DNA from: Leptodontidium sp. MPI-SDFR-AT-0119
Taxonomy: Eukaryota > Ascomycota > Leotiomycetes > Helotiales > Leptodontidiaceae
Assembly (NCBI GenBank): GCA_020726505.1
Contig: JAHLEZ010000018.1
Location: 124,001-188,000, forward strand
Direction: 5' to 3'
Length of the DNA stretch: 64,000 nt
In this document: piece by piece, positions 1 through 64,000 of the stretch
How positions within the stretch are numbered: the stretch's first letter is position 1
Layout of the letters: the number at the start of each line of letters is the position of its first letter
Made by a program: the position numbers and the translations under genes
The notes under the pieces: generated by a model
Database searches by the model: none
Seen by the model: the letters and a program-made list of their open reading frames with translations, nothing else
What the model was told of the DNA's origin: nothing

Positions 1-2600
1 GAGATGGAGTCGTCAGCGCTGCTGCTGGTTGGGTTGGAGGGGAGGTCGACAAGGTGAATTAGGTGTCGTGCTACCGAGAAAGGTGAGTTGTGACTCCAAT
101 TGGCGTATCACCAAGTTCGAGGGTCTTGTCTGGTGTTGTAGTTCTCGATGTGGAATCGAGGAATGTGAACTTCCTACTTGGGCGGCAGGAATTGAAGAAT
201 GCTGGGGAAAGGTGTGTGTGAAGAGCAAAGGAATTTAGTAAGAGGAAGCTCAGGTAGGTGTCGGGATGCCCTTGGTGTGGGAGTTGGGGCGGGTTCGAGT
301 TGGGAGTAGAATTGGGGAGGTTGGGTGGTGAAAACAAGATGGCGAAGTAGCGAGGCGAGCGAGCGAGGTTGAGCTTGCAGCTGGCGACGAACGAGTAAAT
401 TAATTGGGAGAAAACGCGCTGCGCATAAGAAAATCCACACGACGCGACAAAAGTAAAGTTGGAATCAGAAAAACGCGCCAGGTCGTGTATCAATTGAACG
501 GTTCAATAGCATGCGCTGAAGTCGCTGGTCGTGTGAATTGGCGAGGCGCATTTGTGGATGGATGGATGGGTTCACTTCCCTCACTCACAGACTCGAGCCA
601 ACAGCGCACTCTCTCCCTTCAGACTCGTCGCGCATGCAATTGTGGTCCCGCACGGCAGTGATTGGAGGCTGGATGGCGAGAGGTGAATGCAGGAAAGGCG
701 ACAATAGGATTGAAGATGTCATGCTCGCACAGCTCGTAGGGTGGTGGTCAATTGGGGATTCTAGCTGGCGGTGGTGATGGATGAGGTTGGATTATTGAGA
801 GGAGAGGGTGTGGAGTGGAAGAAGAAAAGAAAAGAAAAGAAATGTGAGTGAGTTCAGTGCGTGCAGTCAATGCATTGTAGTCGGTCAGTTGGTCCTCGAG
901 CCTTCCTTCACGTACGTACACAGACAGGACAGGCAGGCAGGCATGATTAGGGCAAGCAAGCAGGATGGGTGTGCGACGGGCATTAATTAATTCACTGAGT
1001 GCCCGGCTGGCTGTTGAAAGAAATGCAGTGTGATGTGATGCAACCCAGTTGTGATGCAGCCCAAAGAGCCCAATTACTCTACCTACCTATTCTATTCTAT
1101 TCTAGAAGAGCCGTGCGTCAATCAGTTAGTTGGGTACTGACTGGACTGGACTGGACTGGACTTTTCCTCTCTACTCCCTCCCTCCTCCTAGAAGATCTGT
1201 TTGTAGTTGCTTTTCAGCCAAGTATTTATTTTTTTGATATATTTATTCATTTGGTTCCAGTGGGTGGACCATCGATCAAATCGAATCCAAGTCAACTCAA
1301 GTCACAATCGTACAGTGAGTGAGTGATGGATGGCCCCGACCCGAGAATTGAGGGGGCTGGGAGGGACCGAGTCGAGCGCCACGCCACAGTGCCACGGAGC
1401 GGGCCTTCACTGCCTCGCGGCACCACCCTCAGTGCACTGACCCTAAACCCAATCCAACCCGAGCTGACCAGCCAGAGAAAGCCACGACTGCCCTGTCCTG
1501 TCTCCCTGTGCTCGCTTCCAATCCTGCGGGTATGTGAGTGGCCAGGGGCTGGCATTTATTTGAAAGCGGGCACTTCAGTACTGTACAGTAGATGCAATGC
1601 AAATGCACCGGTAGGGGATATGCTTATTATGTACTGTACTTCTAAGGGGGTTTTGTTTGCATCTTCTCCTTTTCATTGCATCACTCGCTTCTTTCTTTCT
1701 TCTCTGCATAAGTAATTAATTAGTCCTATCTATCTAGTTATCCATATTTCTCCCAAACACACTCCCTCCCTACCTCCCTCCCTGTCAAATACGAACAAAC
1801 GAACGACAGCGGAAAAGAAAACATGTCCCAAGCGCCACTGACTGACCGACTTCAGCCATGATGGACCTACTCTCAGATCAAATGTGGGCCCCGGATAGCA
1901 GAGGGAAGGCAGAGCAAGGGAGAGAAGGAGGGATGGTCCGCCAAGTGCTTTCCGTCCCGTTGGGTGCTGGGACTGACGAGAGCCAATGAGATGTTGGAGT
2001 GGCTGTTTGCTAACAATAAGCTTTGAGATGAGACGAGATGGACAAAATGAAAGTTTGGGATCGGGAAGGTGCAGATACACGTGGAGATGGAGAAAGAGAG
2101 GATTCATCGAGGGTCGGATGGCATGAGATTTTGGGTCGATGTCTTGCCCGAGTTCGAGGGGCTTTGGTAAATTAGTCGGGAGGTTGAATTCAGCTGAGAT
2201 GAGATGTTTGTTTGAAGGGAAATGAAGGACGCTGGCGTGTTGTGTCATGAATTACTGGGCTCACAAGTGAGAGGCTACAGTTGAGAAGGACAGTTTCCCT
2301 TGTGAAGTCCGAGGAGCTTGCTAGGTGTCTGCCCTCTCAACTTCTCATCACATGCTCACGTGATATCACTATTGCTCCTCAATGACCAGCCCAGGAAAGT
2401 CGAAGCACCAGAGGTAGCATTTAAAATTCTATGGCATCGGACTTATGCATGGAAGCTAGTTTCCTACTAATCATCTCTGGCATAGCAAGGTTTGAATGGG
2501 TGATCTTGCACCAAGTGGCTGCTTGACCATTACTTCATGCACAAAGTGAATCATTCACTCAACTTTTCATTCACTCCGTTGACCAATGTCACATACGACT
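1..2600. other. GC-normal non-coding stretch with microsatellites
   Basis: I see no convincing gene here. Open frames are short, overlap in several frames and have no recognisable domain. The stretch is rich in short tandem motifs (GGAT repeats near 555-570, AGGC near 925-945, TTCTA near 1090-1105, CTGGA near 1141-1160, AAGAA near 825-842). It may be the upstream or untranslated region of a gene lying to the left of the window. Confidence 0.5.
1141..1161. repeat. (CTGGA)n microsatellite
   Basis: Four tandem CTGGA units, preceded by a partial unit. Confidence 0.8.
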
Positions 2601-6727
<4,127 letters not shown>

Positions 6728-7004
6728 GTGTGTGAGTCGTGCGATTTTTACTTCTATGTATATATTGAAAAAGTCCGACACTTGCTATGATGCGTTCGAT
6801 CACAGTTTCTCGTATTATGGGGCTGGATATAGTCAAAATCAAAGCTGCGCTGTGTGAAAATTCCACTGCTGTCTTCACTTTTTCATCGTCAATTACAACT
6901 AGGCTCTTTGCTTGCTTGTCGTAAGATGAGATCGCATCAAAGAAAATCTCGGGGTCACTAAGCTTTACATTTTGCCGAATTTCACGTGCCCATCGAGATC
7001 CCAG

Positions 7005-8560
7005 CCCCTTTAGCATGGGATGGGTAATCGGAGAAGAGAGTGGAATATGACTAAACCACCCGAGGGCTTCAATCAGGGAAGTGGTGCAGTCTCTTGTGCT
7101 TACTGGAAAGTTCGTCTTCTGCGAGACACCCTCCTTGCTGCTGGAGTCTCAGAGAAAGTCGATGAGAGGCACCGACGTTGGGCCAATTTCGAGGGGACAG
7201 ACGAGCAATCCGAGGGGAAATACGCCACCTGCATCTCACTTGATAATGTAATGAATGCTGCGAGCGATTTTACTCCGGCCTACGAGATGAAAGATGTTTC
7301 ACCGCCACTGGATCATGTTCACCCAGCACGCATTCTTATTCCAGGTTGCCTCGGTGGACGCCGTGTGAAGTGGTAGCGAAAATCTGGGTCAGAATGAAAA
7401 CGATTCTCGCTACCGCATCTGCGACAATCGCGTGCTCCTAGTTTTCAGCTCCGAACAAGACAGCAAGTTCGCAGATGTGGATTTCGCTCATCCAAACACA
7501 GTCCGCAACGAGCAGAGTCCGCAGAGTGTGGATGTCAAGCTAGCTCAAGGTAAAACAGCCCCTCTCGATCGAACGAAACAAGGGAGGGCATGCCGAATCG
7601 AAGCAAAAATTAAAATGTACTTTTGCTCCATCAACTATATTCGTTGAACTGACTGGAGGCTTTGCTAGTCCCGAGTCTAGAATACATTGGAGTCGTGACT
7701 GACAAAGGGGTCAACTTTATCAAGGAGAGCATAGAAAGCTGCAGGTGAAACAGCATAATCGGCATCTGGATCAGACATCGCACCCCAGAGGCACCACTGG
7801 CTGCCAGTCAAGCCTTAGAAGAGGACTAAGCTCTCCAAAGATACTCGACGTTACACTTCCAGCCTCCCAGAATCCTCAAGGCTTGGGCTTGAAACCTGCC
7901 AGCGCAAAATTTAGTTTCACTTCAAGGACCAAATTTTGATCAAGAACTACTTCCTAACTAAGCTAGTCAGGTCGCAGGAGGAACACGGAAGTCTCGACTT
8001 TGTTGTAGCTGATGTAAGAAAGCCAAGTGGAGCAATGAGTATCATTCCGGATGGGGTTCTCATCGGCGAGGAAGTTGAAATTCGTGGTTCAACCGGAGCG
8101 ATCTCCTACCAGAAAATGGCAAGTTCGTCATGGAAGTCAAAGAATATAGTTTTTCCAAAGTGTCCCTGGTTCTGGGTGGTTCTGGCGTCACTTCTGACTC
8201 TGTACTCATCGCCCGCATACATCCTGACAAAGAATACAACACACAGTTGAGAGTCACCGATACCAACAAGAACGAGAACGATATCCTCCTTGAGGATCGA
8301 ACGGGGAAGTTTGCGACAGACCACCACTAACAATTCAAGATATGTCATGTGTGGGGACACCCAGGTGTTGACTAGAAACTTGGAAATGTATCAAAGGCTA
8401 TGTTGGCGAGGACAATATCAAGGGAAACGCCTTTGCCCCTGACCGTGCCAAGGAGAGTATCGTGCTCTTGTGTGGGCCCGCATCCATGATTCAGAAAGCT
8501 GTATTGCCGGCATTGAAAGATTGGGGCTGCGAAGAAGAAAAAGGCCTCTTTGAGTTTTAG
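7005..8560 (+). pseudogene. Decayed eukaryotic nitrate reductase (Moco part plus FAD/NAD part)
   Basis: Fragments in successive frames follow the order of a fungal NAD(P)H nitrate reductase. 7020-7376 reads 'GNRRREWNM', 'GAVSCAYWKVRLLRD', 'NFEGTDEQSEGKYATCI', 'AYEMKDVSPPLDH' and 'LIPGCLGGRRVKW', the molybdenum-cofactor domain. A stop follows where Leu is usual, then 'ENDSRYRICDNRVL' in another frame. 7820-8120 gives 'RTKLSKDTRRYT', 'GLETCQRK' and 'IGEEVEIRGSTGAISY', the FAD domain. 8130-8330 gives 'LVLGGSGVTSDSVLIARI' and 'LRVTDTNKNENDILL', the NAD domain. The tail 'SIVLLCGPASMIQKAVLPALKDWG' ends with TAG at 8558-8560 after 'LFEF', as intact enzymes do. The N-terminal Moco part and the cytochrome b5 haem domain (HPGG) are missing or unrecognisable, and there are several frameshifts and stops. 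It lacks the strong C-to-T bias of RIP, so this looks like ordinary decay. Confidence 0.88.
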
Positions 8561-9837
8561 GTGGGAATGATTGTGTTGTCGTTTTCTTTTTCATAATGAT
8601 CGGACCTCTTTTCGGTCTAGGCTGTTTAGGCTCCCAGCCTCTAATTATATCCACCACACCATCGTGATGGCATGTTCTTTTGGAAAAGCAATACCTGTCA
8701 TATCTGTACCTGATCGTACTTTGCCACTCGTCGCTCATTAATTAGCGAACTTTCATCTTAATTTTGGTCTCCCACCTCATTGTTGATATTCGCTTTGACG
8801 TGACTTAGAGGAGGGTTCGCTAAGATAGTTACCCATTAAGCGAACGCTCCTCCTCTTTTAATATTTGGTATGCTGGTCGATGGTACGTTTCTATGAAATT
8901 CTGCGACTACGTTTAATCCATATCGGAGCACAAAAGAGACGATATCTCTGTCTAATTGAAAAATCAAGATGCGGCGTTGCGTCGAACGCCTCAAAGCAAG
9001 GGGTGTTTATCGTTACCAGCCACAGCATCCCTTGATGGACATCTACCATAATTGACAGCTCAGCATACAAGACAAAATGCGGTCTCGGCGACCTTTGAAC
9101 CAACTCCCTCCGGGGGTAGTTCCGATGCCGAAACGCATCTCTATGCATTAGTGCCATCATAATCTAGCAGTACACTCCACTTGCGATTGCTGGACCCTAT
9201 ACTCTATAGTCTAGACTTCCAATCAATCAAGACTAACTATCGCACCGTGCAGTTAGAAGGCTGGAGGAGTCCTTGGTTTCCCCCCAATTCCTGAATGCCA
9301 TGCTTCCATACCACGCAATCGATGGCAATCGCGAAACGGAAAATATGACATGTCGAGAATTGGCGTCCACACTCAATTGCAGCTGCAGCCATTCAGATCG
9401 GAGCATCCCACAAGTGATCTGCACAAACCTCCTTCTCTTCAGGCATAGCAACCTCCCGCTGATGCACAAGGGATGTCCAAAGCTATGGAACCCTTACTGC
9501 GGGCGTGCTTTGGTGGCTCAGGTGCATGAACGAGCGTTACTCTGGGGATCCAGCCTTTCCATAGGGCAGGCAAAGCCCACTTGACAGCTCGTGCTGCAAG
9601 TTGTCAATATTTTCATTCTAGCTGCTTCATGACCCAGCAGCACCTCACCGATATCGTGCATGTGTACCCAGAAATCGAAATTACAGATCAGGAATACATC
9701 ATAGCCATAAAGCCGTACTTCCTCGCAGCTGTTGTTTTTCTACCCCAAAATTATTGTATCAAGTTTCTGTTGTTCGAGTCGTTCCTGTCCGAGGTCATCG
9801 GAATTCCAGCCCTTGCTTACATTCCCCTCTCCCAACC
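8561..9837. other. Intergenic between nitrate reductase relic and next gene
   Basis: No recognisable coding region. It contains one imperfect hairpin (8807-8856). The last few hundred bases probably are the promoter and leader of the gene starting at 9838. Confidence 0.5.
8807..8856. repeat. Imperfect inverted repeat (hairpin)
   Basis: The arms at 8807-8823 and 8836-8856 are complementary (AGAGGAGG...GTTCGCT against its complement) with a 3-4 base bulge and a loop of about 12 bases. A related GCGAAC-type word occurs again near 8742-8748. Function unknown. Confidence 0.6.
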
Positions 9838-11019
9838 ATGACGGTCTCGCCCTTACGCACAGAATTCTTCACGCAATCGACAATCGATAAAGATAACATA
9901 ACAGTCCCGCCCCACCAGGAGTCGTGCGGTTGGCTTCTCTCATCGCCATTGACAGCCATATTTTCCAGAATGCAACTCAGCAGTCCACTCCGCGCTCAAC
10001 ACTTGGAAGCAAAAGATGCAATCGCAATACAAGATATCGAAAGGCGCACTGTGGGATGTCAAGTTTCATCCGGTGATTTTCCAGACAGTTGCTCCATGTC
10101 ATCCAACAGTTCAGAGGATTCGGACAATTGGTTGATGGAAGACATGTTCGAGCAATCTCAAAGCAACACTTCTTATGACAAAACCCACTCTAGCTATGGC
10201 AGCCACATCTCACAACTGGAGGACGAAGAGGACATCTGGCGCCTATGGGATGGGAGTAAAGACACACCCTCTCCGGAGCCGCTGCTCTACCCAGTCACCT
10301 CCGATCCCATTCAAGTCCGAGAGCAGGGCCAACTGGGCACTACTCGTAAATTACCTTCTCAAATTCAGTTTGACACCACCGAGTCACCGAAGACAAATCA
10401 ACTCAAACGATGTTCGGCAACTCGTTCGCCTCGTCGGATCACCCGTGCTCGAGTCCACCCACCCTCTCCTGTCGCCAAAACCAGCTACTCGCCTTTTCCT
10501 CCAGGTACCACTAAAGTCGCAAATCTCCATCAAGACTACCACATGAAGTATCATTCTTGGCCAGTACCAAATGTGCCACAAGCGAGACCTCAGCGTCTGC
10601 GAGCCAACACCACACCCACCCCAGCCGCCCTGTCCATCCGCAAAGTCAGCCGCCCATCAAACTTGAGCACTTGCAAAATACTGAACCAGAGCCATGTGTC
10701 CTCACCTGCCGATATAACTCTGCCGCTCTTCATGTCTTCAGCTCCTACATCACCGCAGTTCACCCCTTTCCCGGAGCGAGACCTCATGGACTTGATGGTT
10801 GAGACTTCCGCCTTCTCCGACGACGAAGACGATGAGGATAATGCTCCAGCATTTGTTGTGGCAATGAAGTCTGTTCTGAATCTTGGCCGAGGAAGTTCCA
10901 AGGTTGAAGGCGAAAAGCTACCAGTTGAAAAGGCCAAGAAGAAGGCTCCGAGGAGAACTGTGCGTGGTGCCTTGAAGTCTTTCCTAGGCTGCTCGTTTGG
11001 GTACCCATGGGGGCCCTAA
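9838..11019 (+). CDS. Unrecognised Ser/Pro-rich protein, C-terminus possibly replaced
   Basis: A single open frame of 393 codons from ATG 9838 (context CCAACCATGA). The frame extends 28 codons further upstream, but the context favours 9838. I do not recognise a family. The protein is largely low complexity: Ser-rich 'SMSSNSSEDSD' near residues 85-95, an acidic 'EDEED' patch, many SP/TP sites, an acidic 'FSDDEDDEDNAP' stretch near residue 330 and a basic C-terminal segment 'KAKKKAPRRTVRGALKSFLG'. This suggests a disordered, possibly phosphorylated regulatory or cytoskeletal protein, with no stronger evidence. The last codons (GYPWGP) come from a GGTACCC/GGGGCCC-rich palindromic sequence at the edge of the RIP-degraded block, so the original C-terminus may have been cut by an insertion. 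Confidence 0.7.
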   Translation: MTVSPLRTEFFTQSTIDKDNITVPPHQESCGWLLSSPLTAIFSRMQLSSPLRAQHLEAKDAIAIQDIERRTVGCQVSSGDFPDSCSMSSNSSEDSDNWLMEDMFEQSQSNTSYDKTHSSYGSHISQLEDEEDIWRLWDGSKDTPSPEPLLYPVTSDPIQVREQGQLGTTRKLPSQIQFDTTESPKTNQLKRCSATRSPRRITRARVHPPSPVAKTSYSPFPPGTTKVANLHQDYHMKYHSWPVPNVPQARPQRLRANTTPTPAALSIRKVSRPSNLSTCKILNQSHVSSPADITLPLFMSSAPTSPQFTPFPERDLMDLMVETSAFSDDEDDEDNAPAFVVAMKSVLNLGRGSSKVEGEKLPVEKAKKKAPRRTVRGALKSFLGCSFGYPWGP

Positions 11020-11085
11020 CCTAACCCAACGTATAGGTTGGGGCCCCAATGGGGCACGTGACTTGGGTTAGGTGCTCTAATAAGT
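11003..11085. repeat. Palindromic junction with telomere-like CCTAACCC words
   Basis: CCTAACCCAA (11020-11029) is the reverse complement of TTGGGTTAGG (11063-11072). Inside lie CCAAC/GTTGG around GTATAG and two GGGCCC blocks. It sits exactly between the GC-normal gene and the A+T-rich repeats. Confidence 0.65.
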
Positions 11086-11185
11086 GGGTTGGATAATTAA
11101 CGAAAACCTAATATATATATAAAGTTTATTTTAGTAAAGGCTTAATATATAAGTCTATTAAACTAATCATAAGTAACAAAAGAAG
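11086..11185. other. Short A+T-rich flank left of the Gypsy element
   Basis: About 100 bp of A+T-rich sequence between the palindromic junction and the first LTR. No feature seen. Confidence 0.5.
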
Positions 11186-11487
11186 TGTTACGACCTACGA
11201 TGCGCCTCGTATTCTAACCGACACGGGCTCGTAGCATCGCTGGCTATGCGATGGCGCTAAGCCTAATAAGGAAGACTAGGTGGCGAGCCTGCGACATATT
11301 GACGTAAATGGCACTCGACTACGCTAGGCCCTATTAGGAGGGTCCTTTATATATATATACTCGAGCCCTCCCTTATAAAGAGCTCTCTGTTCCTCTTTGT
11401 CTTTTCTTCTCGATTCTAAGCGTAGCCTTAGGTCTAAATATAAAGTTTAAGTTAACTCGCCGTATTAACCTTTAATTAGTCGTAATA
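11186..11487 (+). repeat. 5' LTR of the Gypsy element
   Basis: 302 bp, starting TGTTACGACC and ending in GTAATA, the RIP form of GTAACA. It aligns along its full length with 25084-25385, with transitions as the main differences. A TATA-like stretch lies near 11345-11360, followed by CCTCCCTTATAAAGAGC. Confidence 0.93.
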
Positions 11488-11699
11488 TAAGAAAAAACTA
11501 ATACCCCTTCGCTATAAAGCGTTATATTTCACTTAGTCTTACGCCTTGTCGACTTGCCTTTATAATAAGTTAATAACGAGCCTTAATACTTTGGCCTATT
11601 CGACAGATAGGCACCTCTCTGCCCTCGTAGTAGACTGTCCTAGAGAAAGCTAAATATTCTCTCGCGGTTAACTTACTTTACCGTAACTTGACGCGCGCC

Positions 11700-14600
11700 C
11701 TTGTTTCGAACGTATATTTAATTAATAAATTAATTAATAACCTCAAATACCCCTTAACCTTACCTTATTACTTCTACCGACTTCTCTCCCTCGTCGGTGA
11801 AGCTCTAGAGAAAGAAGTGCCCTTATATAGCTAGGCTTTACTAATAATACCCTTATCCCTTTAGTAGAGACTTTATCGGAGGAACTAGAGAGCTTTAACG
11901 GGTTCGACTCAGAACTAAAGAACAAACCCTAGCGTTTCTTTAACGTATTACTAGAGCCTACTAATATAGAAGGCCTTACCCCCGCTTAATAAGCTAAGGT
12001 AAATCAACTAATCAAGGACTCTATTAACTCTACTGTCGCCGCCGCTATTACTTAGGACCTCACTTAATATATTATTAATAACCCCCGTTAAGAGACTTAC
12101 ACTCCCTCCCCTTCTTCTGACTAATTAACCTGTGCTTTTATAGTTGACCTCTAGTTAATCGCCGACTATTACTTACCGAAGCTAGACATATTGATTCTAA
12201 TAGTAGAGCCTTTTAAGGTCAAGTACTCCCGACTCCCCTTTAACGATTATAAGGGAAATATTAAATACGATGCCTAAAAGATAGAAATAAAACTATTCTT
12301 AGAAGAGTACTTTAGTAACTTTAAGAGTAAAATATCTTAAATTAAGGCTTACTTCTAGTGTATTACTAATAAAGCTAAGACTATTATTTTTTAATATATA
12401 AATCTCGACTATACTAAAACCTTTAATACAGTAGCCGACGTATTAAAGGCACTAGACTAGTGATTCTTCGACTATAACCGGGTTCAAGTTACTAAGAGAC
12501 TCTATAATTAACTTATTATAGGAAATATAACGTATAATAATTTCTAGGTTAAATTCACGTTATACGCTATTACGGGCAAGATCGCTCGCACCCGCTGGTT
12601 CGAGGATGTATATAAGAAGGTATCCCTGACCCTTAAGCGTATAATTTATATTAAGAAGTATAAGATAAATAGTAATTACACTACTCTCGATGAGTTCCTG
12701 GCTATTACAAACTAAGAAAGCCGTAATATTACTTTAAAGGAGGCCGCATTGACTTACAAGGCTCAACTTAACGTAGCCTTTAATACTAACGACTCGCGCA
12801 GCATCCTAAAGAAGGAGAACTGGCGTGCTACCTCCCTTACGCCGGCTACTATAATAAGAAGACCCCCGACTTACCGCTAGTATATACCCTCTCCTTCGCC
12901 CGTCTTACGCCGACTTAAGTCTCTTATACCTCCTCTTACACTTAGGGACGTCTCTTCTAACACTTGTCTTTACTATAATAAGACCGGCTATTAGGCTAGT
13001 GATTGTCTTAAGCGCTATAGAAACTAGGCTCTTAATAAGTCGATTTCCTAATTAGTCGTCGGCGAGGATCTAGAGACTAACGAGCTATTAAAAAACTCTT
13101 AAGCCGTGGTAGAGACTTACACCTCGACATAGGCCACAACTTATAAAAGGACTTAGTATATAATTTCCGTGTTCTTATTAAAGGACGATAATTCTTAATT
13201 AATATTAAACTAAAAAAGAATAGATTCTTTATTAAGACACTTATATATATTAATAATAAAGTCAATATTTTTAGTATTATTAAAACCTCTTTTATATACC
13301 GACTTGTTAAGTAATTTAATATTTCCTTTATATCTCTCCTTTAGTTAATAGTTTTAATTAACTATAATAGTAGAAAAGGTAAGCCGATTAACACGGCTGT
13401 CTTACTTACTTTAACAATCGACCGCCGGCAAATCAACTTCCCCTTTTTAGTAATTAACCTAAGAAACACTGACGTCTTAATAGGCCAGAAGTTCCTAAAG
13501 TATTACGACTTAAAGTAATTATATATAAAGAATTGTAATTGACTAGAATAGCTATTAGATATACTAGTTTAGCCGTACTTTAACTAGCGAGTCTTCGTCG
13601 ACATTAACTGTTTTAATAAGTTAATTATTAAGTCTCACTAGCTCGATACAAAATAAAGGGATGCCCTTATAAACGTGGATGACTATTATTAGAGGCAAGC
13701 TAAGATTACGGCACTTGACGACTCTTTTAAGTTAAAAGTCTTTATACGACTTACTATTAGCGTCTCGCTAACTCGACTTTTAAACTTTACTAGAGAAGTT
13801 AAGGAGCGCTTACGTATTATAAAGGATCAATTAAACCCTTTAATATCCTGTGATCTAAGATTATTATTTAAAGACAAGAGAGCCCGTAGAGCCTCCCTAG
13901 CGAATTACTAACTAAAGGCGCTTACTATAGAGATCTTCCTTATATCGGCAATAGTAATGTCTATTACGTACCTCTAACTTAAAAGAGCTAAGAAGAATAA
14001 GGTAGAGACCTTTGTAACGTTAATATATAAGATCGATTAAGAGTTGACTTATTATTAGTAAGAGGCCCTAAATTAGTTAAGTGTTAAGCTCACATTAATA
14101 AATAGAGACTTAACTCTAAAGGAAGCCCTAAAGGTTAAATACGCGTAAGATAACGAATTAATAAGTAAGAAGCTTTTTATAAAGTATTAAAAATATACTC
14201 CTCTCTTTTCCCGGCGGGCCTCCGACGAGTTACTAGCGTATTACTAAGGCGTAAACTATTAAATTAAGCTTATTAGGGAGAACGACTTATCTTTTAAACC
14301 TCTCTAATGTATAACTAAAGAATAATTATTAAAGACTAAGTAATATATTATCGATAACTTATATAAAGGTTTTATTAAGCCCTCTAACGTATTATATACG
14401 GCCCTTATTCTCTTTACTAAGAAAGCTAATAGTAGCCTCCAATTATACGTCGACTACTAGAAGTTAAATACTTTATTAAAGAAAGACCTGTACCCGATCC
14501 CTCTAATTAATAAAATAATAATACGTATTTATAAGGCAAAGGTCTTTATAAAGCTTAATATTTAGTAAGCTTTTTATTATATTTACATGTCCCCTAAGAG

Positions 14601-15051
14601 TAAAGACTACACGACTTTCCGCACTTAATATAACACGTATAAGTATAAGGTCTTTCCTTTTAGGCTCATAAATAGTCTAGTAACTTTCTAGCGTTTTATT
14701 AACGATATCTTTATAAAGTACCTCGACGATTTCTACGCGGCTTATATAAACAATATCTTAATATATTCGTCTACCCCTAAGGAACACAAGGTCCACGTTA
14801 AGAAAGTAATAACAATATTATAAGTACATAGACTTTAGGCCGATATTAAGAAGTCCGAGTTTAGCGTATAAAAGATAAGGTTCTTAGGATTTATTATTAA
14901 AGTCGAGGGTATAAAAGTAAACCTAGAAAAAATTAGTGTAATTAAAGACTAATAATACGCTAATAATATATAAGGTATATAAAGTTATCTTAGCATTTAT
15001 AACTTTTACTACTAGTTTATTAAAGATTATAGTCGCATTGTATAACCCCTT
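11700..15051 (+). pseudogene. Gypsy gag, protease and reverse transcriptase (RIP relic, first part)
   Basis: Conceptual reading through stops shows a Gag region. A CCHC zinc knuckle at 12965-13006 reads 'C L Y Y N K T G Y * A S D C', where Y/Y/* match C, H and Q after reversing RIP. A protease-like stretch lies near 13210-13530. The reverse transcriptase around 14340-14960 includes 'LYVDYRKLNTLLKKDLYPIPLI' with stops as in Tf1/Ty3 elements, and 'DDFYAAYINNI', the RIP form of a YxDD box. The frame runs straight into the Copia insertion at 15052 and continues at 22690. Confidence 0.85.
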
Positions 15052-15236
15052 TGTCGTACAGGCACGGGCTGATGCTCGGTTAGCTGCGCGCTATGCTGGA
15101 TATGGTTTCTGCCACGTTATACCGCTTTCAGGAGAACAATATATTCTCCTGATTTCCTTATATATTTTAAAGAATAATTAACTACTTTAATTCTCCTTAC
15201 GTTAATCGTAAGGCTCTACTCTACTTTTATACTATA
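15052..15236 (+). repeat. 5' LTR of Copia copy 1
   Basis: 185 bp, begins TGTCGTACA and ends ACTATA, the RIP form of ACCACA. It aligns without gaps to 22505-22689 and to the reverse complements of 25856-26040 and 33310-33494. Confidence 0.95.
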
Positions 15237-15257
15237 GTTATAAGCCCCGTGACGAAG
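15237..15257 (+). promoter_or_regulatory. Copia primer-binding site, complementary to an internal part of initiator Met-tRNA
   Basis: Directly after the 5' LTR, GTTATAAGCCCCGTG continues into ACGAAG. Its reverse complement reads CTTCGTCACGGGGC followed by TTATAAC, which with one RIP change is the D-arm and anticodon stem-loop (CTCATAAC) of eukaryotic initiator Met-tRNA. Priming from a cleaved half-tRNA is known from the Drosophila copia element. The same site is at 33289-33309 in the inverted copy. Confidence 0.7.
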
Positions 15258-15299
15258 TTATTAAGTTAATATTTTTCCTTTTATACTCTATAGATTTAA

Positions 15300-18200
15300 G
15301 TAGAGCTATTAACGTAAGATTAATAAGTAACGAATAACGTCGGCGTTTTTTACTTATTAATAAGTACAGTTTACACCGCCATTTTCCCTTTAACCTCTCT
15401 AGAAAAGGGTAAATCGAGTACTTATACTTAATATTCTCTTCTCTTCTTTAATAAATCCATCGAACCCTCGAGAGAGTAACCCTCTCTTTGCTATAGTAGA
15501 CTTAACTTCAGTCTCCTCTTTTAATAATCGAACGCCGCTTAATTACAATAAGTAAACTTAGACCCTATAGTATTAAGCCTTTAAATTCTTTTATATCTTT
15601 TATAAGGTATAGACTTCAGTTAATCTAGAGTTACCGGTCGCTCTAAATATCCTCGAAAACGAGCCTTAAGTACAAACAATCGACTAAGTAAAGGTATAAT
15701 AGGACAAGGAGGCTCTCGATTTCAACTTTAGGGAGTAAGTAAAGTAAAATAGAGACTAACGAGTACTTAAACTTAAAGGACTTAAATTAAGTATAATACC
15801 TCTTATATTATTTAACGTTATTATAGTTACTTTAATATATACTGCCTTAATAAGGGAGTATATTATAAAACACGCATAATAGTCGGAAAAGGCTTAAGCC
15901 TATAAAGTAGTATATAAGTGGATTTAAGAGACAATTAATCCTTTAATTTACTAAAGTGTTATTTAAGAGTGTGAGATTAAGGAGGAATAGAGAGCGAAAG
16001 AGTAACTTAATAAGATAATAAACGAACTAAACGACTTATAATCTTAAACTTTATAAATACTCCTTAAGGTATTAAAGAGAAACTACGCCCCGTCGGAAAC
16101 AAGTAATATCACTAAAGCTCAAGCCAAATATAAAGAGAAGCTCGAAATTGTCAAAATAAAACGAGTTAATCCTAAGGTATAAATTTAAGAGTAACAATTA
16201 GTCTATTAAGATACTTTATTATACGACATTCTAGACGTTAAGGGCCCCTTAGTAATCATTAACTTTATTAAGGTAATGCAAGAGAAGCTCGTACTTAAAT
16301 AGGCTCGCGAACGACTGTCTAAAGTCCTTAGAGATAATACTCTTAGAGTTACTCACAAGTACTTATTACTTTAATACGTTAACTAACTATTAGCGCTTAA
16401 TAAAGAGTCTCTTATAGTTACTAAAAGAAACAAGACAGTTAGATTATACGTTACACTTAAAAGGAGATTAAATACTTTAAGAGTACTACTAATACTAAGG
16501 ACTCCTTCGCCAAATACCTCGATTAACACTTGCCCTTATAAAGTAAGCTCTTACCGACATAAAGCGATCGAGTGTTACAGACTTTAATATTACTACGACG
16601 GCTTAACTAAGGACAAACTACGTAACTTACTATCTACAGAAGAAATTAAGGAAACCCGAATCAAGCTTAAAAAGGAGTTTCCCGACCTTAAACGAGTAAT
16701 CGGCAAGAAAGAGTAAAGACAAGTAATAATAAAGGAAATTACTAAGGGAATAACCTCCGAAAACTCCTTGTCTTTTCTAATAACCTCAGTAAAAGCCTTA
16801 GAACTATTAAGGTATCCCGGCAATATTAATATATATATATAATTAGTTTAAAGTTACTTAATAAGGCTTTCGCCACCTTAAGAATTTACGCTACTATTAA
16901 TATAAATCGACACTTATTCTTAGAGAGTACCTTACTTAATAACGGCGCTATTACTTATTTAGTTAATTCGATTGCTTTATTAGAGCTTAAAACCTTTATT
17001 AAATTAATAAACGACGACAGTATTAAAGCCGGAACGTCGAGCCTTATAATTAAGGGCCGAGGTACTTGTCTTTTTAAGGGTACTCTCTATGGCCCTAACG
17101 GACTAAACACTAAGGACTTAAGGCTTTTTAACGTCGCTGTCGTTAAAGGATTTAATATTAATATTATTTTAGAAGCTTATTTATTATAGGCTAGAGTTTA
17201 ATATAATAGGTTAAATTACACGTTACGCGTGGGATTAACTAAGAGGAGTATTATATTAAATTAATTAAAGTGACAGTTTAATTTAGCTTTCTTTAAATAT
17301 AAGCCTTTTAACTACTCTTTAACTCCTGTAATAACTCTTAACTCTTTAATTCGCTTAACTTATACTTTTTTAATATTCCTTACGCTTTAAAGGAGTATTC
17401 GACAAGGTTTTTAATTAAGTCGACGATATTTGAGACCGCGGCTAAACGACGCTAGGTTATAGCACTTATAAGTAGGGCACTTAGGGAAGGAAGTATTAGA
17501 GAATTTAGTCAAAAATGCGCGTAACGTTAAGATCTTAAGTATTATTTAAATTAAGTGTAAAGAGTACTCTCTAACTGTCGCGTAATAAGTCGTTAGTCGA
17601 AGACCTTCAGAGAAAACAGCTACCTAGCCTTTTTATCGCATTTTTTAAGACTTATTCGACTTCCCTGTCGGATTTAATAAGAACAACTAGCTCTTATTAG
17701 TTAAAGACTAATATAATAAGAAATTCTATAAATAACTCTTAAAAAACAAAAGTTAATCACTGTCTTAAGAACTCTTAAACCGTTTAAGGCGTAGACGAGA
17801 CGTTAATTTAGACTCTCGATTTACAAAATACGCTAAGATAACGACACCTTAGTTATAAGAATTAATAAATTAACTAAGTACGAAAAGTAATATACAGAGA
17901 ATAATATTAATATTAAGGGTACCCTTTCGTATACGCACTAACTTAATAAGAGAACTAAGCACGTAGGCAAGGAAATCATCGAAAAGTCTATTAAGATACG
18001 CCTTTTAATAAACTTACTAGAGAAGCTTTAAATAAAAGTAATTATAGCGGCAATTACTCTTTATAATATAAGTCCGGCTACTTAAAAAGGCTTTAAAAGT
18101 CTAAATGAGATCTTCCACGCCTAGTTTAAGCAATATTTTCAGTATTACGACCTTAAGCTTATTTAGAAGCTTAATACTAATATACGACCTAACTAAAGTA

Positions 18201-20700
18201 ATATATAGGCGTACGGCTATAAAGCCTACCCTATAATTAAGGACCGAGAGGCTCTTTAACAAAAGAGAGTATTTAAAGTCAACCTAAGAGCGCACCTTAG
18301 ATACTTAGTAAGATACGTCTCGTCTAATATATATAAGGTCTAAGTACCTCAATTATAACGTGTAATAGTGACTTAGAACGTTACTTTTAACGAATCCCTC
18401 TTTTATTTAAACTCTCTAAACGTAAAAAGAGTGGTCAGCTAGCTACGCTTAATATTAAGAGATCTTACTAAAATACTAAAAGAAGAGGAGGGACCCTAAG
18501 ACGCTAGAACTAATATAATTAATTAACTAAGCGCACTTAATATACTAGAATTAATAATAAGTACTACTTTAAAAAAGGAATAACTAAGCCAAGTAATAAG
18601 TTTTATAAAAACTACTAAGTTTATAACCTCGGGGGTACTATAGCCTTCGATTAAGCTTTTAATTACGGGGGTAAAGTAACTAATACTACCTTTAGAAAAG
18701 TCAAGATTAATAGAACTCGTTAATAAAAACTCAGGGGTAAAATAATCAAGGAAGAGTATTAGACTTCTTACTCACGAGCACCTTAATTAGGTCTTAAAAT
18801 AAGTCGACAAATCAAGACAGTTAGTGTCTTAGAGTATAATTAAAAGAAATGTCTTACGTAGCGTATTAAACTTTAAAAGAGATATAAGAGTTAAGCGTTA
18901 ATTAATACTATAAGTTATTATATACTCTTAAGGGCTATACGACTAAAAGCGCGGTCTTAAGCGTCAGGGAGTACTTACTTAAGGTGCCGGCCCTAAGTAA
19001 TTAAAAGCTCCGCCTTAAGTAATAAAGTATAAAGAATATCTTAATTTATTAAACTTAAGAAAAGAATTAAGTATAAAGTAATACTTATTACTTCCGGCCT
19101 TAACTAATAATAACTTACTTAAACCTTTACGGAAGAAGAGGGTAAAAGATCAAGTAATTAACGACAGTCGAAAGACCCGAGTTAGTAATAAGATTACGAA
19201 ACCGAATCGAAGCGTCTATATAACAACTATTAAAGAGCTAATTACGGAATCGTTAAACCTATTAAATAACCGTGAGTATTTAGAGGACTTTCTAAGGACC
19301 TTTTAGCCTAGTTAAAAACTAATATAAAGAGACGGGAAAGACTTAAGCGTAGTTCACGCTATAATCTTAGCGTCTATTCTTAAAAATATCGAAATTTAAT
19401 AACTAATTAATCTCCTACGAATATACTAATCTTAATTACTAAAGGACTTATTAAATTAAAGAAACCTTAAGGATTACCCTCTAAGAGAGTACTTCTGAGC
19501 CAATGTAATTAAGGAAATCACTAACTTAAAGTCGCGTAACTATTAAAGAGTCGTCAAATAAAGCTTCGTTACTAAATAACTAATACTATTAAAATAAGTA
19601 TTTCACGCTAAAGTCGATTCTCTAAGGTATTTAATTAAGTGTCACTCGCGAGTTATTATTAAGGGAGACTTACAACCCGAAACGTTAATTCTCTTAATAT
19701 ATACGGCAACCTTAATTACTTGTTCTTTTAAGACCGCTATAATAATAATAGCTCAATTTAATTTAGAGATAATCTAATTTAATATTATTAACGCCTTTAT
19801 TAACACTAAACGAAGCGAATAGAGTACTCGCGTACGCTATTACTTACTAGACAGATTTAAATAAGACGAGATAGTAGTAGAGGTTAATCGTATACTTTAT
19901 AAACTCAGAGACTCGCTAGTACTATAATACAAAGACTTTACTAGAACTTTGTCAAAGTTAAAGTTAATCCCTTATAAAGAGGAGTCTTATATCTTTATAA
20001 ACAAGTAACGTTTAGTCTTTATTATCTTTTATATTAATAATATTTAAGTGTTATATTACTCTTTAGCCCTTAAAGACGCTTAACTTATTATTAACGGCTT
20101 AAATACGGCATACGAGCTTACTAGAGGAGAACTAATAAAGTAGTTTTTAAGTATTCGCGTTATTAAAGATCGTTAAATAAAGACTATTTCTTTAATATAT
20201 AACACTTATATTTAAAAGGTTACTTTGCGATTTGACTTAATAAATAAAAATTACTTAAGTACTCTATTACTTTAAGTCAAGTTACTAAAGAATTAAGGAC
20301 AAGTAACCTTAGTTTAAATTAAGGAGTATTAAAAGAAAGTTAACTTAGTACTTTATATAATAATTATATTACGCGTAGACGTTATATTTGTAACTTTAAG
20401 ACTTTCTTACTTCTTAATTAACCCCTCTTTAAAGTACCTTGCGGCAGTTAATTAAACTATTCATTACCTCTTTAAAACCTGATTTTTACTAATTACTTAC
20501 AACTACAAACTACGCGACTCTTAGCTTATTATAGCTTCAGATACTTTATTTATAGACGATCTCGATACTAGGCGCTCTTTTAATAATTATATTATAATAC
20601 TTTTTAGAGGTTTAATCTTATAAAAAGCGGCCTTATAAAATACAGTTACTACTTCGACTACACAGGCTAAGCTTTTAAGCGTTAAGCGTATGACTAAGGA
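15300..20700 (+). pseudogene. Copia gag-pol (copy 1, RIP relic)
   Basis: Read through stops: a Gag region with a knuckle-like 'C P Y K V S S Y R H K A I E C' near 16520-16570; protease near 16880-17000 ('NNGAITYLVNS'); integrase near 17450-18250 starting with the HHCC motif ('HL*VGHLGKEVLENLVKN'); reverse transcriptase near 19560-20200, with 'NRILYKLRDSLVL*Y' (Copia 'LxKALYGLRQSPxxW') and 'YINNI' at 20030-20044 in place of the catalytic 'YVDDI', as expected from TG-to-TA change; RNase H to about 20620. Protease-integrase-RT is the Copia order. It cannot be translated now. Confidence 0.88.
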
Positions 20701-21305
20701 GATTATAACTTTATAACGTTTCTTTTAAGAGTTACGTCTTAAGTTAAGGGAAATTTAGAGAATCTTCTGCGATAATTAGTAAACGATACAGTTAATTATT
20801 AGGGAAAATTAGCGCATCTCTACTAAGCTACGCCACGTTAATATTTAGAATATATAATTACGCCAAGAGTTTCAAAAGGGCACTTTTTTAGTCGAATATT
20901 TACTTACGAGTTATATACCCGCTAATAGACTTATAAAGAACCTCTCTCGACAGAAATTTAAGAATTTTATTACTCTTATTAACTTAGTCGATATTTATAC
21001 TTAACTAGAGTAACTTACTATAAAGCCCTCACTTTAAAGTAAGTCTTTATACACGTTCTTTACTTTTTCCTTTATTATAAGGGTATTTTCTTATATATTT
21101 ATTATTCCTTTATAAATTCTCTTATTATTTCATTTACTTAAAGAGTAATTAAGCTTAAGAGTGAAATTCACAGTATTTAAAAGATTTAATTACTCTCAAT
21201 AGTTATTCGTTTTTATAATAAAAGTAACGTAATATAAGTAAATTATAAGGGGACACTTAATTATTTAGAGGTTCTTAAGCCTTGCCTTATATAAAAGAGA
21301 GTAAC

Positions 21306-22133
21306 TTATATAATTAAAAGGCCTAAAACCTCCCGAACTAAGTCACTTAACACACTAGTAATCACCTTAATAAGTTCCTTAACCCGAGTAGCTTAAGCTT
21401 CTTGCTCTAGTGTGAGAGCAACTCTAGGAGGCTTATTAGCTATTAGGGCCTAGAAAGTAATAAGACTAGTACTAATGCTAGCGGCCGCAATAGTAGCTCC
21501 ACTAACTCTACTTATAGCTATAGTAAGAGTAGTAACCACAGGAGTAACAAGAGAAGCCGGAGTTGCTCCCCGAGGAGTCTCCTCACTACCCTCTAACTCC
21601 GAGGAGGAATCGACATAGAGAGTAGCCGAGGCCGCACCTAAAGCACGACTAGTAAAGCTAGTTACTCCACCGGCAGCTCTATTAATAATAACTTGACCCT
21701 TAAGGGCCGCTAAAATAAGAGCTCTTAAGCGCTCTAATTCCTAAAAAGGTTAGTAATTACACGTTAGAAAAGAATAACTTAAGGAATTTACTTTCTCGCT
21801 TACGTTATTTAAAAGCGTAGCCTAATAAACTAAGAAGGGGGCCTAAGTAGTAGCAGGAATAACCTTATAAGAGTGGCCTAAGGCGCACGCAAAGTAGCGA
21901 GTACCCCGACTAATAATATTAAAGTACTCGCCGGTACTTTTAGTTTAAAGGGCGCTATTAATATAACCTAAGTAAATAACTACACGCTTAGCTCCCTTAA
22001 TACAAGGAGCACGAGCACGAGTAATAAGAGCAGCTACAGTAGCTCTCTTTAGAGTAAGAGTAGCCTTTAAAGCCTTTTTAGCCTCCTTCTTCTTCTTCGC
22101 CTACTATAATTAGTAATACTTAAATTAATATAT
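21306..22133 (-). pseudogene. Antisense accessory gene of Copia copy 1 (zinc-binding-like N-terminus)
   Basis: Lies between pol and the 3' LTR on the opposite strand. From the position of the lost start (ATA at 22133, where the other copy has ATG) it runs 276 codons in one frame if TAA/TAG are read as RIP-changed CAA/CAG. It begins with a Lys-rich tract ('AKKKKEAKKALKAT'). A conserved segment 'INSALQTKSTGEYFNIISRG' (one Q from TAA) follows, then 'TRYFACALGHSY', a Cys/His motif in which Y replaces C at several places. Next is a Ser/Thr/Ala-rich linker unlike copy 2, then a C-terminal segment 'KELIKVITSVLSDLVREV' that looks amphipathic. A 39-bp in-frame stretch absent from copy 2 (about 21746-21784) has GT...CTAAC...TTTTTAG features and may be an intron. 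Function unknown. It belongs to neither gag nor pol. Confidence 0.75.
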
Positions 22134-22504
22134 AACTTTAAGATCGACGATTAACTCAATTTAATTTAAATAACTTACAACGGCGGACAGACGATTAGCT
22201 TTGACGGTAGTAGCAAATCGTCGTAAGACACCTATAATGCCGGTTAATCGATTTATTAATTGATTAATTAATTGTTAATTAATTAATTAGTTAGTAGATC
22301 GAAAAGAGTCGATTTATATAATGTAAAGTAGTTACAGGATTAAGAATCAAGTGGGGGCTGCGCCACTTTAAATAGGAGGGTTATTTGCTTAACTTAATAG
22401 TACAGGAATAGTTGTGGCCTAAGTATTTAGTTTAGTGTTTACTCTCGCTTAACGTAGCTAACTATAATACTAGTAGCTTACTATTATCACTTAGCTAAGG
22501 GGTG

Positions 22505-22689
22505 TGTCGTACAAGTACGGGCTAATACTCAGTTAGCTACGCGCTATACTAAATATAGTTTCTGCCACGTTATACTACTTTTAAGAGAATAATGTGTTCC
22601 CCTGATTTCCTTATATATTCTAGAAAATAATTAACCACTTTAATTCTCCCTACGTTAATCGCAAGGCTCTACTCCACTTCTGTACCACA
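22505..22689 (+). repeat. 3' LTR of Copia copy 1
   Basis: 185 bp, TGTCGTACA...GTACCACA, less mutated than the 5' LTR at its end. Followed by the CCCTT target duplication. Confidence 0.95.
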
Positions 22690-25083
22690 CCCTTATAATA
22701 CTTACTAAAAAGGACGTCCCCTTCGTCTTCGACAACGCTTATAAAAACGCCTAAGAGACTCTCTAGGAAGCCCTTTAGTCTACGCCGGTTCTCTATTACT
22801 ACGACCTTATTAAGTAAACGTAACTAAAGACTAATTCCTCGGATAAAGTTATTATTAAGGTTCTATTTTAACTTCAAAAGGACGACTCTTTTTACTTTAT
22901 AAAATACTTCTCTAAGACTATAATAAACCCTGAGCTTAACTACTCGATCCACGACAAAGAGATACTAGTAATTTTCTAGTCATTTAAGTAATATCGCCCG
23001 GAGCTCTTAAGTGCCTAGAAGAAAGTCCTTATTTACATAAACTACTAAGCCTTAAAGTATTTTATAATTACTAAGGACTTTACGGCTAAGTAAGCTTAAT
23101 AAGCTGAGTTCTTTACGAATTTCTATTTTATAATTATATATTATACTAAGACAACTAATACGTTAGTTAATACCTTGTTTCGACAGGATTAAGACCTTAC
23201 GGTTATAGAGGCACGTAAGCGGGCTATTTGTAGTTAATAATTAATTCCGACTAATAAAATCGACTCGCGAGTCGTTAGCGACTTTTAACTCTCTGCCGTT
23301 GATCTTATAGACGCCTATATTAAAGTCGTAAAGACAATACCCCTAGTACTTATAAAGGCTATAATCCCGGACCACGATACTAAGTCACGTGACGAGCTAG
23401 AACTAGAACTAGAGCCTAATATAAGAGTACTAGTCGACCTAGAAATCCCTACGCTAAAAGAGTTAAACCTTAACTTTATAATAGCCTATAATATCGCGGG
23501 ATACGATATTATTAATTAAGTACTCTTAACTAATAAGTCTTCGCTTTTACTAGAGCCTCTCTAATAAAAAGCTAAGGAATAGTTATTAAATTATAAACTA
23601 ATAAACGACAAATTACTTTTCTAAGGACGCTTAAAAGTGCCTTTAAAACTGCCGGAACTTTACACGACACTTATTTACTATATATATTTTTAACCTTTAG
23701 TAATATACACAGGGATTAGAAAGACGAAGGCATTACTAAGTCGTAAATATCATTAGAACGGCCTCACCACAGACATAACTCAATACGTAATAAACTATAG
23801 TTACTCTTAATAAAAAGCCTATAAGAATAAAACCCTTAGTTTCTTACACCCCCTACTAATACTTACTCGGCCGTATTAACACCTTATAATAGACTTTACG
23901 AAGCTACCCCTCGACAAGTATAGCTATAACTTCGTTATAGTTATTATTAATCGCTTATTTAAGAAACTAGTCTCGATATCTTATAACGATATAATTACGG
24001 CTAAAGGTATAGTTATTCTTTTCCTTATTTATTAGACTCGATACTTTAGTATACTAGACTTTATTATCTCGGACTAAGGACTTTAATTTGTCTCCTCTAT
24101 TTAAAAAGAATATTATTATATCCTCGGGACTAAGGTAAAGTTAACGACGGCGTATAACTTAAACGTCGACGGCTAAATAAAGGTAACGAACTAATATATT
24201 AAATAGCGGCTTTATCCCTTTTACTACTATTACTAAGACAACTAAAGCGACCTCTTACTAATTATAAATATCACCTAATTAACGTTATTATATAAGTCCT
24301 TAGGCCACTTGTCTCTTTTTTAATTACTTAATAACGTTAAGTTAAGGACTTCCTAGGACTTAATTAACTTAAAGCCACCGGCTATAATAATAAAGAAACT
24401 TAATCGCGAAGAGGCTTTATAAGTAACTTTATAAATAAAAGAAATTATAGAAGTTATATAATTGTCTCTAAAAGACTAATAAGAAAAAATAAAACGACTA
24501 GTAAACCGTGGGTAACGCGCCGTCGATTAAGACGTTAGCGACTTAATACTAGTCGACACTTAGAACTAAAACGTTAATTAACCTTTAAGGAAGTTATCTA
24601 ATAAGTAATACGGCCCTATTAAAGTAATCGCTAGAGAAGGAGAGAGTTAAAGAGTTAAACTCTTAGAAGACTAGTTAATTTATCCCGTCTTTTACTTGCA
24701 CTCGCTCTATAAGTACGTTAATAACCCCTTATTAAAGCAAGCTAAAGTTACGCCGGCACTTATCTAGCTATTACTTAAGTAAAATAAGTGGGAAATTAAA
24801 GGCATCTTTAACTCTAAAGTCATACGGAATAAGCTATTTTACTATATTAAGTAACTAGGCGCTGACGAAGACTTAAAGTAGTACTTATACTTAGACGCTA
24901 TAATAACTCTATATATAATTAAGAGGTTCTACTTAAAGCATCTTAATACTAAAGGCCTACTAAGAGCTTTCTTAAAGTAGCTAAAGGCTTATAACGCTAG
25001 TATTAACGACTATAACGACCTAAAAGATAATATAATTATAACTATAACTACGCGGACGCAGTTTTTTAGGAGGGGGGGGGTAA
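22690..25083 (+). pseudogene. Gypsy RNase H, integrase and chromodomain (RIP relic, second part)
   Basis: Continues the Gypsy pol frame after the Copia insertion ('PL..LTKKDVPFVFDNAYKNA', the RT/RNase H connection). The integrase lies near 23870-24330 ('DFTKLPLDKYSYNFVIVIINR', 'DFIISDQGLQFVSS'). A chromodomain-like segment lies near 24775-24960 ('KWEIKGIFNSKVIRNKLFYY', then 'DEDLK*YLYLDAI'), which places the element among chromoviruses. Chromodomains in these elements are thought to direct integration to marked chromatin. It ends at the G-rich tract before the 3' LTR. Confidence 0.85.
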
Positions 25084-25385
25084 TATTACGACTTACGATA
25101 CGCCTCGTATTCTAATTAACACGGGCTCGTAACATCGCTGGCTATACGATGGCGCTAAGCCTAATAAAGAAGACTAAGTGGCGAGCCTATAATATATTGA
25201 CGTAAATAGCACTCGACTACGCTAAGCCCTATTAGGAGGGTCCTTTATATATATATACTCGAGCCCTCCCTTATAAAGAGCTCTCCTTTCCTCTTTGTCT
25301 TTTCTTCTCGATTCTGAGCGTAGCCTTAGGTCTAAATACAAAGCTTGAGTCAACTCGCCGTATCAACCTTTGGCCAGCCGTAACA
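25084..25385 (+). repeat. 3' LTR of the Gypsy element
   Basis: 302 bp, begins TATTACGAC (RIP form of TGTTACGAC) and ends GCCGTAACA. It is the less mutated partner of 11186-11487 at its right end. Confidence 0.93.
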
Positions 25386-25855
25386 GTTTAGTTTCATTTA
25401 ATTTAGAACTTAAAAATAGATTAATAAAAAAATTAATAAATTAAAAGTACATACTTATAAGTATTACTTATTAATCTACTAATATTATTAATACCCTCTT
25501 TAAAGATATCGTGACTACTTTATAAACTAGTAATTAATACTCCTAAAGTAATATTTCTTGTAAGGCCACTTATAATATTAAATATAAAGTTTTGATTATT
25601 ATTAGTACTACTATAATATTTTCTTAGGCTATTCTCTCGATTTCTGCGTTATTTCTACTTTTATAAACGTATATTAATTTAATATAAAAAAAATACTTCG
25701 TATAATATTCCTTATTACGGCGACGACGCTTAGTTAGTTATTCTTTATTTAATAAATCATTTAGGGAATTATTAAGTTTACTTTTATAAGTAGTAAACCC
25801 AGAATTCTCTCTTATTAGAGATAAAAATAAGAGTACTAGAGGCTTATTATAAAGA
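25386..25855. other. RIP-degraded sequence between Gypsy and the second Copia
   Basis: 470 bp, very A+T-rich. It is probably part of the same unit as 33500-35498, because Copia copy 2 with its AAAGA duplication sits between them. On the minus strand, 25450-25409 has an intron-like form (GTAC...AG) with a TTATTAAT-rich body resembling the units at 33764-34299. No protein recognised. Confidence 0.5.
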
Positions 25856-26040
25856 TGTGGTACAGAAGTGGAGTAGAGCCTTGCGATTAACGTAGGGAGA
25901 ATTGAAGTAGTTAATTGTTATCTAGAATATATAAGGAAATCAGGGGAACACGTTATTCCCCTAAAAGCGGTATATGCTAATAGAATCTAAAACTAGTATA
26001 GCGTATAACTAACCGAGCATCAGCCCGTGCCTATACGACA
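25856..26040 (-). repeat. 3' LTR of Copia copy 2
   Basis: 185 bp; reverse complement of the copy 1 LTR with transition differences. The adjoining CACCCCTT (26041-26048) is the polypurine-like tract on the element's coding strand. Confidence 0.95.
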
Positions 26041-26415
26041 CACCCCTTAGCCAAGTGATAATTGTAAGTCATTAATATTATAATTAGTTACTTTAAGCGA
26101 GAGTAAACACTAAACTGAATAATTAGGCTATAACTATTCTTGTACTATTAAGTTAAGTAAATAACCGTCTTATTTGAAGTGGCGTATCCCCCACTTAATT
26201 CTTGATCTTACAACCTCTCCACAACACATATAAATCGACCTTTCGATCTACTAACTAATTAATCAATTAATAATTAATTAACTAATTAATAAATCAATTA
26301 ATTAATACTATAAGTGTATTAGTGCGCTCTGTTAAGGCCGTTAAGGCTAATCGTTTGGCTGCTATTGTAAGTTATTGAGTTGATTTTTGTTGAGCTAATC
26401 GTTAATTTTAGGGCT

Positions 26416-27208
26416 ATGTGTTAATTTGAATATTACTAACTATAGTAGGCGAAGAAGAAAAAGGATACTAAGAAGGCTCCAAAGGCTACTTCTGCTCTAA
26501 AGAGAGCTGCTGCGGCTGCTTGTGCTTATACTCCCCGGGTTAAGGGAGATAAGCGTTTAGTTATTTGTTTAAGTTACATTAATAGCGCCCTTTAAACTAA
26601 AAGCACTGGCGAGTGCTTTAATGTTATTAGTCGGGGTACTCGTTGTTTCGCCTACTTATCGGGCCACTCTTGTAAGGCTGCTCCCCCTGCTGCCTAGGCT
26701 CCTTTCCTCCTCTACCGCACTGCGCTCTTAAACGACGCAGGTAAAAAGGTAAATTCCTAGGAATTGGAGCGCCTAAGAGCTCCTGTTTTTGCTGCCCTCT
26801 GGGGTGAGGCTGCTACTTCTGCTACTAATAGAGTAACCGGCTTAGGAGGAGGTGACGAGGAGGAGGAAGATGAGGGTAGTGCTATTATTGAAGAGTTTAG
26901 TATATTGTTCTATTTTGAATTTCCCGCGAAATTGAGGCTAAATCGGTTGATTTCTTTTAGATAAAGAGAACTCCTTTAATACTTCAGAGGTTCATGCGCG
27001 GGTTACTAGAAAGTAACTTACTGTTGCTGCTAGTGCTTTGTTCTCTCTAGAGCCTACTCGTGGACTTGCTAGTGTTAGTGGAGCTCCGGCTCTTACTCTT
27101 AAAGAAGAGGCTTCGGCCGCTTGTATTAACGAGCTTTATAGTATGATTAGAAGTGCCTTAGTTACTTTAGCTAGGGAAGTTCGGGGCTTGTTACTTAGAG
27201 ATAATTAG
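26416..27208 (+). pseudogene. Antisense accessory gene of Copia copy 2, with an intron
   Basis: Starts at ATG 26416 ('MC*FEYY*L**A' followed by KKKKD). Every stop in exon 1 (26416-26899) is TAA or TAG, and the surrounding residues fit Gln, as RIP of CAA/CAG gives. Domains: a Lys/Ala-rich basic start; 'KRLVICLSYINSAL', then 'TGECFNVISRG' and 'TRCFAYLSGHSC', a Cys/His cluster; an acidic 'GGGDEEEEDEGS' linker; and a C-terminal segment 'INELYSMIRSALVTLAREVR'. Removing a predicted intron 26900-26960 (GTATAT donor, GGCTAAAT branch, TTTTAG acceptor) joins 'IIEEF' to 'NKENSFNTSEV' in frame, and the total is 244 codons to TAG 27208. That last TAG may itself be a mutated CAG, so the end is uncertain. 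Orientation is opposite to gag-pol of its element. No family recognised. Confidence 0.75.
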
Positions 27209-27799
27209 GTTGCTCTCTTTTTATAAGGCGAGGCTTAGGAACCTCTAAACAATTAAGTGTCCCTTTATAATTTACTTGTGTTACGTTACTTTTACTATAA
27301 AAACGAACAACTGTTAAGAGTAATTAACTCTTTTAAATGCCGTGAATTTTACCCCTGAGCTTAGTTGCTCTCAAAGTAAATTAAATAATAAGAGAATTTA
27401 TAAAGTAATAACAAATATATAAGAAAATATATTGTGTATTTATAAGGTGAGCTTACAGTTAAACTACCCTTATATAAAAGAAAGGTAAAAAACGTGTGTA
27501 AAGACTTACTTTAAAGCGAGGGCTCTATAATGAGTTGCTCTAGTTGAGCACGAACATTTATTAAGTTAATAAGAGTAATAAAACTCTTAAATTTTTGCCG
27601 AGAAAGGTTCTTTATAAGTCTATTAGCGGGCATATAACCCGTAAGTAAATATTCGACTAAAAAAGTGCCCTTTTAAAACTCCTAGCGTAACTATATATTT
27701 TAAATATTAACGTAGCGTAACTTAATAAAAATACGCTAATTTTCCTTAACAATTAATTATATTATTTATTAATTGTTATAAAAGATCTTCTAAATTTCC

Positions 27800-30700
27800 C
27801 TTAACTTAAGACGTAGCTCTTAAAAGAAACGCTATAAAGCCATAATCTCCTTAGCCGTGCGCTTAACACCTAAAAGCTTAGCTTATATAGTCGAAGTAGT
27901 AATTATATCTTATAAGGCCGCTTTTTATAAGATTAAACCTCTAAAAAGTATTATAATATAACTATTAAAAGAACGCTTAATATTAAGATCGTCTATAAAT
28001 AAAGTATCTAAAGCTATAATAAGCTAAGAGTCGCGTAGCTTATAATTATAAGTAATTACTAAAAATCGAGTTCTAAAGAAGTAACGAATAATCTAATTAA
28101 CTGCCGCAAGGTACTTTAAAGAGGGGTTAGTCAAGAAGTAAGAAAGTCTTAAAGTTATAAACGTAACGTCTGCGCGTAATATAATTATTATATAAAGTAC
28201 TAAATTAACTTTCTCTTAATACTTCTTAATTTAAACCGGGGTTACTTGCCCTTGATTCTTTAATAGCTTAACTTAAGGTAATAAAGTATTTAAGTAATTT
28301 CTATTTACTAAGTCAAATCGTAGAGTAACTTTTTAAATATAAGTGTCGTGTACTAAAGAAATAGTCTTTACTTAATAATCTCTAATAACGCGAACACTTA
28401 AAAACTACTCTATTAGTTTTCCTTTAGTAAGCTCGTATACTGTATTTAAGCCGTTAATAATAAGTTAAGCGTCTCTAAGGGCTAAAGCGTAGTATAACAC
28501 TTAAATATCGTTAATATAAAAGATAACAAAGACTAAACGTTACTCGTTTATAAAGATATAAGGCTCCTCCTTATAAGGAATTAACCTTAACTTTAATAAA
28601 GTCTTAGTAAAATCTTTATATTATAGTACTAGCGAGTCTTTAAGTCCGTAGAGCGTATAATCAACTTCTACTATTATATTATCTTATTTGAATCCGTCTA
28701 ATAAGTAATAACGTACGCGAGCACTCGATTCGCTCCGTTTAATGTTAATAAAGGCGTTAATAATATTAAATTAAATTATTTCTAAATCAAATTAAGCCGC
28801 TATTATTATAACGGTCCTAAAAGAGCGAGCAATTAAAGTAACCGCATATATTAAGAGAATTAACGTTTCGGGTTATAAGTCTCCCTTAATAATAACTTAC
28901 AAGCGACATTTAATTAAATACCCTAACGAATCGACTTTAGCGTGAAATACTTATTTTAATAGTATTAGTTATTTAGTGGCGAAGCTTTATTTAACGACTC
29001 TTTAGTAGTTGCGCGACTCTAAATTAGTGATTTTCTTAATTACGTCGGCTTAGAAGTGCTCTCTTAAAAGGTAATCCTTAAGGTCTTTTTAATTTAATAA
29101 GTCCTTTAGTAATTAAGATTAGTATATTCGTGGGAGATTAACTAGTTATCGAATTTCGACATTTTTAAGAATAGACGCTAAGATAATAACGTGGACTACG
29201 CTTAAGTCTTTTCTGTCTCTTTATACTAACTCTTAACTAAGCTAAAAGGTCCCTAGAAAATCCTCTAAATACTTACGGTTACTCGACGGGTTTAACGATT
29301 CTATAATTAACTCTTTAATAATTATTATATAAATACTTTAATTTAGTTTCGTAATCTTATTACTAACTCGGGTCTTTCGACCGTCGCTAGTTACTCGATC
29401 TTTTACTCTCTTCCTTTATAAAAGTTTAAGTAAGTTATTATTAGTTAAGGTTAGAAGTAATAAGTATTACTTTGTACTTAATTCTTCTCTTAAGTCTAAC
29501 GAATTAAGATACTCCTTATATTTTATTACTTAAGGCGGAGCTTTTAATTACTTAGGGCCGGCACCTTAAGTAAGTGCTCCCTACGCTTAAGACCGCGCTC
29601 TTAGTCGTATAGCCCTTAAGAGTATATAATAACTTATAATATTAATTAGCGCTTAGCTCTTATATCTCTCTTAAAGTTTAATACGCCACGTAAAATATCT
29701 CTCTTAATTATACTTTAAGACACTAACTGTTTTAATTTGTCGACTCGTTTTAAGACTTAATTAAAGTACTTATGAGTAAGAAGTCTAATACTCTTTTTTA
29801 GTTATTTTACCCCCGAGTTTTTACTAACGAGTTTTATTAATCTTAACTTTTTTAAAGGTAGTATTAGTTACTTTATCCCCGTAATTAAAAGCTCAATCGA
29901 AGGCTATAGTACCCCCGAGGTTATAAACTTAGTAGTTTCTATAGAACTTATTACTTAACTTAGTTATTCCCTTTTTAAAGTAGTACTTATTATTAATTCT
30001 AATATGTTAAATGCGCTTAGTCGATTAATTATATTAGTTCTAGCGTCTTAGGGTCCCTCCTCTTCTTCTAGTATTTTAGTAAGATCTCTTAATATTAAGC
30101 GCGGCTAGCCGACCGCTCTTTTTACGTTTAAAGAGCCTAAATAAAAGAGGGATTCGTTAAAAGTAACGTTCTAAGTCACTATTATACGCTGTAATTAAAG
30201 TACTTAGACCCTATATATATTAGACGAGACGTATCTTATTAAGTATCTAAGGTGCGCTCTTAAGTTGACTTTAAATGCTCTCTTTTATTAAAGAGCCTCT
30301 CGGTCCTTGATTATAAGGTAAGCTTTATAGCCGTACGCTTATATATTACTCTAATTAAGTCGTATATTAATATTAAGTTTTTAAATAAGCTTGAGGTCGT
30401 AATACTAAAAATATTACTTAAACTAAGTATAGAAGATCTTATTTAGACTCTTAAAGCCTTTCTAAGTAGCCGGACTTATATTATAAAGAGTAATTGCTAT
30501 TATAGTTACTTCCGTTTAAAGCTCCTCTAATAAGTTTACTAAAAGGCGTATCTTAATAAACTTTTCGATAATTTCCTTGCTTACGCGCTTAACTCCCTTA
30601 TTAAGTTAGTACGTATACGAAGGGGTACTCTTAATATTAATATTATTCTTTATATACTACTTTTCGTACTTAATTAATTTATTAATTCTTATAATTAAAG

Positions 30701-33250
30701 TATCGTTATCTTAGCGTATTTTGTAAATCGAGAGTCCGAATTAACGTCTCGTTTACGCCTTAAATAGTTTAAGAGCTCTTAAGACGGCAATTAACTCTTT
30801 GTTTTTTAAGAGTTATTTATAGAATTTCCTATTATATTAGTCTTTAATTAACAAAAGCCAGTTATTCTTATTAAATCTAATAAGGAAGTCGAATAAGTCT
30901 TAAGAAATGCAATAAAATAGCCAGGTAACTGTTTTCTTTAAAGGTCTTCGACTAACAACTTACTACGCGCTAGTTAGAAAGTACTCTTAACACTTAATTT
31001 AAGTAGTACCCAAGATCTCGACGTTACGCGCATTTTTAACTAAATTCTCTAACACTTCTTTTCTTAAGTGCCTTACTTATAAGTACTATAACCTAGCGTT
31101 GTTTAGCCGCGGTCTCAAATATCGTCGACTTAATTAAAAGCCTTGCCGGATATTCCTTTAAAGCGTAAGAAATATTAAAAAAGTATAAGTTAAGCGAGTT
31201 AAAGAGTTACGAGTAACTATAAAAGCTAAAGAGTAATTAAAAGGCTTATATTTAAAGAAAGTTAAGTTAAACTGTTACTCTAATTACTTTAACACAATAC
31301 TCTTCTTAGTTAATTCCACGCGTAACGTATAGTTTAACTTATTATATTAAACTCTAGCTTATAATAAACAAGCTTCTAAAATAATATTAATATTAAATCC
31401 TTTAACGACAACGACGTTAAAAAGCCTTAAGTCCTTAGTATTTAGTCTATTAAGGCTATAGAGAGCACCCTTAAAAAGACGAGTACCTCGGCCCTTAATT
31501 ATAAGGCTCGACATTCCGGCTTTAATACTGTCGTCGTTAATTAATTTAATAAAGGTTTTAGGCTCTAATAAAGTAACCGAATTAACTAAATAAGTAGTAG
31601 CGCCGTTATTAAGTAGGGTGCTCTCTAAGAGCAGGTGTCAATTTATATTAATAGTAACGTAGATTCCTAAAGTAGCGAGAGCCTTATTAAGTAACTTTAG
31701 ACTAATTACATATATATTAATATTGCCAGGATACCTTAGTAGCTCTAAGGCTTTTACTGAGGTTATTAGAGAAGACGAGGAGTTTTCGGAGGTTGTTCCT
31801 TTAATAATTTCCTTTATTATTACTTATCTTTACCCTTTCTTATTAATTACTCGTTTAAGGTTAAGAAACTCCTTTTTAAGCTTAATTTAGGTTTCCTTAA
31901 TTTCCTTTATAAATAGTAAGTTGTATAGTTTGTCCTTAATTAAGCCGTTATAATAATATTAAAGTTTATAACACTCGATTACTTTATGTTAGTGAGAGCT
32001 CACCTTATAAAGGCAAGTGTTAAGCGAGGTATTTAGTAAAGGAGTCCTTAGTATTAGTAGTATTCCTAGAGTATTTAATCTCCTTTTAAGTATAACGTAT
32101 AATTTAATTATCTTATTTCTTTTAGTAGCCGTAAGAGACTCTTCGTTAAGCGCTAATAATTAATTAACGTATTAAAGTAACGTGTACTTGTAAATAACCC
32201 TAAGAATATTGTCTTTAAGGACCTCAAATAGTCGTTCGCGAACTTATTTAAGTGCGAGCTTCTCTTACACTGTCTTAATAAAGTTAATAATCGCTAAGGG
32301 GCCTTTAACGTCCAGAATGTCGTATAATAAAGCATTTTAGTAAATTAATCGTTACTCTTAAATCCACACCTTAAGATTAACCCGTCCTATTTTAACGATT
32401 TCGAGTTTCTCTTTATATTTAACTTAAGCTTTAATAATGTTACTTATTTCTAAAGGGGCGTAATCTCTCTTTAATACTTTAAGGAGTATTTATAGAGTCT
32501 AAAATCGTGGGGCGTTTAGTTCGTCCGTTATTTTATTAAGTTACTCTTTTACTCTTTATTCTTCTTTAATCTCACACTCTCGAACAATACTCTAGTAAAT
32601 CGAAGGATTAATTGTCTCTTAAATCTACTTATATACTACTTTATAGGCCCGAGCCTTTTCCGACTATTATATATGTTTTATAATATATTCCTTTATTAGG
32701 GCAATATATATTAAAGTAACTATAGTAACGTTAGACAATATAAGAGGTATTATATTTAATTTAAGTCCCTTGAGTTTAAGTATTCGTTAGTCTTTATCTT
32801 ACTTTACTTACTCTTTAAAGTTAAAATCGAGAGCCTCCTTATCTTATTGTGCCTTTACTTAGTCGATCGTTTGTGCTTAAGGCTTATTTTCGAGGATATT
32901 TAAAGCGACCGGTTACTCTAGATTAACTAAAGTCTATACTTTGTGAAAGATATAAAAGGATTTAAAGGCTTAATATTATAGGGTCTAGGTTTACTTGTCG
33001 TAATTAAGCGGCGTTCGATTATTAAAAGAGGAGACTAAAGTTGAGTCTATTATAATGAAGAGAGGGTTACTCTCTTAAAGGTTTAATAGATTTGTTAAAG
33101 AGGAGAAAAGAATATTAAGTATAAGTGCTCGATTTACCCTTTTCTAAGGAAGTTAAAGGGAAAATAATAATATAAACTATACTTATTAATAAGTGGAAAA
33201 CGCCGACGTTATTTGTCACTTACTAATCTTATATTAATAGCTTTATTTAA
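27800..33250 (-). pseudogene. Copia gag-pol (copy 2, RIP relic)
   Basis: Mirror image of the copy 1 pol region. For example, the stretch ending near 28230-28390 aligns base by base with 20150-20310 of copy 1, the differences being transitions. It contains the integrase, RT and RNase H relics in the Copia order on the minus strand. All frames are broken by TAA/TAG. Confidence 0.85.
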
Positions 33251-33309
33251 ATCTATAGAGTATAAAAGGAAGAATACTAACTTAATAACTTTGTCACGGG
33301 GCTTATAAC

Positions 33310-33494
33310 TGTAATACAAAAGTGGAGTAAAGCCTTGCGATTAACGTAGGGAGAATTGAAGTAATTAATTATTGTCTAGAATACATAAGGAAATCAGGGG
33401 AACACGTTATTCCCCTGAAAGCGGTATACGCTGGCAGAATCTGAAACTAGTATAGCGCACAACTAACCGAGCATCAGCCCGTGCCTGTACGACA
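33310..33494 (-). repeat. 5' LTR of Copia copy 2
   Basis: 185 bp, ending TGTACGACA at 33494, followed by the AAAGA duplication. It adjoins the half-tRNA primer site at 33289-33309. Confidence 0.95.
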
Positions 33495-33763
33495 AAAGAT
33501 TAGTAAATAAATTAGTAAATAATCAAGATATAAATATATATAGTTAGTGTTATTATAGTTATATATTATATAAAGAGAGGTATTGTGTAAAGGAATCGTA
33601 AAGTAAAGTGAGGTAACCTTTATAGTTAGTAAAGTAATTACGCTAATATACGCTAGTAAATGACGTTATTAGGCGATAATCCATACGTTATAATAAAGTG
33701 AAAATTTTCCCTAATATAACTACTATTTATTAATAATTAAATACAAATCTTTAAAATTTTTAA

Positions 33764-33812
33764 GTATAAATTATTTACTTTTATTAATTTATTTATTAAT
33801 TTTTTCTTTTAG
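33764..33812 (+). repeat. Intron-like unit 1 with shared core
   Basis: GTATAA...TTTTAG, 49 bp, core TTATTAATTTATTTATTAAT. Confidence 0.45.
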
Positions 33813-33931
33813 AGATAAATAATCTACAAGATAATATAAACGCGTTATTGACTTAACTAGATTATATTAAAGTAGATATTAAGATAAAAGATAAAGATAT
33901 AAAGGAAGAAAAATTAAATTTAAGTAAACTA

Positions 33932-33978
33932 GTGAGTTTTTAATCTTATTTATTAATCTATTTACTAATTATTCTTAG
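33932..33978 (+). repeat. Intron-like unit 2 with shared core
   Basis: GTGAGT...ATTCTTAG, 47 bp, core TTATTAATCTATTTACTAAT; the CTAAT could be the branch site. Confidence 0.5.
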
Positions 33979-34253
33979 TTAACTTTATAAAAGTAAAAGA
34001 GAGGTCATTAACTTAAAGATTTATTTACACTTTTTATAAACTTAAATACTATAAAAGCGAGAGAGTAGGCTACTAAAATTAAATAAAATCTTAATTTAAA
34101 CTAAGCACTTATTACTTAATAGAAGTAGAGTAATTAAGCTATAATTACTACTAGATATAAGAAGTTAAAAGTAACTTTAGAATAAATAAATACTTTAGAT
34201 ATAAAGAAAACTGCCTTAAAGGAAAAATTAAAACAAGATATTATAATTACTTA

Positions 34254-34299
34254 GTAAGTTTAAAAATATTTACTATTTTTTTTACTAATTATATATAAG
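34254..34299 (+). repeat. Intron-like unit 3 with shared core
   Basis: GTAAGT...TATAAG, 46 bp, containing TTTACTAATTATAT near its 3' end as in units 2 and 4. Confidence 0.45.
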
Positions 34300-35503
34300 T
34301 AATAATTAAAACAAGATATAATAACTAAGATTACTATTATTAAATATAAACGTGTTAGTAATAAATACCTTCTAAAGATTACTCCTGATTCCGATTTCGA
34401 AGACTGCGAGTATAATAGCGATGAAGATCTATAATTCGAAGTTATATACTAAGAAGATAATTAATAAGAAGTCAAGGCTATACGTATAATAAAAGCTTTA
34501 AAGGCTCAAAAGGGCGAATCTATTATAGTAGTAGAGATACTTTAAAAGTATAAAACCTCCTTAGCTACTTAGACTTAAGTATGTCTTAATATTTAGATTT
34601 TTTAAGTAAAATTAATTTTTTTTAGTTAATCTAAATATAAGTTATATATTGTTTTCGGCTTTATTAGCGAGGAATCTTTAAGAGTTTAAAGTATAAGATT
34701 TACTATATTAATATATAAAGTTAGAGTTAAATAAAAAAGAAGTCTGAAACATACTTAGAACTAAAGACATCGTAAGTTTTATTAATTTATTTACTAATTA
34801 TTTCTGACATATAATTAAAACTAAGGATATAATTAAGAAATAATATATTTTACTTCACAAATACTTTACTTTTAATAAAGTAAAGTTATTTAGATTATTC
34901 TTTAAACTTTATTTAAGAGATAAGTTTATACTCTTAAGACTTATAACTTAATAAGTGGTTAACGGGGGTAATAATTATATAAAGACTATTAGTTTTTATT
35001 ACCTTAAGGAACTAATTACTTATTATTAAGTTATAAAGGATCTGATATTTAGTAAAGGTTTACTTATAGTAGAGGTTTAAGATAGTGTTATTATAAATAA
35101 CTTAAAGTTAAAGGTGTATATTATTTAAGGTTTTCTTTTTTTTTTTAAAAAAAAGATGCCTATTTTTCTTCTTTTTATATTTATAAAAAGGGGTTTTTAT
35201 AATAAATAAGAAAATAAATTCTAATTTGTGACTTTCGTTTTCTTTTATTAATATTTTTACTAATCTTATATAAATATATAATATCTAAAATATATTATTA
35301 TAAAATAAAATAAAGTATACGTAAATTTAAAGAGTTTATTAACTTTTAAAGAAAGGGGAATAAGTTATTAAGAAATTATTACTATAGTAATATAAATCAA
35401 TAATATTAAAACATTTAATAAATTTTATTCTTTTCTTTCTTTTTCCACTTCTCTTTATTAAATAAGATATTACTTTAATTATCCCTTAATTCTAATAAGA
35501 ATC

Positions 35504-35665
35504 TGTCACATTTTGACTATTTATATACCTCACTCTTCTAAAGGCAGAGTAAGAGTAGGTTTATATATATAAGGGAGAGCTTCGAGAGCTTTCTATGTGT
35601 TAATAAATCAAGGCTTCTAAAGCCTTCGGCATTCACGTGACTCTTAGATTATATAAAATCTAACA
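35504..35665. repeat. Miniature element LTR A
   Basis: 162 bp; contains the hairpin-forming words AAGCTTCGAGAGCTTT-like and AAGGCTTCTAAAGCCTT. Confidence 0.9.
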
Positions 35666-36214
35666 CGCCCCCTTAATCTAAGTATCCTCTAACTCGATAT
35701 TAAGACGACAAAACGACGGCTTTATAGTTATTTAAATAACTCTAGCTTTATCCCTTAACTTAGGCTTTAGCTTTAGCCTTTAGTTCTGGCTCTAGCTTAA
35801 TAGCTCTGGCTCTAACTTATCTATCCCTTAGTTTTGGCTCTAACTTAATAGCTTTAGCTCTAACACGGGCTCTAGCTTTGGCCTTTAGTTCTAACTCTAG
35901 CTTAAGGCTTTAATTCTGACTTATTTATCTCTTAGTTTTAACTTTAGCTTAAGAGCTCTAGCTTTAATATAGGCTCTGTGGCTCTAGCTCTTTTATTTGT
36001 TTTTGCTTTATATTTAACGAGGTAACTATTCCTCCGGTTTTTATTTCTTTAGGAGACTAACTCTTATTAGTTTAGAGAGGGCAGTCCTTTTACGATTAAA
36101 TAAGTTTATTCTTTAATAACGTAAGTCGGCATTTACGGCTTTAGTTAACGATAAGGAGCTTTATTAAAAGGACATATAATAAAGAAAGAGGAGATCTTAC
36201 TCGAATTGCTATTA

Positions 36215-36376
36215 TGTCACATTTTGACTATTTATATACCTCACTCTTTTAAAGGCAGAGTAAGAGTAGGTTTATATATATAAGGGAAAGCTTCGAGAGC
36301 TTTTTATGTGTTGACAAATCAAGGCTTCTAGAGCCTTCGGCATTCACGTGACTCTTAGATTATATAAAATCTAACA
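36215..36376. repeat. Miniature element LTR B (central)
   Basis: 162 bp, shared by both internal units. Confidence 0.9.
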
Positions 36377-36925
36377 CGCCCCCTTAATCTAAGTATTCTC
36401 TAACTTAATATTAAGACAACAAAACGACGGCTTTATAACTGTCTAAATGGCTCTAGTTTTATCCCTTAGCTTAGGCTTTAGCTCTGGCCTTTGGTTCTAG
36501 CTCTAGCTCAATAGCTCTAGCTCTAACCTATTTATCCCTTAGTTCTGGCTCTAGCTTAATAGCTTTGGCTCTAACACGGGCTTTAGTTCTGGCCTTTAGT
36601 TCTAACTCTGGCTCAAGGCTCTAGTTCTAACCTATTTATCCCTTAGTTTTAGCTTTAGCTTAAGAGCTCTAGCTCTAACACGGGCTCTGTGGCTCTAGCT
36701 CTTTTATTCGTCTTTACTTTATATTTAACGAGGTAGCTATTTCTCCGGTTCTTATTTCTCTAAGAGACCGACTCTTACTAGTTTAGAGAGGGCAGTCCTC
36801 TTGCGACTAAATAAGTCTATTCTTTAATAACGTAAGTCGGTATTTACGGCTTTAGTTAATAATAAGGAGCTCTACCGGAAGGACATATAACAGAGGAAGA
36901 GGAGATCTTACTCGAATTGCCACTA

Positions 36926-37087
36926 TGTCACATTTTGACTATTTGTATGCCTCACTCTTCTAAAGGCAGAGTGAGAGTAGGTTTATATACATAAGGGAGA
37001 GCTTCGAGAGCTTTCTATGTGTTGACAAATCAAGGCTTCTAGAGCCTTCGGCATTCACGTGACTCTTGGATCACATGAAATCCAACA
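36926..37087. repeat. Miniature element LTR C
   Basis: 162 bp, least RIP-changed: it keeps GGATCACATGAAATCCAACA where the others read GATTATATAAAATCTAACA. Confidence 0.9.
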
Positions 37088-37092
37088 GAATC

Positions 37093-37738
37093 TATTTCTT
37101 CGTAAAGATATTTGTAATTCTAATAATTTTACTTTTACGCTATATACTTTATTTAGTTATTATATATTAATCTTTTCTTTATAATAAGACAATAACCCTT
37201 TCGCTGATCCCACATTAATACTTAAACCAGAGTTACATTATTTTCGCCTTTCTTCTTTAAGAACTTCTTTATTAATTAGTAGTAGCCCTTCTAATAAATA
37301 TTAAATATAATAAAATTATAAAATAATTAAGTTTATAAATTAATAAAAGTAAAGTAATTAGGTTACTTTAAGTACTAAAGAAGGGAATAATTGAATAAAA
37401 ATTAAGTAAATTAAGGAAAGAAAGGCTAAGATTTAGTAATACTTTAATTAAGTAACTTATAAATATATTAGAAAGCCAGTTATTATTTATAAGACTTATA
37501 ACTTTACTTTTACTTATCTTTATATTAAATAAAGTGGGACAAAAAGTATAACTATATATATCGCTTTAGATAGTTATAAGAGGGAAAAGCTTAGACGTAA
37601 TTAAAGAAGTATGAGGCAAGATTAAATTAATTTTAATATTAATTTAAAAAAGGTATATTAGAAGATTAATAAAAAAATTAATAACTAATTATTATTAGAA
37701 AGTACTAAATTAAACTTTAGACGAAATAAAAAAGCTTT
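37093..37738. other. A+T-rich RIP-degraded remainder
   Basis: No protein recognised. It may be the continuation of the unit interrupted by the miniature LTR element. A minus-strand intron-like AT motif (TTAATTTTTTTATTAAT) recurs near 37660-37690. Base composition changes abruptly at about 37735-37740. Confidence 0.5.
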
Positions 37739-38464
37739 TTACCTCTGTTCTGCTAATGTCCTATTAGATATCCAACTATCTGGTCTGCCGGCTGCGGGAT
37801 AACCACAGTACCAAATATATCGAAAACAACCCTTCCATTTATCACGAAGTCTTAGCAGCCGTTCAACAAGTCTTAGCAGCTGTTCAAGAAATCCCACAGC
37901 CCAAGCGATGACTGACATCGCACGTCTTCTACCACCTCCCAGGTTCGCCAACGTCGCGAGATCAACTTCCAATATCCCCCACAGTTCACATCTCCTGATA
38001 GTAATTCGAAACGATTCGCCACCCTGTGCTTAACGGGAAAACGAGTGCCAAATATAGGTCGATATGGACGACACGGATAACATGGTAGAGATGAGTAAAA
38101 CGGACAAATGAAGTCTTGAACGAGATAGACCAAGAGGCATCAATCAGCAACGCGAAGCCGCGAAAACCCTCGATCTCGACGCACGCACGACACATCACAC
38201 ACAGAACACGGAGAGGAAGTTACTCCTGTCCCCACACAAGGAAGAATCTTAGGGATCCCGTTTTGGCCATACCACAACCCGAGCACTAATGTTCATCCTC
38301 TCCTCGAATACCCCTTTCCGTCCAAAGCAGACAGAATTGGGCATGTCTCAAACAGAGCTTAGAACTTGAGGCAATGAATGTTTGTATCGGTTAGTGAGAT
38401 CATTTATGTCTATACTAGTTTCTTAGGTCATTTGTAAGTATGCTTGGTTATTTCCTAATTGGAA
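37739..38464. other. GC-normal intergenic downstream of the hydrolase/ankyrin gene
   Basis: Short frames on the minus strand only, none with a recognisable domain. It contains a 21-bp tandem duplication and is probably the 3' flank of the gene ending at 38465. Confidence 0.5.
37849..37890. repeat. 21-bp tandem duplication
   Basis: GTCTTAGCAGCCGTTCAACA plus one base, followed by a second copy with two changes. Confidence 0.8.
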
Positions 38465-40865
38465 TCAAATCAAAAACTCTCTTCCTAGCTCTATAAATAG
38501 CGAGCGCACCTCTTCATGGCCCTTTTCAGATGTATAGTCCAGCGCTGACTGTAGTGCCGTCTCTTTTTCGGATTTGTCCGCGTATTCACTTCGTATGGTT
38601 TTGACCTGCTCACTGTACTCCCCCCCAGATGCCCAGTCTTCGAGAAGCTTTCGGCAAGCGGGGCTGAGTCTTTTCATGTAAACGGCAGCAAGTCGATGGA
38701 TATCAGCTTCAGCTCCATGTTTCAAGAGCATAGAAATGATAGCCTCTTGCTTGGTCAAAAATGCCTTATACAATGGAGACTTTATACCCGAGCCACTGAT
38801 ATTAGGATCGGCGTTCCTAGATAGTAGGAGCGTGACGATTTTTTCCTGACGAGCGCCGACGGCCATGAGTAAGACGGAGCCTATAGTCGTTACTTCATTG
38901 GGATCCGCGCCACTGTCGAGAATGATTTTCACCAGTTCTACGTTCTTGGTCGCAACCGCCACGTGTAGTGGTTTGTGTACAAGAAAGCCGCTTCGGTCCA
39001 TGGTGGCGCCGTTTTCAACGAGTAGTTTGACAACGTTCAGGTGCTGCCGGGTGATGGCCATTGTTAGGGCGGATTGGCCCTCTTCGTTAATAGCATCTAT
39101 TTGAGCGCCATTCCGTATGAGCTCGCGAACTTCATCGATGGCTCCTTTTCCGGCTACTTTCAACAATGCTCTCTCATTTGGGCCCATGTTCGCCTCTGGG
39201 AGGTACGCAGCGAACGGATGCGGCTGACCGGAGCTCCTAAAAATCTTTTAGTCAACAAATTCGAGGAAGGTGAAGGTTCCTGTAGGAACTCGCTTACCCG
39301 GCGAGATGAACACCGCCATAAAAATTGCCAGACAGATGATGTTCAGAACTACCGATTTTAACATCGCCTCCAGTACCTGCTATATTTATACCACTAGGGG
39401 CTGCTCCCGGGGCAGGAGAGGGTGTTGGGATAGTGTGTGTAGGCTGGGCACTTCCCAATGATGGATTGGGCTGGTGGGTTTGTATTTGGCTTGTTTCTCT
39501 ATGGAGTGGTGTCTGTGCTGGCAGCGAAATATGCTGAGATTCATCTCCAGCGTTAAAGATATTCTGTGATTGTGATTCCTGGTGCTCCTGATCTTGGTTG
39601 TTCTGTGTTTGTGGTATCGGCAGTGTTGACTGAGTGCCACTCGACTCACCCAAGGACAAGCTTTGTACCATTTGGGTCACCTCCTGCTGTTGAGGCGTTT
39701 TCGATTCTGGTACCTCTACATTACTAGGCAACCCCAATTCTTTCACCCATCGACGAAGCTCTCCAGTAATTGCCATAAAGCCTGGGTCTTCAAGGCTACC
39801 GAATTTAGTCATATCCATATGATTGCTCCGTATGGGTATAGGAATGTAGCCAGGTAGGACAGCGGAGTGAGAAGGTACAACCTATTTCAGATAAGAACAA
39901 CGATCGATATCATCAGTATCAATATAGCTTCACTTACAAGACCAACACCAGGCAATGGTATCTCCTCGAAAAAGCAAGTGATCTCAATTGGAGGTAGCCC
40001 ATCTTGATTCCGCGACCGAATCATCGTATGGAAACTATCTTGAATCCGTGCGAGCACCTCTGAGTCTGCCTGCAGAACAGAAAGAATATCGGGATTCGTC
40101 TGTTTAAGCAGACCGATGACTTTAGCCAGACGCTCCGCCCACAGGGCAAGGCCGGATCCGTGGTGAGGAGTACCAAGAAATATGATCCCGCGAGTGTAGC
40201 GAAGAACTTTCTGAAGATGTTTCTCTGGACGCTGCCGGGCAATTGTCAAGGCCTACATGTGTTACACCATAGGTCCAACGTACGATATGCCAGAAAACTT
40301 ACATCCTCACAAACAAGACCCCCTAAGCTGTGACAGACAAATATGATAGGACGATCATTCTACTTCGTTTAGTCCCAATCTTAAGCAACAGCATTTGGTA
40401 AGGCTTACTGTAGAGTCGTCCTCCCTATAAGTTGCAAGGGTTGTCAACAAATTCCAAGAGTGATTGCTAATCCTGTTCTTGGATACCATGCCCCGCCAGT
40501 CAGCCACTTGGGCATCGTAGCCGAAGGTCAGGAAGCGGGCATTGGGCAGTCTGGCCGGAAGCAAGATCTTTGGCCATGGCGCGTCTACATTTCCGGCTGT
40601 CCATGTCTTCTCGCGGTCTCCAGTAAGGCCGTGGACAAAGACGACGCTAATAACAATTAGCTTGAAATTGTCCGACTACAATCACATCCTCCTTGCGGAA
40701 GTTGGCAAGTGAAGTATTGACTTACTCGACTAAGCTGCCTTCCATATCATGGAATAGCTTGATCCCGGAGGGAAAAGCCTTCCGTTGTACCGGTAAAGGC
40801 GGCTGTTGCGGGGAGGGGTTCTCATTGCTGACTGGCTTTCGCTTGTTGAACCACCGCATCGCCAT
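38465..40865 (-). CDS. Alpha/beta-hydrolase (SesB/DUF676-like) - linker - ankyrin-repeat protein
   Basis: Six exons: 40865-40726, 40646-40409, 40359-40303, 40252-39938, 39881-39298, 39236-38465. All junctions have GT/AG and keep the frame; total 2106 nt, 701 aa. N-terminal hydrolase about residues 35-290: oxyanion-region 'VVFVHGLTGDREKTW', nucleophile Ser in 'FVCHSLGGLVCED', 'GIIFLGTPHHGSGLA', and 'VVPSHSAVLPG', which probably carries the catalytic His. It continues with 'NHMDMTKFGS', typical of this domain at the N-terminus of fungal NLR-type proteins. A Pro/Gln/Ser-rich linker follows, then a Gly-rich motif ('GGDVKIGS', 'SGNFYGGVHLAG'). From about residue 460 there are four to five ankyrin repeats ('GQSALTMAITRQHLNVVKLL', 'KPLHVAVATKNVELVKIIL'). 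No NACHT domain is present. A role in non-self recognition or lipid/ester hydrolysis is inferred from the family only. It is not RIP-changed. Confidence 0.85.
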
Positions 40866-41091
40866 GACTGTTATCGCCTTTAGGACCGTGAAATCTACTG
40901 GCTTGAATTAGACTAGTTGAGATGATGCCAGCCCAGCGCTCTATCAATATCGACTTCAAGTCTGTACTCGAAGCACGAGATGAAAAGACCTTCGCGATGG
41001 TTTATCAGCTGGTCGGGCCGATGTGGCGTCAACTGAGCGTTAAGAGCAACGCTGTGACTGGCTGCCTGCAGCCAATATTACAAGGGTTTAC
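40866..41091. other. Upstream region of the hydrolase/ankyrin gene
   Basis: Only about 230 bp separate the start codon from the TA target site of the Tc1-like element, so the element probably sits in or next to this gene's promoter. Confidence 0.5.
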
Positions 41092-41093
41092 TA

Positions 41094-41120
41094 CTCTCCC
41101 CCCCCCGGCTTGAATGTTAA
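41094..41120 (+). repeat. Left TIR of the Tc1-like element
   Basis: CTCT + 9 C + GGCTTGAATGTTAA, preceded by TA. Confidence 0.9.
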
Positions 41121-42343
41121 TATGTGGGCTGGAAGGCTCTAGAATTGTCAGTTCACCGCTCCCTTTTCAGGCTCACCGCTTCCAAATGTAGGAAAATGTA
41201 AATATCATTCAATTGCTAGTATTTTGTAGGTCCTCCTCGTGCATCAATCACAGCTTGACATCGCCGGTACCAAGACTCGTAAAGTCTCTTAATGTAATCC
41301 TCCGGTACAGCTTCCCAAGCCTCCCATATGATTTGTTTAAGTTGTACAAGAGGTATTTTTGAAGCGTCGTAATACGCGGCGAAGTATCGACGTTGAATAT
41401 ATCGTTTCATCCAATTCCACACATGCTCGATCAAATTAAGGTCGGGAGAGTATCGTGGGAACTTAATATAACGTATACCACGTCTCTCAAGGTTCGCATA
41501 TGTTGCTTTCGATCGGTGGCAGCTAGCGTTATCTTGCATCCAAATAAGCTCGATATCTTGGTGTATTTGCACAAACATCTGAACGTTATTTAAGATAATC
41601 GCATCGTACTTCTCCGAATTCATACTCTTCCATTCCTTCTCCCAAAAGATCGCTGGCCCCCTTTTCCCCATCGCAATTGTACCGTGAAACATCCACGCAG
41701 GTTGCTTACTATATTTGTGTTGTAAGCATTCGGGTTTATATCGTTCGGAATCATCAAGCTTCATAGTAACCCACGACTGCGTATTTGCTCCTCTATATGC
41801 CCACACCTCGTCCGAAAATATATGTCGAAAGACTCGTTCGAGTGGCCATGTAATACCTTCTTGTGCAAAAGCAAGGCGCTCTTTACAAACCTCAGGATCA
41901 TCAGAGAACCCTTTCCGTCTCGAAATCCGCCTACCGTATCCTACGAGCTTAAACCCAGTTCGAATAGCTTCTTCTCCGTATATGCTAAACTCGGGTGCAA
42001 TCGATAATATGTGTTTCGGGGCAATTCGACGGTGTGAAGGTGACTTAAGAAGCCATTCTTGTAATCGCTGTCGAGTTGGAGTATTCATCTTTGCTTTCGT
42101 GGCACACTTGCTTCGCTGAGGCGTTAATATATTCTCTTTAGCGTGCTGAATCTGCCTCAAAGTATACCCAAGCTTCGAGTGTATCTCTTGAGGCATATGG
42201 CCAAACTCAAGAGCTGTTTTAATCCGAATACGATCCGATCGAGTCGTTAATGGCGCATATACCCTTCGTACAGGCGTCTGCGGAGGTCGAGGGCCATTCT
42301 GAGAGTCCCAGGATTGAGTCGAGGCTTGGGAAGGTGGTACGGG

Positions 42344-45300
42344 TAGGTGTGGCCAATGAATAAATGAAAACACATCTTGACTTTCATCGTTCATTTCATT
42401 CTAACGTATAAAGTTCAGCGTTTAATTTATTCTAATCTGAATAATTCAATGAATTTTCATTGAATTTAAATGAAAATATACCCAAAATCCCGTGATTTTC
42501 CCGTGACGGATTAGACCGCTCATGAGACTGTGCGCGGGTAAGCCCACACTAAAATAAATCCTTTACAACGTACATTTTTATAAAACCAACGCATTTAAGG
42601 TACAGATTTGTCAATTAAAGTACGCTGAATCGAATGTACCTATTCCGATATTGTTTTTGTTGTTTATTGTGAAGATATATTAATGTTTATATTAGTGTCG
42701 TTTCTCGGATTCTCATTATACAACGCGCCTATAACAGTCGACAGGGCAGATCCCCTATTAGAAGATTAATACTACTACTTTTAATTAGGAGAGCCTCTCC
42801 CCGACGACGACAGCTGGCCTGTTGGCGTATAGAGTGACTAGAATTAATAAGCTTATTGTTAACCCTCCACGAGCTCCTTGTACACCTTCAGCTCTCCGAC
42901 GCGTTATATAGGATTCCCAAGATGACGACGTCCTTATAGTTAATAATAGTTCACAAGCCGGAGCAGCTTCTTAGGCTACAAATCTAGTAGAAGATGTTAC
43001 AGAGGACTAAAAATCTCCATCTTATAGTCGTGAGCGTGTACGATATATTATCCCTATAACTGTCGTCTTACGGAAAGACTCTTAAAAGAGTATTCGGAAG
43101 GCTCCTATTAAGTACTCTTGGACTCTATTTTATTATACTATATCTGAGCTCTCTTTAATATAGTTAAAGAAGTTTAAGAAGGTTACGGAAAAGGTCTATA
43201 ATCGCTTATAGACGTGTAATTACTGTGAATAGAGCTCTAAGGATTCCTAAAGGCATAGAAACACTTTAACTACAATAAACCACCTCTGGGACAAACACGA
43301 ATTGACTAAAGCGAAGCATTAGGAGGGAGGCTATATAATTAAGAATAACGCTAAAGGAGGCGGTAGAGGAGATGGAGATATCTTATAATTTATGTCAAAG
43401 AGAGCTCAAGTAATAGGCCTAGAAGAGGCCTGCCTACGGTTTGTTGTTTAAACTAACTAAGTGTATTCTTTAATAAATAGTATACTATAGTAAGGTCTTT
43501 TTAAGGCTCTTAATAAACTAGTACCTTTTGTTAATCGCCATACCTTTGATCGATACGCCCAAAAACGATTCAATAAAGTACGAATTAAGTAAGTTAAATT
43601 ATTAGAGGAGACGTGTGAATCTTATACCCTTACTTTCGATAGTTAGGGGTCACTAAACCACAAGAACATAATCGCTAGACAAATTCATTAGATTAAGAAA
43701 AATGATTAGGCCTAATATATTATAAACGCTAAATTTATAGAGGCAGTTTATAGTAAAACCGGAGATAAGATAGTAAAAGTATTTACTATGTCTCTTAGCG
43801 ATGATATTAAGGAGATAGAGACGGTTAAAACAAGTGGAGGCTCTATAATCCAAACTACGATATTTATTAGTTTAAAGGTTACTCACAAAGTATTCGTAGT
43901 TATAAGAGACAATATTACTAATAATAACACCTTTTGTAATTACTTTTTGCATAGATTACAACTCCGGTACGACCTTAATCCCTGACAACTTCTTAATCTC
44001 CCTCGCTGTAGATTCTAAGGCCGATCGAGTCGAATTAGGTGCTAGGCCTATATAAACGACCTCGTCTATAAATCAATTTACAAGACCTTAAGATGTGGCA
44101 CCCGCGTAGACGCAGAGGCGCTAGTCAATTAAACTGTAGAGGGAAATGCGGTCTTTCCACTTATTCTTGCTACTCTTAGCGTTATTATAAAAGTACGGAC
44201 TTTTGTGTTATTTATTATAGGCAGCGACGAGCGTCAGAAATAATAGACTGATATTTACTTCACTTTTATTCCTCTTAATATTAATACTCGGTAGAATTCC
44301 TTGTATTTAATAATAAAGGTAGCCCGACAACATAAGGCAAATATCTCCCAATATAGTCAACTTCACGCCGTGTATAAACACCTTATACTTTTAGAGTCAG
44401 ATTAAGAGCTTTCTAAGCAAGTTGAACGTTATATGTGGCCATTCTATGAGCGTACGCTTATAGTCTCAAAGATAGCTCTAAATCTTGACGGCTATATTAA
44501 AAGGATGTAGAATATGGCCGACCTTTTAGAAGACGTTTCTTTTAATAGAGAGGCCTTTAGAGATATTTATATTAACCTCTAACGAGCTTTTGACGTCGCT
44601 AAAGAGACCTTAAAGAAGTGGACTAATGAGATGTTTGAATGCGACCTCTATTTTACGGCCCACGTGCTTAATCCTCGATACAAATTCTCCTTACTTCGAG
44701 CACAATATAGCGAGGACGTAGAAGATTTGATTCTACGAATCAAAGTATAGTTTAAAGAGAACTACCCTTATATAGTAACCTTTGTTATAGTGGCGCTATT
44801 AAATTAACGAGAGTAACCTTTATATATTAATTAACATAAGTGGCTTCTTTTATAACGAGCTAGAGAACTTAATGTTATGCCTAATCAAGCTAATCTTATT
44901 ACTGATTTTGATCGATATTTTAATGATCTCGTAGTCGTTAATTAGGACTTAAGCGTGGAGGACTTCAATTTAAAGTGGTAGAAAGCTTCCGAATTCCAGT
45001 ATCCTTTAGTTACTAAAGCCGCCCGAGATCTGCTAGTTATTCCTAGCGCTAAAGTCGATATTGAACGCTTGTTTTCCGAAGGTCGAGATGTAATAGGGAT
45101 TCGCCGCATGACTATAGACGCCGATATAATGAGGATTTTGCGCCTATTAAAGAGCTACTTTGATGCCCAAGATACGGAAATCAGGGAGCGAGCTAGAGCT
45201 TAATTAGAAGAGAAACAACGTACGTATAAAGTGAGAAAAATCGACTAAAGAGCCAATTAGGAGCCTTAGAATTGAGCTTGATCAGCAAGTCAGAGCTTTC

Positions 45301-45535
45301 ATTGAGTTGTAGAAATCATGTAATTTCGGGTGGGAAAGTAGATAAATATCCAAGGATCCGAGGCATGGATACCCCCCCAAAATCACATATAAATAGACTT
45401 ATTTTCAATGAACTGGACCCTCTTTTCATTGTTCGCCACCCCCAAGTTCAGCGTTCAATTCAGCCACCCCTAATTCAGCTGAATGGATGAAAATTCAGCG
45501 AATTTTCACGTTCATTTATTCATTGGCCAGACCTA
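42344..45535 (+). mobile_element. hAT transposon inserted in the Tc1 transposase gene
   Basis: 3192 bp with 25-bp terminal inverted repeats differing at one position (42344-42368, starting TAGGTGTGGCCAATG; 45511-45535), flanked by a perfect 8-bp duplication GGTACGGG (42336-42343 and 45536-45543). Eight bases is the hAT target size. Subterminal AATTCA/TGAAT-rich motifs (e.g. about 42440-42480 and 45440-45510) resemble the transposase-binding regions of hAT elements. The interior is RIP-degraded while the outer 150-250 bp are not. Confidence 0.95.
42760..45210 (+). pseudogene. hAT transposase relic (BED finger to hATC dimerisation domain)
   Basis: Read through TAA/TAG stops. A BED-type zinc finger lies near 43190-43320 ('CNYCEQSSKDS', then 'HLWDKHE'). 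Central relics include 'SLSDDIKEIETVKTSGGS' (43790-43850). The C-terminal hATC dimerisation segment is clear at about 45030-45180 ('VIPSAKVDIERLFSEGRDVIGIRR', then 'IMRILRLLKSYFD'). Many frames are broken and it is not functional. Confidence 0.88.
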
Positions 45536-45870
45536 GGTACGGGTGAAGGTGAGAGAGTATCGTTAGAGGCCTGCGAATCAGGAACCTCATAAATAAAGCG
45601 TGTAGGTGTTTGCGGCGCGCAAAGAAGGCTTTGAATATCCATAATATCGTTTACGAGAGTAGTCGTAATTGTAGTTGCATTGTAAAGACGAGATCAAGTT
45701 AAGTTGTTTGCTACAAGAGCTTCACTTTTCTGCCGGCAGACGGTCACGTGAGTGGAACGTGCGTCATTTCTAGAGGATTCTACGATGATTTGGTTGGCTT
45801 AAAGCCCTGTTTTACCCCCTGCTGTAAACTCTCTAGACCCCTTGCAAAACCCCCTGCAAAATTGTTGGAT

Positions 45871-45908
45871 TTAACATTCAAGCCGGGGGGGGGGGGGGGG
45901 GGGGAGAG
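45871..45908 (-). repeat. Right TIR of the Tc1-like element
   Basis: TTAACATTCAAGCC + 20 G + AGAG, followed by TA. It matches the left TIR except for the homopolymer length (20 against 9). Confidence 0.9.
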
Positions 45909-45910
45909 TA

Positions 45911-46336
45911 GTTATGAAAAGAGTTGTATCCCCGCCCCTTAACTTTACTTCGCCATCCGCGATCAACGCCACCGCCACTCTTTCCAAATCAGAAAATCGG
46001 TAGATTAAGACTTTCCATCCTGAAAGAGACATGATCTGGCGCGACCGTATTTTCGATCCATTGTAGCTTTCGGTGGGTCTTTCTCTTGGAGTTGCTATCG
46101 ACCTTATGGGATCCAGCCTAATGTATAAGAAGAAGCTGCAGAACGAGGCAACCAGCGTTTGCCCCATTGCTGTTTGCATACGCCCGCCTTACACCTTCCT
46201 CTGATCCCCACGAATACGCTTTTGCATCTTCCTCGACACCGCAGTCCCATACAGGCTCGCCATTGCCGCGTTGGTCCCTGTCGCTTCTAGCCCTTCATCC
46301 TACGTCCATTATCGTTAACGGATCACTACTCCAAAT
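45911..46336. other. Intergenic, probable upstream region of the membrane-protein gene
   Basis: No gene recognised. An in-frame stop about 20 bases before ATG 46337 limits extension of the next gene without a further upstream exon. Confidence 0.5.
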
Positions 46337-47598
46337 ATGGTAATATCCATCCCAATGTCCATTCTTACTGTAACCTTCTTGACGATCAAGTTTGGCGTAT
46401 CTGCTATACGGCGTTGGGGGAAACGCCACATCACAACATGGGACAATATTATGTCAACGATTGAACCAGTTTCGTGTTTCATACTCATCTTTCCGAAAGT
46501 ACCCATCTTAATGTTTTCGATTCAACAAAATGAGAAGCTGGTACAGGCTTGCCTTTCGCTGGCCGCTAGATTTCTGGTCATTTATCAAGTAAGGCGTTTA
46601 CTTCGTCGAAAAGGCTGCGCTAACTTAGTGGTCTCCCAAGTGTGGTGTCTTGCGGATACTCTGTGGTCAGCATTGGTTTCGAGGGGCTGCATTGTGGTCA
46701 CAAATACCCTGTACTATCACGACAACCGTACTTTGTGCATTGATAGCCCTAAATAAGGGTGATATTGAGGCTGAGAAGGCTGCGACTCTTGGGCTCTTTG
46801 TAGCAGAACACATCTTATTAAGTTTCATATACCTGGCCATTCGAATATTCGATCAGAAAAGTGGTCTTCAAAACCCAGGATCAGTACAAGCTCGAAATAT
46901 TTGCCAATGGAGCCTTGCTCTCTCTGTCATTGCCAGTGTTTGTGCTATTGTTTCTCCGATTCTTTATCGAACAGGTCACATAGATTTTGTTATATCTCTA
47001 TGGGTGAGTGCTCAAGTGGAATTTAGTTATTTCAAGGACTTCTTTTTGACGAAATATACAGATAGTTAATGCCGCAGATATTGCATGGGTTGGCCTGTGG
47101 CTGGCTGTACAATTGGTTGCATGCAAAGGAACCAAAGCTGACCTGAGCGCAGCTAGTTCAGGACAGACTCATCAGGGACAGCGGATTTCTAGCGATTTTC
47201 AGAAATCAATCTCATGCACATCGGATGCTGCACGGGCTCTGGTTGTTGGAAGCGAAGCCGTACTCTGGACTGTTTTAGACGACAGGCAATCTCTTCAAGG
47301 TATATACATCTATAGCATTCCAAAACAATAGACTAATAGAGCAGAATCTTTTAAAACTTTATCTGAGGATCTCGATCAGACGCCCATGTCGTCACCTTCG
47401 AGCGTAGCATCTCCATCCCCAGTTTATGGAACGCTGTCTGGTCAGATAGACATGAAGCGGTACGAAGGCCGTTGGAAAAGTCTTGAATCGCAGAACCGTT
47501 CAAGGCTGGGGCTTCCACCATCAGCTCCATCGGATACTTGCAACCTTCCATCGATGTACAAATTCCTGTCAAATTCTAAAGTATCAATTCGAAGTTAA
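46337..47598 (+). CDS. Predicted multi-pass membrane protein, family not recognised
   Basis: Proposed exons 46337-46588, 46629-47003, 47062-47299 and 47345-47598, about 372 aa. Introns: 40 bp (GTAAGG...GCTAACTTAG), 58 bp (GTGAGT...ACAG) and 45 bp (GTATAT...CAG; an acceptor at 47341 is also in frame). Splicing turns three overlapping frames into one continuous protein. It has about six or seven hydrophobic segments ('MVISIPMSILTVTFLTIKFG', 'CFILIFPKVPILMF', 'ITTTVLCALIAL', 'FVAEHILLSFIYLAIRIF', 'SLALSVIASVCAIVSPIL', 'IAWVGLWLAVQLVAC'), a loop with 'RRWGKRHITTWDN', and a hydrophilic C-tail rich in Ser/Pro. This layout resembles fungal rhodopsin-like integral membrane proteins, but I cannot assign it. 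The first ATG lies close to an upstream stop, so a missing N-terminal exon is possible. Confidence 0.65.
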
Positions 47599-48235
47599 CC
47601 AGCCGCCACCCAGGAACGGAGCACTATTACACTTAAACACTGATACATTGGCGTATTATTGCTCAGGAAATTGATCTTGAATTGGATTTGTGCCTCCAAC
47701 GAAAGAATAATGGAGCAAAGACAGGCACGACGGGACCATCTTGGGCTAGTCTAGTACATTGTACATACATTCATTTGTCATAGAGATTCATTGGACATAA
47801 ATTTCGAGACTTTTTTCCTTTGCAAAGTGGCCAGAATTTCTCTATGGATGAAGAATACGCTACGCCTCGGGATATAGACTAAGCTAGTCTCGTGTTAATT
47901 ATGCTACTTCAGTGTGACATCCGCCTGAAGTTTGTTGTCGGTAGTGGGGTATTTAATATCTTATAAAAGCCAGGCTTGGAATCATAATGAGATATTACCT
48001 TTCCTATCATGACTGTCTTAACTTCTTCGACTTCAGAAACAACTATTCTGCTGATCATTTTAACCTTAACCATTGCATGGTTCTGCGCAATCATTACTTT
48101 ATACCTCTCCAGCTTTATCTCGATAAAAAGACTATAATTACGGAACAACGGTCAAAAGAGCCCAGTATTAGCAGTGAACAAGACCAATAACATCATAAAA
48201 GGCTTCTAACCACAATTCCCCAGGAGTGGTCAGGC
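47599..48235. other. Intergenic, nothing recognised
   Basis: Short frames on both strands without domains. Probably the 3' end of the membrane-protein gene and the promoter of the next gene. Confidence 0.5.
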
Positions 48236-48514
48236 ATGGCAGGTCGTCTTCAGCCCCCTCCAAACCCAACTTTGGGCAAACGGAAAAGCGAGGATGATTT
48301 AGGCAAAGTGGCTGCTAAGGAACGTTGGACCGCAAAGGATGCAGAAGCGAATAAAAGGGGTCATTGGGAGCGCAAAGAAATTCGACAAAGGAAACCCGCG
48401 TATTATTGCTGTCAATGCGGCAAGGAGCGAGGTTTGGATAAGAAGGGTCGATGTATAATCTGTAGGCATGGGCCTAAAGCGTGCTTGGATTGCTTAATTT
48501 TACGTTCAAAATGA
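48236..48514 (+). CDS. Small 92-aa protein with three CxxC pairs (zinc-binding-like)
   Basis: Single frame from an ATG in good context (GGCATGGCA). The first half is hydrophilic and charged ('GKRKSEDDLGKVAAKERW', 'KRGHWERKEIRQRK'). The second half is a compact Cys cluster: C58/C59-x-C61, C73-x2-C76, C83-x2-C86, with 'RCIICRHGPKACLDC'. Three CxxC pairs with a His next to the second pair suggest one or two bound zinc ions. I do not recognise a named family. A protein- or nucleic-acid-binding role is only a guess. It lies about 210 bp upstream of the WOPR relic on the same strand. Confidence 0.7.
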   Translation: MAGRLQPPPNPTLGKRKSEDDLGKVAAKERWTAKDAEANKRGHWERKEIRQRKPAYYCCQCGKERGLDKKGRCIICRHGPKACLDCLILRSK

Positions 48515-48725
48515 TTGGCTATTCCAGTAGACGAGAGAAATGTAATGACACCATCATAAGGACATTGACCGTCTCTTGCACAAAGGTTTGGTTGTCGACG
48601 TAGCTTTACACAGACAAAAACCATACGTAACGAAGTACGACAAACCACCGCCCTCTTACTATAATTCGACCTCCTCCCTCGACACTCCTGTCAACATTCA
48701 TCAGTCGCAAGACTCTCTGGGTACT

Positions 48726-49267
48726 ATGTCATCAACCTCACCACTTTCACCTACTTTCTACGGGCATATTGGCTCCACACAAGATGCGCTTCTTCTTTTC
48801 GAAACCTGCCTTAGGAGTATCTTCAATCACCTCGACCGTCGGCCCCCAATCGCGAACGAGCCAGTCTGATTAAAAGTGGAAACGTCTTCGTCTACGAAGA
48901 AGACTCTTCCGGAATCAAACGATGGACTGACGGTGTTCCATGGAGTCCAAGTCGTATTTTGGGCGACTTCCTCGTTTACCGTGAACTAGAGCGTCCCTTC
49001 CCTCTAGGCGAGAAAAGAAAAGCCATGAAACGCAGCAAGAGATCACCTGGAACTAGCAAAGCCCCAGAAATATACGGAGGATCAAACAACGGAATGAGCA
49101 ATGGATATAATGTAGCTTCTGCGGCTGCATCAATCTTCGATTTCGCAAACTCGAACTCTGAGACCGACAGATCACTGATCGGATCACTCGGTGATTCGTA
49201 CGGTTTCAAGGAGGACGGTTTAGTCAAGAAGGCTACAGTCAGACCGCATCAAACACGACAATTTTAA
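48726..49267 (+). pseudogene. Gti1/Pac2 (WOPR) transcription factor, frameshifted and truncated
   Basis: ATG 48726 opens 'MSSTSPLSPTFYGHIGSTQD', then 'ALLLFETCLRSIFNHLDRRP', the start of the WOPR domain. A one-base shift in a run of five C (48843-48847) leads to TGA at 48867. The other frame continues the domain exactly: 'ERASLIKSGNVFVYEEDSSG', 'IKRWTDGVPWSPSRILGDFL', 'VYRELERPFPLGEKRKAMKR'. The second WOPR half begins ('SLIGSLGDSYGFKEDGLVKK') but ends after 'ATVRPHQTRQF' with TAA at 49265-49267, just where A+T-rich repeat sequence starts. It therefore lacks the usual 'HHLVSYY' segment and the Gln/Pro-rich tail. Known members (Wor1, Ryp1, Sge1, Pac2) are DNA-binding regulators of morphology and virulence genes. 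One missing base could be a sequencing error, but the lost C-terminus argues for a relic. Confidence 0.88.
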
Positions 49268-50240
49268 AGATTAAGTATTATAATAAATCTGTTTAACCTA
49301 TATTTTGCAGTAAATTGCTAGCGTTCGAATAGACCCACTTTTATCCCGATTGGGCTTAGGGTGACTTAGTTATTAAGGGCTTGGCATTGAAAAAAGGTGC
49401 CAAAATATTTGAGTATTTTATTTTTAATAAATTAGTATTTTTAAAAGTTTATAATGAATATTTTTTAAACCTTTTTCCTTATAAATTCATAATTAATTTG
49501 AATGCAACTTTTGATAAAAAAGAAGTTGAGAAAATATTAGTTGGACCCACTTTATATTATATTTTTTATTCTTTTATATACTTTAAAGGTTAAGATTTTA
49601 TTAATATAATATTTATTATATGAAAAGACTTATATAATCGTATATTATAATTATTATAATTAAGCAAGGTACTAAAAAGTAGTATTACTTAGTCATTAGC
49701 GTTATTAGCGTTATACTACGGCTACAAGATAACTTCTTCGTTCTCCTTCTTTCCTTTCTTCTAAAATATTAATAACCTCTTCTACGCTATTACTTAATCA
49801 CTATAGCAAATTAAACGAATATTATCTGTAAGTTATTAACTTGTTTTAAAGAGCTTTATTAATAGTTATTTTAGCTTAGTCGTTTCGGTGATTTCGATAA
49901 TAGCCGGCGATTTTCTATTAGCTGATATTACGATATCGAACATCGTACTCCTTCTTTTTAATTAACTCGCTTTCCCCTTAACGTTAGTTAGTCAGTCTAA
50001 TCTTTTATAATAACTTATTAGTTGTTTATTAGCTTACTTTATAATTAATCTCTCTCTTTGTAAAGCACTTTTATAATTGCTAAGCTAGCTACCGCGCTAG
50101 CAAATAAATACAAAATCCAACTAATAAAATCAAGCTAACTCGTCTATTTCTCCTTGCTTCTCTAGCACTATATCAAACTCCTTCATCATAGTCTCCGAGA
50201 TTATTCTATGGCCGCTTTGTTTTTTAACGCACTAAGCCGC
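49268..50240. other. A+T-rich RIP-degraded sequence
   Basis: No protein recognised. A 70-codon A+T-rich frame (49381-49593) starts with TTG and has no features that support it. The composition change begins right after the WOPR relic. Confidence 0.5.
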
Positions 50241-52920
50241 TTACTTCACGCTAAGCCCTTTTCGATAAGCGTCTATAAAGCGTGAAGCTCTATTACAGTA
50301 CCTTCGTAGCGTATCAAGAGGGCAAGAATCAAGCGCTTTAAAGCAAGCTTCTCGAGCCTAAAAGAAGTAAGTAAACAGAACTAAAAGGGTAAGTAACGTG
50401 TAATATACCTGTAGAAAAGTGTCTTTCTAAATCTGTCGATAAAGGTTCTTACAATACGCCCAATACATCTCAATCGGGTTTAGCTCGCAGTAAAACTTTG
50501 GTAAAAAGAGACACTTATAACCTCTAGCTAATAGTATCTCTTCAAGAGCCGATTTCTGTTCGAAGAAGTCCTTGTGATTAGCTAGAATCCTCGCTAAGTA
50601 GCAAGTAGTCTTTATACCGGGAGGCGGAGGCCAAGAAAGAAGGTTATTACACTTCTTTTTAGCTTCACTAATGCACTTAGTAAGTGGAAGCTTTTTGCCT
50701 ATAAAATATTAGTATATTATATAATATAAAAGAGCTCTTATTACTTACTTGTTAGTAAATAACCTCTTTCAGCAAGTATTTGCTTTATTCCCTTTAGAAC
50801 CTCTTCGATTACAGTTTGCTTCACTCTTTTCTTTTTCCCCGGTACGACAACTTTTACTACCTTCTCTACTTTGTAATTAAGCTCTTGAGGAGTACTAACT
50901 AACCCACGAGCTTACTTAGCTTCGCTAATGTCAGGGGGAAAGTAAGTATCCTATAAAGTTAGTTAATATTTCCTTAAAGGGAAGGTATAACTAAAACTTA
51001 CCTTTTGAGGCAAAGGGGCACTTCCTTCTCCAAGATTCATAGCAAAGGCGTTCAAGGCTCCGTCTCCTTTACTAGCGTGAGCACTTGATTAGTCGAATAC
51101 GAAAACAGCTACCTTATTAAGGTGCTTTTCTTCGAATATATCAATAGCTCTCTCGACTTGAGCTAGCAGTTGATTTGTATCCCAATACGGTGTTTTTTGA
51201 GGTCCACCGGGATAAATGATTTCCCGAGCATCCTTTTGACTAATCGCAAGCCTCCCTTTAAGACTTATAAAGTCAGAGCAGTGAATAAGACCTCCTTTAC
51301 TCTTTAAAGGCATCTTTTATTAATTCTCGTCAAGCCAAATTTACTTAGAGTACTCTTTAGCGTGAAAGCAACTCTCGTCGTGGTAGTATATAACGTGCTC
51401 CTTCTCTCTAAAGGGTAAGCTTAGTATAATAGGTTGTAAAACCTTATACTCGTCTTCCTCGTAGTTCGTAGAGAGAGCTTGATATTCGGCTATCTTTGGA
51501 AGGAAGGTATTTTGCCGATATTCGATTACGTCAGCTCTTTCGTGGCCGTCGACGTAGACTCCCTTCTTCTCTTTAGTAGCGTAAAATCCAAGGCGATTTA
51601 ACCACTTATAAGTAGTCGTTTTCCCTAACGATTTCCACTCTTCTAGCTTTTTACCGGCTTGCTTTCGTGTACTAGTAGTCTTTCCTAAAAGAGGTTTCTT
51701 ACTCTTCTTAGCCGAGGCAAGTAAGCGAGGCATGATTTGCGTATTTAAGGCGTGTCGAAACCCCTTAGGGGTAACTATAGCGAGCTTTTGAGCTAATAAC
51801 CAAGCTCTACAAGCTTTAAAAACGTCTTCGTTGTCAAGGTAAGAGCGATTCTTTTGCTTACTACCACGTGTTTCAAGAGGAAGAGATTCATAAGTTCGAT
51901 AATAGAGATATAACGCTCTAATCTTACGAGCAAGAGCTCTACTATTTCTAGTAGAGTGATTACTCTCAGCTACGAGTAAAGAGGCGTCGATTCTACCTCT
52001 ACGGGGACTCTTCTTTAAGAGGTTTTAAACGTACTATTGAATAAGCGAGTATTCGAATCGTACGCGAGGAAGTAAAAGAAGGTGTTTATTATTGAGTTGC
52101 TTTTTAAGCGAAGTAAGGACCTCTTTATAAGTCTTTGGCGTAGTAAAAGACTCAGAGGTAAGGTTAATTGCGTCGCCAATAAGAGAGTCTAATAAGAGCT
52201 CGCTTCGCCCACTGTTAATAAACTCTATATCGTTCAAATCGTCTAACTCAATAGAGTTATCTTCTGCTTCAAACTCTACCTCTACAAGAGCGTCAAACTC
52301 TAAATCCTCGTCGTCGCTGGAATCGATATCTTCAAAGGGATCTTCTTCTTGTAGAGGTAGAGGTAGAGGTAAAGGTTGTAGCTTAAAGAAAGCAGAGAGA
52401 GGTTATTGGGTTATTGACTTAAGAGGTGGTTTAACGAGCTTTTAGAGTAAAGTTTGGCGATTTAATTCTCTTTAGGCAGCCCCTACGCGCATACGAGTTC
52501 GCTTAGACTTCTTTATAAGAGGAGTTAATTTACTCTTGTAAGAGCTTTTAGAGTCTAATTTAAAAGTTAGTTATATTATATATATTAAATAAAGTTAAGC
52601 ACTTACTGAGAGTTAGCGTATCAATCACTTTCTCAAACGGTACACTCAAGCTACCCTTTGAGTCGATTATTAACTGACGAAAGTACTTAGAGGTTTTAAA
52701 CTCTTCGGTAACTTCCTTTTCAATATCTGATTCGCTAATATCCTCCCTATCTAGCCTATCCGGGCCTAGCTCTTTAATAAGATCTTGATCTAAATACTCG
52801 TTGGCGAAAGTATTATCATCTTCTTCTTTACTCTCACTCTCTTCTTCACTCTCTGATTCGCTAATTACTCGAGTAGGTGTGTTTTCTCTCTCTTCTTCTT
52901 CTGATTCGTTAACTTGACTA
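50240..52920 (-). pseudogene. DDE-endonuclease type transposase, intron-containing, lightly RIP-changed
   Basis: Minus-strand gene with at least three introns (52606-52555, 51001-50951, 50748-50699; each GTAAGT...CTAAC/CTAAT...AG). The N-terminal part is acidic and Ser/Glu-rich ('SESESEEESESKEEDD'). A middle part around 51900-51600 reads 'ALARKIRALYLYYRTYESLP', 'LGKTTTYKWLNRLGFYATKE' and 'KGVYVDGHERADVIEYRQNT', a motif I know from fungal DDE-endonuclease transposases. Catalytic blocks: 'VIYYHDESCFHAKEYSK' (first Asp), 'KVAVFVFD*SSAHASKGDGA' (second Asp), 'LPKFYCELNPIEMYW' (Glu; about 50450-50500). Between these are scattered TAA/TAG stops where Gln fits. RIP is clearly weaker than in the neighbouring elements. 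Terminal repeats were not found. The upstream end abuts an LTR at 52922. Confidence 0.78.
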
Positions 52921-52921
52921 C

Positions 52922-53205
52922 TGTGGTGGGGAAGGCTCTGGTAGCTCCTTTGTCACCTGACCGGATAGGCTCTTTCCATATAAAAGGGTTCATCACTTGA
53001 AAACAACTTAATAACCAAGAACTTTTTATAGATATTATCTAATACACTTTTTTCTCCTCCCCTCCCTCGACTTTTTATGCTCTTTAGATATGTATTATCT
53101 TTAGATTTGATCGATCCGCGATTTCCTATACTTAGAGTCTCTCCCGTACTTCACTACATACTACCTCTCTTGTTGTGTAGTTTATTAGGCTTTATCTCAC
53201 CCACA
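52922..53205 (+). repeat. Putative LTR (284 bp) of a further retrotransposon
   Basis: Starts TGTGGTGGGG, contains CCATATAAAAGGG (TATA-like, about 52976-52988) and ends CTCACCCACA. It is followed after a few bases by TTTGGTGACTTACGCAGGGAG, which looks like a primer-binding region. No second copy is visible, so this rests on form alone. It could be the 5' LTR of the Gypsy relic to its right. Confidence 0.45.
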
Positions 53206-54044
53206 TATTTTTGGTGACTTACGCAGGGAGTGAGTTTAGTACAAGGAAATAGAACTAGGTAAGTTATGCGGAAAGGGCCCTTTATGTTAATCACAAGCGT
53301 TTAAGGAGAATCAAGAAACGACAACTACTTAAACTAAGGGACCTATTTAGTTAGTAACTCCTCAGCCTTCGAAAGCAAAAACAGTAGATATAGAGGCACA
53401 AGTATACGACAGAGAGAGTAGAGAGACACGAGGGAAGTAAGTGAACTTTTATAATACGTGGGGACACTTAGAGTACTAGAAAATCTCTTCTCTCTCAGCT
53501 CGAGGCTCTGTGCCCGCCATTCCGAAGACTTGTGTTCTACTATTTCACAATACTTCCCACAGTAATACGAGGCCTTATAGCATCAGACCGCCAAAGCTTA
53601 ATATTATAAAGTACTGAGATTACTATATAAGAAGTTAGTTAAAGTATTATAAGTCGTGCTCTTTAGTTCGTTAGTTAAAGGCCGAAGTCTTACTTAGAGA
53701 TTCGGCGGAAGTGTGTTTTAGGCTAGTCTAGAACTAGGCCTTAGTTATCTTTTTAACGTTATTTAATTTCTATTTACCCCTTGTTTATTAATTTGAACTC
53801 TCTATAATTTCGGCGTATAAGGCCTAAGGCGTAGGCTGAGACCTCGCTAGAAGAGCCTATTGTTTAGCCCTTCGCTTAAAGAGGCGAGGCCCTAAATTCT
53901 TGTTTTTAAGGGGACGTTTCTTTACTTTCTTTACACAATAATATAACACTTATATATACTAAATCTTTTATTACTTTTATTACTTTCGATCAAACGACTA
54001 TATATATTCTTTCGAAACCTCAAATCACATTTAACTCACTGATA
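53206..54044 (+). other. Leader-like region upstream of the second Gypsy gag
   Basis: About 840 bp, moderately A+T-rich, no protein recognised. It may be the untranslated leader of the element to the right. Confidence 0.4.
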
Positions 54045-57000
54045 ATGTCCGGCTACGGTAGACTAAACAACGCTAATAATTAAAAGGGGGCTCCCTTTAC
54101 TAACACCCTAGGACTTACTACTAGAAGTAACTTTAAGACGATTATAGGCGTTAGGCCTAGCGCTTCCTATGATTTAGGGACCTCTAATGGGGGTTCTACC
54201 CCTTATGATAATAACACTTTCTAGAGCTTATTAGACAATAAGAAGGGGAAAGGGAAAGGCAAAGGAAAGGGGTCCAGTGATACCGGACCTAGTAACTCAA
54301 CTCCCTTTATCGACACTATTAAACTTGCCGCCCCTAACTCGACCCCGGCTATTACTACAAATGATCTTAAAAATATTAAGGTCTACGTTAGTTAGCCGAT
54401 GCTAATCCCTAGATCCCCGAATACTCTTATTTTCAACGGCATCGACGTTAGTACTTACTTCTAGACCCTTAATAAATACTTCGCAAGTTATATAATTACT
54501 AATGACCGGGAGAAGAAGGAATAAGTAGTCGACTATATAACCCCTTCTTAAGCGTGGAATATTCAGAAGCTCCCTAGCTTTAAAACCGGAATATACGCTA
54601 GCCTTAAGAGGGAAGTGAAGTAAGACTATTAGGCCGACGATAGTAAGTATTATTTATATACAAATACTTACTTAGACCTACTAAAGTAAGATTTTAAAGA
54701 TGCTTAAATTGACGGCCAACCTTCTCTAGATTAATGCCGGAAGTTCCTTAGGGCCTTTAGAGAGGTAGCCCTGAACTACGTCGACTGAGGTAATCTCACT
54801 AAAAAGCAAGCGTCGACTCGATTTATACTTGTACTCCCCTGAAGCCTTTAGAATAAAGTTATATAAGCTACCTCTAAGAATAGAGAGTCGTTAAAAGACC
54901 TTAAGACGGATACGTTCGACGACATTTATAGCGCTATTAAAGCCTAGCTTAATTTAGAACGAGACTTATATGTCATTATAAAGGAGTAAGGCATTACAAA
55001 CTACTAATAGATGTAAGTAAGTCGGCCTAATATCTTCGCTGAGACGTCTAATCACCGGGAGGAGAGGGTTTAGCTTACGTCTATGGCTACATAGGGCCAG
55101 TCGACCCGAGTATTACTATTATAGTACCCGAATTTCCTAGGCTATAGAGATAACGCCCTAAGTAAAGAGATTCGTAAGGCCTTTAAGAGACAAGATAGAG
55201 AAGTTATGGCTAACTTAGACCTTGTGTTTTTTCTAACTTTGTAAAAGATTATTAGAGACCTCGAGAGTACTATAGACAAAAACTTAGAGAACGTTTATAA
55301 CAGTCTAAGGCACATAAAGATCCTTGTGGTAGTAGTTAAGAAAGCCACGAACGCTAGATACACGGCCGAGATAAATATCTTGCGATTTACTAAAGAGGCT
55401 TAAGAGGTGGCTAGCGTTAGTTATAAGACTAGTTATCCTAACTCTATTGCCTATAATAAGAAGGCAAGAGATAATTATAGGTGCCGGTAGTATATGAATC
55501 GTTAGGAGCCCGGGATAAGACTTTAAGTACGACATGAGTTTATAAATTAATGTTTTGATTATAAGAAGTTTATAAGTCTTAGGGTAATTTATGAAGTAGA
55601 AGATAATAGCTATATTTATATAGGACATTAAGAAGAAGGGAAAAAGTCGTACCCCGTATAGTTTCTTATTAATAAGAGACTTAGACGAGAGTATATCCTC
55701 TCTCGTGTGTTAAATAGCTAATACTCTCTTGATCCCGAACGTAAAGTATAGGCGGTTAAAGAGTTACTAGTATTGTAGTTAAAAGCGGCGCTTATAAGAG
55801 AGAAGGGAGTAACTTCTATAATTAATTGCATCGAATTCATCGATGAGCCCATCGACGCCGGCGAGTTTATTATCTTATAGTAATAGGACTGTTCCGAAGA
55901 GTAAATCGTCCAAGTCTAAGCTCTCTTGTCTAATATAAAAGACAGCTCTGATTCCGAGGTAATAGTTGCCCCTATCGAGACTAGAGCCCGAAAGAAGGCC
56001 TTAGTATTTGAGTTATATAAGGGATCCGACAAGTTGTAAGACAAAATCAAAGCTTAGGCCTTATATGGCAAACCGAAGGTTCCTCTGGATGTTAGAGACG
56101 CTGTGTAGTTCACTGAAGTTATAGATGTGGACAGTCTTGAAGAAGTAAGGAAGACCCCTCAGTAGATCTTAGCTAGGAATAAGTCTAAGATCTTTGATAT
56201 AGTCTCTAAACTTATTGTGTTAACTGTATTTAAGGTATTAGCTTGGAATACTATAATTAGCTCTTCGGCGAAGAGGCGCACCGCGAAGCCTGAACTAACT
56301 GTGGTCCCCTCTAGAATCCCTAGACTTATCACGTGATTAACGTCTTCTCGGAACCCCCGTATATAAGAAGTACTAGACCGGAACGGCTATAGGCTCGATA
56401 AGGTCCTCGACAAGCTGCTGTCTTTGTAAGAATTGCCTGGCAACTTTACGCTAGGGGAGATAATAGTACTCATTAACCCTCCTAGAGCTTCCCGAACGCC
56501 TGGCGGTGTAATTAATCGACAGATATAGAGGGAGTATATTACTAACGTTAAAGCTATTACTTTTAAAGACGACTATAGCCTTGACAGGGAAGAGGTTATT
56601 ATATTATAGAGACTATTACCTGATTCTTTATGTACTTTCTTAAAGCCTACGTTATACGCGGATTAATTAGACGAGTACCCCTTAATAAAGCGAGATAATA
56701 TTAGAATAAAGAAGGTCTCTAGTTAGCTCTTAGGGAGAATAGAATAGAAAAGGAGGGTCTAAGTATACCTTAAGGTCCCTAGGAATCTCCTTGCTTTGAA
56801 ATTTCAGGCTTATTAGCGGTAGTTCCGGAATAGTGTCTCTATAACACAAGAGTCGATGATTGAGAAGTTAGTAATATAGTTACTACTTAGCGCTATTCTA
56901 TTATTTGGGCCGGTCCTAGTACTCCTCCTCAGTATATTATTAGTATATAGAGACTTAATACTAGAACTTCTTCGCTTAGTGCCTTCTACGTCACTTAGAA

Positions 57001-60000
57001 CGATATAGCGAAGTACTTGACTAGTAAGAAACACTAGCTTGTGTGTTAGGATAGAGGCTATAAGCGGCTCTACGGAAATAAGTAACTCGTTCTACTCGCT
57101 AGTGCCGAAGGTAGTAGTTATGATGCCTGGCCGCTCTAAGGTCAGCGATATTAGGGCTACACTCGACACGGGGGCTAAAGTTAGTTATATAACTCTTAAA
57201 GTAGTTAACCTCTTAGAATTACTAATAATAAGAAGTTAAACGATAGCCTTAAAGACGATTACTAGTGTAAAGTCTTATTTCGTCGGATTTACTAATAATG
57301 TCACTGTTATTATAAGTAACTACGCGATTAATAATCGGTTCTATATTATAGACAGTCTTAGAGTTAAGGTTATCTTTGGTTTTTTGTTCTTTCGTAAAGC
57401 TAGAGTTACTTTCTATTACTTAAGGGATTATAATAGAGGGATTATGTTTGCTTCTTTATAGGATTAGCGCTCTAGTCTTATTACTATAGTTAGGACTAAC
57501 GATACTACTAAGGAAGCGAAGGATGTTAAGGCACTACGTGGAGAGAATAAAGTAAGGCTAATTTACTTTAAAGATTTAGAATCTGAGATTAGTTATAAAG
57601 AGGAAGACTTCTCAGGAAACGATTAACTGGCTGTTACTCGAGCGCTGCAGTTAGTACACTTGAATGCTCGGTTATCCCGACATTAACAGACATAGGAGAA
57701 GCCTTTAAAGAGCGGGAGAGTTAACCCTATCGTCTTCGCCTCTTACTACGAGACTGGGAACCTGTGAGCCTTAAAGGGATGGCGTATATTAAGTACATAG
57801 AGAGAGAATTCTGTGTGCCAAAGTCGGTAATTAAAGACTTCTTACTTAAAGTACTCCTTGACTCGTACTGAGAGGAACCCCTAGTCTTTAAGCCCTTGTT
57901 TAAAGGAGCGTTCAACGACGATTCCTTGTCTTTAATAAGCCCAACGTTCGAATGGACCACTAACTACGACGAGCTTCTGATTAAGTCACTGTTTAAAGAA
58001 ACCTAGAACACAGTAGTACGAGTAGGGACTATATATAAGTCTAAAGCTAAAAAAGTCTTGCCCGTTGATTTAGCTGACTTAAAAGGCGACCCCCCTAGTA
58101 AGAGGGAGGACTAGTACGAGTGTACACGAGAACGAGGAACTCCCTAAGATTATGTCGGAAAGTATCGAGAACACCTATTACTACGCTTTACTAATATACC
58201 CTAAAACTTAAGACTTACCCTAGAAAGGCTAGCTAAATTAGACGTAAGTAGCCTGTTATGGCTAGAAGAGAGAGCCTTATTCGACGAAATGATAGTTAAT
58301 CGGGAAGGAGCTATAGCTTTTGATTAGCTTAAGTGTAGCAAATTTCATAAAGATGTCTCCCCTCCCGTTATTATTAAGACTATTGAATATACGGCTTAGT
58401 AAGCTCTTAACTTTCCTTTACTACGGGCACTTGTTCCGGAGGTTACTAAGATAGTACAAGAAAGACTCGACAAAGGAGTCCTAGAGTACTCTGAGGGGCC
58501 TTACCGTAACGCTTGGTTTTTAGTTCAAAAGAAAGAGTCGGGGAAATATAAGCTGATTAACTCGGCTATTATATTAAATGCTATTACCCGCAAAGATGCG
58601 AACCTTTTACTATTTGTTGACGAGTTTTCTAAAGAGTTTACTAGTTGTTATATTATAAGTCTCGTTGACTTGTATTCTAGGTATGATTAATAAGTGCTTT
58701 ATTAGTCTAGTAGGGATATGACTGCTTTTTATGTTCCTTATATTAGACTAGTCCGAAATACGACACTTCTATAAGGCGTTACTAATTTTATTACACAATT
58801 TGTCCGAACGATTACACGTATCTTAAAGAAGCTAGTCCTAGTAGTTGTAATGCCATTCTTAGACGACATTAGTGTTAAAGGCCCGTATATAGACTACGAC
58901 TAAGCTGAAGCCTTGCTAGGGATTAGAAAGTTTGTCTTAGAGTATATTAAGAACCTCGACATAACCCTCGAACGCTTAGAGTGTACTAGAGCTACGATTA
59001 GGCCTAAGTCACAATTTTGTCTTAATAGTATAGACATTGTGGGGTACGCCTGTAACTCTGGAGGGAGAGAACTATTTATAAGGTACCTCGTTAAAATTAG
59101 GAACTGGCGGGAACTAGTGAACCTTACTAAAGTCAAAGTATTCTTAAGACTTATTGTTTACTTCCGAATTTAGATTAAGAACTTTCGCCTAATCACTAAA
59201 CCCTTATATATACTCTTACGGAAAGGGGTTAAGTTTTACTAGGAACTTGATTTGTAAGGCAAGGCTATGGCTGAACTATAGGACGCTTTATACTCATCCC
59301 TAGTCCTATATCGAATAGACTACGGAAAGGGAGCTAGTGAAATTGTAGTTAGAGTTGACTTTAGCGGAACTAGCTAGGGCGGCTTCCTTGGCTAGAGGGA
59401 GCTGACTTTAAATAAAATACGCTTAGTAAGGTACAAGAGTGGGTTCTAGAGTAAGACCGAAGCTAAATATAATACTACTAAGAGAGAGTGTAAGGGTATA
59501 CTTTATATCTTAAAGAAACTAAAGATTTGGCTTATTAGAGTGTACTTCGTTATAGAGACAAATGTTAATATATTTGTTACACAACTAAACGGAGTAGCTC
59601 ACGATTATTTTAACGCGATATTGACTAGATGGCTCGCTTAGATACGACTCTTCGACTTTGAGGTTCGACACGTCTAAGGAACGACATATATAGTAGTAGA
59701 CTAGTTGTCCCGGAGACTTAGGCACCCCGAAGATTCCCTAGAAGAAAGTAATGTCGACGAAGACTGGATTCTCTTTAAGCTTAGGGCTTACGAGATTTAT
59801 TTTATTAGTATTATAGACGAAGAGGAGACTAATAGTTCGGAATTAGATAGCGCATTAACGGACCTAGAACTTCGGAGGCGGAATAAAATCCTTTAAGACA
59901 TAAAATCTGTGGTTTAGAGACTTCGCGATAAGGGGGAACTTACTTCTTTTAATAGTTCTAAGTCCTTTTTTAACGAAGGAGGCCTACTTATTATAATAAG

Positions 60001-61450
60001 TAAGTACGGGGAACGGTACTAGGAGATAACTCGGTACTTAATGACACTTAAGACTCTGAAGTCAATGGATTAGAAACAGTTTCGAGTATTTAAGCGTGAA
60101 GTACTAAATTACGGCGTATATAGTCGCAGGATCTAGAGGTTACTATTAAAAGGGGCTCTAGTTAAGCTTATTATCGACATAGCAAGAGAGAAAGAGGTAA
60201 TACTTAGGAGTTACTATAACAACTCAGGCTATAAAGGACGGGAAAGCACGTACTACCGAATCTTCGCTCGATACTTCTGGAAAGGCCTATATATAGACTG
60301 TATGAATTATGTTCGGACATGCCAGGATTACTAACTTTGATTATCTAAACACTAGGAGGAACCCCTTTACTTAATAGTATCAAATGGCTTAATAGAGAAA
60401 TAGGCGCTTGATATTGTGTTTATGTCGATAGAACGTAAAAAGAAGTACTTAGTAGTTACTAGGGATAATATAAGCGGTTAGGTTGAGGCAAGGGCCCTCG
60501 TTAGTAGAGAGGCTAAAGGAGTAACTGACTTTATTTAGTAAGATATTATTTGCTAGTATAGACTGTTTTAGAGGCTTATTATTAATAGTAGAACTAAGAA
60601 CATAAGAGAAGTTATGGATTTATTTAATAGAATAGAAGTTAACTGGATTTAAATCTTAGTATATAACGCTAGAGCGAATAGGATAATTGAGAGAGGACAT
60701 GGCCTGATTAAAAATGCGCTTTTTAAAATGGGTAGACGCTGGCTTGACAACCTTTTAGTAGTGTTGTTTATAAACTGTACTATAATATATCGCCTTATAG
60801 GGTATACTCCTTTTTATATAGTCTACGGGAGAGAAGTTATCTTACTTATTGAGACAATAAACCTGACCTAGAGATTATTATTTACTGAAGAGATTAGGGA
60901 CCGCTCTAAGCTCCTAGAACTCCGCGCTCTCTAGTTTCAAATGTGATAGGAACACATCGACGAAGTTATACTTATAAAGACTTGTCGCCGTTAGGAAGGT
61001 AAAGAGGCTTTTGATCTGAAATATGACATCCGTAAACGGCTATTCCTTAAGGGAGACTTAGTCTTGTGTTAGGACTTTATTAGAGAGAGAGATATGTCTA
61101 TTAACTGTGCTCTCGATTTTAGATGGCTTAGACCTTACGAGATTTATAAAGCCTATATAGAGAAAGGGTACTATAAACTCAAAGAGCTAGGCCTAGATAG
61201 CCCCCGACTTCGCCGGACTTTTACTAGGAATAAGCTTAAGCTCTTTTATAAGAGGTACGACTTTATTTATAACGACAGCGACGATAATAGATAGCTCGAT
61301 AAAGAATTAGACGACAACTTCACGCCTAACCGTGAACTTGACATCGATATATACGACTTTAGCGACCCCGAGTTCCTAGAGAACCCTGAGATTCCGACGA
61401 TATAGCGTGTTCAGGATGATGAGATAGTAATTAGAGTCCCTGAGTTATCT
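54045..61450 (+). pseudogene. Gypsy gag-pol (second family, RIP relic)
   Basis: ATG 54045 ('MSGYGRLNNANN*KGAPF') opens a Gag, with 'KGKGKGKGKG' and long helical stretches. Later: an aspartic protease with 'ATLDTGAKVSYITLK' (about 57150-57200); RT about 58380-59100 with 'LVDLYSRYD', 'MPFLDDISVKGP' (LDD active site, about 58850-58890) and 'CLNSIDIVGY'; RNase H about 59270-59700 ('KTEAKYNTTKRECKGILYIL', 'NGVAHDYFNAILTRWLA'); integrase about 60240-60900 ('STYYRIFARYFWKGLYIDCM', 'NARANRIIERGHGLIKNALF') and a C-terminal tail to about 61450. Stops are TAA/TAG at probable Gln positions. It differs from the chromovirus at 11186 in sequence and lacks a visible chromodomain. Confidence 0.83.
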
Positions 61451-61566
61451 TAATAATAGCGCAGTAAGTATCGAGTAGTGTCTGACTTAGAATAAACATA
61501 CTTTAGTGTTAGGGAATTAGTGTGAGGACGTACCTCTGATGTTTGAAGAGGGGGACAATATACTGT
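54045..61566 (+). mobile_element. Second Ty3/Gypsy-like element, gag-pol relic, RIP-degraded
   Basis: A continuous plus-strand series of Gag, protease, RT, RNase H and integrase relics ending at a polypurine-like tract GAAGAGGGGGACA near 61545-61557. No matching LTR pair could be found at the two ends. The element may be truncated or rearranged on the right, or its 3' LTR may be too degraded to see. Confidence 0.75.
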
Positions 61567-64000
61567 TACACATTAAAATGATCACTAAGACGACTTTATA
61601 TTACTAAAAACCACGATTTAGGACACCTTAGTATTATAATAAACACGAAGAAGAGCCTATATAGCCTTAAGTAAGTTAGAGAGAATATTAGCCCCGCGCT
61701 ATAAGAACACTTATCTCTCAGAGTAAAGCTTAATAAGAAACTAGCGCCCTTATAAATTACCTGCCGTATACGAATACATGACAAGTTTAAAACGAGACTG
61801 CTATTATTAAGTTAATAATATTCTAGGTAGTAAAAAGTAACTTCGTTTAAATAGGCTAGTTGTCGGGTTCGATCCGTAGGACTAGATTCTAAAACGGTAA
61901 GTTAAACCTGTGGCCTAGGCCAGAAATTCGAGTCTAACGTATTAGATACCCCGAAGAATATAGACGTAATATACTTAGGCGCTAACCCTTAGTAATTAAT
62001 AAAAAGAAAGGAAATAACGAAGTAAGTCTATTATTCTTAGGGACAAAGTCAATACTTATAGAGTTATTAATTCAACTGTAGCGTATAGCGATCTATAAAG
62101 GACGACACTAAGAGTATTATTAATAAATTAGCCTTAAACTAATAAGTAGATCACACGATCTATGTAAAGTAGGCAAAAGTCTAAGAAATCTCCTAATAAA
62201 GAGTTAATAACACGCTCAGAATTAGAGCCGTGCTCTCTGAAACCTTAAGTTAATAATTATAATATAGCTAACGCTAACCCTACCCCACGTACTAGAGATT
62301 TAAGTATACTATCGGCCGACGACCCCTAGCTAGTGAACCTTTCAGGGATCGAGTATTAGTCGACTACCCCTAATCAGCTCTGTCTAAAGTCTCTCGCTTA
62401 CTAGGTCAGGGCCCCTTTTATATATACGTCGATACCTCCTAGCCCCTTCTCGTCGGAAAGTCTGAAAGAGTAAGGACTTCTCTTGCCGTTTACTAGTACT
62501 AATAGACAAGAGGTAGTATACTTCGTACTTAGAGTACTAGTAAGAGACTATAAGTTATAAACAACTTTCAAGTATAGTATAATAGTCTTAAGACTACGAT
62601 AAACCTGTAAGTAAGTGTGCCGCCATTTTAGGCTCGTATTAATATTGCTGAAGTAACGAAGACTCTATACCCTCGACTTCTAGCTAGGTTCAGCAATGAG
62701 TACTAGCAACTAATTAAGGCTAAGGGTGCGACCTTAGGTGTTCTTATAGATGTTTTATTACCGCCTATTGTATTATTCCGAGAGGTGTCGTTAAGTAGAA
62801 CGGACAAGGACAAAGCTAATAAACCTATAGAGTAACCGGTCAGGAGTTAAGTCTAGCTTCGACTTCAAGATTAACAATAAGTTCTTTAACTCTTATTAAA
62901 GAACTAAAGTAATCAAGAGACCTTAACTATAACTAAACCACTATTCCGAGAAGATCTCTAGCCAACGGGACCTTACAGTATACTATCTTATACTTAGTTA
63001 CTGTTAGCCTAATAGTGCTTGAGTTAATTAGACTCTTTTGTTTATCCCTAGAAAGCTTAGCTGTTTTAAAGACCCTCTATTAGCTTTAATAACAGGAGGC
63101 GACTTACCTTTATAGAGAGAAGGGGCTATTTCTATTACACTAAGAACTAAGAACTTATTGTAGCCTCTTAACCTTGCTCGGCGTATTACGACCGTTAGTT
63201 TGCCTATTCCTCCTGGCTTTCTGCTATAAACCTTCGAAATTGGCGGATCTAGCCTCTACCCTATCTAACTAACCGATTAATAAGAGACTAGCGGAATAAT
63301 GCTACTTATCTTTAGTAGTGTGACTTGTGTAGGTGTAATAAGAGCGTATCTATGAAGGGACCCGAAAACTACTTAGTGACTTATTACTAAGGGAAGATTA
63401 GTACGGCGTGACACGCACGTTCTTAGCCTATAGGGTGGAGTTTAATGTGGGTAGTCGCACGAGGTAGCCTTGATTCTTATTAGTTTACGAACTTAAAGAA
63501 GACAGATGGTATCGTTTCCTTGACCTATAGAGAGAATATAAGCACTGGCGCTGTGAAGAGGTTAGACAGTTTAATACTTAGTTAAATGACGTCAAGGTGA
63601 AGTTTTGGAGTTTACTTTGGCTACTTCTCAAAACACGAGTTGAGAATTGAAGACCGTAGCGGTACCTTAAATCGCTATAGGAAAGGTGTTAGTATAATCT
63701 ATGAATAGCTAGTCAAGTACAAGAGGAAGAGATAGGAATATAACTCACGAAGTTGAGACACGTTAAGACCTCTATAGTGTTGACCTTTGGTATTAAAGTT
63801 GAGAGCGCTTGGGCTGAGATAGAGCGAACTGATCTTGGTGGCACCTCCGAGGTGGCTGACAACGAAGGACTCTTCTTGAAAGTCTACGACGAGTTAGTAG
63901 AGCTCAAATAGTGTTATAGAAGGTTAACTCACCGCGTTGAGGCGACTTGACTTTATGTTAAAGTTGTTATTTGGAGATCGAGGTACGGAAAGCGGAGGAG
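61567..64000. other. Unassigned repeat-like sequence
   Basis: Moderately A+T-rich with many stops; I recognise no protein, RNA gene or terminal repeat. It starts TGTTACACATT directly after the polypurine-like tract, which would suit an LTR start. The last 500 bp (63500-64000) are less A+T-rich with partly open plus-strand frames ('ERTDLGGTSEVADNEGLFLK', then 'VYDELVEL') that match nothing I know. The region continues beyond the window. Confidence 0.45.

Follow-up and report, generated by a model that had tools for sequence, protein, structure and literature searches.

Both full-length Copia retrotransposons in the window (the whole 64,000-nucleotide stretch analysed, corresponding to contig C10:124001-188000 in the 77-Mb, 69-contig genome of the helotialean fungus Leptodontidium sp. 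MPI-SDFR-AT-0119) share a gene that lies on the strand opposite to gag-pol, in the interval from pol to the 3' LTR, as the initial annotation had proposed, and this gene recurs across the host genome. Its position and strand are clear, its frame bears the marks of selection, it has splice signals and putative introns whose lengths change, and its 3' part exists in two versions, A and B, which recombine with their neighbours. The joint reading that we favour, and hold to be probable though some way short of secure, is that of a conserved antisense gene with predicted introns and with two long-diverged 3' versions that have recombined among elements, likely through template switching, a gene that would encode a small nuclear regulator protein. 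In position, in strand and in the conservation of the protein across many family copies, the gene is of the aORF-3R class. The two elements have the following parts.

Copy 1, 15052-22689, forward strand: whole element, with a 5-bp target duplication, CCCTT
Copy 1, 15052-15236, forward strand: 5' LTR of about 185 bp, starting TGTCGTAC, with CCCTT directly before it
Copy 1, 15300-21060, forward strand: gag-pol region, approximate limits, heavily RIP-changed, placed by alignment of copies and PF25597
Copy 1, 19520-20243, forward strand: reverse transcriptase region, approximate, placed by homology to the RVT_2 match in the related element L070/L082
Copy 1, 22505-22689, forward strand: 3' LTR, with CCCTT directly after it
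Copy 2, 33494-25856, reverse strand: whole element, with a 5-bp target duplication, TCTTT
Copy 2, 33310-33494, reverse strand: 5' LTR, with TCTTT outside it
Copy 2, 27530-33250, reverse strand: gag-pol region, approximate limits, placed by alignment of copies
Copy 2, 25856-26040, reverse strand: 3' LTR, placed by LTR comparison

The 185-bp LTRs with TG..CA ends and the 5-bp target duplications are those of Ty1/copia elements, and an SH3-like integrase end before RVT_2 is a further likeness to the fungal members of that group. On read-through pieces of pol from the damaged window copies, Pfam detected only this integrase end (SH3_retrovirus, PF25597, at about 18179-18406 in copy 1) and no RVT_2; the latter is found downstream of PF25597 in the related copy L070/L082 (C4:830839-831570, E 8.6e-19), the pol of which shares 82% identity with each of the window copies across 3.5 kb. 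Integrase thus precedes reverse transcriptase, which is the Copia order, as read through this relative, and L070 has the same antisense gene 1.1 kb downstream of its RVT_2-bearing pol. The initial annotation had looked to conserved homologues in other Copia copies, and such homologues exist, for example L070 and L083, both within Copia flanks. It is the opposite-strand gene that separates the present elements from standard fungal Ty1/copia elements, in which we know of no gene on that strand. The two LTRs of an element differ by one transversion in 192 sites, in copy 1 as in copy 2, and by 7 to 9 transversions when LTRs are compared between the copies.

The surroundings of both elements are AT-rich, and in pol the depletion of CpA and TpG together with an excess of TpA is the mark of repeat-induced point mutation (RIP). 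Mixed G/A columns in the alignment of copies occur at 158 of 159 TG, 144 of 199 AG, 77 of 103 CG and 45 of 79 GG sites, and RIP in this genome acts in more than one context. Because RIP makes transitions only, transversions were counted as the measure of history and selection, and transitions were left aside. RIP in this way sorts the changes, transitions being mostly its own product and transversions recording history, and this allows direct questions about selection on the antisense protein, the reality of its introns and the exchange of modules between retrotransposons. Copies of the gene are numerous: at least 44 host-genome matches were obtained with the gene of copy 2 as query (40 of 111 first-look candidates scored), at least 40 with that of copy 1 (40 of 115 scored), and at least 140 similar stretches at the protein level (140 of 183 scored). 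Our main alignment comprises 55 gene copies with their flanks, the incomplete copies L034, L038 and L053 being left out.

The antisense frame recognised by the initial annotation stands, but the gene starts further out than had been drawn, with an additional exon (exon 0) at 26310-26366 in copy 2 and 22235-22179 in copy 1. Similarly, the intron previously predicted at 26900-26960 has GT..AG ends and a counterpart of 60-63 nt in all 20 aligned A-type copies, but two others, introns 0 and 1, had been missed; after alignment of the 55 copies the single-intron model was replaced by one with three predicted introns in the lineage of copy 2 and two in that of copy 1.

Copy 1, 22179-22235, reverse strand: exon 0, 19 codons, start reading ATA; matched in alignment by residues 1-19 of the Leptodophora models P0004 and P0007
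Copy 1, 22101-22178, reverse strand: predicted intron 0, 78 nt, GTAAGT..TACTAAT..TAG, from length comparison across copies
Copy 1, 21792-22100, reverse strand: exon 1, 103 codons, coding for the basic N-terminus and the conserved central block, from alignment and codon periodicity
Copy 1, 21741-21791, reverse strand: predicted intron 1, 51 nt, GTAAAT..TTACTAACC..TTTTTAG; the host model P0002 is spliced at it in copy L051
Copy 1, 21306-21740, reverse strand: exon 2, B-type cassette, ending at a TAA stop, from copy alignment
Copy 2, 26310-26366, forward strand: exon 0, 19 codons, start reading ATA, from alignment with Leptodophora models
Copy 2, 26367-26448, forward strand: predicted intron 0, 82 nt, GTAAGT..TTACTAAC..TAG, from length comparison across copies
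Copy 2, 26449-26748, forward strand: exon 1, 100 codons, from copy alignment
Copy 2, 26749-26760, forward strand: remnant of predicted intron 1, 12 nt, after a 39-bp internal deletion, from copy alignment
Copy 2, 26761-26899, forward strand: exon 2, start of the A-type cassette, with an acidic linker, from copy alignment
Copy 2, 26900-26960, forward strand: predicted intron 2 (A type), 61 nt, GT..AG, from comparison of lengths and splice ends
Copy 2, 26961-27208, forward strand: exon 3, A-type C-terminus, ending at TAG, from copy alignment

The ATA at the start of exon 0 we infer to be the RIP product of ATG. Intron 0, with the signals GTAAGT, TTACTAAC and TAG, could be measured in 56 of 69 copies and is 78 nt long in 21, 82 in 22, 86 in 12 and 77 in one; the three principal lengths belong to three lineages and cover all residues modulo three, while the flanking codons are unchanged. 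GTAAGT is kept in 17 of 56 copies counted as readable there, one of which, L051, is without homologous upstream sequence; ATAAGT is its usual replacement. Intron 1, signalled by GTAAAT, TTACTAAC and either TTTTTAG or TTTCTTCAG, was found in 62 of 68 copies when TAA or TAG was allowed as its end, with lengths of 51 nt (43 copies), 52 (14), 49 (3) and 50 (2), so that in most copies it is a multiple of three. Intron 2 is restricted to A-type copies, its lengths do not differ by threes, and the reading frame resumes after it.

GT and AG are both intact at intron 0 in 13 of 46 copies, at intron 1 in 39 of 55 and at intron 2 in five of 20, namely L001 (window copy 2), L004, L005, L043 and L045, which come from both A subgroups. 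In the remaining intron 2 copies a G has become A at the donor, the acceptor or both, apart from one with TA at the acceptor, and AG ends the intron in five of 20. The donor of intron 0 is GT in 15 of 46 copies and AT in 31; among the copies, splice ends such as those corresponding to window positions 26367 and 22178 are often hit by changes of the RIP type. We read these lost ends as RIP because G/A columns are frequent in every context. In most copies the signals of introns 0 and 2 are incomplete, and such copies cannot themselves show the signal. Besides damaging the codons of the antisense gene, RIP probably also abolishes its splicing.

Introns 0 and 1 are supported by host and Leptodophora gene models, which are themselves predictions. 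Three of the six named models (P0002, P0004 and P0006) have a junction precisely at intron 1 and P0003 shares only its acceptor, while exon 0 is joined to exon 1 in the Leptodophora models P0003, P0004, P0007 and P0008; the latter junction in P0007 reads MGVLRRSATTVKANRLSAV followed by AKKKK, and that of P0002 at intron 1 reads NNIREK followed by ELKRL. P0002 is annotated on the host copy L051 (C69:1961085-1963702), from which the 3' LTR side has been lost, and the 928 bases upstream contain no motif recognisable from the first eight residues of the annotation. P0004, with 236 residues, is without part of the central block, like other Leptodophora models, and several of these skip parts of exon 1 by extra introns that our analysis does not support. 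It is likely that the Leptodophora models were made ab initio; the paper on that genome, the strain of which we assume to be the one behind the database models, cites funannotate, and the word 'RNA' is absent from its main text so far as this was available.

We propose that the antisense gene would be transcribed from a promoter near the 3' LTR and then spliced. Its introns would persist through retrotransposition, a point made by the initial annotation and supported here, because the packaged sense genomic RNA carries them backwards, as an unspliceable reverse complement.

The evidence that the frame encodes a protein lies in the distribution of transversions among codon positions. Variable columns at positions 1, 2 and 3 number 9, 5 and 20 in exon 1 (55 copies) and 4, 3 and 9 in exon 2 (35 copies of the B type, counting those of deep clade D), giving 13/8/29 in sum (chi-square p 7e-4 against evenness); the control flanks have no codon periodicity (intergenic 8/6/6, UTR 12/11/8). 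Comparisons between lineages give transversion values at positions 1, 2 and 3 of 0.0151, 0.0015 and 0.0377 for exon 2 of D against B, 0.058, 0.007 and 0.076 for the exon 1 core of the same clades, and 0.077, 0.020 and 0.110 when the distant copy L083 is compared with A-lineage copies in exon 3 (14 and 15 of 19 A copies used). The pairwise means of the analysis that gave the D-B values were taken over the first 10 of 18 A, the first 14 of 29 B and 10 D copies, with L051 and the D copies excluded from some B sets. The A copies alone are too uniform to test (exon 2a 3/1/3, p 0.42; exon 3 3/2/6, p 0.12). Four-fold sites are sometimes no faster than non-degenerate ones (the D-B ratio in exon 1 is 1.07) and are too few for a firm ratio, and so the case for constraint is made by position 2 against position 3. 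Since transversions avoid the former and favour the latter, the copies show that selection has held the antisense reading frame. A gene on the sense strand was rejected in view of the antisense splice signals and gene models and of a codon periodicity that fits the antisense frame.

The predicted protein has a strongly basic, lysine/alanine-rich N-terminus (the first 58 residues of P0004, pI 12), a central block, some 60 residues long, in which low-RIP copies have as many as five cysteines, and an alanine/glycine-rich, low-complexity linker leading to a C-terminal helix. The best helical moment in the C-terminus of P0004 is 0.66; the moment of the B-type helix is reached by 197 of 5000 shuffles, and that of the A-type helix, which is not more amphipathic than shuffles, by 920 of 5000. 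Neither Pfam nor solved structures gave a domain, fold or structure match supporting a nuclear role, and weak Pfam rows for DUF3597 (0.49), Nucleoporin_FG2 (0.36) and HCMV_UL116 (0.0012) fell under the cut-off and were taken as low-complexity noise. We predict a small nuclear, self-pairing regulator of the element because the analogous product of Grande gene23 is nuclear (PMC7264820, in its available part). Such a protein would enter the nucleus, pair through its C-terminal helix and bind the nucleic acid of the element or chromatin; the basic N-terminus is at most suggestive of nuclear localisation.

An alternative origin, which we regard as possible but doubtful, is that a fungal nuclear gene was taken antisense, introns included, into a Copia ancestor and only later split into A and B. 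Antisense-kept introns are what such a capture would leave, and the lysine/alanine tail of the protein resembles that of histone H1, which gives it a cellular look. However, the 140 of 183 host-genome candidates that were scored, not every one of which was inspected, include numerous repeat copies but nothing listed as a clean single-copy gene, and a search of 5.8 billion proteins, in which the profile stage scored the best 7994 candidates by shared words, gave matches confined, among those listed, to Leptodontidium, Leptodophora and two short unnamed records. Neither search revealed a host-gene relative among the matches listed, and the A-type 3' half as query returned no protein at E <= 1. 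One gene fragment, L081 (C5:2138977-2139748), does lie outside Copia, its surroundings having no Copia match beyond one of E 0.001 in 6 kb, but it is without the first 64 nt of the searched stretch and is broken by an LTR-like insert. Within C5:2136500-2142500 the gene part spans about 2165-3237, and the insert, which measures about 280 bp, has TG..CA ends and is flanked by a duplication of 4-5 bp (GTAA or AGTAA), is probably a solo LTR; we rejected L081 as a host donor and regard it as debris.

The initial annotation held that the antisense gene diverges faster than pol, and much of what it described can be confirmed. The pol stretch 20150-20310 differs by transitions only (24, with no transversions), and the matching N-terminal motifs INSAL.TKSTGE and ISRGTR and the differing linkers are as reported. 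Between the window copies gag-pol (15300-21060) has 662 transitions, 20 transversions in 5758 sites and three gap events, against 155 transitions, 94 transversions in 757 sites and 11 gap events in the antisense gene (21306-22133), and so the higher density of transversions and indels in the gene is real (Fisher p 7e-70 for transversions). It is not, however, confined to the gene: the UTR (24 of 367) and 3' LTR (7 of 181) also exceed pol, and part of the signal belongs to the element ends. Within the gene the excess is concentrated in the 3' half, with 83 transversions in 412 sites of exon 2 against 11 in 333 of exon 1. As a side observation, gag-pol is far closer between the window copies (0.35% transversions) than are the LTRs (about 4%) or the UTR (6.5%), as though the body of the elements had been shared more recently than their ends, coding constraint explaining part of the closeness of gag-pol.

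Across the 55 copies the linker and C-terminus come in two discrete versions with no intermediates. Transversions between A and B amount to 0.241 in the linker and 0.158 in the C-terminus, compared with 0.002-0.027 within a type; the first stretch of exon 2 is milder (0.066 between, 0.015-0.033 within), the UTR/LTR side shows 0.079 between and 0.052-0.056 within, and in these copies the intergenic sequence and the 3' end of pol show 0.024 between and 0.019-0.024 within. The A-type C-terminus as query retrieved 39 A-type places in the host genome, all with E below 1e-7, together with a weaker set of 34 matches (E 3.7e-5 to 0.06), most of which are B-type C-termini, with 50-64% identity; by this similarity A and B are homologous. 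One genome offers these 39 places and 35 aligned B-type copies. With a linker peculiar to it and an apparent intron 2, L083 (C48:54300-55900) represents a third, A-like version that shares about 67% identity with the others.

A sharply two-version gene within a recombining family of elements is unusual and asks for a reason. Haplotypes were typed from transversion columns, replacing a regular-expression typing that had left many copies untyped, and under this scheme the UTR type was undecided in 28 of the 55 copies. Four-gamete violations are absent inside the C-terminal block (exon2c-exon2c, 0/171) and numerous between it and its neighbours (exon1_3p 152/171, intergenic 175/285, pol3 72/114, UTR 124/608), although the 5' part of exon 1 gives only 19/285 with the C-terminus; and each of the four possible pairings of an exon 1 type with an exon 2 type is represented (30/16/5/4 of 55 copies). 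This means that A and B move as blocks among elements, and the suggestion in the initial annotation of exchange between elements is supported by these tests. LTR elements ordinarily acquire mosaics by template switching when two RNAs share a particle, and switching between co-packaged RNAs likely made these; RNA-level switching, rather than DNA gene conversion, would yield the A/B mosaics in our model, although conversion could give the same result.

The divergence of the 3' half might instead reflect diversifying selection, as the initial annotation supposed, with rapid change within one lineage driven, for example, by an arms race with the host or other elements. We think this unlikely. The A and B linkers do align poorly, and in the C-terminus (30 codons, small counts; the C-terminal anchor fitted all 35 B copies and 16 of the 20 A copies) the types differ at position 2 (0.207) as much as at position 3 (0.194) and more than at position 1 (0.102), yet third positions as diverged as second mean that the excess does not need selection for change. 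Moreover, the block recombines as a unit, divergence within a type is small and without intermediates, and position 2 is the most conserved inside each lineage (exon 1, B/D exon 2 and A-lineage exon 3). Old alleles exchanged between co-resident elements fit the pattern, in which the large A-B difference does not extend into the intergenic sequence or the 3' end of pol, better than fast amino-acid change, with selection perhaps acting on the A-B branch alongside, and the 'faster divergence' of the gene is better read as an older common ancestor.

A more speculative proposal, to which we give little credence, is that A and B are compatibility types: the antisense protein would recognise the version it belongs to, A-bearing and B-bearing elements would regulate or exclude one another separately, and frequency-dependent selection would keep both versions unblended amid recombining surroundings; if true, this would be a system of self/non-self recognition inside a retrotransposon family. 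It is equally improbable that the antisense RNA, and not a protein, is the active product, for instance as double-stranded RNA limiting the element, a role proposed for plant antisense ORFs in the available part of a review (PMC7264820): such a role predicts neither codon periodicity nor a frame kept across introns that change in length, and both are present. Least of all do we credit an artefact, in which the RIP reading and the alignment made a chance opposite-strand frame coherent, a view encouraged by the many stops in both window copies and by the fact that tolerating TAA and TAG favours any frame, but largely refuted by an exon 2 that is naturally open over its full length in L057 and L070, by an annotated protein in another genus (P0004, provided that it is no error of annotation or assembly) and by control sequences without periodicity.

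The favoured reading of a conserved, protein-coding antisense gene has parallels elsewhere. Boty-like Gypsy elements of Botrytis cinerea reportedly carry such a gene, brtn, said to have been described by Zhao et al. in 2011 (Virology 417:248). HBZ of HTLV-1 is an antisense, spliced, regulatory gene near the 3' LTR whose product has a basic region and a coiled coil; the present gene is like it and other retroviral antisense genes in strand and in proximity to the 3' LTR, a likeness by description, the nuclear and pairing roles being here only predicted. The available text of PMC7264820 also mentions an HTLV antisense promoter. Plant LTR elements, like Boty, are already known to have antisense genes at this place in the element (PMC7264820, PMC8365987 and PMC4227169, each available in part). 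Boty, with gag, RT, IN and a chromodomain (PMC4227169, available part), is a Gypsy element whereas those described here are Copia, and no protein named as Botrytis appeared among the best 7994 candidates by shared words in the profile search with the antisense protein, the BRTN sequence itself not being compared.

The plant aORF-3R genes include those of Grande (gene23), RIRE2, Retand and PvRetro13 and agree with ours in position, strand, presence in most copies and want of similarity to known proteins; the Grande product is nuclear and has its own upstream promoter (PMC7264820, available part). They differ in having plant hosts, and the available text of the review (PMC7264820) describes no intron or two-version cassette for them, the word 'intron' occurring 0 times; nor does it give any settled function for such antisense genes. 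The open-licence literature, in the parts available, yielded no report of an antisense gene in a fungal Copia, whether simple, intron-bearing or in two versions. Antisense genes of LTR elements are as such already known, and what appears new here, against that literature, is the fungal Copia host, the predicted introns and the two exchanged versions.

Between the two Copia copies the window contains a further AT-rich stretch (22690-25845), which is probably part of a different element family. Sequence from about 25346-25386 within it recurs, as judged by eye, beside L081.
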